64,000 nucleotides of DNA from Lepidurus packardi. Taxonomy: Eukaryota; Arthropoda; Branchiopoda; Notostraca; Triopsidae. The translations under genes were made by a program, and so were the position numbers. Below are positions 1-64,000 of this stretch, in pieces (position 1 is the stretch's first letter; the number at the start of each line of letters is the position of its first letter). Location of the stretch: NCBI GenBank assembly GCA_023053545.1, contig JAKZAN010000001.1, forward strand, positions 12,416,024 to 12,480,023, in the 5' to 3' direction. Below the pieces are notes generated by a model. That model worked only from the letters and a program-made list of their open reading frames with translations, was not told where the DNA came from and searched no databases.

Positions 1-3000
1 TGGAAGAGAAGCAAGCAATTTTGGCAGAAGAAGGTAAAATGGACGACGGATTGGAATTTTCTCGCTCTCAAGAAGAGGAATCCCGTACAGCTCGCGTGAT
101 TCGTAAATGCTCGTCGCTGTTCCACCGTTTCATCTCCGGTTTGGATACGTTGCAGAATCAGCGCCGTCATTCAGTTTTGTTCCAGTCCATCAATTTGGCT
201 GAAGTCATTATGTGCCTGGAAGACTTGATTAATTACTTCGCCCAACCCGACGAAGACATCGAGCATGAAGAAAAACAGAACAAATTACGCGCCTTACGAA
301 ACCGACAAGACCTCTTCCAAGAAGAAGGCATCCTCAACCTGATCCTGGAAGGAATCGATAAAATCACTTTTATCACTTCCCAAGGCTTCATGGTATCATT
401 TGCGGGCGAAGCAGCTGGACAATCCTGGGATATTATCTCTGCTTACTTGTACCAGCTTTTAGGTAACTGAATCTATCCTCTACAAAACTCTACGAAAGGG
501 CCACGTTAGGACAAATCACTCATAATTGATTTATTTGGTTTCTTTTAGCTGCGATCATTAAGGGCAACCATACGAATTGTGCCCAGTTTGCACAATCGCA
601 TCGCCTCAATTGGCTCTTCTCACGTCTTGGATCGCAGGCTTCAGGCGAAGGCACAGGCATGTTAGACGTCTTGCACTGTGTCTTGATCGATTCTCCCGAA
701 GCTTTGAACATGATGAAGGAAGAACATATTCAAGTCATTATTTCCTTGCTGGAAAAACACGGACGGGACCCGAAGGTCTTGGACGTCCTCTGTTCGTTGT
801 GTGTCGGCAACGGAGTCGCCGTCCGCTCTTCCCAAAACAACATCGCGGATTATTTACTCCCCGGCCGCAATTTATTGCTGCAGACGCAACTGGTGGATCA
901 TGTTTCCAGCACCCGGCCCAATTTGTTCGTGGGCAAAGTTGAAAACTCGGCCATGTTTTTGCGCTGGTACTTTGAAGTCACGGTGGATTTGGTGGAGCAA
1001 GCGACTCACTTTACACCGCATTTGCGCCTCGGCTGGGCGAACAGCAAAGGCTACGTACCCTTCCCGGGGGGCGGAGAAGGATGGGGTGGAAATGGAGTTG
1101 GCGATGACTTCTACTCTTTCGCTTTTGATGGAGCTCAACTTTGGACGGGTGAGTAATTGCTAGCTGAAGTAGAAACATAAAAAGGTCGGAAGAAAATGAA
1201 GCTACTTAAAAAACAAGGGGAAAAAATTATAAAAAAAATTGCAAGAAAAAGAGGAAGAGAGAAAGAAATTGTAACAATCTAAATGTACGTGTTGTCTTTA
1301 CGACATATTGCAGGAGGAAGGAGCACAGTGATTAGTCCTGGAGCTACCGAACCTTTTTTGTGCAAAGGGGATGTTGTAGGCTGTGCCTTGGATCTCGCTG
1401 TCCCAATTATGACTTTTTACCTCAACGGCGTCAAAATAAAAGGCCACTTCCAGAATTTCAACTTGGATGGAATGTTCTTCCCGGTGATTAGTTGCTCCGC
1501 CCGTATTAGGTACGTAGAACTTTGAACTGAGTTGAAGAGTATAGATTTTCAGCCAAACTCGGAACTGGTTTGAACTGAACTCAAAGCTGTTTCTAGAAAA
1601 TGAATAGTATGAATTAAAAACTTGGATGCAAATGAAGCGTAATGGCCTAAACATCGTAAACAAATATGAAAATAAAGCTATAAAAATGGAAGGGTCCAAA
1701 ATCCTGGATCAGGATCAACTATATGTCGTCTTCAATTTTTAGTTGCCGATTCTTGTTTGGAGGGGAGCACGGACGATTGCGGTTTCCACCGCCGCTAGGT
1801 TTTTCCCCACTTTGCGAGTGTTTACTCCCGACACAATCTTTGTCGTTGGAACCTTGTTTTCATTTCGGAGATTTATCCAAAGGCGTGCTAGCTGGCCCTT
1901 TTCCTGTTTTGAACGATACCGCGTTCGTGCCTGGCCCCGTTGACACTTCTGCTGTAAGATCATGTTTGGATTTAATCCATTTTTTTCTTATTTCTAGATG
2001 TATTTGTTATTGTATTATTGTGGTGGGTTTTGGCGAATAGGTGACACTTCCTCAATATATTGAGAGTATTCGCGACCGCTTGGCGGAGAATATTCACGAA
2101 ATATGGGCGATGAATAAGATTGACGAGGGATGGGTGTACGGCGAGCGAAGAGACGATATCCATAAAGTACACCCTTGCCTGGTCCAATTTGACCGTTTAC
2201 CGCCCGCCGAAAAACGTTACGATACGCAATTAGCCCTGCAAACTTTGAAGTACAATGGCGCACAACTCCGACTCCTGATGAACTTCATTGCTGATTTCCT
2301 TATTGCCCCTCTTTTCTAGGACTATTTTGGCTATAGGGTACCACATTACTCTTGATAAACCCCCGTCGAGGATCAAAACCTTGCGTCTGCCCAATGATCC
2401 TTTCTTGCAGTCAAATGGATACAAACCACAGCCTCTAGATCTAGCGGCTGTGAGTTTGGCGGGAACTGGAGCCAAGTTGGAGGAATTGGTAGATCGTTTA
2501 GCTGAGAACACCCATAATGTATGGGCCCGCGAACGTATTCTTCAAGGTTGGACTTATGGTCTCAACGAGGTACATCTTTCGAAAGTTCATTACGACTTAA
2601 TTCATTCTTGATGGGCCAACAAAAAGGGTTTTAATTAACATCTTAGGATCCTGATAACCGTCGTAGCCCACATTTGGTACCTTACAATAAAGTGGACGAC
2701 GCCATTAAGAAGGCTAACCGGGACACGGCTAGCGAAACCGTCCGCACGCTCTTGATATATGGTTACATCTTAGAGCCCCCTCCTGGTGAAACCCATGATG
2801 CCGGTAAATTAACCAAGAAAAGAAAACTGACGAACAATATTGCTCAGCTAATCAGCTGGAGTGAATTGCTTAATAATAACTATGCTTAATTGGTATATCT
2901 TATGTAGTGGAAGCATACGGAGTAGGAGGTAGTGGCCAAGCCGAATTCCGTACTTATCGATCTGAAAGAACTTATGCTGTATCTTCTGGCAAGTGGTAAG

Positions 3001-6000
3001 GTCGATATAAAAAAAACAAACGTTATTTGTCTAGCTCACATTTGGACTTTCGGTTTACCACAGGTACTACGAGATGGAGGTGCTTACCTTGGGTCCCATG
3101 CGTATTGGCTGGGCTCGGGCAGATGCGAAACCGGGGTGCATGTTGGGGCAAGATGATGCCTCGTGGGCCTTTGATGGATTCAGGGTATGTTAGAAGTGCC
3201 GCCTAATACTTTTGGATGGTTAGTACATTAGAATGAAAGTACTTTAGTACTAAAAATATGGTAGTCGATGGATTTCTTTCGTAGTTTGGAAGCTTTTTCT
3301 CTCCTTATTAAGTTCATTTCAGTTGGTCAGGCGTTATTTTCCTCATTTTTTCCTTCATCCACCCTGTTTTAATGTTTTCTATGAATTCTTTTTCTATTAA
3401 CTTGCAATCGAGTTGACCGCGGAATGGCCTTAGTTCATTGGGTTGTTGCTGTCACGTCCTATGTTTAGGAAAGGGCAGGATTTTGGCATCACAATAGCAA
3501 GGAACCATGTGCTAAACGCGTGGCCGTCGGTGACATCATTGGCTGCATGATCGATCTGCACGATAAGCACATCAGTAAGTCGCCTTCTTGAAAACTCAAT
3601 GGGCGCTTTTCGCTATATTAGCTGCCTGAGTTTTGCTACACCTTTATTTTCTTTATAGTTTTTAAGTTTTTCTAGAGCATGAAAATGGAATGCTAGTATA
3701 TGCATGGTTAAGTTTCTTTGTTGGTAAAACAGAAGAAGGTACTACCCCATAAGAAAAGGAAGACGAGTTTTTTTTTTTTTTGTTGGAGTTGCTTAAGAAA
3801 GTGTGGCTTTTATGTATGCGCGTGTGCAGGAAGAGCGATGGACCGCTGATGTGGCGGATTCTTATGGAAAGCAGGTGGAAGTGAACGATGTTGTGGGCAT
3901 CTTTTTGGATCTCGTCGACCGTACCATTAGTAAGTTCGTACTTCTACAGCATTGCATGGAAACGGACCGGGTTGTCTGGTGTTTGGATTCAAGGCTTTTT
4001 GGTACTGTTCAGCTGCCATACCCCAGAAACACGTTGCATGGTCCAGGGAAGTTGGGTCATTCACGTTCTTCTTCTTAAAAATGAAACAGGTTTTTCGTTG
4101 AACGGCGAACTGCTGATGGACGCGGTGGGCTCCGAAACGGCATTCACGGACGTGGTAGGCGATGCCTTCGTACCCGCTTTGACCCTCGGGGTGGGACAGC
4201 GAGTGAAGCTCACCTTCGGCCAAGATGTCAACGCCTTGCGCTACTTTACCACATGCGGCCTGCAGGAAGGCTACGAACCCTTCTGCGTGAACATGACCCG
4301 GCCCATGACCTTCTGGTACATGCAAGATTTGCCCCTATTTGAGAACAACGATGAAATGGCGGAGTCACGCATTGAAGTGACGAGAATTCCTGGAGGCTCT
4401 GATTCGCCGCCGTGCATCAAGATCGCGCACAAAACGTTCGAGACGATGGAAAAAGCCAATTGGGAGTTTCTACGTCTCTCGCTACCTGTGGCTTGCCAAG
4501 ACTCTTTGATCTCGTAAGCTTTTATACTTTAGACACGATTTTTTTGGAGGGTGTTTATTGATTTCCGTGCAGGGAATCCGAGAAAGCCATGCGTTGGCAA
4601 GAAATCCGAAGACGCCAGCACCGTTTACGCGCTGAACACATGAGCAGACCGCCGACGATCGAGCAATCGATCATCAAGTCCGGGTTTTCCATGTCAGATA
4701 TTAAAGGCAAGCGGTTTGTGGCGTGCGACATCATTTCAAATTTATTTTTTACATTTATTTTTTAGATTTACAACGAGGATACTCCGATGATGCCGTCGAA
4801 GAAGATCATTTGTCCGCATCACCTACGCAATCCCAACCGGCTTCCCGGGTGCGTAGTGTGGACGGTAAGCTAGCGCCGCCCGAACCAACAGGTATAACCA
4901 GCAGATAAACTTCTATTTTTCATCCTGAAAACGTTGAAAATTGGTCACAGTCAAGCTAATGACCCGTGCAGCCAGTGAAATTGACCTTCAACGTCCGCAG
5001 CGGGATCTGGACCGTAAAGCACGTACTCCCGGTCCTGGAGCAGACTCTAATTTGAAGGATTTTGATAAGAAGAAGCGCGGCAAGTCTCCTTTCAAGTAAA
5101 AAAGAGTGACGCTCGAAGTGCACAAGCTTTTTCTTCAAAAAACAACAACATCGATTTAGGTTCTTTACACGACTACGAGACGCTAGCGCCGAGCGTCGTA
5201 AAGGTAAGACCCCGGAACCGGGTTCCGCTCTTTCTGGTCAGAGTCCCACGAGGGAAACCGGTGGTAAGCGTATACTGCACCCCAACAAAGCTATCCACAT
5301 GTCACCCAACGATTTGCAAGTCATCCCGCCGGCCATCCCAGAGCGTCGCCCGTCCAAGAACATGCTCCAAGCTGGACAAGGCAGTCCGGCCACGCAAGCT
5401 CGCAATGCTGGACAGAATGCTGGAGAGAACGAAGAAGCAGAATTGTGGGACCCGGAATGCCTCAGGCTTTTACACGAGTATTTTTACGGCGTTCGCATCT
5501 TTCCTGGTCAGGACCCGAGTCACGTGTACATTGGTTGGGTCACCAGTCAGTTCCATCTGCGAGAAAAGAACTTTGACCAGAGCCAAGATCGCTCGGTCAC
5601 CATCCGCACCGTCGATGATCACGAAGACATCGTCGATAGGTAAAACACTCTTTTTATTTCCATTTCAGATCTTTCTTATTTGAAAAGATCATTTCATCAA
5701 TGGTCTTAACGGTCATTTCAGTATGGACCGGCACAGTTGCTACATGCTACGTGCTGATCAGCTCCTAAGCGCCGTCACCGCGGGAGCCGAGTCAGGCGGC
5801 GGTACTAAAGGCGCTTCGCAAGGCATGTTTGTGGGTTGTTTCATCGATACGGCCACAGGCGTGATGGTGTTTACGTGCGAAGGCAAGGAAGTGCCCACCA
5901 AATTCCAATTAGAGCCCGGAACCAAGTTATTTCCTGCCATTTTCGTCGAAGCTACTTCCAAAGAAGTCCTCCAGTTTGAATTGGGCCGCACGCCTACTTC

Positions 6001-9000
6001 GCTACCACTATCAGCAGCTATTTTGCAGAACTCGGCACGACATGTTATCCCGCAATTCCCTCCGCGTCTCAAAGTACAGTGCTTGCAACCGCACACGTGG
6101 TCGCGAGTACCAAACGCGTCCTTGCGCGTGCACGCACTCAAACTGTCCGACGTACGCGGGTGGTCGTTGCTCTGCGAAGAGCCGGTTTCTATGCTGGCTT
6201 TGCATATCCCCGAAGAGAATCGTTGCGTAGATATCTTGGAGCTTATTGAGCAGGAAAAACTTCTGTTTTTCCATTCCCATAGCTTACAGCTGTACTCTGC
6301 GCTGTGCTTCCAGTCCAATTACCGTGTAGCGCACACACTCTGCTCCCACGTGGATCAGAAACAATTACTCTATGCCATCCAATCCGAATTCATGTCCGGG
6401 CCATTACGAGCTGGATTCTCCGACTTGCTCATTGCGTTACATTTAGAAGCGCATGCAAGCACTATGTAAGTTATTTGTCTTCATTACTTTTCGCTTATTT
6501 TATAACAATAATAATTGTTATTATTATCCCATAATAATAATAATAAATACTTTCGTGCTTATAGGGAACAAACAACAAACGAATTTATTGTGCCTTTGAG
6601 CCCCGAATTGAGAGAAATGTACGCCGAGCCGTCCGCTGCTCATTCGCTGAGCTGTTTGACTGTGGAGTCGATTAGACCCCAGATGTTCATGAGTGAGATT
6701 CAGTAAGGATTTACGGAAAACAAGTCTATATAAGTTGTATTTACAGTTTCTGTTTGTTCTTTGACTTAGGGAACAAGTGGAACATATCAAAGAATTATAC
6801 AGCCCCCAATTTCCATTGACTGAGGTCAAGGAATTTGCCATGGGTGCATTGGAACGGGCCGTCCTTCTTAACCAAGTACATAATCGCGATCCTATTGGCG
6901 GTTCGAATCAAAACCTTTTCGTGTAAGTTGAACTTTCTTTTCTTTTTAATTCCTTCGTCATTTTTAAGGGGCACGGCACTGTAATTCTTTTCTGTTCAAA
7001 AATAGGCCTCTCTTGAAATTATTGGATAAGTTATTATTGGTAGGCGTGATGGAAGACGCCGATGTAGAGCGTCTTTTGGTACTCATAGACCCCGAAACAT
7101 GGGACCCAACCTTTGATAAAAGTAAGGCCTTACATTTGGAATTTCTAGATTTCCCCCCGTATTTTTGTAGATAATTTGTAATTTTTATATTGATTTATTA
7201 TATTTTTTTGTAGTATCTTTGTTTATTTGTAGTACTTTATATTTATTTTCTATTAAGTTTTGTACTTGTTTTTTATTTGTTCTATAATATTCTGGTATTT
7301 TATCTTGAAACATTTTATTTTATTTTGTAATATTTTTTTTTTTTATTTGTATTCTTGCGTTTTTCTACTTTGGTTACGTTTCATGGGGTTTGTTTCGAGC
7401 TAAAAATGAAAAGATATAAGGGTGTCTATGTTAAAAAGTTCTAAGAAACGATCTTTTGTCCTAACAGGCGGAAAGGACGAACATCGTAAAGGTTTATTGC
7501 AAATGCCGCTGGCCGAAGGAGTCAAGTTACAAATGTGCTACGTGTTGCACCATTTATGGGACGTCCAACTCCGACATCGTGTGGAAGCCATCATCGGCTT
7601 TAGCCACGACTACGTGTCGCAGCTGCAAACGGACCAGCTTCGCCGTTACAATGAAATCAAGCAATCTGACTTGCCATCCGCCATAGCTGCGAAAAAGACC
7701 CGCGAATTCCGCTGTCCCCCACGCGAGCAAATGAACGCCATTCTGGGTTTCAAGCATATGGAAGAGGACGACGAAAACTGTCCCAGTAATGAAGAAATCC
7801 GCTCCCAGCTTACGAATTTCCATGAAGAACTCATGGCCCAAGTGCGGATTTCATCCGGGGAAGAAGAACCAACTGATGAAGAGAAACTAAAAGCAACCCA
7901 AGCCGCCGCCGAAGGCAAACCGGGGTTGATGGGACGTATGAGGAACGTAATAACATTGGTAAAGCAGAAAGCAACCGAGGAAGGTTGTACGGTTGCAGAA
8001 GCGAAAGACAAAACTCCAGAAAGTAAACACAACTTCAGTGAAACTGTTTTACATATTTCTAAAAAAAAATCAATTTAATTTCTTTAATTCCGTAGGTATA
8101 TTCCGGCAAGTCCTGATTAAAACTATTGTACGTTGGGCGGAGGAAACCTACCTCGAAGATTACAATCTAGTCCGGGAGATGTTTCGTCTGCTGTTGAGGC
8201 AATACGACGGTATAGGAGAAGTTATGCGCGCACTGGAAAAAGCGTACGTTATTAACGCAAAGACCCGCGAAGATGTACAAATCTTATGGGTGGGACTCTC
8301 CCGCATTCGAGGACTTTTGCCAGTGCAAATGTCCCAAGAAGAGGAAGAATTGATGCGAGAACTACTCTGGAAAATGGTGAACAACCATACCTTCTTCCAG
8401 CACCCCGACTTGATTCGCAACTTGCGTATCCACGAGAACGTCATGGCGATCATGATGAATACACTGGGTCGCAGAGCGCAGGCGCAATCCGACGCGGCCA
8501 CGCAAGCCGCTGCTGCGCTCACCCATGCGCATGGCGAAGCGGTAAAGGAAAAAGAAAAAGATACGAGCCATGGTATGGTCGTAGCTTGCTGCCGGTTTCT
8601 GTGCTATTTCTGTCGCACGTCACGCAAAAACCAAAAAGCTATGTTCGAACATTTGGCGTTCTTATTGGAGAATTCTAATATTCTCTTGTCCCGGCCGTCT
8701 TTGCGAGGCTCCACACCTCTGGATGTGGGCTACTCTTCACTAATGGATAATACCGAGCTCGCTCTTGCTCTAAGGTATACCTTCCTTCCGAAATTCAGGG
8801 AGTTCATGGTTCTTCCGAAATTAAAAGCTTGTTGTGGTTTTGTATAGGGAGCATTACTTGGAGAAGATTGCTGTATACCTTTCCCGATGTGGTCTGCAGT
8901 CCAACGGCGAGTTGGTCGAGCGTGGGTACCCGGATTTGGGCTGGGATCCGGTCGAAGGCGAACGTTACTTGGACTTTTTGCGCTTCTGTGTTTGGGTGAA

Positions 9001-12000
9001 TGGTGAAAGCGTGGAAGAAAACGCCAATTTAGTTATCAGACTGCTTATTCGTCGCCCTGAATGCTTAGGACCCGCTTTGCGAGGTGAAGGTGAAGGTTTA
9101 CTACGGGCTATCACAGATGCCAACAAGGTGGGTTAGTTTCTCTTTCTTGGTATCCCTTTTTCACCACCTTAAAGTTTTATATGAGTATTATGCAATATTT
9201 TTTGGGGATTTGGGGGTTTTTAGATGTCTGAAAGAATTGCAGCTCAAAGAAATGCACAAGCAGAAGCAGAAGGTACTAATCCAAACATGGTTTTGGATCA
9301 TCCTTTACCGCAAGGCGACGATGATGAAGATTACATCGACATCGGGGCAGCTATTCTCAGCTTTTATTGCACTCTAGTGGATTTGCTAGGTCGGTGTGCA
9401 CCAGAAGCCCCCGTTATCGCTCAAGTAAAGCTTTCCTGACTTTTGACTTAAGGCTCCCGTATAGCTTAGCTTGTTACACCCACGCTACCGCAAGGTGGCG
9501 GGCAATGCTTTGCATTTATAGTATGTGAACGGGCATAGCTTCTGCGCATAGAAAGTTGTCCTACCACAGAAAGTTAGCTACACGGGAACCTTAATTACTT
9601 TCAACGGCAGAAGATTAACACGGTACTGGCATATCTTTTAGGGCAAGAATGAATCCCTTCGAGCTAGGGCCATTTTACGTTCTTTGGTACCGCTAGAGGA
9701 CTTGGCGGGTGTTTTGAGCTTGCGCTTTACTCTCCCGTCTGCTTTACCAGAAGACGGGACACCGCGGTCAGATATGCCCCCTGGCTTGATTCCGGCTCAT
9801 AAGCAAAGTGTAGTACTGTTTTTGGAGCGCGTTTACGGTATCGAAGACCGTGAGCTTTTCTTCCAGCTCTTGGAAGAAGCCTTTTTACCTGATTTGCGCG
9901 CTGCTACCATCCTTGATAAGGTGGACGGCGGCGAATCCGATATGGGCTTAGCTCTTCATCGTTACATCGGCAATTCCATTTTGCCTTTGCTCATCAGCCA
10001 TGCTCGGTTCTACGCCGAGGCCGAGCAACAAGCTTCCTTGCTGGATACGACCTTGCACACGGTTTATCGTTTATCCAAAAACAAAATGCTCACCAAAGGA
10101 CAGCGTGAAGCTGTCTCGGATTTCCTGGTCGCTCTCACCAGGGAATTGCACCCTGCTATGCTGCTCAAATTGCTGCGCAAACTCACCGTGGACGTCTCGC
10201 GTTTGTCCGAGTACACCACCGTGGCCCTACGCGTAAGTCCAAACAACTTACAAATAACGTACAAACGACTATTTCAAGTTTCTTAATAGACAAGTTAATT
10301 TTTCATCTTTTATATTTCTAATACCTTCGTAGTTGTTGACGTTGCATTACGAGCGTTGCGGAAAGTATTACGGTTCCCTGGGCGGTCAAGGAACTTACGG
10401 CTCAGCCTCCGAAGAAGAAAAGCGACTTACCATGCTCCTTTTTTCGAACATTTTCGATTCCTTAGCGCGGATGGAATACGACCCCGAACTCTTTGGCAAA
10501 GCTTTGCCTTGCCTTACAGCTATCGGGTGCGCCTTACCTCCAGATTACGCACTGTCAATACACGGCGATGACGAATGGACACGCCCACCACCTCCGGGTG
10601 AATTGGACGGGCCTTACGAACCGCAGCCGATCGTTACTGCCAGGTATTTCACCTTTTTCCATCGTGATTGACTTTTTCCTTGATTTCTTGCTAATTTGTT
10701 GGAAATTGTATCATCATTCCCAGGGTGAATTTAAGCACGGATTTGAACAGTCTGGTACAAAAGTTCTCGGAACATTATCATGACGCGTGGGGTGCGCGTA
10801 AATTCGAAAATGGTTGGCAGTACGGCGATTCTTGGAACGACGAGCAGCGTACGCACCCGAGACTCAAGCCTTACTCTATGCTTTCTGAATACGTAAGTTC
10901 CTTACATCCTTTTTCTAGAAACTCGGTTTCAAATCTGGGTACCCGAGAAGACTACTTTGAGGTCATTTGTATTGGTATTCGATGACATTTTATAGGAAAG
11001 AGAACGTTATCGCGAGCCTATTCGGGATTCCTTGAAAGCATTGCTAGCTTTGGGTTGGAACGTGGAATACGCCGATTACGAAGCGGCTCATGATCCTACG
11101 CGAGCTGGCGGAGCTGGTGCTCAACGGCGTCAATCGCGTTCCAGCCAAGGTATGGCTGGCGATGCCAACAGTCCGTACTCGTACAATCCGCGACCGGTGG
11201 ATATGGCGAACTTGACTCTCAGTCGCGAAATGCAGACGATGGCCGAGCGACTTTCCGAAAATGCGCATGATATTTGGGCCAGGAAAAAGAAGGAAGAATT
11301 GTCGGCGTGTGGTAAGTCCTTTTTTATTATTTTTAGTCCAAAAATCTATGTAAGAACGCGTTTTTTCGTTAATTAGGTGGTGGCCTCCATCCTCAGATGG
11401 TTCCCTACGACTTGCTGACCGATAAGGAAAAGCGTAAGGATCGCGAACGATCTCAAGAATTACTCAAATATCTGCAATACATGGGTTACAAGCTGTACAG
11501 GTAACCGTTTTGGGGTGCCAAGTGCCGGGTGTATTGCCCTTTCCCGTTTTCTTCGAGAATTTTGTAACTCTGGATTTTTCACTTCATCTTTCCCATAATT
11601 TTGTTCATTCTTTTTAAGAAACACTGGAATTTTTTGTAAAGAGAGCCTAATTGAATTTTGGATTCTTTTTCACGCTACTCCGTTCCTTGCCTCCCTTTTC
11701 CTGGACTGTTTTGCACACTTGATTTTCCGTGTGGCTGCGTGTGGGATGAGTGCGTCAAAGACTTGTTCCAAGCGAATCCTATAATATCCAAACCATGTCT
11801 CGTTTACAGGCTTAGTAAACAGCAGCAGCAGCAATCTGCCTTAACCACTGACGGAGTAGTTGGTGGGGATTCAACCGTGGGTGGAGCAGCTTCCTTTGAA
11901 AGACGATTTGCCTATTCCCTACTGGAGAAACTGCTGGCGTACTTGGATGTAGCTGCCCTAAACATGAAGCACTTGAAACCTTCCAGCAACTACTCCCGCC

Positions 12001-15000
12001 GTTCATCCTTCCAAACGTCCACACGCGATGTCAAGTTCTTCTCCAAAGTTGTCCTTCCACTCATGGAAAAGTACTTCAGCACACATCGCAATTACTTGAT
12101 AGCTGTCGCTACTGCCACCAACAGCATAGGAGCTGCCTCGCTTAAAGAAAAGGAAATGGTCGCCAGGTATACGTTTGAATATAACTTCTTACAATAAAAA
12201 TTAAAGTAAATAAATTTTAATACATGAATTAAATTAATTAAATGTAATTCATAAAAAATAAATAAAAATTTATTATTTCTTGAAAAATTAAGTAATTAGG
12301 ATAATAAAAAAAGATCAGTACATTAAAAGATAAACTAATTAAATTAATTCCTTAAAAACGAAGTAATTAAAATAAAATTCATTATTTCTTGGGCGGGGCT
12401 AGCTTGTTCTGTAAATTGGCATATTTGCTGCGGTCCAAGTTTGGGTCTTTTGGGTACGACATGCGGATTGCTGTACGGTGCTTGCAAGTACTTGTACGTG
12501 CCATCGATGCAAAGTAACTTTAGTTTTTAAAACACAAGTTATTGCGTTTTTTATCAACTGTTTCTGATCATAGGTCTTTGGTGAAAAATTGCCCTGAGTT
12601 TGTGCGTACTTCCATGCTGACTTTCTTCAATAACTGTGCCGAAGACTTGGGTCAGAGCTTGTCGAATCTACATGACGTAAATATAATTTACAAAAATATG
12701 TGTAAAAATTCAGCGTATTTCTTTCCGCAGATGCGGTACAACCTCATACGTGGTACACACATGAAAACGTCGTCGTCTCTTAACTACATCCAAATGGTAA
12801 CGCTACCTGTGCTCACTGCCCTATTCGATCACTTGGCTTGCTATGAATTCGGCGCCGATCTCCTACGTAAGTTAATTCTGTATCCTTGATTAACTATGCT
12901 CTCAAGATTTTTTTTTACAAATTTAATTTTAGTGGATGATATCCAAGTGGCTTGCTACAAAATTCTCAACAACCTATTCACCCTTGGCACGGATTCGTCC
13001 ATTTACAAAGACAGGTAAATAGCTTCTTCGAACCACGTGTAACAGAATTGAAACGTTATTTTTCTTTTTCATTGCATTTTGTTTTTATAGGAAATTTATT
13101 AAGACAGAAATGGATCGCCATCGCCCAGCTGTGGGATCTTGCTTGGGCGCTTTCGCGTCGACGTTTCCCGTTGCGTTTTTAGAACCGCAATTGAACAAAC
13201 ACAATCCCGTTTCCATCCACGGTCGTCTTCAGGATCATTCGTTGGAAGCTCAGGACGTAATGTCTCGCTTGGAGTCCTCTATGCCAACTCTGGAGCATAT
13301 TTTGGCGCAAGTTGAGGCCTTCGTAGCTGCCGAGAAGCAATACGCTGAAGCTCCGCATATTATCGATATCTTACTACCCATGCTGTGTGCTTATTTGCCT
13401 TTCTGGTGGTCCCAAGGTCCAGATAACGTTAATCCTTCCGGAGACAGCCATGTGACGCTCGTAACGGCTGAGCATATGAATCAGTTGTTACGCAATGTGT
13501 TGAACCTCATCAAGGCCAATATCGGCTCTGAAACCGCGCCCTGGATGACTCGCATTGCTGGTTACACCCAGCAGATCATTCTGAATCCCACCGAAGAACT
13601 TCTTCGAGACCCTTACTTGCCGCTAGCCCAGCGTGTGCGCAAACGTACCGAGCAAATGTTCCACAAGGAAGACGCGTTGCGAGGCTTCTTAAAATCGACG
13701 ACAGAAGATACCTCCGGAGTAGAAAGTCAGTTACAAGCTGATTGGTACTTGCTAGTCCGGGATATATACGCGTTTTACCCGCTGCTCATTAAGTACGTTG
13801 ACTTGCAACGTAATCACTGGCTGCGTCACCATGTACCCGAGGCGGAAGAACTGTACGCCCATGTAGCAGAAATCTTCAACATGTGGTCCAATTCTCATTA
13901 CTTTGGCCGAGAGGAGCAGAACTTCATTTCCGCCAACGAAATTGATAACATGACACTCATAATGCCCACGTCTGCCACAAGGAAAACTTCTGCTGTACCA
14001 GATCAAACGCAACCCACTTCTGGAAAAGCAGTACGTATTACTGTCATGTCTGCGTGTTTGAAAAACTAAATAGTCTGTTTCTTTTTTTCTAGAAAAAGAA
14101 GAAATCGCGTGACAGGAAGCGAGACAAGGACAAAGAGATTGCGGCTTCGCTGATGGTAGCGTGTCTGAAACGTTTATTGCCGGTTGGGTTGAACCTATTC
14201 GCTGGTCGTGAACAAGAGTTGGTGCAACATTGCAAGGATCGTTATCTCAAAGTAATTTGAATTTTGTACATTATTATACATTATTGCATTTCATGTTGAT
14301 AAGGAAGAATGGGAATGATGATTATAATTCCTTTTCTGTGTTTTTAGAAAGTGCCAGAATATGAAATTGTAGATTTTGCCAAAACACAGCTGACCTTGCC
14401 GGATAAGATTGACCCGTCTGATGCCATGTCCTGGCAGCATCATTTGTATTCAAAGTTGGGATCGCAAAGGGTATTACCAACTACCCCCATAGCAGGACAA
14501 GGTAACACAAGTAACCCTGGTAAAACTGGCCCTGGAGGTTCACCCGCATCTGGATTGGATGACCTGGTGGAACGCATTGTGGCCATGGCCAAAGTACTCT
14601 TCGGCTTACACATGGTAACGAATTGAGACTTAATTTTTATTACTTTCTGTTACTTTTCCTTCTCGTTTTGCGCTTTTTCTTTCAAAAATTGTCTTATACT
14701 GGCTTGCATTGCGTACTTGTGAATATTTACTTCCATGGCACCTTCTAGATTAAGTATCGCCTGACATTTTAGAATCGATATATTATGAAAGTTTCGATAT
14801 CAATCACGCTTGCTTTTTATGCTGAAAGGCCGCTATGTTTCTCTTTGGTTAAAGGTGCTTATTAAGTTATTAAGCATGCTTCTTATTAGCGAATCCGGTG
14901 TCTTTGTCTTTGCTTTATGGCTTTTGTATTATCGGGGGTATCAGATTGACCATCCTGCACAAACGGCCAAAGGCTTGTATCGCTCGGTCGTATCGACGCA

Positions 15001-18000
15001 GCGAAAACGCGCAGTCATCGCCTGTTTCCGACAAACTTCGATACACGCTCTTCCAAGGTATGATATGAATCCATAAGCACCCATGTAAATTTGCGCCAAG
15101 TGTGATGGACATTTTTGCATTTGTTTGTACTTTGAATGCATGCTACTTAGTCCATAAATCCGCACATTTTGAACTCATTTTTTAGTACATACTTCAAATG
15201 TTTGACATAGAGAAGGCAAATTGATTACGCTTGCTAACAGGATTTCCTTCTCCTGACCTTTTTGCGTCCCTTAACGTTCGGTACGGCGCTACATAAAAAC
15301 GACATGTAGCAACGTCCTCATTGTGTCGCCAAGCGTCGAGGTTTACATGGCTGGCGGAAACTAATCTCCATCACTCGCAAACGTGCCATCGTAGCCTGTC
15401 TGCGTTGTCCTCCCCTTTATAGTATGCCTAGGTATAACATTTTAACCACCTCTAAAACTAACTAACACGGAAATGCATGCGAGGGAGACCTTTGCAAGCG
15501 AAAACTGGATTTTCGTAAAGTCTAGCGGGTAGTTTTAATCTCTTTGGGGGGGTTATTTAATCTTAGGCATCGGGCGATCAACATTTTCTTGAAAACATAC
15601 CACGAACTTTGGCTTGACGACGAAAATGTCGGCCAAGAAACCATGATTGAAGACCTGACGACTTCTTTCGAAGAAGCCGAGAAGAAAAAGAAGGAAGCAG
15701 CTGCTGAAGAAAACCGTCCTGATCCTCTTACGCAGTTGGTAACGACGTTCAACCGAGGAGCTACGACAGAACGTAGTGGCGCTTTGCAAGATGACGGCTT
15801 GTACATGGCCTACGCCCATATCATGGCCATATCTTGCGGAGAAGAGGAAGAAGAAGAAGAAGGGGAGGAAGGTGGCGAGGGTGAAGAAGGAGGGGCTTCA
15901 ATTCATGTAATTTTCTCCAATATTTTTCCTATATTTCTTCAATATTTCTGTAAAAGTTCTCCAATATTTCTGCAATATGTCTGCGATTAATTTTTTTTAC
16001 TGATGTCAAAATTAACGAAACTTTGTGTTTACGTGTCGTTTTATAGGAACAAGAAATGGAAAAGCAAAAGTTGCTCTTTGCCCAATCCCGCTTAGCGTCG
16101 CGAGGCGTCTACGAAATGGTGCTGCAGTTTATCTCAGCCTGCAAAGGAGTGCCCTCAGACATGGTTATGAACACACTCGAACTTGGCATTTCTATCCTAC
16201 GTGGAGGCAACTTGGAAATCCAGATGGTAAACAGAAATATAATGACTTCAACTGGGATTGTTTATTATATGTATATGATTTTTTTGGTTCTCTTAGTCTA
16301 TGTTAAACCACCTGAAAGAGAAGAAAGATGTAGGCTTCTTTACGTCCATTGCTGGCTTGCTGAATTCCTGTTCCGTCTTGGATTTGGATGCATTTGAGCG
16401 CAATACGAAGGCCGAAGGCTTAGGAGTCGGCGCCGAAGGAGCAGCCGGAGAGAAAAACATGCACGATGCGGAATTCACCTGTGCGTTGTTCCGCTTTATT
16501 CAGCTCACTTGCGAAGGCCATAACTTGGAATGGCAGAATTATTTACGTACCCAAGCCGGCAATACCACTACCGTCAATGTGGTCATTTGCACTGTGGATT
16601 ACTTGCTGCGTCTGCAAGAATCCATTATGGATTTCTACTGGCATTACTCCAGTAAAGAGATAATTGACCCAGCGGGCAAAGCCAACTTCCTCAAAGCTAT
16701 CGGCGTCGCTAGTCAAGTATTTAACACGTTGACTGAAGTCATCCAAGGTCCCTGTACGCAGAATCAGCAAGCTTTAGCTCACTCGCGTTTATGGGACGCG
16801 GTGGGCGGATTCTTGTTTCTTTTCGCTAACATGCAAGCCAAATTATCCAAGCACTCCTCGCAAGTCGAGCTACTCAAAGAGCTGCTCAACTTGCAAAAGG
16901 ATATGGTTGTCATGATGCTTTCCATGCTTGAAGGTAATTTTTTTTTAAATCCAAGTAGAAACGGGACCATAATCCCACACGTTTATAGGCAACGTGGTGA
17001 ACGGTACTATCGGTAAACAGATGGTTGACACGTTGGTCGAGTCTGCCTCGAACGTCGAGTTAATCTTAAAATACTTTGACATGTTCTTGAAGCTCAAGGA
17101 CTTGACGAGTTCGCCTGCCTTCCAAGTACGTTATATAATTTTTCTCATGTTTCTGATGAATTTTTCAAATTTAAGGTTTGAGGAATTGATGATTTGAAGA
17201 ATTTGTCAATTTTGTTTTATGTTAAATTAGGAGGAGCCGTTGAAAGATGGTTGGATTACGCCAAAGGAGTTCAAAGATAAAATGGAAGCTCAGAAGAGCT
17301 ACACGCCGGAAGAGATTGATTTCATGTTAGCTTGTTGTGATACGAATCATGAAGGCAAAATTGACTACCTTGAATTCACGGAGCGATTTCACAATCCAGC
17401 CAAGGAAATCGGCTTTAATTTGGCCGTTCTGCTAACCAATTTGTCAGAACATATGCCCAGCGATCCACGCTTGGCGCGGTTCTTAGAAACAGCTGGCTCA
17501 GTACTGAATTACTTCGAGCCTTTCTTAGGGCGTATTGAGATCATGGGTGGCGCGAAACGCATTGAACGAGTTTACTTTGAGATCAAGGAATCAGATATCG
17601 AACAGTGGAACGCTCCTCAGATCAAGGAGTCTAAACGTGCGTTCTTTTACTCCATCGCTGAAGACGGGGACAAGGAAAAGCTCGAAGCCTTTGTTAATTT
17701 CTGTGAAGATGCCATTTTTGAAATGCAGCACGCATCCGCGCTTATGGCCAGCGAGAATGAAGGCGGAGCTTCCAGTGCTAGACAAGCCAAGTACAGCTAC
17801 GTCAGTGCCGAAGAGGAAGAACAGTGCGTACTTTGAATTTTTTTTTTTATTTATTTAGGCTTAAAACGCTTTTCTTTGCTGTTCTTAGGGGTGCCCTCGA
17901 GCCTTTGAAGCAGAAAGCCAGTGCTATTAAAGATATAATCCTGAAAGCCTTCGCCTTACTAGCTCCGTCCAACATCCGAAGACAGTGGCGACTCTTGCAG

Positions 18001-21000
18001 CAAAAATCCATCTTTGAATTGATTGTCGGTCTTTTCAAGCTCATGTGGAAAGCCTTTTATTACGGTGCTTATGGTACCGCTATTGTGATCAAGTAAATGT
18101 CGCAACATTTTTCCCAATTGTGAATTTTTACTTTATATTGTGTACTTGCCGCAGGCATTTCTTGAAAATTTTGTTAAACCTCATGCGAGGACCTCAACCT
18201 GAGAAAGTGGAAGAAAAACCTGCGGAAGAAGCGTCCATGATGATGATGGTGCGACCCGCTTTAGCTCCGCCTCCACCGCCCGAGCCAATGGATATCCCCA
18301 TTGTGCAAGCAGCAATAGGAAGCGGAACTGCTGAAGGAGGCGAAACTATTTCGTCGATTGAAGGAGAAGCTACAGCCAAACCAGCTGAAGAAACACGCAG
18401 CGATACGACCCCACCGACCTCGAAACCTACTACACCTGACGGCAAGGAAGCATTAAGTGCTCCGATGGCTTTAGATTTCTTCGGGTACGTTTTTCGCCAT
18501 CATTGCCAGCCTTTTTGATTCGCTTTACATGGAGGAAGGTATGCTTTTTAGGGTGGATCAAACTGTTGCAGCGGCTGATTTGGCTGCCAAAAAAGAACTC
18601 GAAGCTGCACAAGCAGCAGCTATGGCTGCAGTAGAAGCTATGCGGCCTGGTGTGGGTCAGGCAGCAACGGGTACAGAACGCGATCTTCCGCCTGTGTCTC
18701 AGGTTAACGTTGGGGAATACGCCAAACGAATCGTGTCATTCTTGGCCCGTAACTTTTACAATCTCAAATACGTGGCCTTGGTTCTGGCTTTCTGCATTAA
18801 CTTTATGCTGCTGTTCTACAAGGTAAAGAAAAATTACTTACGTTTATCATGTAGAGTATTACAGCACTTTCTCTTAACTGTTAATAAGGGTTTGTTGACT
18901 TTTCGATTAAAACTTGGGTTCGAAACAGTGCTTCCACTTATTGGACTAAAAAACTGTCGACTGTGTTGCCAACTTAGATCATATATAATCTAAAGTTAAC
19001 TTATATGATCTAAAGTTACCTTATGAAAGTTAACTTAAATCATGTATACTATAATCATAACATATATGCTCTAATTTGTTGCCAAAACCTCTAAAAAGCC
19101 TCTAAACTTTGGTTACAATGCAAAAACCCTAAGAAGTTACTACTTCGTTCGAAAGATAGCGTTAAAGTAATACTGACTAGATGGCGTTCGAAACAAGTGT
19201 GGAGCAGAATTTTTTGGAGAATCGCGTTATTGCACCCAAAACGCAAAGATTTCATAAAAAAATCTATTTTTCACTAAAAATTTCAATCACTTCACTCCTA
19301 ATTTTAAATTTAAATATGAATTTCCGAATCTTCGATCTAGTGGAAACCCTCGAGAAGTGAAAGCACTGTAGTTAATCGATTTTTTCTTGCAGGTATCGAA
19401 ATTTGGCGAGGAGGAGGGAGAAGATGTTGGTGAAGACAGTGATTCAGCAACCACAGCAAGTTCAGGCAGTATTTTGTTGGATGAGTCTGCGGATACTTCA
19501 ACATTAGAGACGTTACTAGGCGATGTAGTTGACAAGTTAGAGGAAGTGGCAGGTCAGGTGATTGATGCGGTGAACGACACTTTAGCTGACGCCGTTGGCG
19601 GCAGAGATGAAGACGGAGAAGCTGGAGCTGAAGGCGGAGACGGTGATGATGATGATGATGAAGCACCGGAATACATCCATGTGGATGAGCGTTTCTTCTA
19701 CTTGGAGCACGTCGTTCGAAGCTTTGCCATCCTGCATTCGCTCGTTTCCTTGGCCATGCTTATCGCGTATTACCATCTCAAAGTGCCGTTAGCCATCTTC
19801 AAACGTGAAAAAGAAATCGCGCGTCGTCTCGAATTTGATGGACTCTATATCGCCGAACAGCCCGAAGATGACGATATCAAATCACACTGGGATAAACTCG
19901 TAGTTTCTGCCAAGTAAACGTCTTTTAAAGTATTTTCTTAGAGCGAAAATAAGTTGTTTTTAATTATTTTAAGATCATTTCCCGTCAATTACTGGGACAA
20001 GTTCGTGAAGAAGAAGGTGCGGGCCAAGTACAGCGAGGCCTACGACTTTGACGCCATTAGTAACTTACTGGGCATGGAAAGTATGTCATTGGTTGCTCAG
20101 AAGGACGAAAAAACCGGCATTTGGCACACTATTTGTAATATTGATTGGCGTTATCAAGTTTGGAAAGCTGGTGTCACTTTTACAGATAATGTAAGCAAAA
20201 CAGGTCTTCTAATTCAAAGCTTCTTAATCAAATGCAATATGATAAACGTGTCGTTTTAGTCGTTTTTGTACTCGCTGTGGTACTTGATCTTCTCTATTCT
20301 GGGCAACTGGAACTACTTCTTCTTTGCGGCCCATTTACTAGATGTAGCTGTCGGTTTCAAGACCCTGCGCACCATTTTGCAATCCGTAACGCACAACGGC
20401 AAGCAATTGGTCTTGACCTTCATGCTTCTCACAATTATCGTGTACATTTATACCGTTATCGCCTTCAATTTCTTCCGTAAATTCTACGTCCAAGAAGAAG
20501 ACGACAATATCGAACGCAAGTGCCACGACATGTTATCTTGCTTCACGTTCCATGTCTATAAAGTAAGTCGCCTAAGTTTACCATGTCAATTCGAGTTTGA
20601 CATTACCAATTTCGTTTCGTTTCGTCTCTATAGGGCGTGCGAGCCGGAGGCGGTATTGGTGATGAAATCGAGCCGCCAGATGGCGACGATTATGAAGTGT
20701 ACCGTATCATGTTTGATATCACTTTTTTCTTCTTCGTCATTGTCATCTTGCTGGCTATCATTCAGGGTCTGATCATTGACGCCTTTGGTGAGCTTCGTGA
20801 TCAACTCGAGTCCGTCAAGGAGGACATGGAGTCCAATTGCTTCATCTGCGGAATTGGCAAAGATTACTTCGACAAAGTGCCACATGGCTTTGATACCCAC
20901 GTCCAGAAAGAGCATAACCTGGCGAATTACCTGTTCTTTATCCTCATGTTGATTAACAAGGACGAGACGGAGTACACTGGTCAGGAGACGTACGTGTGGA

Positions 21001-21089
21001 ACATGTACCAACAGAGGTGCTGGGATTTCTTCCCTGTTGGTGATTGCTTCAGGAAGCAGTTGGATGAAATCGGAGGTGGAGCTGGCTAA
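1..21089 (+). CDS. RyR: Ryanodine receptor, 5' end outside window
   Basis: Encodes the ER/SR calcium-release channel, a homotetramer of subunits of about 5,000 residues. The window opens inside the N-terminal RIH region, so roughly the first 430 residues are missing; the stop TAA is at 21,087-21,089. In order I see RIH (1-800), SPRY1 (about 930-1,720), two RyR repeats (2,040-2,780), SPRY2 (2,930-4,210), SPRY3 (5,450-5,990), two more RyR repeats (10,725-10,880 and 11,215-11,500), the RIH-associated region (16,300-16,920), an EF-hand pair (17,230-17,400) and the membrane domain (18,720-20,830). The pore filter GGGIGDE is encoded near 20,645. A C-terminal CFIC...H...H zinc site follows at 20,838-20,915. 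About 40 short exons join in phase, and I saw no broken reading frame. EF-hand 1 is degenerate: its loop begins EPLKDG instead of an acidic D-x-N/D-x-D-G pattern. Identity rests on near-continuous similarity to Drosophila RyR recalled from memory. Confidence 0.97.
3469..3574 (+). other. RyR: RyR alternative exon, SPRY2 version a
   Basis: This 106-nt exon (TTTAG acceptor, GTAAGT donor) encodes [20 protein letters not shown] and then [16 protein letters not shown], the centre of SPRY2. It enters in phase 0 and leaves in phase 1. The next exon but one (3,830-3,929) encodes the same stretch of the domain with the same phases, so only one can be used per mRNA. A mutually exclusive a/b pair in the middle of SPRY2 is known in insect ryanodine receptors. 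Confidence 0.88.
3830..3929 (+). other. RyR: RyR alternative exon, SPRY2 version b
   Basis: This 100-nt exon (TGCAG acceptor, GTAAGT donor) encodes [20 protein letters not shown] and then [14 protein letters not shown]. It is homologous to the exon at 3,469-3,574, two codons shorter, with the same entry and exit phases. Either exon splices in frame to the exon at about 4,090, which begins [11 protein letters not shown]. Using both would duplicate two strands of SPRY2. Confidence 0.88.
9448..9594. mobile_element. Small TIR element (MITE) with TTAA target sites in a RyR intron
   Basis: A 139-bp non-coding element is bounded by TTAA at 9,448-9,451 and 9,591-9,594. Its ends are inverted: the left begins GGCTCCCGTATAGCT and the right, read in reverse complement, begins GGTTCCCGTGTAGCT, 13 of 15 alike. 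TTAA duplication plus short TIRs fits a piggyBac-type MITE. It lies wholly inside the intron between the exons ending near 9,427 and starting near 9,643. Confidence 0.75.
14945..15057 (+). other. RyR: RyR alternative exon, second pair, version 1
   Basis: This 113-nt exon follows GLHM and encodes [20 protein letters not shown], then [18 protein letters not shown]. Phases are 0 in and 2 out. It matches the standard Drosophila RyR reading of this segment. A homologous exon with identical phases lies 252 bp downstream (15,310-15,431). Both join to [15 protein letters not shown], encoded from about 15,567. Confidence 0.85.
15310..15431 (+). other. RyR: RyR alternative exon, second pair, version 2
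   Basis: This 122-nt exon (TGTAG acceptor, GTATAA donor) encodes [20 protein letters not shown], then [21 protein letters not shown], with phases 0 in and 2 out. The only upstream stop in frame (TAG) is the splice acceptor itself. The peptide resembles the vertebrate RyR version of this segment (WHKLLSKQRRRAVVACF..., ending near PLYNLP, from memory) more than its partner does. That argues for a genuine second mutually exclusive exon, not a decayed copy. Confidence 0.8.
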
Positions 21090-21525
21090 AGGAAATGAAT
21101 AATTTAAGAAATCGAGCTCCAATGAAGAGAAATGATGGCGCTAGCTACAAACCACGCCCCCGTTTCGTATGAATGTTCTTACGTTTAGCTTTTTTTTGCC
21201 CCCGCATGAAATGGTGTTTGTTTTCTCAATGAAACATGCGTGCATTGTTTACAAGCAATCATCCTTCCCTTTGCCGATACGATTGACAATTCGGTGCAGA
21301 GCAATACCAAAGTGTGCTGTGTAACCTGTAAAGCCAATTAAAAGATACTTGGTAGGTTTAAGTTTCCATTGTTTCCATCAATCTATCCACGAAACTAATT
21401 CGATACTTCATAACCTTCAAAATGTCATACGCAAATTCAGAACTGCTTCCCATAAATCGGTTTCTTACGCAAGGCTTACGCAAAACAATAACAAACATCA
21501 ATGCCATCTATGATTCTTTCCCATC

Positions 21526-21531
21526 AATAAA
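21526..21531 (+). terminator. Candidate RyR poly(A) signal
   Basis: AATAAA lies about 440 bp after the RyR stop codon and is the first canonical hexamer I see downstream. The 3' UTR interval 21,090-21,525 holds no gene I can support. Confidence 0.4.
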
Positions 21532-21537
21532 CCAAGG

Positions 21538-21553
21538 TATACGGGAGCCTTAA
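21538..21553. repeat. Lone end of the RyR-intron MITE family
   Basis: The reverse complement of these 16 bases, TTAAGGCTCCCGTATA, equals the left end of the MITE at 9,448-9,594 including its TTAA. I find no partner end nearby, so it is probably a fragment of a second copy. Confidence 0.55.
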
Positions 21554-22045
21554 ACCTCTGATACATTACGGCTGTAGTAAAAACATAACACATTTAATTC
21601 CAAAAATCAAATTATATTTATTACGCATCGCAAAATAGAAAACAAAATATCCTCTGCATAGTAATCTGGGGTAAACGAAAATTTGACCTTGTTTTGTCAC
21701 CTTTTAGGAAACACAGAGTAAATTGAATCTCTATAGATCCATTCCAATTACATCATCGACTCATATCGATATCACATACATGGCATGAGTTTCCTTCTCC
21801 AACGATCTCCAAATCTGCCCAACGCACCTTTAGTTGTAGAAAAACATTAACTTGATACTCAAACTCAATATGTAATCATGACAAACCTTCTTTTCTAAAT
21901 AATTATAAGGTGTTTCCACGTACTGCTTTTCAACAGTAGAATTATCTTCGGCTTCTTGTTCCCGGTAACCATTCTACAGAAACGACATTTACCATGTACA
22001 CAACCTTAAAAGAAGAATAGGATACTTTTACACTTAGGTGTAAAT
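21554..22045. other. Intergenic, nothing recognised
   Basis: AT-rich sequence between the RyR 3' end and the last exon-like frame of the minus-strand gene. No gene or RNA is supported. Confidence 0.5.
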
Positions 22046-24188
22046 CTAGCAGTAGGGATCATCCACCATTTCTGCATCTTCTGAAATGTGCCGTTGGCGA
22101 AAAGGAATTTGCGAAGTTACTAGCCAACACAAATCCAATCGTGGCCACCTAACTGGAGTTTCCTCCCACGTTACAGCCAACGCCCGAATATCCTTAAAAC
22201 TACATTCGTGAGCGCGACTTCGCTCCTCACAGGTTTCCAAACTGGCTGTACACTCTTACGAAACGTGTTCTTCGTGTTTCCGACTCGCCAACGCTGTACG
22301 CTGAGGCGTAGATAGAAGACTGTGAGGCAAGCCTGCTAAAGGAATTGAATTCCTTCGCTTTGTTGTCTTCTTCGGAAAACTACTGGATTGCCAATTTACC
22401 ATCTGCGACCGCGCACGGACGGGAACATTTTCGGAGCATTTTCCATAAGGATCACGTTGAACCGCAATTGATAATTGTTCATGGTTACGCTTAACTAGAA
22501 GCGGAGCGGTAGTTACTACTAAAGTTGGAAACTGCTCTGGGCTCACACTCGCGACAACTGAATTGATGTCCGGGCATACAAGCACTTCCGACCTGAGTTC
22601 CGAATCTATAGATTCCTAGAGCATTGCCTTGTCGTTGCTTACCGGAAACATTTTTTTCGACCTATTATTAAGTGTACGACAATGATCCTGCCTTGGAGTT
22701 GAGGACGATTCTTCAACAAATCAGACCAGGATTTCAAGACCGATTCTAAGCAATCTTCTTCTGGTTGGCTACTTTTGACAAGTTCTTCAATGTTCTCACA
22801 AAGGTATTCTAAGCTTGTCGATGTCAATACTGGTTCTTTTACGACGAAAACCCGCGAAGTGGAAGAAGAATCTTTAAAGCGAACCGTTTTCGCCAAACTG
22901 GCCTCCTCTTCTTCTTCAGCAGCTAAAAGTCCATTTACTTCTTTGACGAGTTCTTGCGAGAAAATTGATACCGCAGCTTCAAGAGCTTGGTCGCAGTCAA
23001 AAGATGAATCAGCAGCTTCTGTTTCTTTGCGAGAATACTTTGCGGGCTCTTGGACTGTTATTTCCGCAGGGTTCGTTTCCGGATTTTTGATTTTCTTGGA
23101 TTTTTTTAAGGTTACAGATTTGCCGGACTTAGCATGCTTCTTTTCAGTTGGACGCACACGATCAAGTCGTTCAGCGGGCAATTCTTAATTCTGAATTAGA
23201 TTTATTGGATCAGCGAGAGCTTTTGGTGTCCTTTCCTCACGTCGTTTGGTCGCACAGCTACTCTTTTCTTCAGTCACTCTGCTTCGTTGTCTATCCTTAG
23301 AAGAATTAGCACTGGAAATTGATCCTGGATCCTGAGCAACCCTGCGAATGCCGTTGAAAATTCTATCAGCCGATTTCGACAAGTTAGTTTTCGAGCTTAC
23401 AGAACGTGAATGACTTTCAATCTTAACACGCTAGCTGTCTCGACTTCTTTTCCCTTCCATAACCTTGAACTGGTCACTTGATTTGCGCTTGGTCTTGTGA
23501 AGCTTATCGGGAATCTTCCTTTGCTTTCCCTCTTTCCTTCTTGTTGTCCAATGTTTCAGTAATCAAATTTGCAAATCGGGTTTCTTCCACTTTTTCCACT
23601 CGCGCTCGGGCAAATCTTGCCTCCACCACTGGAGTTACTTTAGGAGGTCTCGGCTTTTTATTTTCTGACGTTAAATCCGAGGCCGAAAAGCTAGAGTGTG
23701 TATTGGTAACGCTGGCATTGTTTCTAATCGTTTCGTTTTGTTTCCTGCTTGAAAAGGGTTCCCTTCTTATAGGCACCTTAATGACCAAGCCAGATGGTGT
23801 CATGTTTCTTGGATAGGGCCGTGTGCGAGAAACAGAATGGAAAAGAAAACGATGATTAGAGGCCAGATTTGTAGTATTGACGCTTTTCGTAACCCGAGTG
23901 GTAAGCACAGCCAGCTTAATGCTTGAACCTTCAGCTTTGAATTTAGTTTTCGTAGATCATTAGCGAAACTGATACTAGTTGAGTATTGTCTTTCTGTTTC
24001 TCCATTGCTGGATCTCTTTGAGAATCATGAGCTTCAGGTACTGGCGGCTGTTCTCCTATTGCTAAGCTTTTGCTTTCACTTTCACTTCGCTTTCTCCTAT
24101 AGCTTGGCTTTTGTCTCGAGAATGGTCGGAAAATCGGAAAAAAATCGGAAGCGATCGCCTATCTTGTTTCACAGCATGTAGCGAAGAA
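22046..24188 (-). pseudogene. 3' part of an unrecognised S/K/E-rich host gene, apparently decayed
   Basis: Several minus-strand frames read as low-complexity, charged protein. They include 22,639-23,181 (PAERLDRVRPTEKK..., acidic run EEEEE, a segment ending SWSDLLKNRP), 23,185-23,400, 23,504-23,960 and 22,046-22,585. Successive pieces lie in the same frame but are separated by in-frame stops (near 23,185 and 23,430). A partly duplicated SQAIGE/SLAIGE segment near 24,080-24,130 shifts frame between copies. This looks like a decayed coding region, but unseen short introns could explain part of it. I recognise no domain. It continues the gene 5' of the BEL/Pao insertion: leaving that insertion out, VGRPVDT joins SSLHAVKQD in frame. 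Confidence 0.4.
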
Positions 24189-24193
24189 GTGTC

Positions 24194-24699
24194 TGTTCCC
24201 AACAATGCCGTCTTGACTTATCCACGCGCTTATGACACTGCGGAACAGGGAATCTCTTCTTTGCCACGAAATATTGGAACACAAAGAAGCCAAGTCTTTA
24301 TCTTATTTGATAATTTGATGTATTGTCACGTTCTGCTCTCTTTCATGCTAACTCTCACTTTCCGTTACAACAATCAAATTTTACATTGAAGAAACGAACT
24401 GGCTTATGGTAAGGTCAAGCATGAACTGTTCTTACAGGCTGGGTGCAGGGGATTTCATTCTTTCTAATAATGAATTTTAGGATTCGTGGTTGAGAGGCTA
24501 CCAAATTTAACTGTTGGGCAACAATCAATGTCACAGCATTTTACCACCACAGGGACCATACATGGGATATTAAATCTTAATTTACAAGTTCCGGGTTTAT
24601 TCTCAAAAATTCTATATAGTAAGGGTATTCATAGGAAAATAGGAGACAATAGGAAAGGGAGCTCTTGAGAAAAAATCCCTTTCGGCTTCGTCCGGAACA
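24194..24699 (-). repeat. 3' LTR of the BEL/Pao element
   Basis: 506 bp, nearly identical to 30,593-31,098. The ends TGTTC and GAACA form the short inverted repeat expected of an LTR. GTGTC directly precedes it on the plus strand. Confidence 0.93.
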
Positions 24700-27600
24700 T
24701 AGCCGGCCCTGTTATTGCTCCGCGATAACATCTTCTGTGTTAGCTATATTTAGTAAGCACAATTTGTGTACTGGACGTAGCATTTCTCCGGAGTTTGTTT
24801 TGACCGTTGCTACACGAACTATTCCGTCTTTGCCAGGATGAGTCTCGGTTATTTTCCCCATGGGCCAATGTCCTCGAGGAGAATTTGTATCCGCTATGAG
24901 GACTATGTCGTCTTTTTTTAGGTTTTGTCTTGACTTGAGCCATTTACGGCGTTCGATAAGATTTGGCACGTATTCCTTGAGCCATCGCCTCCAAAAATGG
25001 TTAATTATGGCTTGCGAAACTCGCCATTTTCGTCTTGATAGTTTCTCATTCGGATCAACAATGTCAGGGGGGATGTTAGCATACGCCCCTCCGAGCAGAA
25101 AATGATTTGGAGTCAAAGGTTGTGGATCGTTAGGATCGACACTGACATGAGTTAATGGTCGGCCATTTAAGAGAGCTTCGACTTCGACTAAGACTGTTTG
25201 GAGGATTTCTTCGTTAGTGCTTTGGTTTCCAAGCACGGCCTTTAAAGCTCTTTTGGCAGATTTGATTAAACTTTCCCATGCACCTCCGAAATGAGGGGCA
25301 GACGGTGGGGAGAACTGCCAACTTATTCCTTTAGCAGTTAGAGCGTTAGCGATCTTTTCTTGGTTCCAAGCTTGGATACCGGCTTTCAATTCTTTCTCGC
25401 CACTTGTTAAATTAGTTCCGTTGTCAGAAAAACACTTGTTAGGGGTTTGTCTGCGACTTGTGAACCGTCGGAAGCACATTAAAAATGAGTCCGTGTCTAG
25501 CGATCGGGCGAGTTCTAAGTGGACTGCTCGTGTGGTGAGGCAAGTAAATATACAGCCCCATCTTTTCTCGGTACTTCGCTTGACGGTTACGTACATTGGG
25601 CCGAAGTAGTCAATGCCGGTAAATGTAAATGGTGGTTGATAGGGTGTCAGACGAGCAGCAGGAAGTGGTGCCATTAAGGGTGCTACTGGCTTTGCTGTGC
25701 GTTTTCTACAAATGAAGCACTGGTTATAAGTACCTTAGCCACCGTTGCTCGTCCCTTCAAAACCCAAAATTGGCTTCTAACTTCATGAAGTGTGCGTTCA
25801 ACTGACGCGTGAAAGATTTTCTTGTGCGTGTCTTCAATTATTAATCTTGTTAGTCGATGATTGTTGTCTAAAAGGATAGGATGTTTGGCTGTAGGGTCTA
25901 ACGTGCAATTCTCAAGCCTCCCACCGACACGCAGAACGCCACTTGCGTCAATAAATGGGGTTAACTTAGTTAATCTGGAGCTGTTTACTATGGGTTTATC
26001 TTGGGATAAGTCTTTGATTTCGTTACCGAAGCATTCGCTTTGCGTAATTTTGAGACATAAGTGAAAGGCGTTTTCAATTTCTTCTGAGAGAAGCGTTATG
26101 CTAGATGAAATCTTGACCTTCTTACAGGCGTCAACGAAACGTAGCACAGTGGCGACAACGCGTTTTGCTTTGAGTAGAGTTGGTGCTTTTTGAATGTACT
26201 CTGAAACGGGAAGTTTTTTAATTGATACAGTGCCGACCCAATTTTCTGAGATAATTTCTGGATCAGTTTCACACGGTGGATCTGGTTCTTCGGGCTTAAA
26301 TGGTTGCAGTTTGAGATTAGGCTCCTTCAAAAATTTTGGACCGCTGAGCCATCGAGCTCCTAAGGTAATCTCGCTTGCATTTAAACCACGGCTACAGTCG
26401 TCCGCGGGATTGTCTTTTCCAGTAACATGATGCCACTGTATGGAGCAGGTTGTTTCCAAAATTTCTCCAATTCTGTTGCCGACGAAAACTTGGAAACGAC
26501 AGGTGGTTGAGTATATCCACTTCAGAACCGCTTGGGAATCCGTCCAGAATACTACATGTTTAATGTTCATATTTAACTCTTTACAGCAAGCAAGGGCTAA
26601 GCGAAGTCCTAATACTGTGCCCTGTAATTCTAAACGGGGAATCGAGACAGGTTTCAGGGGGGATACCCTTGTTTTGGCCATTATGAACGCCACGCTTGGT
26701 GCCTGGTCTGGATACGTGTGACGGATATAGGCAACGGCGCCAAAGCCACGCTGTGAAGCATCCGTGAAAACATGCAGTTGAGAGTGTGTAGGGGGTGAAG
26801 GTGATCGGAAGCACCGAGGTATCTCTAATTTTGAAAGTGTAAAGAGCTCGCCAGCCCATTTTTGCCAGCGGTTGAGGATGTGAGGGAGGAGTGGTTCGTC
26901 CCAACCTATGCCCGCTCGCCAAATATCCTGGAGAAGGATTTTTGCGGTGAGCACGAAAGGGCTGAGAAATCCAAGGGGATCGTAGACGGTTGAAACTAAG
27001 CTCAGGATTTCTCTCTTGGTGGTTACTTCTTGAGGGGTTTTGAAATTGAAGTGGAAGGTGTCTAATTCACAATTCCACAAAATGCCAAGTGTTCTTTCGC
27101 TTGGAAGCTTGTCTAAATCTAAGTTGAGCACAGGATCATTTCTCTCAGGAACTGGAATTGCGTTCAAAACCTTGCGTGACGACGACATCCATTTTGTTAA
27201 TCGAAAGCCCCCACGCTGCAATAAATGCATAAGTTCCAATGAGGTCTTGATTGTTTCTTGTTCGCTGTCCACCGAATCTAAATAGTTGTCGACATAAAAA
27301 TTGGTTTTGATTTTCTTTGCGATTTCCGGAAATTCATCTTTGTTGTCCGTTGCGGTCTTGCACAAAGCATTTAGGCATATGGAAGGTGAGGATACCGCAC
27401 CAAATACATGAACTTGCATTTCGTACGTTTCTGGTGTCACACCGCTTCCGGGTCTTCTCCATATAAAACGAAAGGCTGACCGGTCGTCTTCGGTAACCAG
27501 TACTTGATGGTACATTTTCTCGATGTCGGCCGAAATTGGGACCGGGTTTCTTCGGAAGCGTAAAAGAACGCCTAGTAAATTAGTAAGGAGGTCAGGGCCC

Positions 27601-30592
27601 TTCAGAAGGTTCTCGTTAAGGCTTGTGCCAGCATATTTCGCAGAGGCATCAAATACGACGCGGACCTTGTTGGGTTTATGAGGATTGTGTACAGCGTGGT
27701 GTGGAAGGTACCACGTTTTACCCTTTGGGCCTTCTAGATGGTTAATCGGTACTTTCCGTGCATGACCTAGTTGAATGTATTCGTCGATAACCTTTATGTA
27801 TTTTTCAGCTAGTTCATGATCTTTCAATAGCTTTCGTTCTGTACAGAAGAAACGTTGAATGGCTAGTGCTTTGTTGTTCGGCATCTCCGGGTTTGACTTC
27901 TTCCACAGAAGGCCGCTTTGGTAGCGATTGCCCACGTTGAGAGTAGTGGCTCTTAACAAATAATTTGCTCTTTCGAGATCCTTTCTGGCAGGGATCTTTG
28001 TTTGGTCAATTCCTAACGCATCCGTCTTCCAGAAGTTACTAACCAGTTCATCCAGTGTCACGCTGTCGGATACGATGCTAATTAGATTTACTGAATGATT
28101 TTCTTCATGTGCTGGATGATATGGTATTTGCCCAATAGCACACCATCCAAATGGAGTCAGTACTGCCCATGGTCCATTGGTACCTGCAGGCGGTTTATGA
28201 GTTTTGAGTTGCTCGTGTGCTTGTGGGATGTCTGCTCCAATCAAAACCGTAACTTTGCTGGTGTTGATACTTTTCTTTTAAGTATTTCCATCTTTTCTTT
28301 TCTTGAGGCCAATTGATGCACCGATCGGTAAGGTTAATGCGGGGAACAGTCGAAACGTTCTTCATCTCCATTACTTCACCATTCGTGCAGCTGCCAATCT
28401 TAAAATCTACTGTTCTGCTCTTGAATAAGGGGTCTTTACCATGGAACGTTCCAAAGCGGGCCATTTTCGTAGGTCCTTTCAAACCGATCCTTTCGGACAT
28501 ATCTTCAGTGATAAGCGACACTTCGCTTCCGTTATCGAGGAGGGCAAAAGTTTCGATAGTTTTGCCACTCGCGATTATTTTAATTGGGATCACCGACAGT
28601 AAAGTTACTTGACCAGATGAGGCTCTAGTCATGGTTCCAATGTGGCCAGCAGAGGATCCTGTATTTTCACTATCATCGCTTGAAGTGGTAGGGTTTCGGT
28701 TGTCTCTTTCATAACGCGTAGGATCATGTAGCAAAGCATGATGTTTTCGCTTGCATTTCCCTATTCCACACACATCTTTATGACGACACTCCTTGGCCAT
28801 ATGACCAGCAATCAAGCAGTTGAAGCATTTTTTGTCTTTTTGTACAGCCGTTACTCTGTCTTTCAGTTGAAGACACTTAAATATAGGACAGTTGTATAAG
28901 CGGTGTTCTTCTTTGCATAGGGTGCATGGGTCAATCTTTCTTCCACTCTGAACGATCGAGGTCGTCAAGACAGTTGTAACGCGCTCTTTCCTATGGTTTA
29001 GTCTACTGCGATCCGAATGGGATTCCTCGATAGGCTTATGCTCAATTTCAGAAAAAGGCTGTACGGTAGCTTCTCCCATGATGAAATCATTTAACCAGGC
29101 AGCAAAATCGAGTAAGGTCGGAAGTCGTTGCAGCTTAATTGATTCTTGACCCCACATATGTTTAATTCTACGTGGAAGCTTGTCTCGAACGTTTCTCAGC
29201 AAGGATGGAGAGTACAGGTCCTGTTCGTATCTTGAGGCTTGAAGAGTAGCTATCGTTCCATTAAGGTCAGCGTAATATTTTCTTAGCGACTGCTGGATAA
29301 GTCATGATCCTTTACAGGTATAATTTTCAACAGGTCTTCGACGTATGCTTCAGAAACCGCCATTGGGTTTCCATACAATTTCTGTAGTTCACGCAGGGCG
29401 TGCATATACGTGACAGGGCTTTGCAAATACTGAGCGATGGTGTTCCTTACAGTGGGAGCCAACAACTCGCGGAGATACGTTATACGTTGTGCATCATCGC
29501 GTAATGCGTCGTGAACTCGACTCTTAAAATTGCCGATAAAAATGGGCCAGTCTTTCGGATTGCCAGTGAAAGATTGAAGTTTAATTTGTGCCAAATGTTT
29601 GACATTTTCTTGCGGTCTATTTTCGGCCGTAACCGTTGGTTTGTCTTCAAATAGCCATGCATCTGGAGTATTCTTGATTTCCCTTTCAGCAGGTGTAGTG
29701 GGAAGATTTATTGGTGTTCGCGTTAACCAATCTGGAACTCCGTTTTGCATTTTCAATCCGTGGTAGTCGATTGCGGGCTCAATTCGTCGAGTATTATGAC
29801 AACTTCGAACTCGGGACCTAACAGGACTTCCGTCTTCTTCGGATTCTTCTTGTAAGATGTCTGCTTCTTGACGAAGTCTCTCGATTTCCATCTCTCGCAA
29901 GCGTCGTTGTTTAGTAATCGCCAAGTTTTGCTTTAATTCTTCAAGTCTTGCTTCTGCTTCTTTAATTCTTTGTTTGCTTTCCGCTTCAGCTTCAACTGCG
30001 GCTTCTATCTGCCTAAGTTCCGACTCGGCGGACGCGAGACGCAACCGAGTTTCCTTTAGCCGTGCATTAGAAGTACCGCCTCTCGATTCTGAACGGTGAG
30101 ATTTGCTTGCAATTGATGAAGGCGGGTGAGACGCAACAGACGAAGGTGGCTCTCCGACCCGTGAGAGAGGTAGTTTTCGATATTAACGTAACATGCAAAA
30201 ACTTCCTTTTCGATAAACGTGTAATATTTTTCTATGGTCTTCTTCTGTACGTCTTCAAGCTTGCGTGTGGCAATGAATCTTGCGTTCAATTCGGCGCATT
30301 CATTTAGACACGACGCGAGTTGTTTGCGTTGCACTGCTAACGCACTTTTACTGCCGCGGTTGACGATGTGCGCAGAGATTTCTTCAATTAAATCTAAGGC
30401 TTCTTTCTTCTTTTCTGACCTCAATTGCTTAAGTAAGCGACCAGCTTCTGTGAGTTCTTGATCGTTGTTATCGTCTTCTTGTACGGCGGCTGCCGCTACG
30501 GCTTCACATCTTTGTGACATGCTGATACCACAACCAAATTATCCAAAATTATGACTTACGGTTTCGATGAGTTCCCGGTCGATGCACCATAA

Positions 30593-31098
30593 TGTTCTCG
30601 CCAATGCCGTCTTGACTTATCCACGCGCTTATGACACTGCGGAACAGGGAATCTCTTCTTTGCCACGAAATATTGGAACACAAAGAAGCCAAGTCTTTAT
30701 CGTATTTGATAATTTGATGTATTGTCACGTTCTGCTCTCTTTCATGCTAACTCTCACTTTCCGTTACAACAATCAAATTTTACATTGAAGAAACGAACTG
30801 GCTTATGGTAAGGTCAAGCATGAACTGTTCTTACAGGCTGGGTGCAGGGGATTTCATTCTTTCTAATAATGAATTTTAGGATTCGTGGTTGAGAGGCTAC
30901 CAAATTTAACTGTTGGGCAACAATCAATGTCACAGCATTTTACCACCACAGGGACCATACATGGGATATTAAATCTTAATTTACAAGTTCCGGGTTTATT
31001 CTCAAAAATTCTATATAGTAAGGGTATTCATAGGAAAATAGGAGACAATAGGAAAGGGAGCTCTTGAGAAAAAATCCCTTTCGGCTTCGTCCGGAACA
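30593..31098 (-). repeat. 5' LTR of the BEL/Pao element
   Basis: 506 bp, the partner of 24,194-24,699. The few differences are mostly clustered at its left end. GTGTC follows at 31,099-31,103. Confidence 0.93.
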
Positions 31099-32960
31099 GT
31101 GTCAACAGGCCGCCCAACAGCTAGGATTGGCAAAGAAGGCATAGAACCCTGCTTATCGCTTCCTGTCTCTTCATAATTGGAAGAGATACTCTCAGCTTTT
31201 CCAATATCGTCGAACGTCTAAAAAAAAAAAAAAAAAAAAAAAAAACCCTAGGCAAGATACGTAAATGGAAACTTTTAGGTACATATTGTGTTTCAGAAGA
31301 CGAGACTGAGGAATGCTGGATCTTTTGGACAACCATAGAAGGAGAAGGAGTGAGAGAACTTAAGTCGGCGGAAGTAATATCACTGTACGGCGAAAGTGGT
31401 TCGAGTCCTTCCACCGAATCAGACAGAAAACTCCTTTCAGTAACCTAAAAAAAAATAATTATAGAATATTACAATTATATCAACATAAAATATAGAATTA
31501 TATTAGAATTATAGAATCCCACGATCCAAATTTCCTAAACAAATGGAGCTTACGTTAAGTTGTGAAGAAGGCTTGGTTGGAGCACTAAAGAAAGTGTCAG
31601 GAGAAACGCGGTTAGTAAGTATTTGGACTAACTTGAGCAGAACGCTTTCCAGAATCGGAGATGGGCGAGTCAGGATACTCTGGAGTACTTGGACGAGGAG
31701 AGGCATTTAAGTCTACTGACTGGTTCTCGTGAGGCGCGTTTGGGAGAAAAGGTGGCGGACTGGGGCCCACCTATGATGATAGCCATGCCCCCAACCTGGC
31801 GAGTAATTAGGCTGCGGAGGAGGCTCGCCAAAGGAGTTAGGTCCAACACAGTCTGGTCTTGGACCAAAGGTAGGTGGATCTGAGTTTGGCTTCCAAGGTG
31901 ACGGAAACGGTTCACTACTGTTGGTTTCTTCGTGAGACATTCTCGAGTAAAAGAAGGATTAATCTTTGCTAAAGCCAGGATCGATGTAAAACTGATCGGT
32001 ATCATCAAACTCTTGTGGAGCAGGACAAAGACGACACAGCGGTGAGAAATGGGAAGTATAAGGAGGAGGAAAGGGACATGGGAAACGTGTCGAATGCTGG
32101 GCTCCGAAAGACTACTTGGACTTGGACGGGGAGAGGCATTCAAGTCTACTGACTGGTTCTCGTGAAGGCCCACGAAAGGGGGTGGAACACAAGGAGTGCG
32201 TGAGGAGGAGTTGAAAGTGGCCCTGATATTGCGCTATTGCTTCTATAGTCCGTCTATAAATACCGGAATTTGTTTTGATTTATCTTTTTTGTGTTTTTAA
32301 TGACAAGGATAATCGTAAGACTCGACTCGAATCAATGATATACCTGAGCAGCTAGCTGTCGGCGAATCCACTCCGATTTCCCACGTAGCATCTTTTGTTT
32401 AGATAACTCAAACTGGGCTTCGTGAGTTGCCAACGTTTGCTAGACATTAAAAAATGAATAAAGAGACTAAACCTTAAACACGAATAATAACATTAAACAT
32501 TAATAATAAATTAAGTAACGACGAAGCCTAACCATGTCCAGGTGATTCTTTGTTGACTCCCGCCTAGCAAGAAACTGGTGTTCCCAGCTTTTAACATGTA
32601 TTTCAAAACACCTTTCCAATTCAACGCTTAATGATAAAAGATCCTATAGTAATTCAAAAGAATAACAAGTAGAAAGCGAGAACTAGACAACTTTGTACAT
32701 GTAAAGGAAAGTTCTTACAAGGGTAAGCGACTGGCGGAAGACGACATTAGGCCTCCTGAACCGGTTTCCCTCCTATTGCGAAGGCAAAAAAATTAGATTA
32801 GAAATTTGATATAACATTAATCAAACAGACCAAAAGTTAACCATTGTTACTGTACTTCTTCATGTGAAGGCGATGGAAGTGGAGGTTTTTCTTGCGAGTC
32901 TGGATGCGGTCCTGGTGGCAAAGGTGGTAGGACGGGAAAAGGAGGCTGGCTACTGCACCC
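31099..32960 (-). CDS. 5' part of an unrecognised P/S-rich, coiled-coil host gene, cut by the BEL/Pao insertion
   Basis: Minus-strand exons with plausible splice sites can be read in order. A proline-rich exon (about 32,850-32,945, QPPFPVLPPLPPGPHPDSQE...) is followed by EGNRFRRPNVVFRQSLTL (near 32,725-32,775). Next are two helical exons, DLLSLSVELERCFEIHVKSW... (32,535-32,650) and QTLATHEAQFELSKQKML... (32,355-32,445). Then come S/P-rich exons with ENQSVDLNASPRPS (31,650-32,170) and an exon with VEGLEPLSPYSDITSADLSS (31,245-31,445). A final exon (31,099-31,218) runs into the BEL/Pao LTR. The helical part could be BAR-like or a plain coiled coil, and I cannot identify the gene. The first coding exon was not found. 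The intron acceptor near 31,219 is preceded by an unbroken run of 26 T on the coding strand. Confidence 0.4.
31672..31735 (-). repeat. Copy 1 of a local exon-piece duplication
   Basis: This stretch and 32,104-32,165 share about 85% of bases in direct orientation (core: AAGTCTACTGACTGGTTCTC). Both read HENQSVDLNASPRPS on the minus strand. The duplication lies inside the unrecognised S/P-rich gene, so that gene grew by duplicating a coding segment. Confidence 0.65.
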
Positions 32961-33319
32961 ACAATTATTTATTTTTGAGACGTTTGCCCTTCAAAAAGAG
33001 TAATTTTGCGATTAATTACTTTATTAAAACAGTAATTATTAAACAACAGTAAAAAGCAATTATTCAAATAGTAAATTTGCGATTATTAGTTATTATTTTA
33101 TCTCAATACTCAAATCTCAATCTGTAATTCTGTATTGTATGGTTATTATGAAGCTTAATAAAAAATAAAAACATGTTTAATCAAACCAAAACCAAATTTT
33201 ATAAACTATCCAATATACCTTCTGTGACTGTCATTTATTAGCATGTCTAGAAGAATAAGACTTTAAAAGAAAACTGCTAGGAGGCACCTGTTGATCACAA
33301 CAATTAGGCGCGAGACGCA

Positions 33320-33417
33320 TGGATTGGCTATCACAACCCTTCTTCTAGACCGCAGCAACCGCTGCAAGCCGCTGCAACTCGCATAAAAGCGGGTTCAGCC
33401 ATGTTAGGGGAGGGGCT
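33320..33417 (+). repeat. Left inverted terminal repeat of the MULE-like element
   Basis: Imperfect inverted match (about 75-80%) to 41,400-41,500. The best-conserved block is CGCATAAAAGCGGGTT at 33,380-33,395. Confidence 0.7.
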
Positions 33418-33453
33418 AGCGATCCGCTGCGAGGGTTGCATGCCGCAGCACAC

Positions 33454-33492
33454 TATATAATGCCGTTGCATTGAACCATTCTTCCTTCAGTC
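33454..33492 (+). promoter_or_regulatory. TATA box and initiator of the element's gene
   Basis: TATATAA at 33,454-33,460 is followed by the arthropod-type initiator TCAGTC at 33,487-33,492, giving a start near 33,489. A leader of about 280 bp then precedes the ATG at 33,768. The leader contains two rough copies of a CCCGGATTA ... CTTAACC ... GGATTAGATT block. Confidence 0.55.
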
Positions 33493-33767
33493 CTTCACTG
33501 TGTTTCGCATGTTAGCTAGCAATTGTAGCGTAGTGCCTTATAGTGTAGTTCTTCTAACCCGGATTAATTATTTAATGTAGTTCCTCTTAACCTTGGATTA
33601 GATTTTTCAGTAAGGTTATTTTTTATTGCATTCTGTGTTTCCCTTTGACTTTTGTTCTGTTCTGTTCTGTTCTTCTTTAACCCGGATTATTTTTTTTCCT
33701 CTTAACCCTGGATTAGATTATTTGACTTTTTTCTTCTAACAGATTAACCCTTTCTCTCTTTACTAAT

Positions 33768-36741
33768 ATGAGTAAATCAAGGGCGCAGTTTTTTAAAAAT
33801 TGTCTACGCGATCTTGAACGTAGAGCAAATTTGCCTGCGTCGGCCTACGATAGTTCTTCAAGAGCGCCCATACTGATTAGTAACGAACATTTTGAGAAGT
33901 TTAGGCAGGCGTGTTTTTCAAAGAAAACAGAGTTCGATGCTTACCCTCTCCCGAAGCGTATGGCAATATGGCAATCTCAGAGTTTTAATATTGACCAAAT
34001 TGACACAACTGCTTCCAGTACTTTGCCCGAGCGTTTGAGCGAATGTTTAGCTTTGTGCAGCAATGGAGATGGGAATTGTTTCTACAATTCCGCTTCTTTG
34101 TCTTTGTTCGGCAACCAAAGGCATGCCGTTGAGTTGCGCTGCCGAGTTGTGGTCGAATTAGCAACCAATTATGAGTTGTACTCCAGGGAGTCGGCAGGAT
34201 ACCTCTCGATGAAACAAATTGGAACCCTAGTCGAGTACTCAGGATTCACTTTCGACCGTGTTAAATTCACGGGCGTTGACTCAGTGTGCCCTACAGGTAT
34301 TCCACCGGCGGAAGACTGTTTTAAGTACTATTCCATGGAACACGCCAGGGATCGGGAATATTCGAGCATTATTGCATTCCCAGCTTTGGCTAATGTTTGT
34401 AAGATAGCCGTGGAGTCAGTTTATCCGAAAGCGGATGGAATCAGAGCATCTCATCAAGCGAATTTTTTAAACGAGACGTTTTCACCAAGCGGTGCCGTTT
34501 CCTCTGAAACTATTCGAATTTTGTGGACTGGGCTTTTGGCAAACTTCACGAAGAAGGAAAATGGACGTTTAGTCCCTCCAACATCCTGGAATCCCAATCA
34601 TTTTGTGCCTGTGATTGAGCGTGCTAGTCAGTCACCCCTCTTTTTGTCAGAGAACTGCACTCTTCCGGTTCTTGATGTGGTGGAAACTGCGTCAGTTATT
34701 CCCAGTCATCCAATTGAAACTGCAAATGTGATAACACCTGTTGCAGTTTCTTTTTGCAGCTCTATGCAAAATAGTAGTAGCGCTGTTAGTTCAGGGCTTC
34801 GCGAGTCGTTCTCGCATGAAAATTCAAGCTCAGATTTTGAATTGTCTGTCCCAAAAGCTTTTGCCGCAAATAATGGAGAGCACGAAGAAAATGTCACTAA
34901 AGCCATTTCATCGAATGGTAAAACACCTGGTGTGAAGTCAGGCAGAGTAGTATCTCATACCAAACAAGGGCCTTCAAAATTTTCGTGCAAGGGATGTGAA
35001 ACTACGTTAAAAACAAATCAAAATTTGGAGAATCACATTAAAAACAAGCGCTGCAAGTTTCAGCTAGGAAAACAAAGCTCTAGTCAAATTCTGCTTGCCG
35101 AGCAAGGATCTAAGGGCTTTATTTGCGAAGACTGTAAAACCGTTTTCACAAGGAAGAGCACTTTAAAGGTGCACATAGAAAAGAAAAGATGTAGCAAGTC
35201 TAGTTTTGAGTGCCCGCAGTGTAGTTTGCAGTTTTCTAGAACAGACATGCTCACCCGTCATGTAGAATTAGTTCATTCTCTTGAATTAGGCTCTAGTCAA
35301 ATTTTGCTTGCCGAGCAAGGATCTAGCGGCTTTACGTGCAAAGACTGTAAAACCATTTTCACAAGGAAGAGCAATTTGAAGTTGCATATAGAAAAGAAAA
35401 GATGTAGCAAGTCTAGTTTCGAGTGCCCACAAGTGTAGTTTGCAGTTTTCTAGAGCAGACATGCTCACCCGTCATGTAGAATTAGTTCATTCTCTTGAAT
35501 TAGAAGAAACACGTACTTCTGAGGAGATCCCCTTAATTGGCCCGGTAGACAAGGAGCATTCCTTAAACGTGATTTCAGTTGACAAGCAGCAATTGCACAT
35601 CTTAGTCGAGTTAGATCAGTCAGAGCCGACTTACGACCCAGTAATAAATTCTGCGTTTCAGAGCAGTGTTAGTGGTAGCGTGTCTGCTGATACCATTAAT
35701 TGCAGTACTTTAGTCATCGATTCTGACGACGAATTCTGTAACGTTGCTAGAAAAAAGAGAAAGCTCGAACAGCTACCAAGAATAATTTGCTATCACCCTG
35801 GTTGTGAAGAGAAGCTGTCACGCCTGACGTCTTATGTTGAGCATGTTCACGATAAACATGGTTTGTCCTGCCAGCTAGAGGAATTCAGTTTTTGTAACGA
35901 GAACAGTTTCATGTCGTGGAAAACAGAGATAGAAAGAAATGCTTGTGTTAGTTTTCGTAATCGAAGGGGAGCTCGGAAGTGCACTAGTTACAGTACAACA
36001 ACCTACGTGTGCAATCGCTCTTTCTCGTATAAAAATCAGGGTACAGGCAAACGTGCCCTGAAGCGACTAAAGTCTTGTTGTACGGGTGTCCATTGTACCA
36101 GCTTTATAATTGCGCAAGTATGGCACCTTACAAAAAGAATTGAGGTTACATGTTGCCTAACTCATGTTGGCCATGATCGTTTACCAGGTCGGTTGGCAAA
36201 CATTCGTAGAGACTTGCGCGAGATTTTTAATACGTTAACAACTGATCCTGGAACCATCCGTGATTTGGAGATTGCTGTGGCTACAGCAAGACTTATTAAC
36301 AGTAGACCACCAGAGGAAAAGATAGTAAAAGAGACGTTCGAAAAATTAACCGACGTCCGTTCTAATGCCAAATTTATACCTCAAAGAGAATTTCATAGGA
36401 CGCGCAAGCCGTACAGTAACAAACCATCGAATGCCTTTCAGAGACATGGATCTCAGGATCATCCTGCCGACGTTTTAGATGACATCGTACCGCAACTCTG
36501 CGCTGGTTGCAACAAACGAAATGATCCCGATGACGACCTTGATGATGATATTACTTGGGTTTGTTGCAGTGTGTGCAAATCTTGGTTTCATATAACTTGC
36601 GCTCACAAGCAGCAGCCAGATTTATGCCTAAATGATATACCAATGGACGACTTACATGACATTCAGTACCTATGCCTTGTCTGTGTTAATGAAAGGCATA
36701 ATGTAGTATTGCTTTGCATTTCGCAAAGCAATACTAATTAG
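33768..36741 (+). CDS. Transposon-encoded OTU protease, C2H2 zinc-finger and PHD protein
   Basis: The first part (33,768-35,438) has an N-terminal OTU cysteine-protease domain. The catalytic Cys is in GDGNCFYNSASL (34,068-34,103) and the His in NPNHFVPV (about 34,594-34,617). OTU enzymes cleave ubiquitin or related peptide bonds. Tandem C2H2 fingers follow (34,984-35,500). The second part (35,440-36,741) continues the fingers, then has a Cys/His cluster near 36,075-36,175 (SCCTGVHC ... CCLTHVGHD) resembling the WRKY/GCM1-type zinc domain of MULE and FAR1-like transposases. It ends with a PHD finger (36,493-36,690, CAGC ... CCSVC ... H...C ... CLVC). The coding region is split into two abutting frames, and the junction lies in the second copy of a duplicated finger unit. 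No transposase catalytic core is visible. Whether any protein is made is unknown. Confidence 0.7.
35077..35502 (+). repeat. Tandem duplication of a two-finger coding unit, period 213 bp
   Basis: The unit starting at 35,077 (SSQILLAEQGS, one finger ending IEKKRC, then FECPQC...H...H) repeats at 35,290, 213 bp or 71 codons later, with high identity. The duplication adds two zinc fingers. Confidence 0.85.
36704..36736. repeat. Perfect 14-bp hairpin ending just before the stop of the element's gene
   Basis: TAGTATTGCTTTGC (36,704-36,717) and its exact reverse complement (36,723-36,736) are separated by five bases. The hairpin is the last coding sequence of the PHD-containing frame; the stop TAG is at 36,739-36,741. 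Confidence 0.9.
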
Positions 36742-36814
36742 CAATGGCAATTTTTTGATTGACTTCGCATTTTATTGCCGTATTCATGTCAATAAGTGTC
36801 AAGGTAGTTTGGGA

Positions 36815-37005
36815 GTTTTACTCGCAGGGTGCAGCTATGTGCAGCAAAGTTGTGATTTTTAGTTTCCACGAAGTCTGATAGTCTTACTCGCAGAACGCAG
36901 CTATATGCAGCAAAGTTGTGATTCGTGTTTCCAAATAATCTGCGAGTTATACATCAGCAATTATATTCAGCAAAGTTGTGATTTAAGTTTTCAAGCTGAA
37001 TTGTA
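36815..37005. repeat. Three-unit minisatellite, period 60-66 bp
   Basis: GCAGCAAAGTTGTGATT or a close variant recurs near 36,841, 36,907 and 36,967, each preceded by a diverged CTCGCAG...CAGCTAT block. It lies directly after the stop codon of the element's gene. Confidence 0.75.
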
Positions 37006-37844
37006 TTTATGATTGTGAATTCGATGTATGGTTGTGAATTGAGTTTATGGGTGTGAAGGTAAAAAGGGGTACCACACACCGTGACACGACTGAGATGTAT
37101 TGGAATATTAATATCAGTACACTCGGTAACCGTGTCATCGCTGAGTGGGACCCGCAAGCACTTCGAATTGTTGTGAATTCCATTTCATTGTGTTGTGTTT
37201 TGAAATTTGAATTTTTTAGAACATTGCAGAAATATACAATTAAACAAGAAAAATATTTTTTTTATTTTACAAAGTAATTTTTATTTTTTCAGGCATATTT
37301 TAATAGGCATTATGCGGTCACAGCATTATTACAGCGGCCACGGAAGTGTGCATAACAAAAAAGGTAACCAGAAGCAACTACTGTACAATGAAGCGACAAA
37401 TTATTGACAAAAAGACACTAAAAACCGCAAGAACTTAAATATAAATTCAACCAATGCTTAAAAAGTGCTTACTTTCTTCCTTGCTGGATTTGGACTGAAT
37501 AAGGAGCTTCTAAAGTTGGCAACTTAGATAGGGCTGCTCGAACTGCTCTTGTCTTACCTTCCCACGCTCTATAGGTCCGCTTAAACAAAAAACTCATAAC
37601 TCCCGATGGATTTTTTGACAGGAAGGTTAGCAACGTCTGCAAAATCTTTTCTGATCATTTTAACGGCTTTCCTTACTTTTTCTATTGCCCACACCCAATA
37701 ACAGCGAAATGAAGCGTGAAATTTAGCGAAAACTAAAAGAATTAATAAAGGAAACTCTAAAGATCGCAAAAACTAAATACAACTTTGTAGACTGCTAGGT
37801 GGTTGCCTATAGTCGCTCCGGGTTTCGGCTTTTAGGCAAAAAGT

Positions 37845-38660
37845 CAGTACTGCTCACCGTGTACTCCCTTCCTGTCTTCTCTTCCCACGGTACGTAGGCT
37901 ACACAATCTTTTCTGCTTTTTCCAGAATCTTCCTTACTTTTGCTATTGCCCCGCACCCACTACTTGTTTTTAGGCTTTTCTACCTCAAACTTTGTCTTCC
38001 AAATTTGGCTTATATGAAGAATTTGCCATGCGGTTTAATAGTGTTGATAGAAGAAGACACTACATAGCTGATGGTCTATGTGTCTTTTCTGTTTACTGTT
38101 TTAAAAAAATGCTATCAAATAAATAAAAACTGATACAAATAAGAATAAGAATTGTAAGAACCGGTACTGATAAAGAAGCTATATACAAAGATAACTACTT
38201 ATATACAATATATGCTACTGTAATAACTAATACGAAGATAACTTACGCCAAATCAACTGGTCATAAACTTAAGCTATGAAAAAAATTTGCTTCAGCAACA
38301 CCGGTTCCAGAATTCCCTAATCGGAAATTCTAAGTTGCCCTCTTTGGACCCCTTATGAGTTGTCTTCTATGTTGGCTTTCTTATTGTGTTCCTTTATACT
38401 TATTCCTTAGAAGGGCCTATTGACTTAACTTGGCTAGCACTTCCTAGACTTTTCGTAGAACAGCCTCCAATACCCTATATAGGAGATTATCTCTTGCGGA
38501 TATATAAAGTGGAATCAGCATAGGCAAAAGATGTAATTCTTCGCCAGCGCTCACGCAATCTACGCAAGCTCTTGTAAAAGTAGCCAAGTAAAACAAGTTC
38601 CTTTAACTATAATCTAAAAAGCCCAACACTTTCATTGTCTTTTCATTTTAATTCTTGCGA
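37845..38660. repeat. Old internal duplication in the MULE-like element, copy 1
   Basis: Three landmarks recur in the same order about 1.6-1.8 kb downstream: CTCACCGTGTA...CCCTTCCTGTCTT (37,854 and 39,454), GAAGACACTA-ATAG (38,056 and 39,733), and a block ending AGTAAAACAAGTTCCTTTAA (38,587-38,606 and 40,384-40,403). The third block includes a TATA-like GGATATATAAAG at 38,499. A further partial copy of the first block lies at 37,555-37,700. Diverged long direct repeats round a short spacer could be old LTRs of a small element nested in the transposon, or a plain duplication. Nothing coding is seen. Confidence 0.55.
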
Positions 38661-39439
38661 TCAAAATAAATGTCCTTCACTTTTGCTTCTTTCGTTCTTC
38701 ACGACCTTCCCATACCAATACCGCGAAAATAGGGGGTGGAGGATACTTGGAAGACTTTTGACCGACTTCTGCAAACAATCTACGTCTATTCTCTCTGTCG
38801 TGTCAATAAACGGCGAAAACGGACCACATTTCGAGTTTTTATTTCAGAGTGGTAAATATTTTGAGAATTTTACTCACTTCTGTTGGGTTTTCATCTGTAC
38901 TTCTTTTTGGTGGGCCATATCAAATCCAAACTGGGCTCATTTATTCTAGTTTTTTTCCAAATGAAGTCCAAATAAAGGTAAAAAAGACGCCCAATCCTTC
39001 TCCATGAGTTCAATAAACATCTCGTTGCGAACCTGAATTAAATTTTAGCCATCGATTAAGCTTTCCAATTCTTGAGATTGTTTCAAGTTCTAAGAACATT
39101 GGTTAATTTCCATTAAACCCCGTGTAGACACCCTAATTCTCATTAACTGAAGCGCAAGTTGACAAATAAGCACATTTCGCAAACCTCGGAAAAAGTTGTA
39201 CCCAGGTAGACTACGTTTGAAAAAATAAATACTGTGGTAGTAGGATGAGTCACGTACGAGAGCTAGAGAAGGCAAGTCGTGTACCAGAGTGCGAACAGTA
39301 AAGTCGAGTTTTTACTTTTGATCCGTGATTACTTTAACCCTGTGTAACGAGTGAATTTGCTTGCCATACAGAATAAAGACACTTAGCCTATATTAATACA
39401 ACATTAACCCATGCTTATAGAAGCTGCTTATTCTTCGAA

Positions 39440-40460
39440 GTCGGTAAGTTAGCTCACCGTGTATTCCCTTCCTGTCTTTTCTTCCCACGTTCCGACGGTC
39501 CACGAAAACCAAAAGCTCATAACTCCCGATCGACTTTGACAGGAAGTAGCAACGTCTACAAAATCTTTTCTAACTATTTTGAGATTTTTCCTTATTTTTG
39601 CTAGTGCCCGCATCTGCTCATTGCTTTTACACTTCTTACCTGTTTTGCAAATTTGGCTATAATAAGATTATTAGCTTTTATACGAAGAATGTAATGTTAT
39701 GTGGCTTAAAACATAGCGTTGCATAGAAGGCGGAAGACACTAGATAGCCGACGGTGTTCCTCCATACGTAGTAGTGTAAAGAACAATCCCTACACAATTA
39801 TAGCTGACCACGTACAGCTCACTTCCAAGATGCCAAAAATCAAGTATCAGATCAGACTTCCGACTTCTCCTTTCTCTTTCATTCACACCGTTTGCTTCTG
39901 ACTGTACATTTCCTTTTATATATTGTTTAGCCATTCTGCACATTCCGATCAAACGTTTTATAAACGTTCCTCTTCTTCTTCGGGTCCAATGGCCCTTGAG
40001 GTCTCACGCGCGTTCTCTTGTTAATATAATCGAATCCGCCAAGCACCCAGTCTTGATTAGACGCTGATGTAGATTACTGACCAACTTAACCGAAGAATAG
40101 TTTGAATAAACTTGCAGGATCTTACCGTTGTGCCAAGACCGAATCCACTCGGCCCAAACAATCAAAACAATCTTATTTTGCCCAAAACAGTTTCCTACAG
40201 TAGTATTCCTTAATTATGCTACCCTTGGCGTAAGCTGATCACTTCCTTGACTTGCTGTATACAGCCTCCAATTCTCTAGAGATTACCTCAGGCGGATAAA
40301 AACTTTTTGGATTCAGGATAGGTACAAGCACAGATTTCTTCGAGCAATCACACAATCTACTCGAGGTCTTGTAAAAAGTAGTCTAGTAAAACAAGTTCCT
40401 TTAACAAATCTAAACGCCCTACATTTGTCATTGTAATTCTTGTGATCTAAGGCAAGCGTC
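39440..40460. repeat. Old internal duplication in the MULE-like element, copy 2
   Basis: Direct, strongly diverged counterpart of 37,845-38,660, with the same three landmarks in order. The segment between the copies (38,700-39,440) shows nothing recognisable. Confidence 0.55.
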
Positions 40461-41399
40461 ATGTAGCTCATTTATAAGTTAATCATGGTTGCTGCCTGAC
40501 TTTGATAATTAGCTATAATGCAGCAGTCCAAACGAACCGCTGGTCTATTCAGTAAAGCACAACACAGGAACCTTTTTTCCCAAAACCATTGTTTAAGCAA
40601 ATATAAACTGACTGTATTCGAAACCGTAGGAGCTTATATATACGGGTAGTTCAGGACGCAAATATAGAAAGTACAATACAACAATAAGTCGTCCGAGTGC
40701 GGTCAATCAACAGTACAAGTACAAGTAGAATAAGGTCAGATCACAGACTTACGTCAAATACCAAACAGAATCCCCCAACACCAAGGTTAATTAATACGAA
40801 TACACATCCTTACACAAATACAACATTCCCTTTCTTTCCGGGGCATACATTTATCAAGGATACGATCATACGCTTTGAAACTCTCGATATGGCCGTCACG
40901 AAAAAAATGCTTTCCTATTTTAGAGCTCCGGAAATTCTATGGGTCAAAGTAATATTCGTTACACCATAAGTAATAAGTTTACCAGTCATACTTGGTGTCT
41001 TACAAGAAGAATGGAACGAAGAAAAAAGTCAGCAGCAGCATCATACGTTCCCAAAGAAAAGTTTCGAACTTCTCGTCCTTTATTTTTTGTATTTAAGGTT
41101 TTTATTTTTTACTTAAGGTATTAATTAAAAGCATAATTCGGGCAATGGTCTTCTTAGTTAAAACTTGTTACTAAACAACAAAGGATGAGGCTGTTGGGGT
41201 AACATTCAACTTTCACTGTACGTTTTTAGTCATATCAATACCCATTCCGTTTTATTTCTCAGTTGTCAAAAACCATACTGAACACATAATATTTATTCTT
41301 TTGGTTCTAAGCACCCTCGGGCGTCAGCCGCGGCAAAGCATGGGGAGAAAAATACAGATCACGTGCAACACTGTTGGTTTATGTGTTTTGCTGCTTTTA

Positions 41400-41500
41400 A
41401 GCCAACTCCTACAACATGCCTAAACCCGCTTTTATGCGGCTTGCGGCGGATTGCCGCGGTCTGGAAAAACTGGAAAGATGGGGTTGCAATAGCTTAACGT
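41400..41500 (-). repeat. Right inverted terminal repeat of the MULE-like element
   Basis: The reverse complement aligns with 33,320-33,417. It ends only 240 bp before the PCH2/TRIP13 start codon, so element sequence may contribute to that gene's promoter. Confidence 0.7.
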
Positions 41501-41739
41501 CGAGACGCACGTTGCCAATTGGGGACGCCATCAAAACACCATTGGAAGCTTCAAGCCACCAATCGGCGAATTTTCCCCTCTTTTTAGTACGAACAGTTCA
41601 CAGTTCGCAGTTGTGAACTTTCAAAATTTTTAAAGTTTATGGTTGTTTTAAACGTGCTTTTCTCTGCGATTTCCCAAGAAAACGAGTTGAGCCTTTCTCT
41701 TTTCTCACTTTATCTTTTAACTAATTTCTTGTAAAAACT

Positions 41740-43262
41740 ATGGAGGTACAAGTAGTACAATCGGTAGTTCCCGTTATTCACATTGAAGTACTAAAGAAGG
41801 GGCAAAGGTATAATATAGTAATAAATCTGATGTCTATTCCTTTAAAATTACAGAAACGCTTAACACATTAATTTATTTATTTTCAGTCAGGTCCCTAATG
41901 CTGAATTGCGAGAGAAAATTATGAAATACATTTCCAGCCTATTCATTTTGGCTCCCCCTGCACAAATCATTCCAAACTCTGCCATTCAGGATGATTTTTT
42001 ACAAGAACATATCAAGAGAATCATGATTTCCCAGCCAGACACTGCAACTGAAGTCTCTCCCATGTACGAAGTTCATGTCTATACCTTAGACGAATCAGGG
42101 TTACAGACAGAAGAGCTGGATGAAAGCGAAGACATCTCCTCTGCTGGTCATTGGATCTTACCATCAGCCGAGTTTGATGGCTTATGGGAATCGTTGGTGT
42201 TCGACGATGCGATCAAAAGCAAACTCCTCAACTTTGTTTCGACCACTTTATTGTTTTCAGACCGTGGCGTAGACGCTTCGTTAGTCAATTGGAATCGTGT
42301 GGTTTTGCTGCATGGACCTCCTGGCACGGGCAAAACGTCCTTATGCAAAGCATTAGCCCAGAAGTTGACTATCCGGCTAAGCCATCGTTACAAATATGGC
42401 CAGTTGATAGAAATTAACAGCCATAGTCTCTTCTCGAAGTGGTTCTCTGAGGCAAAACTTCCTTAAATTTTACAATATTGAAATAATATTAAAACAATCA
42501 TTTTCTTTTTTAGAGTGGGAAACTGGTTCAAAAACTATTTACGCAAATCCAGGAACTCGTAGATGACCCCAACACTTTAGTATGTTTACTAATGGACGAG
42601 GTAGAGAGTTTAACACGCGCTCGTCAATCAGCGTTAAATGGTACTGAACCTTCGGATGCTCTCCGCGTTGTTAACGCTGTGCTTACACAAATTGACCTCA
42701 TCAAACGGTAATGCAAATGAATCCAGTGAACGCAATTTGAATGTAGGTCAAAAGTCAGAAGTTGATAAAAGTCATTTTTGTACAGATTTCCAAATGTGCT
42801 GATTTTAACTACCTCAAATGTTACCGAAGCTATTGACCTTGCATTCGTGGACAGGGCAGATATCAAGCAGTATATCGGATTGCCATCCCCTCGTGCCATT
42901 TACCAGATTTACGTCAGTTGCTTAGAGGAATTATTACGGGTTGGAATTATCACTTCTACGGAAACATTCGTTAGAGAAAGCGAAATTGACGGCAGTAATC
43001 TTGTAAGTCCAAGCCATGTGTTATGGACTATTGCTGGGTAAGACTTGTCAAGCATTTAAATGCCATGAATATGTAAGAATAATAGGTTTTATTCCTTTCC
43101 AGAAAAAGTGAAGGCCTAAGTGGGAGGACGTTACGTAAACTACCCTTTCTGGCCCACGCGTTGTTTCTGCAAGCCCCTAGTTCAGACATGGGTTCTTTCC
43201 TAATTGCATTAGCCAAAGCTGTGAACCAGCAATTCGTCGACCGAAAGCAACTCAGCTTATGA
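41740..43262 (+). CDS. TRIP13: PCH2/TRIP13 AAA+ ATPase
   Basis: AAA+ remodeller that converts closed HORMA-domain proteins (meiotic HORMADs, MAD2) to the open form. It acts in meiotic checkpoint control and spindle-checkpoint silencing. Five exons (41,740-41,807; 41,887-42,451; 42,514-42,707; 42,786-43,037; 43,103-43,262) give 412 residues, near the family's usual 430. Walker A is [16 protein letters not shown], followed by [18 protein letters not shown]. Walker B is LLMDEVESL. Sensor and C-terminal lid sequence follow ([36 protein letters not shown]). The second intron uses a GC donor (GAG|GCAAAA), which the conserved SESGKLV join requires. The ATG opens [10 protein letters not shown]; a transposon end lies 240 bp upstream. 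The next gene starts only 390 bp downstream. Confidence 0.95.
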
Positions 43263-43421
43263 AACTGAACTAAAATGCCTGGTGCGATTTTACTCTCTGA
43301 CGCCATCAGCATTCACAAATGCGATAATGTGATACTACTTCGCCTACTTCCGTGTTATACAGTTTAATAAGGATAAGAGCTGAAACCACTTAATTGCGCA
43401 GTTTTGCGGGTTGTTCACATT

Positions 43422-43427
43422 AATAAA
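43422..43427 (+). terminator. Candidate poly(A) signal of TRIP13
   Basis: AATAAA 160 bp after the TRIP13 stop and 140 bp before the opsin promoter motifs. Confidence 0.5.
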
Positions 43428-43567
43428 TAATGTTGCGAAAACTAAAATTGTCTGTTTATGTTTCATTTATGGTAGTCCAAAAGAAAGAACTATTTAAAGC
43501 ATATCTGGATATCTGACGCAAACCGGGAAGCCGGCTCTGGATTAATTAAAGACACCTTATAACGGTA

Positions 43568-43594
43568 TAATCCACGGATTAGATTGATATAAAA
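43568..43594 (+). promoter_or_regulatory. Opsin core promoter with paired K50 homeodomain sites
   Basis: TAATCC-AC-GGATTA (43,568-43,581) is an inverted pair of K50 homeodomain sites, the kind bound by Orthodenticle/Otx factors that drive arthropod rhodopsin genes. TATAAAA follows at 43,588-43,594, and the opsin ATG lies 58 bp farther on. The sites are seen in the sequence; the factor is inferred. Confidence 0.55.
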
Positions 43595-43651
43595 CTAAGG
43601 CATGAAGCTTGAAGTTTTCCAATTCCGTCAGTTAGGATCACTACGACCATC

Positions 43652-45111
43652 ATGGATCACAACGAGTCGTACTTCCAAGCTCGGTAATAGGTGCCAAGTG
43701 AAACAGCAGGTACTGAAAAACATTTTGCTTGTTTTTTAAATTAGGACGTGGTACGAGCTGAAAAGGAATGGTTGGAAAACACCCCCGGACTACATGGCGT
43801 TCGTCCATGATCATTGGAGGAAATACGATGAGCCGAACCCGATGTTGCACCATTTACTTGGCGTACTTTACGTGTTCTTTATGATCTTATCTTTAGCGGG
43901 CAACGGAGTAGTTATTTACGTCTTTCTTACGTAAAGAACATAAAACGAGTACGCAGTAAGTTTCCAGTTAACAGAACTACCTTTGATAGGTCCAAGAAGC
44001 TTCGCACGTCTTCCAACATGTTTGTGGTTAATTTGGCCATTTGCGACTTTGTAATGATGTTAAAAACGCCCGTTTTCATCATCAATAGCTTCCACGAAGG
44101 ACCCATTTTCGGTCACCTAGGCTGTCAAATCTACGGTTTGTTGGGCGCTTTGACTGGTCCTGGAGCTTCTGTTACGAATGCTGCTATTGCATACGATCGT
44201 TATAAGTAAGCTGCAGAAACCTTATGGAGTTCATAGAATCCAGAAGCTGTACCGTTTAGATGTATAACACAGCCGTTTGCTACCAGACTAACCACAGGCC
44301 AAACCGTTTCCGCAATTGGTTTGTTGTGGGCCTACGTTTTGCCCGTAGCCTTGTTGCCTTTTACAAAGACTTGGAATCGATTCGTGCCAGGTTTGGAAAC
44401 ACCTTAGTTAATCCTACTACATTAATACGGTTTTCCTAGAGGGCTACCTGACAAGTTGCACGTTTGACTACATGACAGAGACGACTGAGACTCGCATATT
44501 CGTGTGGGTTATTTGGATTTGGTGCTATGTTCTGCCCTTGGCTATTATCGTCGTGTGCTATACGAAAATTACTGTACACGTCGCCAATCATGAGGAGCAA
44601 CTTAAAATCCAGGTTTCCAACGATCCCAAGTTCTCCAAGTGCAAATCCGAACATTAAGACTCGCTCGTTATTTAGGCGCAAAAAATGAACGTGGAAAGTT
44701 TACGAGCAGGCGAAGCAGTTAACGTACGTCAAGAAATCCGCGTTGCCAAAGTGGGCATGACTTTAACTTCCCTGTTCCTGTTATCGTGGACTCCGTACTT
44801 CATCATTGCGTTCGTAGCCGCGTTCGGCAATCGGGAGCTGGTTACACCCTTCGCTTCCATGATTCCTGCCATGACGTGCAAAACTGCAGCTTGCATCGAT
44901 CCTTACATTTACGCCATTAATCACCCCAAGTAACTTTGTCGTTCTAAAAGCAACAATTAATTAAATGTTTCAAGTTAAAAAAACGAAAAAACACCATTTT
45001 AGGTATCGCCAAGAGCTCCAGACTCGCTGGCCCTGGCTTTGTATTCACGAATCTGAAGATAAAGTTGGGGAAATAAGTTACAGTCAAAGGACCCAAAACG
45101 GAGCAGCTTAA
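43652..45111 (+). CDS. UV/short-wavelength-type rhabdomeric opsin
   Basis: Seven exons (43,652-43,683; 43,745-43,930; 43,990-44,205; 44,260-44,390; 44,440-44,612; 44,676-44,929; 45,003-45,111) give 366 residues of a seven-helix photoreceptor GPCR. Helix 1 has AGNGVVIYVF. Helix 2 has LAICDFVMMLKTPVFI; its lysine is the site (bovine position 90) known to tune insect pigments to UV. GHLGCQIYG and TSCTFDY hold the disulfide cysteines. YDRYK replaces the DRY motif. The EGYL glutamate matches the usual second-loop counterion. The retinal lysine is in MTCKTAACIDPYIYAINHPK, followed by YRQEL. The Gq-opsin motif AQKMNVESLR is in the third intracellular loop. The protein looks complete, with a short C-tail. 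Expected in rhabdomeric photoreceptor membranes, though extraocular use is possible. Confidence 0.93.
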
Positions 45112-45731
45112 CCTGTAATTTTCAGTTTCAGTTTATTATTTTTGGTCCTTGCCCATACATCTAAGACCACATATACCTTTTCCAGTCTTACTTCTTCGTA
45201 GATATGAATTCATTTGAAAGAAATTAATGATACATCAAAGGCTAATATAATTATTTGGAACGAAATTCTGTATTTTGAATATCCCGACAGTGTTCGAATA
45301 TAAGAATAATTAATTGAACGAACATTTTTTTCCTTTATCTTTTTTGCGTGGGGTGCAAAATTTATAGACCTAAGTAAACCGGTACCGGACATCCATGAAC
45401 AAGAACAAACAAAGAGAAACGAAGCTTAATTAAGAAGCATCTTCTCTGAAATCGGCTAATCAACAAACAGAATAGTACACTCATATTGCATTCTTGCTGT
45501 AACGAAATGTAATTAACAGAACTGGGAATCAAGATATAACGTAGTAAACACATGCAATAAAAAAAAGTATTAAAGGTGCAAAGAATCACAACGGTTGCTG
45601 ATTTGGAATGATTGATTCGCAATTGAGCATCTTGAACTAGGTTATAATGCTGATTGGCTTAATTAAACGAAAACAAACAGGCATAATTCCTTTACGACCA
45701 ACTTAAATGAATAGTTTTCTTTCGTGGAAAC
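45112..45731. other. Convergent 3' flanks of opsin and boule
   Basis: AT-rich interval with an AATAAA at 45,556-45,561 (plus) that could serve the opsin. Nothing coding is supported. Confidence 0.5.
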
Positions 45732-48491
45732 TCAAAGACGAACTTGCTCTAATTTTTGCATCAATTCATGACTTTTGTCGCTCCGACTGTCCCCCATAAG
45801 ATCGTTGACATTGATAGAAGGCGTGACTGGAGGGGTAATAGGCATACGGGAGGCTCTGTTGGCAGACGTACCAGCAGCGTAAACATGAGAAGATGCAGCC
45901 GAAGTTGAAGACAAATTGGGCGATATGAATCCAGGCTGATGGAACCGATGGCTGTCACGGGCCAAACGAATGGGCGAATGTTGATCCAGAATCAGGCGTC
46001 GCTTAGTGTGCAGGGTACCCGCACGCGGCATTGATGCGACGTGACCATAGTTAATCTGTTCAGGATAGGAAAGGGTTTCGTTAAGGTTCAGATTCAAGGA
46101 AGACTGGGACGACGTAGGCGAAAAAACTAGCTTCTGGGACGGACTCCACCGCGGACTATTGCTCCTGCTAGCACCCACGTTAGTCAGCTGCTCCGAGGAA
46201 TGCCGGTAGTGATTCCAAGCGTAAGAATCCAAAGCAGCTCGACGGCGACGATCGCGTTCTGGCGAATACTCACGTAACCCACCTCCACCACTGCCGCCAC
46301 CACCATTGCCGCCACCATTGCTGCCACCATAGCCGCCACCATTCCAAGGCATCTCATTCCACGGCATGTTTTCATGATTCCAGCGCTGGGAAGGAACCCG
46401 GCGGGCCGGGGCATTGGGCGGAGGCAAAATGGGCATCGCGGGAGGAGCACAGTTGCTAGATTTGGGGGCTGTTAAAAGCGATTCGCTAGCATGCAAGTAA
46501 TACGGACGCTGATGCGAATACTGTGAAGTCGATTCATTGCTCAAGGACACATGCTCGCCAGTATTGCAGTTTGGCTTGTTGCCAGCATTACCACCCTCCT
46601 ACGAATGACAATAAGCAAGCCAAGGCAACAGTAAAAGCAGGGTTTGCAGAAAGAATGCAAAGAAAAAAAGCGCAAGCTTCCAACAAGACACACATCCTTT
46701 ACGACAGTTGCATGGCAAGTTTAGGAAAGACCCATAAGCGCATGTATGATATGCAAAAGTAACTCGCTGGTTAAATTTAAAAGAAAAATAAAAAAAATTG
46801 CGAAAGTAACTTACTTGATTCGGATCCACAGGCACCAAATTCGCAAAAGAACCTTCCATAGAATTGGGAGTGGTCGGTGAGGTTAGATAAGCAGGCGTAC
46901 CAGTCGTAGGATCGCTTACCATAGAAGCACCATGCATTGGATTGCCAAAGTACAAGTATTGCGTCACTGGGCTGGCCTAAAGTTACAACAAGATTTTATT
47001 ATTTTTTTTATTCATAGATCTTATTATTATTTATTTGTTTATAAATTTATTTATAGTTATTTTATTTTACTATTTCTAAGATTTTTATTAGAAAGCATAG
47101 AAGTCTTACATGGCGGTAACCGGGCACCCACTGCCATTGCGCGCCTGGACCCCATTGCTGATGATATTACGAAAAGATTAGTTTTTTTTAGAACTTTTTT
47201 CTTTTTAAGGGGATTAACAGGCTATGAAGTACTTACTGGGGCGCTGTACGGGTATTGCTGGAAGTAGACAGGAGGCACATGCATGTAAGGATACGGGGTA
47301 GAGCCCGCTGGCCCCGTATAGTAAGCCGTAGCCATAGGGATTTCACCGGTAAGCATGGGAGGCGGCAGAGCTGTAGGCGGACCTGACGTTGCGGCTGCCG
47401 AAACTTCACTCTGGGAATGGGCACGAGACGGCAAGGGACCTGTTGGCGTGGTAGGCGTACTCATAACCGACGACACTGCGCTAGGCGAAACGGGCGTGGT
47501 CACTGGATACAAGTAGGGCATGCTGTTGTAATAATTGGGGTAAGCTGGCGACAAGGACGTAGTTAACGACTCCAAACTACGACCAATGCCCTTTGACAAG
47601 AAATAAAAATGACATGATATTATGAGAACGAGTGGACTGGCGGCTATAAGAAAAATTTATTACTATTACTTGCTTTCGCACCGCTGGGGCAACGTTCAGC
47701 TTGCGCTCTCGCAACACGATCACTTGGCTCTACAAAGTCGAATATTACAATACATAAAGTATAAACGTGATGTAAGAAATAAAGTAAAGAAAAAGTAACG
47801 AAAAAAATAAGACAAAAAGACAAAATGAAGAAAAAAAGTAAAAATGAAGAAAAGAAATGAGCAAAAATAAATAACAAGTCGAATATTATAGTACATAAAG
47901 TATTAAAAGTATCATTATTATTAATATTAAACGTAATATTAAAAAGAAAGAAAAAAGAAAGAAAAAATTAGAAAACGAAGAATAAATAAGGAAAAAGTAA
48001 GAAAATAAGAAAGAAAGTACTTACAGATGCAATCTTGAGTAGTTGCTGGACTTCATCTTCATTGTCGAACGTAACAAAACCGTAGCCTTTGGATAATCCG
48101 ACCCGATCTACGATGATTTTTACGGTACGCACATGGCCATAGCGTTCAAATAAAGTTGCTAACTCGTCTTCGGTAGCGGTCGCCGACAATCCGCCAATAA
48201 AAACGCGATTAGGGACCAAAGTACCATGCTTGGGAAAACTATTGCAGTTAACCGGGACAGGGACTAAAGCAGTCGTCATGCCTTGTCCGGATCGCGATAC
48301 AGTCAGCAAAGGAGGCGACGTGGCCGACTCGGAAAAGCTGGACGAAGTAGAACTCTGCGTTAAAAGATAGAAACATTGTTAACATCGCAATACAAAGGTT
48401 CAACTTTTTGGATTTTTTTCTCCACGTCCACACAACCCCAATGTACATCGAGTGGGTCGTACAAAAAGCCTACAGCGAATAACCTTACCAT
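45732..48491 (-). CDS. bol: Boule/DAZ-family germline RNA-binding protein
   Basis: DAZ-family translational regulator needed for meiotic entry or progression in germ cells. It acts in the cytoplasm on mRNA 3' UTRs. Seven exons join in phase 0: 48,491-48,489 (ATG only), 48,354-48,025, 47,729-47,670, 47,590-47,237, 47,157-47,110, 46,976-46,815 and 46,598-45,732, for 607 residues. The single RRM begins RVFIGGLSATATEDELATLF; RNP1 is KGYGFVTF and it closes with VIVLRERKLNVAPAVRKQ, a boule signature. A Y/P-rich region with PNYYNSMPYLYP and QWGPGAQWQWVPGY follows. The last exon adds 289 residues with a glycine run (WNGGGYGGSNGGGNGGGGSG) and S/R-rich sequence, making this much longer than the 230-300 residues usual for boule. 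The ATG-only first exon is inferred from its GTAAGG donor. Confidence 0.9.
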
Positions 48492-50430
48492 GATAGTTTC
48501 TGGGTACTGAATCTCAATGAATTAATACCCCAAAAGAGATAGACCAGCCTGTTTTTTGTGCTGAGACAAAAAATCACAGCTTCGCGTTACTTTATGTGCT
48601 TCTTAGCCACAGCCAGAGTGCACACGCTATGCGAAACGTCCTGCTAAATAAGTACTTGTGAATATGGCCAGCAGACAACGACCACCGCCAGATCACAAAA
48701 ACTTAAAATAACGGACTAACGGCTCAAATTTTCACAAGTTGCAGATTAACAAACAATACTCCACTTCATTTTCTTTTAGACTTATATAAGTGCTAGCCCA
48801 GCGTCCGTACAAAAGTACCCTCCAAACGCAACTGAGCGAGCCATTTCAAGGGTTAAGGTCCCAGGTGTCCAACATCGCTGTCGTTTTGCCACATCGAAAG
48901 TAAGAAATACTAAAAACGAAAGACGAAACGAAAAAACGTTTCTTCGCTCTTCTATATGTTTCCCCTTCTCTCCCACCCGCACCCCCTATAAGCCCTCGCA
49001 AACTACCATACAACGAGAACTTTCGCTACAGAGTTTCAAACTCGAGGGACAAATCCAACTCCAGAACATTGGAAAGAAACTTATCGTATTTCCTGCCTTT
49101 CCTGCAACGCACGTGTATATCCACAATCCGGCAGTTTCTTGCTTTCGAACTTTTCGTTTTGGGTTCCCATGTCGTAAATCAACGTTGTAAAGGCGCAAGG
49201 CGGATGACGTACCAGTAACCTAAAGTTTGACCTTTTCGCTTTTTATTTAAGTGTCTTGGAATAAAACCCAAAGGTCACAGCAAGTAGTTATAATTTTTCG
49301 TCAAAAGATGCACCGTGGACAGACCCCCTATATCCTATGATATACAATTTCCTATCACAATTTCCTACACGGAAAACTTAGAATGATCAAAAACATAAAG
49401 AGAAAATTCAAAAATTCATAAATAATAATGATAAATCAAGAAAGAGAAAACTCAATAATATCTTAATAAGAAAATCTACAGAACTGGGGTAGCTTTATTT
49501 TATATATGGTTTATTTTTTATATATGATTTATTTTATATATGATTTATTTTCATAACTTGGAACTCTATGTAAAAAATTTATAGAAGATAAATATTAATA
49601 TAAACAAAACTATTTCTCTAGACAATTATACCCCATACCTTACTGTCACAATGCAATTTCATTATATTGCATAGGGAATGCTGTAGCCTTGCCATGCTGT
49701 AACACCATAAAGCGATCCACTACACCGTGGCCTAAAACTCCCTACATGAGGGGAAATAAGGCCTTGATTATAAATGCCAAGAAAAGTAGGCTAAGTGCAA
49801 TTAGTTTTAAGTATTAGATTACAGCTGACCCAGTTTTATGTTAGAAATGGAGGTCAATGCTAGGTTTTTGTTTATTTTCTTTTTTGTGGTTAGAAAAGTT
49901 GGCTAATGAAAAGGCGTCCCAAAGTTGTGGCCTTGTTCTTGTCCACCAAATTTGTTTGTAAAAGCAAGCTAAATTTCACAAGTTCGAAGGAGCTGTTTAT
50001 AACTAGGGAAATGTGAAAAATAAAAAAAAACACGCCAACTGATAGACAAGCTCCGAAAACTGAAGCAAAAGCTGACGTAGTTAGTGGCTGCAGGACGCCA
50101 GACTCGTCATGGACCCATCTTATGCATGAAACGACAACTGTGCAACCCCAACTTTGACCTCCATGTGGTATTTGTATTAACACTTCAAATTTCCCCAACA
50201 ACAGACAAAAGCGAAAACGAAATAAAACAGCCAGGCTTGGAAAGAGAGCGTTTAGTCTGTTTCTGTTGCGCGATCACGCAATAACCCACAAGCTTTAGCT
50301 TGTAGGTGTGTTTTAAACGTCTAAACAAAATATTCGTATTCCTTTCTCCGTGAGTAATTCGCAACCGTTAATTATTAACTCAGGGTGGACAGTGTTTAAA
50401 ACTGTGATTAAACTGTATGTGTTCCTTAAC
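48492..50430. other. Divergent intergenic region between boule and the BRICHOS gene
   Basis: No gene is supported. It contains a four-unit AT-rich tandem repeat at 49,494-49,553 and must hold the promoters of both flanking genes. I recognise no specific elements. Confidence 0.5.
49494..49553. repeat. AT-rich tandem repeat
   Basis: Four units of about 16-18 bp on the pattern TTTATTTTATATATGA. Confidence 0.85.
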
Positions 50431-53400
50431 ATGCTTAAAGTACTGTATTCGTTAAGCTGGTTGTGCGCAGTCATTGCTGCGCAAACTGCAGATAAACAAG
50501 TAAGGCTAATATTCCTTTCATGAGAACCTTAAGTGACCCAATTTTAAAACTAAAGCTATCTAAATCACCCTGAAATATCGTTTCTAGGAGTTTAATGTTG
50601 TGCACCAAGAGGGAAGAAATAAAGTATTGGTTTCTGTTGAAGTTGACCTATCCAAAGAAACCGTTCTGGCGAGTCCGCGTCAAACAAACAAAGCCTCACT
50701 AACGACATTCTACGATTTCGAAAACGTATTACCTCAATTTCGTAATCAAATTGAATTATATCACTATTTTATTAGCATGTTGCTTTGTATAAATCTGTAA
50801 GTGGAGCAATCTGCTACGTGGAACGCCTGGAAGACGACGACGTTCATGCAGAATTGATATTGTTGCAAAAATTGAACGGCGTTATCGTGCGCGATGCTCC
50901 TCGCACTCTCTACGTTGCCAATTCGTCGTTAACAAAATCAGAAGTATAATTTCGCAACCCAACCCTACTAACAAGCTTTCTTACAAACTTGTAACATGAT
51001 CTTAGGTCGAAGCACTCGGAGGTGAAAGGTTGCGCAAGTTTTGCAACGGTAAGGAGATGCGTATGCTGGTAAACGAAAACCCTTTGGATAACGGCTATGG
51101 CGTACAAAGTATGTACACTGATGAAAACAGACAAGCTTTTTAACCTAATAAATCATGACGACTCTTAACAGAACGAAGCAAGCGTTCGGCGCCAGTGCGT
51201 CGGCGAATCCAGACGCAAGTTCATGCGCAAACATCGCCAAATGTCGACGGTCAGCCAGCTCCAGAAGCCTGGGCCCTCGCCTCACCCGATGCAGCAGTCG
51301 CCCGCGTGGGTAAGTGCTCCCGAACTTGTCAGATCATAAAAATAATAAATAAAATAAAATGGCACGATCTTTTCTTTTTGCTTCCACCCACTTTAAACCA
51401 GGCGGTGGATCAGGTTACGCACAAGCTCAAAGTCACGTGACGGTTGAAACAGAGCACGAAAGCGGGGCCAAAGGTATCCGACGTATGTCTGCCTCTAGTA
51501 GTATGTATAACAGTGGAGGCGGGGACTCCGCGGGTCGAATTATCCCTCCAGCTATTGCTGCCGCAGGCCTATCCGCTGGGAATAACAAAGGATTTGGGGG
51601 ATTCGACTCCGCTGGGTCCGGTTCAGCTGCTGGTTTCTCAAATTTTGGAAGCTCCTCTTCCAGCTTTTCTTCCAGACCGGCCGGATCGGGTCCCGTGTCT
51701 GGTTCAAAGACTTATCGTTACAAAGTCGTCTATCCGAACGGGTATCAGTCTACCAGCTGGTACACGGGTACGGCTGATGGCAGCCGTGGAGTCGTAGAAG
51801 GACCCCTGGTGAGCTCCGATCCACTTCATCTTACTGCTCCTGGTAGCTCAGGTGGAGAAGCGCAAGGAGGTGGTCCCATTTACGGCGCGTCGGCGCAGAA
51901 AATTAGCAGCGAATTTCATACTATAGGCGTAGGTGTCGGCCATTCTAGCGGAGGATTCACTCCCGAACGAGCTCACCAACAAGCTCAGCAAACACTTCAG
52001 TCGTCAAGCTCTCAACAACACGGGTTTGGTATTTCGTCAATTAATGACAGCGGTAAGCAAACTGCTTACCAACAGCAATTCCGCGGTCAGGCTGGAGATC
52101 AGCAGGTAATAGGAAGCATGGACAGAAACGACGAGCCGGTTTATAGACAACCTACGCGGTCCCAAGTGTTGCAGTCTTTTGCCTCTGAGGAAGAAAGAGT
52201 CCAAAGCTCTCGAGGCCAACAACCCCAATACCCAGCTTCCTCCCAATCAGCGGCTTCTTTGCAATACCCGTCCCGCTTGCTGCAACAGCCCCAAGGCTAT
52301 TCCAGCCATTCGCAACAATCACAGGGTGACATCCGCTCCCACGGTAGCTACCCCCAGACACAGCAGGTTAGGCCTCAACAAACCTTCGTCCAAACATCAG
52401 AATCAGATTCAACTAGCTCACGAGACTCTCAACAGCAACATGCTGCTCAATCTCCAGGTTATCCGCAACAACCCTTGTACGGAGGTCAATCCCAACATCA
52501 ACAGTCGGTCGCTTCTGGTTCGAGGACCACTGCAACACAAGAAGTAACACATTCAACGACCGCTAGGGCTTATCAACCTCAACCTCAAAGACGCCCAAGC
52601 ACCCAGGGCACTGTCGGGCAGCAACAACCAAGCTACGGATCAGCAGGCTTGGATTCTCAACACCAAGTTCCCCAAACCTTGCCTCAGCAGCAGATTTACG
52701 CGCAATCCGGACTAGAAACATCTCACCAGACAGCCCAAACGTTACCAGCACGCGTACCCCAACAACAGACCTACACGCAATCAGGCTCCGACGTGTCTCA
52801 TCAAACTGTTCAACAATCAAGGGTTCCCCAGCAACAGACGTACACCCCAACGACTTCGGACGCTTCTCATCAAACGTCACATGGACGAGTTCCCCAACAA
52901 CAGACGTACGTACAGACAGGATCTGGCGTATCTCATCAAATGTCTAATGTACGAGTTCCTCAGCAGCAGACATACATACAAACAAGCTCTGATGTAGCAC
53001 AGCAATCGGGACAAACCTTACCTTCCAGAGTACCCCAACAGCAGACGTACACCCAAACGACTTCGGATGCGTCTCAGCAAACGTCACATGGACGAGTTCC
53101 CCAACAACAGACGTTCGTCCAGACAGGACCTGATTCATCTCATCAAACGGTACAAACTTTACCTTCCAGAGCACCCCAGCAACAGACGTACACCCACACG
53201 ACTTCGGATGCGTCTCAGCAAACGTCACATGGACGAGTTCCTCAACAACAGACGTACGTACAGACAGATTCTGACGCATCTCATCAAATGGTTCAAACGT
53301 TACCTTCAAGAGTACCCCAACAACAGACGTACACCCAAACTAGTTCAGGTACGTCTCAGCAAACGTCACATGGACGAGTTCCCCAACAACAGACGCACGT

Positions 53401-55579
53401 ACAGACAGGTTCTGACGCTTCTCATCAAACGGTTCAAACCTTACCGTCAAGAGTACCTCAGCAACAAGCGTACACTCAAACAGGATCTGACGCATCTCAC
53501 CAAGTAGTCCAAACCCAGCATGTCCGAGTGCCCCAACAGCAAACGTACATTCAAACAGGCTATGATGAATCTCAACAAACGGTTCAGACGCTCCCTACCC
53601 GAGTTCCCCAGCAACAAACATACGTGCAAACAGCAGTAGAGGGATCTCAGCAAACCACTCAATTGTTACCCTCTCGAGTACCCCAACAACAAACATACGT
53701 ACAAACATCCCAGCAGCAACTGCCGGCTGGTCATTTGGTTCATTTCGGTGGGCAACCCGGCCAACCTGGTCAACCCGGCCAACCTGGTCAACCTGGCCAA
53801 CCCGGTCGAGCTCCTCAGTACCAGCAGACTTTTAGCCTTCAAGGTGACGGAAGCGTTCACTCCCAGTCCCAAACCCATCAACAAAATGTCCAAAGTCAAT
53901 ACGATGGTCAAGTAAGTCAGATCTCGTCGAATGATGGGTCCATTCAGCAAGGTGTGCCGATAGGCTCTCTCCAGTACCAGCCCACTCCCATTCAAATAAC
54001 TCAACAGCAATCGGTTCATGTATACGGTTCTCAAGCCGACAGAACCTCACCGCATGTCCAACAGGGTGCCAGGGTGCCCCAGCCGCAGTATTTACCACAG
54101 CAAGAGCAGACCAGAGGCGCGGGCACCTTTCAGCAAAACTTGGTACAGACTTATCAGTCACAAGATGGCCAGCAAACGTTACCTGGGCATTTGCCACGTC
54201 ACCCTGCACAAGCTCTCACGCAGCCTGGTGTTGATTCCACGAGAATTACTCAAACGCAACAAAGTCCTTCTCATGGAGGACAAGTCGGTTCAGTAGCCTC
54301 CCCATTGGGGCAACCCCAGCAACCGCAAAGACAAGGTGGGCAACAAGCTGAGCAAACCTACACTGATTCTCACGAGGGACAAGTTCCTCAACGCGTTCAA
54401 CAACCCAGTCAACCTGGTTCTCATTTGCTCATGTCTGCGCATTCCATGCACATGGAAGAATCCGACATGCTGCAAATGCAACCTCACGAACCCGAACAAG
54501 AATTGACCGATACCCAACCCGGTTTTATCCCACGTCAATTGCATTACCGACCGGCTCCCCAAGCTCAAGCGCAAGTGCAAACTCAAACACAGCAACAGGA
54601 GCCATCAGCAGGCCATATTCAGGTGACCACGTCTGATGCTGGTCGCCATTCTACCCGTCCTTTGCAAGTCCCTTCGCAAGGCGAAGTGATCCACGAGGAG
54701 AACGTCAGCATCGTTCGTGGCTCTAACGGAAGAGATCAACAATCCAATGGCGGCCAACTCGTCCTCCAGCCAGGAGAAACGGTTCCTGGCACGCCGTACT
54801 CGGTCCCTAAAGGATTCCGCGGTACGGTAATTCAACAAACCGTTCCTAACACTGGTGCCAGTTCTACGACTTTGGAAACCGGACCAGGTTCCGCTTCTGC
54901 AAGACCTCAACATTCCTTGGGCTTCATTGGAACGTCCACGTTGATTCCCACCGGCCGAGCTGATATCCCTCCCGATTTCGAAGCTCCTACCGATTACCGC
55001 CGTCGTCCCCAGACAAATCGCGTTCAGCCCACGCAATCCGGTAGTTCCACCCGGGTTTCAGGCTCGGGGCCCACGTCTGCCCCTAGACAAGAAGATATAC
55101 CCAGTCCACAAGAACTGGCCGCTGCCGAACAGACCGATGAGGATTACGAATATGCGCCGGAAGAAGACGGACCTAGCGAGGATGACCTTTGTGACGGTTC
55201 GCCCAACTGTAGTGGTTCCGGACCTTCTGTTACCACGACAACCGTCATTCGCCAAACACCCGTGATGGCCATTCCGATCCAGCAGTCGCGCCCGTCTTCG
55301 TCCCAATCTGCTATGGGCGCGAATGGAAAACGCATGCATCAAACGTTTACGCAAACACAAATGATTACTTCCCATGGGATGGGTGGCAATGGTTTCGCAG
55401 TTCAATCGCCTTCAGGTTTAGTAAGACCAATTGGCACAAATGGAAATGGAAACGGAAATGGTTGCAATACGGTTAAAGTGTCCTGTCAAGTCGCGCACGG
55501 CCCAACGCAAAGAGTGCGCATTTGCACACCGCAAATTACTCCCAGCTGCTGCTGCGATATCCAGTGCGGAGCCTGCTAA
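50431..55579 (+). CDS. Secreted BRICHOS-domain protein with Q-rich tandem-repeat region
   Basis: Six exons (50,431-50,499; 50,588-50,725; 50,776-50,943; 51,006-51,108; 51,172-51,309; 51,402-55,579) join in phase to 1,597 residues. MLKVLYSLSWLCAVIAAQT is a signal peptide. Residues about 55-140 read as a BRICHOS domain: TTFYDFENHVALYKSVSGAI, then CYVERL, later GGERLRKFCNG, with the two expected cysteines (82 and 138). BRICHOS domains are intramolecular chaperones that stop aggregation-prone regions of the same proprotein from forming amyloid. A furin-type site RSKR (161-164) follows. The rest is one 4.2-kb exon: G/S-rich, then very Q-rich with about 15 RVPQQQTY repeats (nt 52,680-53,720), GQP triplets (53,750-53,806), and an eight-cysteine tail ending SCCCDIQCGAC. 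I know no named orthologue. A secreted fibre, cement, egg-coat or cuticle-matrix protein is plausible but inferred. Confidence 0.8.
52680..53720 (+). repeat. RVPQQQTY tandem array within the BRICHOS/Q-rich protein
   Basis: About 15 units begin with (R)xPQQQ(T/A/I)(Y/F/H). Units alternate between 22 residues (ending TSHG) and 25 residues (ending TLPS). At least three consecutive pairs form a 47-residue, 141-bp higher-order repeat. Within a unit, a Q/T/Y-rich strand-like half alternates with a SDxSHQT half. Variation between units is moderate. Confidence 0.9.
53750..53806 (+). repeat. GQP collagen-like triplet run
   Basis: Six successive Gly-Gln-Pro triplets plus a final glycine, in frame, immediately after the RVPQQQTY array. 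Too short to make a collagen helix alone. Confidence 0.9.
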
Positions 55580-55668
55580 TATATCTCATGTAAAAGTAAA
55601 AAAAAAATGCATTTATACACGAAAAGGATAGAGATTATGCGATAGCTTAAGGTTGTGGCCCAAGAAAA

Positions 55669-55674
55669 AATAAA
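55669..55674 (+). terminator. Candidate poly(A) signal of the BRICHOS gene
   Basis: AATAAA 90 bp after the stop codon. From 55,675 to 56,037 nothing else is recognised. Confidence 0.55.
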
Positions 55675-56037
55675 ATTGAAAACAGAGCCCCCAAATCTTC
55701 CCCGTGTGCCACGTTAGCCTTGCTTGTGAAGTTATTCATAGAAAGTGATAAAAGTTGCTAGCGCTATAGCAGAACATAGGCGGCATTTTTTTTTTTTAGC
55801 TTATTGTGTCATTTAATAGAAACAGCCATTCATGTTTATTTTACGCTAGATCATCTTTTGAGAGATTCTATTGGTTACGGAAGACTTTAACAGGCTTGCG
55901 AAGTTATATTCTATATATTGTGCCATAAGCTGTCAGTTTCGTGAAAATACAACTGCTTGAAAAATCTTTCAAATAAACAAACTTGCCTGTCTTCTTTAAT
56001 CGGTACTGCATTATTTCAATAGGTAGGGCAGCGCGAC

Positions 56038-56434
56038 ACAAGGACGACTCAACAAAAGGACTACAGTGCACCCAACTTAAGGACTACAAACCCCGACTTA
56101 AGGACTAAGAACACCGACTTAATGACTTGGTTAGGTTAGTACAGGTTAAGTTAGTACTAGATTAGGTTAGGACCAGGTTTGGTTAGAACTGGGTTAAGTT
56201 AGGTTAGGGGTTTGTAGTCCTTAAGTCGGGGTTCGTACACTTATAAAAAGGGTACCTAAAACAGTTATATAACGACATGCTAAAATTAGTAGTTACTATT
56301 TCAAGGTGGGTACCTCTCCCCAAAGAAGGTTTTAAAGAAGCCCCTATCTGGTGTCCTACTTTTTCGGGGCTTTTCTTCCCCTATTAAAGGGGGAAATTTT
56401 TAACAGTGTAGTCCTTTTGTCGAGCCGTCCTTGT
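56038..56434. mobile_element. Foldback-like TIR element carrying TTAGG-like repeats
   Basis: 31-bp inverted ends (56,038-56,068 and 56,404-56,434) match at 28 of 31 positions and begin ACAAGGACG. A second nested inverted pair lies inside: ACTTAAGGACTACAAACCCC near 56,083-56,102 against its reverse complement at 56,207-56,226. Between these arms are degenerate GGTTAGG/GGTTAAG repeats (56,128-56,210) related to the arthropod telomere repeat. Non-coding; no clear target duplication found. Probably a MITE or foldback element. Confidence 0.65.
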
Positions 56435-56816
56435 ATCTACGTCCCGCACGTAGTATTTTGGATCCACACAGTTTGTGTTTCTTAACACTGTACAGTTTAT
56501 TTATAAAGACGAAGTTCTTATTCAGGCGCTATGGTATCTTCTCGCAATCTCGCGTACAACTTTTTACTGAAAACAAAACGGCGATTTGCATATGTGTTGT
56601 GGTTGGCTAATTGGCTTGAGAAATGGCCGACATCTCCTGGGAACACGCCTTCGCGATTGTTGCTCGATACCTAGCTCTTGCTCCGATAACACACAAGCCC
56701 ACCCACTCAACTCAGCTCTTTCAAGTAGTGACTTGCGCGATTCGTTGTGGGCAGCGTTAAGCCAGTTACTAACTTGTGTGCGTAATTAATTAATTTCTAA
56801 GACAAGTGAGAAAGTC
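56435..56816. other. Upstream region of BPNT1
   Basis: Interval between the TIR element and the BPNT1 start codon. No motif or gene recognised. Confidence 0.4.
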
Positions 56817-58010
56817 ATGGCTAGTCATCCTCTGTTGTTACGTATTGTTGCGTCGTCTGTGGCTGCTTCTGCCCAAGCTGGTAGGATAATAAGAGATGTG
56901 ATGAGCAAAGGAGACTTGGGAATTGTGGATAAGGTAAATATTTTAGTTTTGTGTTTCTTTGAATAAATATCCATATTAAGTTCCACTTTTTTTTCATTCA
57001 AAGGGTATCAATGATCCTCAGACTGAAGCTGATCGCCGAGCACAGCGGCACATTATACAGAGTCTAGCATTGCAATTCCCCAAAATTCACATCATTGGAG
57101 AAGAAGGCGATCTAGCCGTGGAAGCTGCAGACTTAATCAGTCCCTTGAACGGCGAAGCAAGGGTCTCCAGTGAGCAAAGTACAGATCTCATAGACCAAGA
57201 TAAGATTTTATCTTTGTGTTGTCCAGAAGAATTATCTTCCATCAATGAAGAAGATGTAAGTTAATTGCAAATTAGCTACTTCTAAGCAACTGTTATCTCC
57301 TTATAAATAACTTATAAATCGACATTTCATACTTCTTTTAGCTAGTCATATGGGTAGATCCTCTAGATGGCACTGCTGAATATACCCAAGGTATAATAAT
57401 CTACATTCATTAAGTTTTTAATAGATTTAAGGACCGATTTTCATCTATTTTTCGTGCAGGGAACTTGGATCACGTCACAGTATTGATAGGCGTGGCCTAC
57501 CAAGCCCGTCCAGTTGCTGGCATCATTCACCAGCCTTACTACAATTACCAAAACGTGAAAAGTGGATCCGATTTGGGACGTACCATCTGGGGTATTCCTG
57601 GAGTTAGCGTAGGTGGATTTACCCCTTCACCGCCTCCTACGAGTCGCATTATTGCTACGACGCGCTCCCATTTGACACCCGTAGTCCAGGAAGCCTTAGA
57701 TGCCATGCAGCCTGACCAAGTTCTCAAAGTAGGCGGTGCGGGCTACAAGGTGCTCATGTTGCTCGAAGGGAAGGCTTCAGCGTACGTTTTCGCCAGTCCT
57801 GGCTGCTATAAATGGGACACTTGTGCTCCCCAAGCTATACTCGAGGCAGTAGGCGGTAGAATGACCGATATTCATGCGAAGAATTACCCGTACGATATGA
57901 ACGTAGTCAAGCGTAATTTAAGGGGCGTGTTGGCCACCGCGAATGCTCAGGATCATGCATACTTCTCCAGTCGTATTCCCGAAGCTGTTAAAGACAAACT
58001 GCAAGGTTAA
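56817..58010 (+). CDS. BPNT1: 3'(2'),5'-bisphosphate nucleotidase 1
   Basis: Mg2+-dependent, Li+-sensitive phosphatase of the inositol-monophosphatase fold. It removes the 3'-phosphate of PAP, the by-product of sulfotransferases, to give AMP in the cytosol. Four exons (56,817-56,933; 57,004-57,255; 57,342-57,390; 57,460-58,010) give 322 residues, close to the family's 308. Metal-binding motifs are all present: GEEGD (about residue 75), WVDPLDGTAEYTQ (about 125-137) and WDTCAPQAILEAVGG near the C-terminus. MASHPLLLRIVASSVAASAQ is the expected N-terminus. A 49-nt third exon carries the DPLDGT loop. It converges with the minus-strand cuticle gene; the stops lie about 350 bp apart. Confidence 0.95.
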
Positions 58011-58251
58011 TTTTTCCTTTTTTTTATGTTTCGCTTGGAAGCGTCAATTTACAAGTAGGCTACTATAATAAGACATAGTGCACTAAACCTGTAGTCATTA
58101 ATCTTTAGTTAAATCGTGCATATCTTGGCTGCTGCATTCCGTTAGGTCAATTAACGCAAGTTTGACCGAATTAAAAAATTAAAGTAGGAGCTCGCACGAC
58201 TCGTGCAGTGATGCGTGTAAATGAAGTTTTAACCGTTTGTAGAAATAAGCT

Positions 58252-58257
58252 TTTATT
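58252..58257 (-). terminator. Candidate poly(A) signal of the cuticle gene
   Basis: AATAAA on the minus strand, about 105 bp after that gene's stop codon. Confidence 0.45.
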
Positions 58258-58362
58258 TTATTTTCCGTATTCTCGCGATTTATCCATAGGTGATTTTGTA
58301 TTACAAAGTATCAAGTATTTCAATAGTGCATTAAAAACTATACAAGAAGCTATAGAATGGAA

Positions 58363-61300
58363 TTACAGAGTACTTATGACATTTGGTGTAGTTTGCGTGC
58401 TGTTGTCGGAGTCAGGACTTGAAAGCGGCAAGGCAACAGCCCAGACTGTTATCACCCCATCTGTACCCATTCGCGGTTCAAGTACAGTAGGGTTGGTGGC
58501 CGTAATATACGCACTGGCCTGGGCAGCCTGGGCCATGAACTCCTCTTTCGCTGGCGCCTTTGTTGGTGGTGATTGTGGGTCTTGCATGATTAGTTTCTCA
58601 CGAGGTACCCTCGTATTCGTGTCGCTAGACATGTTCGCCGGTTTGGGTTTATTCGCCTTGGAAATTTTGGGTTTTGATGTCAGGATTGTTATCGCGGTTT
58701 TGTTTTGTGCTGGCTTTAGCTGAATCCGTGGGGCAGGGGTAGCGGCAGGGGCTTGAGTTGTCTGTTTCACCACGGTCTTGTTCTGCGCGACGGGGGCGGG
58801 TTTAGGGAGGGGCTTAACGACAGGACTCTTTCGCGGAGGTGAGTCCACAGCTCGGGCTCGGGGAGGGGCTTGCGTAAGAGTATCCGGCGAGGGATGACCG
58901 TGGATACGGATTGTGGGTCTCAGTCTGGTCGGGGGAAGAGGTGGCGGTGCTTCGGCTTGGAAATTAAAACTATCTGGGTCGTCGAAGATTGGGACCTGGA
59001 AACTACTAGGTTTGGCGTGAGCAGGGATGAAAGGAGGCTGATGTTCTTTCACAATGGGGTGAGTTATAGTTTGAGGAGGGATAACGATGATAGGTCCGTG
59101 GTCCCGGGGCGGAAAGAACAAGTCGATTGGCTGGGTATGTGTCGGGAATTGAGGTTCGTGGAAAAACAGGTTCTGATTATTCCGAAAGGGTTTTGGACGC
59201 GCCAAGTGTGGGCCCCTAAATGACGACTCATCCTCGAAGCTATTCGAATGGACCGAAGGACGCTTCAACGGGCGAAGTCGTTGACCAAACGCGCTATTGT
59301 GCGGCCGTCTTAGTGGGTGCAAACTACCGCCTAATCCCGAGTGATATGAGGTATCTGATGAGAAAGGTTTCTTGTTATGAGGACGGAAAGGTGGGGGATT
59401 GAAAACAATAGGACGCTCATCATTGTCGTCGTTATTGATTTGAGGTCTATGTGGACCTTCGATATCCGAAAAATCTTCGTTAACTTCGGTTGGAAGATGG
59501 GAATTTTGTTCGTGATTTGATGGATTCGATGGATTTCGGAAGAGCGGCCTGTCTTCCCGCATCGGTGCACGGTTTTCTTCTTCTCGATTGTTGGATGGGC
59601 GTATTTTCGGTCGGGTTTTACCGTGACCCTTTTTAGGAAAAGGTGGCGGATTGAAGACGATAGGCCTGTCGCTCGGATCTTCATTGCTACCTGAAGAAAC
59701 AACGTGTTGTTGAGGGCGTGGTACTTTTACCCTTGTCGGGGGTTTCTTTGGGAAAGGTGGTGGGTTAAAGGTTATCGGTATGTCTACATCTTCTTGACTA
59801 GGTGAAACGGTTCGGGGACGTGGCTTAGGCGTAGTAGTTCGTTCAGGAACGGGTGCTGCTAAAATCACTTGTCGAATGGGCTCCTCTTCGTCATTGGTGA
59901 AGTGAGGGCGTGGTTGAGGAGAGAGGAATGGACCTCTGAGCCCTGGGATGTTTGGCAGCGGCGTTTCTCGATTCAGAAAAGGTCGACTGGGGGTAGTAGG
60001 ACGTTCGAAATCCTCTGTATTGTCGAAAGGATACTGCAGGAAGGGCAAGTCAAGTGGAGCAACGGGCGTTGTATACTGAGGTCGATTGCCGTTACCAGGC
60101 GTTTCGTCATTATTGTAGAACTCTAGTGGTTTCGGACGTTTCTTTTGTTTCAAACTAGATTTCTCTCCTGGAGAATTCTGCTGAGCAATGCTATGTAGAC
60201 CGTAAAGCAAAGCTGTAGCTTCATCATATGCGGCAGGACGAGCGGGGTCAGAGGGCGGGTCTCGTTCTTCCGGTCGTTTCACTACGTAATTTGGCTGACG
60301 ATGGAATTCGGTTTGCTGTTTCTCGGGGTTGAAAAAGGGGAAAGTGGGTTCAAAAGGGGGACGGTATCGTCCGGCAACTGAAGGCTGGTACTCGACGGAC
60401 TGAGTCGGCTGACGTACAACTGGTCTAGGTAATGGGGCATAGTCGGAGTACGGTTCCGTAGTGGTAGAGTACCGCTCCGGGGGTTCTGGGTAAGAAGTGT
60501 ACTGAATGCGAGCATTTGATTCAGGCGCCCTTCCTTCTGAATGATACACGGGTGGCGCAGGTAATGCGTGAGAATCGTCTAATTCATCAGGAAACTTCCA
60601 GCGTGATGGAGACCGGCTTTCGTACGAATCCGTTTGTAAATCCGTCACTGGAAGAGGTGTTGTAGGTTCGTACCGAATATGGGCCTTGAAGCCGTCGTCG
60701 TCAGCATGGTACCGAACTATTTGCCAGCGTCCATCAGGCATCAGAGTGCGGTAAGTTCCTTGGGTCGTCCCATCGTCCTGCCACGCTCTTTCGTGACTAT
60801 AACTTGCAGACCCAGGTTCTGTCACTGCGTAGCGAAACTTCTGTAACAGCAAGATTTTCAAGTCAAGATTTATTTGTTCTTTTAATAAAATATTATTCGA
60901 AAATGCTAATGTTAAAAGATTGCACACGAATCGTGAGGTAGAAAGTGACAACAAAAATACCGTTATATAGTGTATGCTCAAGCACTCCTTGGGCAACTAT
61001 CGTCTTAATTTGATAGTGCTGGAAGCAAAACCGCAGAGATATGGAAAGGAAAGTTCCTAACTGTCCTTCTATATAGATTATTAGGTTTTTCTTTGTCAAA
61101 ACTCGAGTTTTATGGGTTTTCAATTGTTGCACTTGGTCTGGCACCCGTGCGCGCGTGCGCGTGTGTAAGCATGTGTGTGACGTTCGCATGCGGTTGCGGT
61201 GTTGGATTTTGGATTAGTAGGCCCTTGCGCATGGGTTCTGTAATGGGCTATTAAACTAGCAAAGTTGTAATAGAGCATCCCATATAGTGCAGCTTGGCCA

Positions 61301-61673
61301 GCCCCACCCCATGCGCTCTTAACATGAATCGTTTGTGTCTGAGAGCGAAAGTACTGTACGTCTTTATTTCGCAGTCGCGGTGCTTTAACACTCTACTTGT
61401 ACTACAGTACAGATATCCATTACAGCAAAACGGCCTTGTAAAGAATTAGACCGTTGTTTCAGATCATTGCCAATTCATAACTCATTCTCTAAAATCTTCA
61501 CAGAGAGACCGAAAAGAAATGCTGCTTGTTATAGAAATACAAATGGCTTTGCTTACCCGTTGAGCTGCTGCTGTTTCAACCACAAGAATGGCAAGCAAGC
61601 AAAATACCTGCCGCGGGCTAAGTTTCCTATAGAAATTGTGACAAATTTTAAGAAAGATATAAATCGTATACAT
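58363..61673 (-). CDS. Rebers-Riddiford cuticle protein with long proline-rich tail
   Basis: Two exons (61,673-61,557 and 60,840-58,363) join in phase 0 to 864 residues. Exon 1 encodes a hydrophobic leader ending VFCLLAILVVETAAAQR, read as a signal peptide; its first 20 residues are unusual, and a later start or further 5' exon is possible. Exon 2 opens with a chitin-binding R&R domain: SYSHERAWQDDGTTQGTYRT, then LMPDGRWQIVRYHADDDGFK and AHIRYEP. This matches the G-x-Y...PDGR...V-x-Y-x-AD-x-x-G-F/Y pattern that binds chitin in exoskeleton. The remaining 750 residues are rich in P, R, N and T, with three copies of the block RPIVFNPPPFPKK (or PITFNPPPFPKK, PIVFNPPPFRPH). Most R&R proteins have 100-300 residues, so this one is large. 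Likely secreted into cuticle. Confidence 0.82.
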
Positions 61674-63063
61674 GGTTAAAATTTGGGGTAAAAGGGCAAT
61701 CAGTGCACGATTTTGGAAAGATCGGCGTGAGGGAGCACAATGTAGTGACGGGAGCCCTAGATTTTGGCAGTTCCGTTTCTTTATTGCCCTACGGAGAAAG
61801 CTTCCACAATAAATTAAGCTGTGAGCTGGACACCAACATAAGTAAAGCACAAATTATCCATAGAAGCATACTTTCCCTCAAATGGACAGGAAACGTCGAG
61901 GTTTTGGATTCCTCGCGCTTCGTGCGATACCGTATAGTTTTAACCAAAATCAACGAACCATTACCAATGCGCATGCAACCAACCATGCAGCCTGCATATC
62001 TCATATGATGCATAAGTAATGATCTAGAGCATCGTGTCGTACTACAAAAACCAAGAAAGCCATCTTACGAATCAATTGACCACGGAGTTCGGAGTGTGTC
62101 AAGAAGGAAAACCAGACTATCGCTCGTGTCGTAAGTCATGGTGGAGTTAGACATGCACCAATTTTTTTCTCCTTAGTTATGTTGGGTGGAAGGAATTTAA
62201 AAGACAGCGGTATATGTAGTTGAGACTAAAGAGATTCCGGATAGGATTTAATGGTTTAAACTATTCAGACTTACCTTCTTGGTACCATTTTGGGATGAGG
62301 GATACACGGTTAGATTCAATTTTTGTAAGAACGATAAAATAAAAATTGGCTGCACACAAATAACTGCTTTGTCACTGTGGATTGAAGATCACAGCACTAG
62401 GATCTGATAACTTGCAGCTGCGAGTAGTTGTTCGTTGTAGCTTTGGCGACCAAGTGAGACTATCTTGGACTGGGTTTGGTCACATATAAGGAGAAATGAG
62501 ATCTCCGACCCATGCGAGAGAGGATCTACTTGGAGAAATTGGGATACGCCCAATACTTTTTGCTTAACTCATATGCGGTTTTTCCTTGTTAATGAATGGT
62601 TAAAATGTTTGGATGGACTGTGGTCGCCTTTCAATTCAGAACTAATGGTGGGTAATGAAGCCCAACCGCACAAGTTGAAAGAGGCATTCAGCATACTCGT
62701 GCATTCTCTCTTTTGTCAGTGATCGGACAATCGGTACAAGAGTAATGCACATGTATATCAGGACTTAAATATGCATGTACAGCCTTTCATTTCCAAATGT
62801 ATGTTAAGCTACCAAAAACCGAGCAAAATTGCAATCCGTGATTTCGAAAATGGCTTATGCATTTCCTCGTGCCAAAACCTAAGCATGAACTCCCATCTAT
62901 GAAGCTCCCAAGAACTAGACATTTCGTTAAGTTTCACTTCAGCTCATTTGTTTGTAAACATTTTTTTCCTACGTGTACTTTGTCGTTGATGTGACGACCA
63001 ACTCGTAAGTGTCTGTTAAAAAATTATTTAGTTCTAATCAAATGGCATTTGTTATGTTAGATC
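61674..63063. other. Divergent intergenic region between cuticle gene and golgin-84
   Basis: No gene or RNA supported. Short frames here (for example 61,703-62,008 and 62,465-62,722) match nothing I recognise. Confidence 0.5.
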
Positions 63064-64000
63064 ATGTCTTGGCTTGCAGACCTTGCGGGCAAAGCTGAAG
63101 ACTTTTTGGTGAAAATTGATCATAATACAGCGCAAGCGTTAAACAAAGATTCGCCAACTCCCGGTCATTCACGAAGAGGTTCTACAGCTTCCGTTTCATC
63201 AGACTATCGTACTGTGAAGCATCCAGTAGCTGCAGTGATTAAAGACGATGTGTAAATAAAACGCTGAACTTTTTAATTCTCCATATGTACCCTACTTTAA
63301 CGTTTAAATTTACTAATTCGTGTGCCCAAACAGAGCTTCACCACTGCAGTCCGTTCGGTCGCCTGCAAAACGAGAAAAGAAGCTTCTCAAGGGTAAAGAT
63401 CAGGATGAGGAATTACTGGCCATGTTAAACACCCAAGATTCGCCTCTTCCTGAACCTTCAAACTCGTCTCATACCAGAGCTGCTTCTCTCGGAGCAGTCT
63501 CTTTTATTGAAAGTGATGCTCCTCCTACTAATGGTAATCGCCGTTAAACTCCCTTCTTTTCGTACCTTGTTATAATTTTGTGTACCTTATTTAGGGAATT
63601 TTACCAAAAGCACGAAACCCAACTCAACACATTCCGACTTGTCTCTGCCCGAAGAGAACGCTTTACTTCGCAAGGAAATACATTCGTTGAGTCAAGAAGT
63701 ACGCCAGGCGTTGCAAAGAGCTAAATCCGCGGAACTAGGTAACTTAATCGTTAATAAATCCGGAAAGCCTGGAACTTGATGTCAGGTTTTTTGTGTAGAA
63801 ACTTCGCGTTTGCAGAGCCAAGTTAAAAGTCAGTCGTCGCTAGTTACCAAGTTGGAAGGAGAACAGTCTGTTCTTCGGAGAGAGAATGTTCGTTTGGCCG
63901 ATGAATTGCTTCATAAGGATTCCCATCAAAGCGCTCTGGAAACCAAACTGGCCGCCGTCCAAATCGACTTGACTCGGTGTCGTGAAGAAGAGCAAACAGA
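63064..64000 (+). CDS. GOLGA5: Golgin-84 (GOLGA5), 3' end outside window
   Basis: Golgi membrane tether, anchored by a C-terminal membrane span that lies beyond the window. It captures intra-Golgi COPI vesicles through its N-terminus and long coiled coil. The conserved start is MSWLADLAGKAEDFLVKIDH, followed by NTAQAL. Exons 63,064-63,251, 63,334-63,533, 63,595-63,738 and 63,799-64,000 join in frame. They give an S/P-rich linker (ASPLQSVRSPAKREKKLLKG, DEELLAMLNTQD), then coiled coil from ENALLRKEIHSLSQEVRQAL onward. Truncated only by the window edge. Confidence 0.9.

Follow-up and report, generated by a model that had tools for sequence, protein, structure and literature searches.

The window (the whole stretch of DNA analysed, 64,000 nt) contains a gene that, as judged from its sequence, probably encodes a BRICHOS proprotein with a strongly enlarged C-terminal part, which is likely to be a secreted, disulphide-linked structural polymer. 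We propose, as an account that comes close to an even chance of being right, that the BRICHOS domain of this secreted proprotein guards its own chain, that the chain is set free by furin-like cleavage, and that it becomes part of a disulphide-joined extracellular material. More tentatively, the domain may be regarded as the built-in, cleavable chaperone of a giant secreted structural polymer, which would make the product a self-chaperoned arthropod biomaterial. In human disease, interest in BRICHOS domains has centred on their role as chaperones that protect short peptides from amyloid formation. If our proposal holds, this gene would reveal a way in which a long fibre-forming protein is kept in solution by an animal until use, and it would provide both a test system for the range of BRICHOS clients and a possible tool for the production of silk-like materials.

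Gene structure and the N-terminal domain

All coordinates are positions within the window on the (+) strand. The region 50431-55579 (+) reads as a single six-exon gene with an open joined frame of 1,597 codons. Its five introns are 50-92 nt long with a GC content of 22-35% (exons, 41-64%), all five have GT-AG boundaries, and all junctions are in phase. Exon 1 (50431..50499) contains the start codon and a segment that by inspection is hydrophobic and signal-peptide-like (residues 1-23). By frame and Pfam match, exon 2 (50588..50725) encodes a linker (residues 24-59) and the start of the BRICHOS domain with its conserved Asp66, and exon 3 (50776..50943) the BRICHOS core with the first conserved cysteine, Cys82. 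Exon 4 (51006..51108) encodes the end of the domain with the second conserved cysteine, Cys138, the match stopping at residue 141. Exon 5 (51172..51309) carries a proprotein-convertase consensus, RSKR, followed by the first part of the mature chain, of which exon 6 (51402..55579) provides a further 1,391 whole codons plus the stop codon. From base composition, the probability that the 1,391-codon open frame of exon 6 arose by chance is ∼6e-25. A polyadenylation-type AATAAA (55669..55674) lies 90 nt past the stop codon. The host gene looks arthropod.

Phase and splice signals, from which this gene model was read, support the assignment of exons 1-6 to one gene and transcript, in line with the initial annotation, which had joined the first five exons to the 4.2-kb exon. 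We consider it very unlikely that the locus instead produces two transcripts, with exons 1-5 encoding a short BRICHOS protein and exon 6 being expressed separately, for example from an ATG in intron 5. Such an ATG does exist in frame with exon 6 (51359), two AATAAA motifs are present in the same intron (51344 and 51353), and reading through intron 5 yields a protein of 248 residues. However, a GTAAGT donor and a CAG acceptor connect exons 5 and 6 in phase, and AATAAA is also found in exon 2 (50618) and in intron 4 (51147); since the introns are A+T-rich, chance occurrences of this motif are likely. In addition, the intronic ATG is not followed by an evident signal peptide, yet the exon 6 product has a cysteine cluster of the type expected in secreted proteins.

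Residues 60-141 matched the Pfam BRICHOS profile (PF04089) over profile positions 4-87, i.e. 84 of 91, with scores of 21.3 and 22.5 bits (E 3.2e-4 and 1.4e-4, respectively), both of which fall under the Pfam gathering score of 25 bits. The initial annotation had stated that it would give up the domain if residues 55-140 lacked an HMM match; a match, just under the gathering score, was found there. None of nine reversed or shuffled control sequences matched BRICHOS; a single control (1/9) gave an unrelated sub-cut-off match, to DUF4819 (E 0.063). Three residues conserved in BRICHOS domains (D66, C82 and C138) are in register, and the same Asp and two Cys are reported for all BRICHOS families in a 2009 survey (PMC2751770). 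The D66-C82 spacing of 16 equals that of D144-C160 in ITM2A, while the C82-C138 spacing is 56 versus 59 in ITM2A, and the matched stretch of 82 residues is slightly shorter than the 83-104 residues given for BRICHOS regions in that survey (PMC2751770). At the N-terminus, hydrophobic residues 4-17, identified by inspection, are followed by a linker of 36 residues (24-59) ahead of the BRICHOS match, which lies within the 24-105 residues that the survey gives between the signal or anchor and the domain (PMC2751770). The near-cut-off HMM match and the three residues in register support the identification of the N-terminal domain as BRICHOS. The signal-peptide-like start and the putative BRICHOS domain with its two cysteines, as originally proposed, are supported, the former by inspection and the latter by the sub-cut-off match together with D66, C82 and C138.

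That the similarity arose by chance and the domain is not BRICHOS at all strikes us as most improbable. The scores of 21.3 and 22.5 bits do miss the cut-off, and a PDB sequence search returned no BRICHOS chain at E up to 10, but these points are set against E-values of about 1e-4 across nearly the whole profile with none of the controls matching, and against the occurrence of D/C/C at family spacing together with a secretory start and a convertase site. Other candidates for the N-terminal part were discarded: POC3_POC4, the second Pfam match, remained under its own cut-off (E 0.12 and 0.18), and the lone weak PDB match, phosphoribosyl pyrophosphate synthetase (E 0.18), is unrelated. NCBIfam gave no match for either the N-terminal part or the exon 6 part. 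A tblastn search with residues 1-205 (E up to 10) for a second BRICHOS copy within the window matched this gene alone. Relatives of the BRICHOS part were confirmed for 0 of 30 pattern matches in viral_contigs and 0 of 593 in genome_contigs, and relatives of exon 6 for 0 of 17 in viral_contigs, neither of which is a collection of animal genomes.

Cleavage site, repeats and cysteines of the mature chain

A motif search identified RSKR at residues 161-164 as the sole R-x-(K/R)-R sequence among the 1,597 residues. It starts 23 residues past Cys138, between the BRICHOS domain and the mature part, where a convertase site is expected, and it is present just as had been described; we regard it as the putative cleavage site. 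These features bear on the view that BRICHOS is an inherited prodomain for secretion or sorting, with little or no chaperoning of the Q-rich chain. This view, which we consider improbable, would fit the weak BRICHOS sequence match, and a low-complexity chain of such composition could well remain soluble unaided. It is opposed by the convertase consensus at the expected position and by the retention of all three conserved residues, among them the Asp that has been tied to anti-fibril and anti-toxicity activity of BRICHOS (PMC9627735).

The chain that would follow cleavage after RSKR comprises 1,433 residues, close to the earlier estimate of ∼1,430, and is rich in Q, S, G, T and P. From residue 191 on its composition is 18.1% Q, 12.7% S, 10.0% G, 9.5% T and 8.2% P, with 1.7% N. 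The dominance of Q, T, S and P that had been noted leaves out glycine, which ranks third. The mature chain is nearly lysine-free (9 Lys, 44 Tyr and 10 Cys), and a charge-hydropathy test classed residues 300-1450 as unfolded. Neither a Pfam search with the exon 6 product (E up to 1) nor a PDB sequence search with residues 207-605 (E up to 0.1) yielded a match.

Within exon 6, a tandem array of 14 units, each headed by R(V/A)PQQQ(T/A)(Y/F/H) and spaced 22-25 residues apart, occupies 52751..53713 (+), corresponding to residues 656 to about 976. The figure of about 15 QQQTY repeats given at first was too high, the counts being 11 for exact QQQTY and 14 for PQQQ(T/A)(Y/F/H). The copies differ chiefly at synonymous sites, with a pN/pS of 0.19 for the 12-residue core (all 14 copies) and 0.30 for the units (12 of the 14 copies); the low core value is to some extent a product of the search, since the protein motif that served to identify the copies lies inside this core.

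The ten cysteines that follow RSKR are confined to the final 129 residues (55190..55576, +). Eight of them lie in residues 1560-1597, where the initial annotation had placed an eight-cysteine tail, and two more (Cys1469 and Cys1475), which it did not mention, are located upstream. A structure model of the tail showed two strands at low confidence (mean pLDDT 54), and a PDB sequence search with the tail gave no match at E up to 10.

Aggregation tendency and the client of the BRICHOS domain

In the proposed mechanism, the BRICHOS domain would fold in the endoplasmic reticulum and keep the chain to which it is attached from aggregating too early, its client being either the repeats of the TYVQT type or the valine/cysteine tail. 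Cleavage after RSKR by a furin-like protease would then liberate the chain, and the freed chains may become linked by disulphides near their C-terminal ends, with tyrosine cross-links as a possible addition, to form an extracellular material. As the initial annotation proposed, the Q-rich chain may be the aggregation-prone client, and the product could be a silk, a cement or an egg coat. The cysteine tail is another plausible candidate for the client.

The label "prion-like" that had been attached to the chain is not supported. Q/N-rich prion-like proteins are recognised by a threshold of 30 Q+N in 80 residues, and with this criterion (at least 30 per 80) the count peaked at 26 and never reached 30. 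We dropped this identity in view of the maximum of 26 per 80, Q runs of at most 3 and the N content of 1.7%. Moreover, the repeat array contributes no segment to the 12 most hydrophobic stretches of the mature chain. Taken together, the Q+N count, the short Q runs and the position of the array outside these 12 stretches leave an aggregation tendency without support, which counts against our preferred account.

An unlikely alternative, though one that deserves weight, is that the BRICHOS domain serves the cysteine/valine tail at the C-terminus (residues ∼1560-1597) as its client, as in Bri2, OAF and worm antimicrobial peptides, and that the Q-rich part is a flexible spacer or gel-forming chain that is never fibrous. 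Disulphide-linked strands in the mature peptide are common among BRICHOS proteins (PMC9714404). The unfolded character of residues 300-1450 is in agreement with a spacer, and of the 12 segments of the mature chain that are most prone to form strands, two lie in the tail, which also has the two modelled strands. The model is too weak to carry weight, however, and ∼1,400 residues separate the tail from the BRICHOS domain. Furthermore, the repeat region contains three of the 12 strand-prone segments, including the top one, and its mean strand propensity is the highest among seven regions (1.048 versus 1.033 for the tail), which counts against this alternative.

Comparison with known proteins

Q-rich repeats with terminal cysteines or staged proteolysis are known from wheat glutenins and the Drosophila eggshell protein Dec-1. 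As Q/P/G repeat structural proteins, these offer a working resemblance to the present protein only, and neither is known to contain a BRICHOS domain. Among BRICHOS proteins, chondromodulin (LECT1/CNMD) has a convertase site, and both chondromodulin and tenomodulin (TNMD) possess a type II membrane anchor, in contrast to the signal-peptide-like start found here. The layout nevertheless resembles that of these two proteins, with the insertion enlarged to ∼1,300 residues, the tails being likened by description only. Like the present protein, LECT1 and TNMD are described as combining BRICHOS with long, probably mostly disordered insertions and with conserved cysteines towards the C-terminal end, four of them close to the C-terminus in LECT1, TNMD and group C (PMC2751770). 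The 1,433 residues past the cleavage site compare with at most 149 for the C-terminal regions given in the 2009 survey (PMC2751770).

An OAF profile (PF14941) search gave no match at E up to 1 with residues 1-223 or exon 6, and no arthropod or Q-rich BRICHOS protein appeared among the literature matches listed, as judged by title and abstract opening. OAF itself is similar in having a signal peptide, a BRICHOS fold, a convertase site and a disulphide-rich mature part with four bridges, but this part has 70 residues as opposed to 1,433 here (PMC9714404). The precursors of the worm peptides arenicin, alvinellacin and nicomicin likewise represent invertebrate, secreted proteins with a signal, BRICHOS, a dibasic-type cleavage site and a C-terminal product (PMC6265681, PMC9714404), whereas they yield a short peptide, the nicomicin precursor having 239 residues in total (PMC6265681), instead of a 1,433-residue repeat chain. 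In the sources consulted, the mature products described for BRICHOS proteins are short peptides, and a BRICHOS domain acting as chaperone of a repeat chain of ∼1,400 residues would go beyond the clients described for the superfamily.

A BRICHOS-like domain at the start of a six-exon gene

Open frames and splice signals placed the BRICHOS gene on the forward strand in six exons (50431-50499, 50588-50725, 50776-50943, 51006-51108, 51172-51309 and 51402-55579). All five introns are GT-AG with consistent phases, and the spliced frame comprises 1,597 codons followed by a stop, with AATAAA 90 nt 3' of the stop codon. The introns measure 50-92 nt at 22-35% GC, while the exons have 41-64% GC, and exon 6 alone contains 1,391 open codons, for which the probability by chance is ~6e-25 given the base composition. 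Intron 5 (51310-51401) carries two AATAAA motifs (at 51344 and 51353). Its read-through would yield a short BRICHOS protein of 248 residues, and the ATG at 51359 shares the reading frame of exon 6. Based on these features a short isoform from intron 5 read-through is possible. The same features would suit a locus in which exons 1-5 and exon 6 belong to separate transcripts; that two such transcripts are its sole products is unlikely.

The BRICHOS domain proposed in the initial annotation was recovered with the Pfam profile PF04089, which matched residues 60-141 (profile positions 4-87 of 91) at 21.3 bits, E 3.2e-4, with a 223-residue query, and at 22.5 bits, E 1.4e-4, with a 142-residue query starting at residue 24; both matches fall below the gathering score of 25 and are thus excluded from listing under Pfam's own rule. 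Nine controls, one reversed and eight shuffled sequences, were free of BRICHOS matches at a limit of E 10, where HMMER filters remove most matches above ~0.1, and one of them had an unrelated match below its cut-off. According to the available text of a 2009 survey of BRICHOS families, ITM2A residues D144, C160 and C219 are conserved in all of them (PMC2751770). Their equivalents here are D66, C82 and C138, with spacings of 16 and 56 versus 16 and 59. In a larger sequence set 97% of single BRICHOS domains carry the Asp, which is linked to anti-fibril and anti-toxicity activity (PMC9627735, available text). Five family features are given for OAF, namely the Asp and the domain disulphide together with a signal peptide, a site for convertase cleavage and strands joined by disulphides in the mature part (PMC9714404, available text). 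As initially described, the present protein has a signal-like start (by inspection), the two domain cysteines and RSKR at residues 161-164, which is its sole such convertase motif by motif search; it also has the Asp, disulphide-linked strands in the mature part being putative. A PDB sequence search with the N-terminal part did not return a BRICHOS chain. Taken on its sequence, the N-terminal domain very probably belongs to the BRICHOS family.

Composition and repeats of the mature chain

The chain after RSKR has 1,433 residues, including 9 Lys, 44 Tyr and 10 Cys, with every cysteine located within residues 1469-1597. From residue 191 onward it consists of 18.1% Q, 12.7% S, 10.0% G, 9.5% T and 8.2% P. 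Since Q+N reaches at most 26 per 80 residues (30 is never attained) and no glutamine run exceeds three, the earlier label 'prion-like' was rejected. Searches of Pfam and NCBIfam with the exon 6 product gave no match up to E 1. By a charge-hydropathy formula, residues 300-1450 plot as unfolded; the BRICHOS part, residues 165-300 and residues 1450-1597 plot as folded. Residues 1540-1597, modelled with AlphaFold from the single sequence, showed two strands at a mean pLDDT of 54, too weak for fold evidence.

Fourteen units headed R(V/A)PQQQ(T/A)(Y/F/H) lie between residues 656 and ~976 at a spacing of 22-25, in part alternating 22/25, and the DNA periods of the array include 66, 75 and 141 nt. Over all pairs of copies, which are non-independent, the uncorrected pN/pS was 0.19 for the 12-residue core (14 of 14 copies), where selection by protein motif lowers pN and the synonymous proportion of 0.66 is close to saturation. 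It was 0.30 for seven 25-residue units and likewise for five 22-residue units, the first and last copies being omitted for their differing lengths. Within these limits, the low ratios suggest that the repeat is kept at the protein level.

A candidate client and comparison with known BRICHOS proteins

In known BRICHOS proproteins the domain holds an aggregation-prone segment of its own chain soluble and proteolysis then parts the two (PMC9627735 and PMC9714404, available text). The order of domain, site and segment is the same here, and the BRICHOS domain would keep such a segment soluble until proteolytic separation. The mature chain, which is repetitive and nearly Lys-free, with tyrosine in most repeat heads and cysteines at one end only, appears to resemble end-joined structural polymers. 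We tentatively read the proprotein as the precursor of such a polymer; silk, cement, egg coat and gut lining are indistinguishable from sequence as product types.

Alternatively, the client, i.e. the segment kept soluble, could be the cysteine-bearing tail (residues ~1560-1597), with the long Q-rich part as a spacer. The tail contains two of the 12 best non-overlapping strand segments and two of the 12 best hydropathy segments, of which the repeat array proper has none. However, mean strand propensity by Chou-Fasman values peaks, among seven regions compared, in the repeat region (631-990; 1.048 versus 1.033 for the tail, which ranks second), and this region holds three of the 12 strand segments, including the top one. 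We consider this combined reading, with the tail as client and the Q-rich part as spacer, rather unlikely and less probable than the structural-polymer reading; the weights given to the explanations overlap slightly and are not intended to sum to one.

While C-terminal regions in the 2009 survey span 29-149 residues, 1,433 residues follow the site here. LECT1 and TNMD have long, probably disordered insertions and conserved cysteines close to the C-terminus (PMC2751770, available text for both statements), and the present protein is therefore best seen as having their layout, but with an enormous insertion. No arthropod structural BRICHOS protein of such layout was found by title or abstract opening in an incomplete literature collection. 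Relatives may already be recorded but unstudied, since the available text of PMC9627735 counts 3,355 BRICHOS precursors, insects included, and a 'group II' with unknown function.

Neighbouring genes, a mobile element and short repeats

Downstream of the BRICHOS gene, past an inositol-phosphatase exon, an 877-codon reverse-strand frame (58366-60996) matches the insect cuticle domain Chitin_bind_4 (E 3.5e-9), so that the neighbourhood looks arthropod-like. This frame is predicted to encode an unusually large cuticle protein; beyond Chitin_bind_4 it extends into a very long tail rich in proline, with three FNPPPF motifs. Pfam searches further identified an AAA ATPase exon (41864-42463; TRIP13_N match below its cut-off) and a reverse-strand RRM protein (45735-48378), both of which would be compatible with germ-line genes. 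Two long overlapping open frames occupy 33726-36738; the 570-codon frame encodes C2H2 zinc fingers, and Pfam gave nothing for the 449-codon frame up to E 0.01.

A BEL/Pao-type LTR retrotransposon lies on the reverse strand at 24194-30988 (Peptidase_A17, E 2.3e-52). It is probably a recent insertion, since its flanking direct repeats (at least 300 nt, 6,399 nt apart) are 99% alike. At 56071-56203, 3' of the BRICHOS gene, tandem repeats with short periods (21 and 16/32 nt) contain GGTTAGGTTAG motifs, which we take to resemble the arthropod telomere unit TTAGG.
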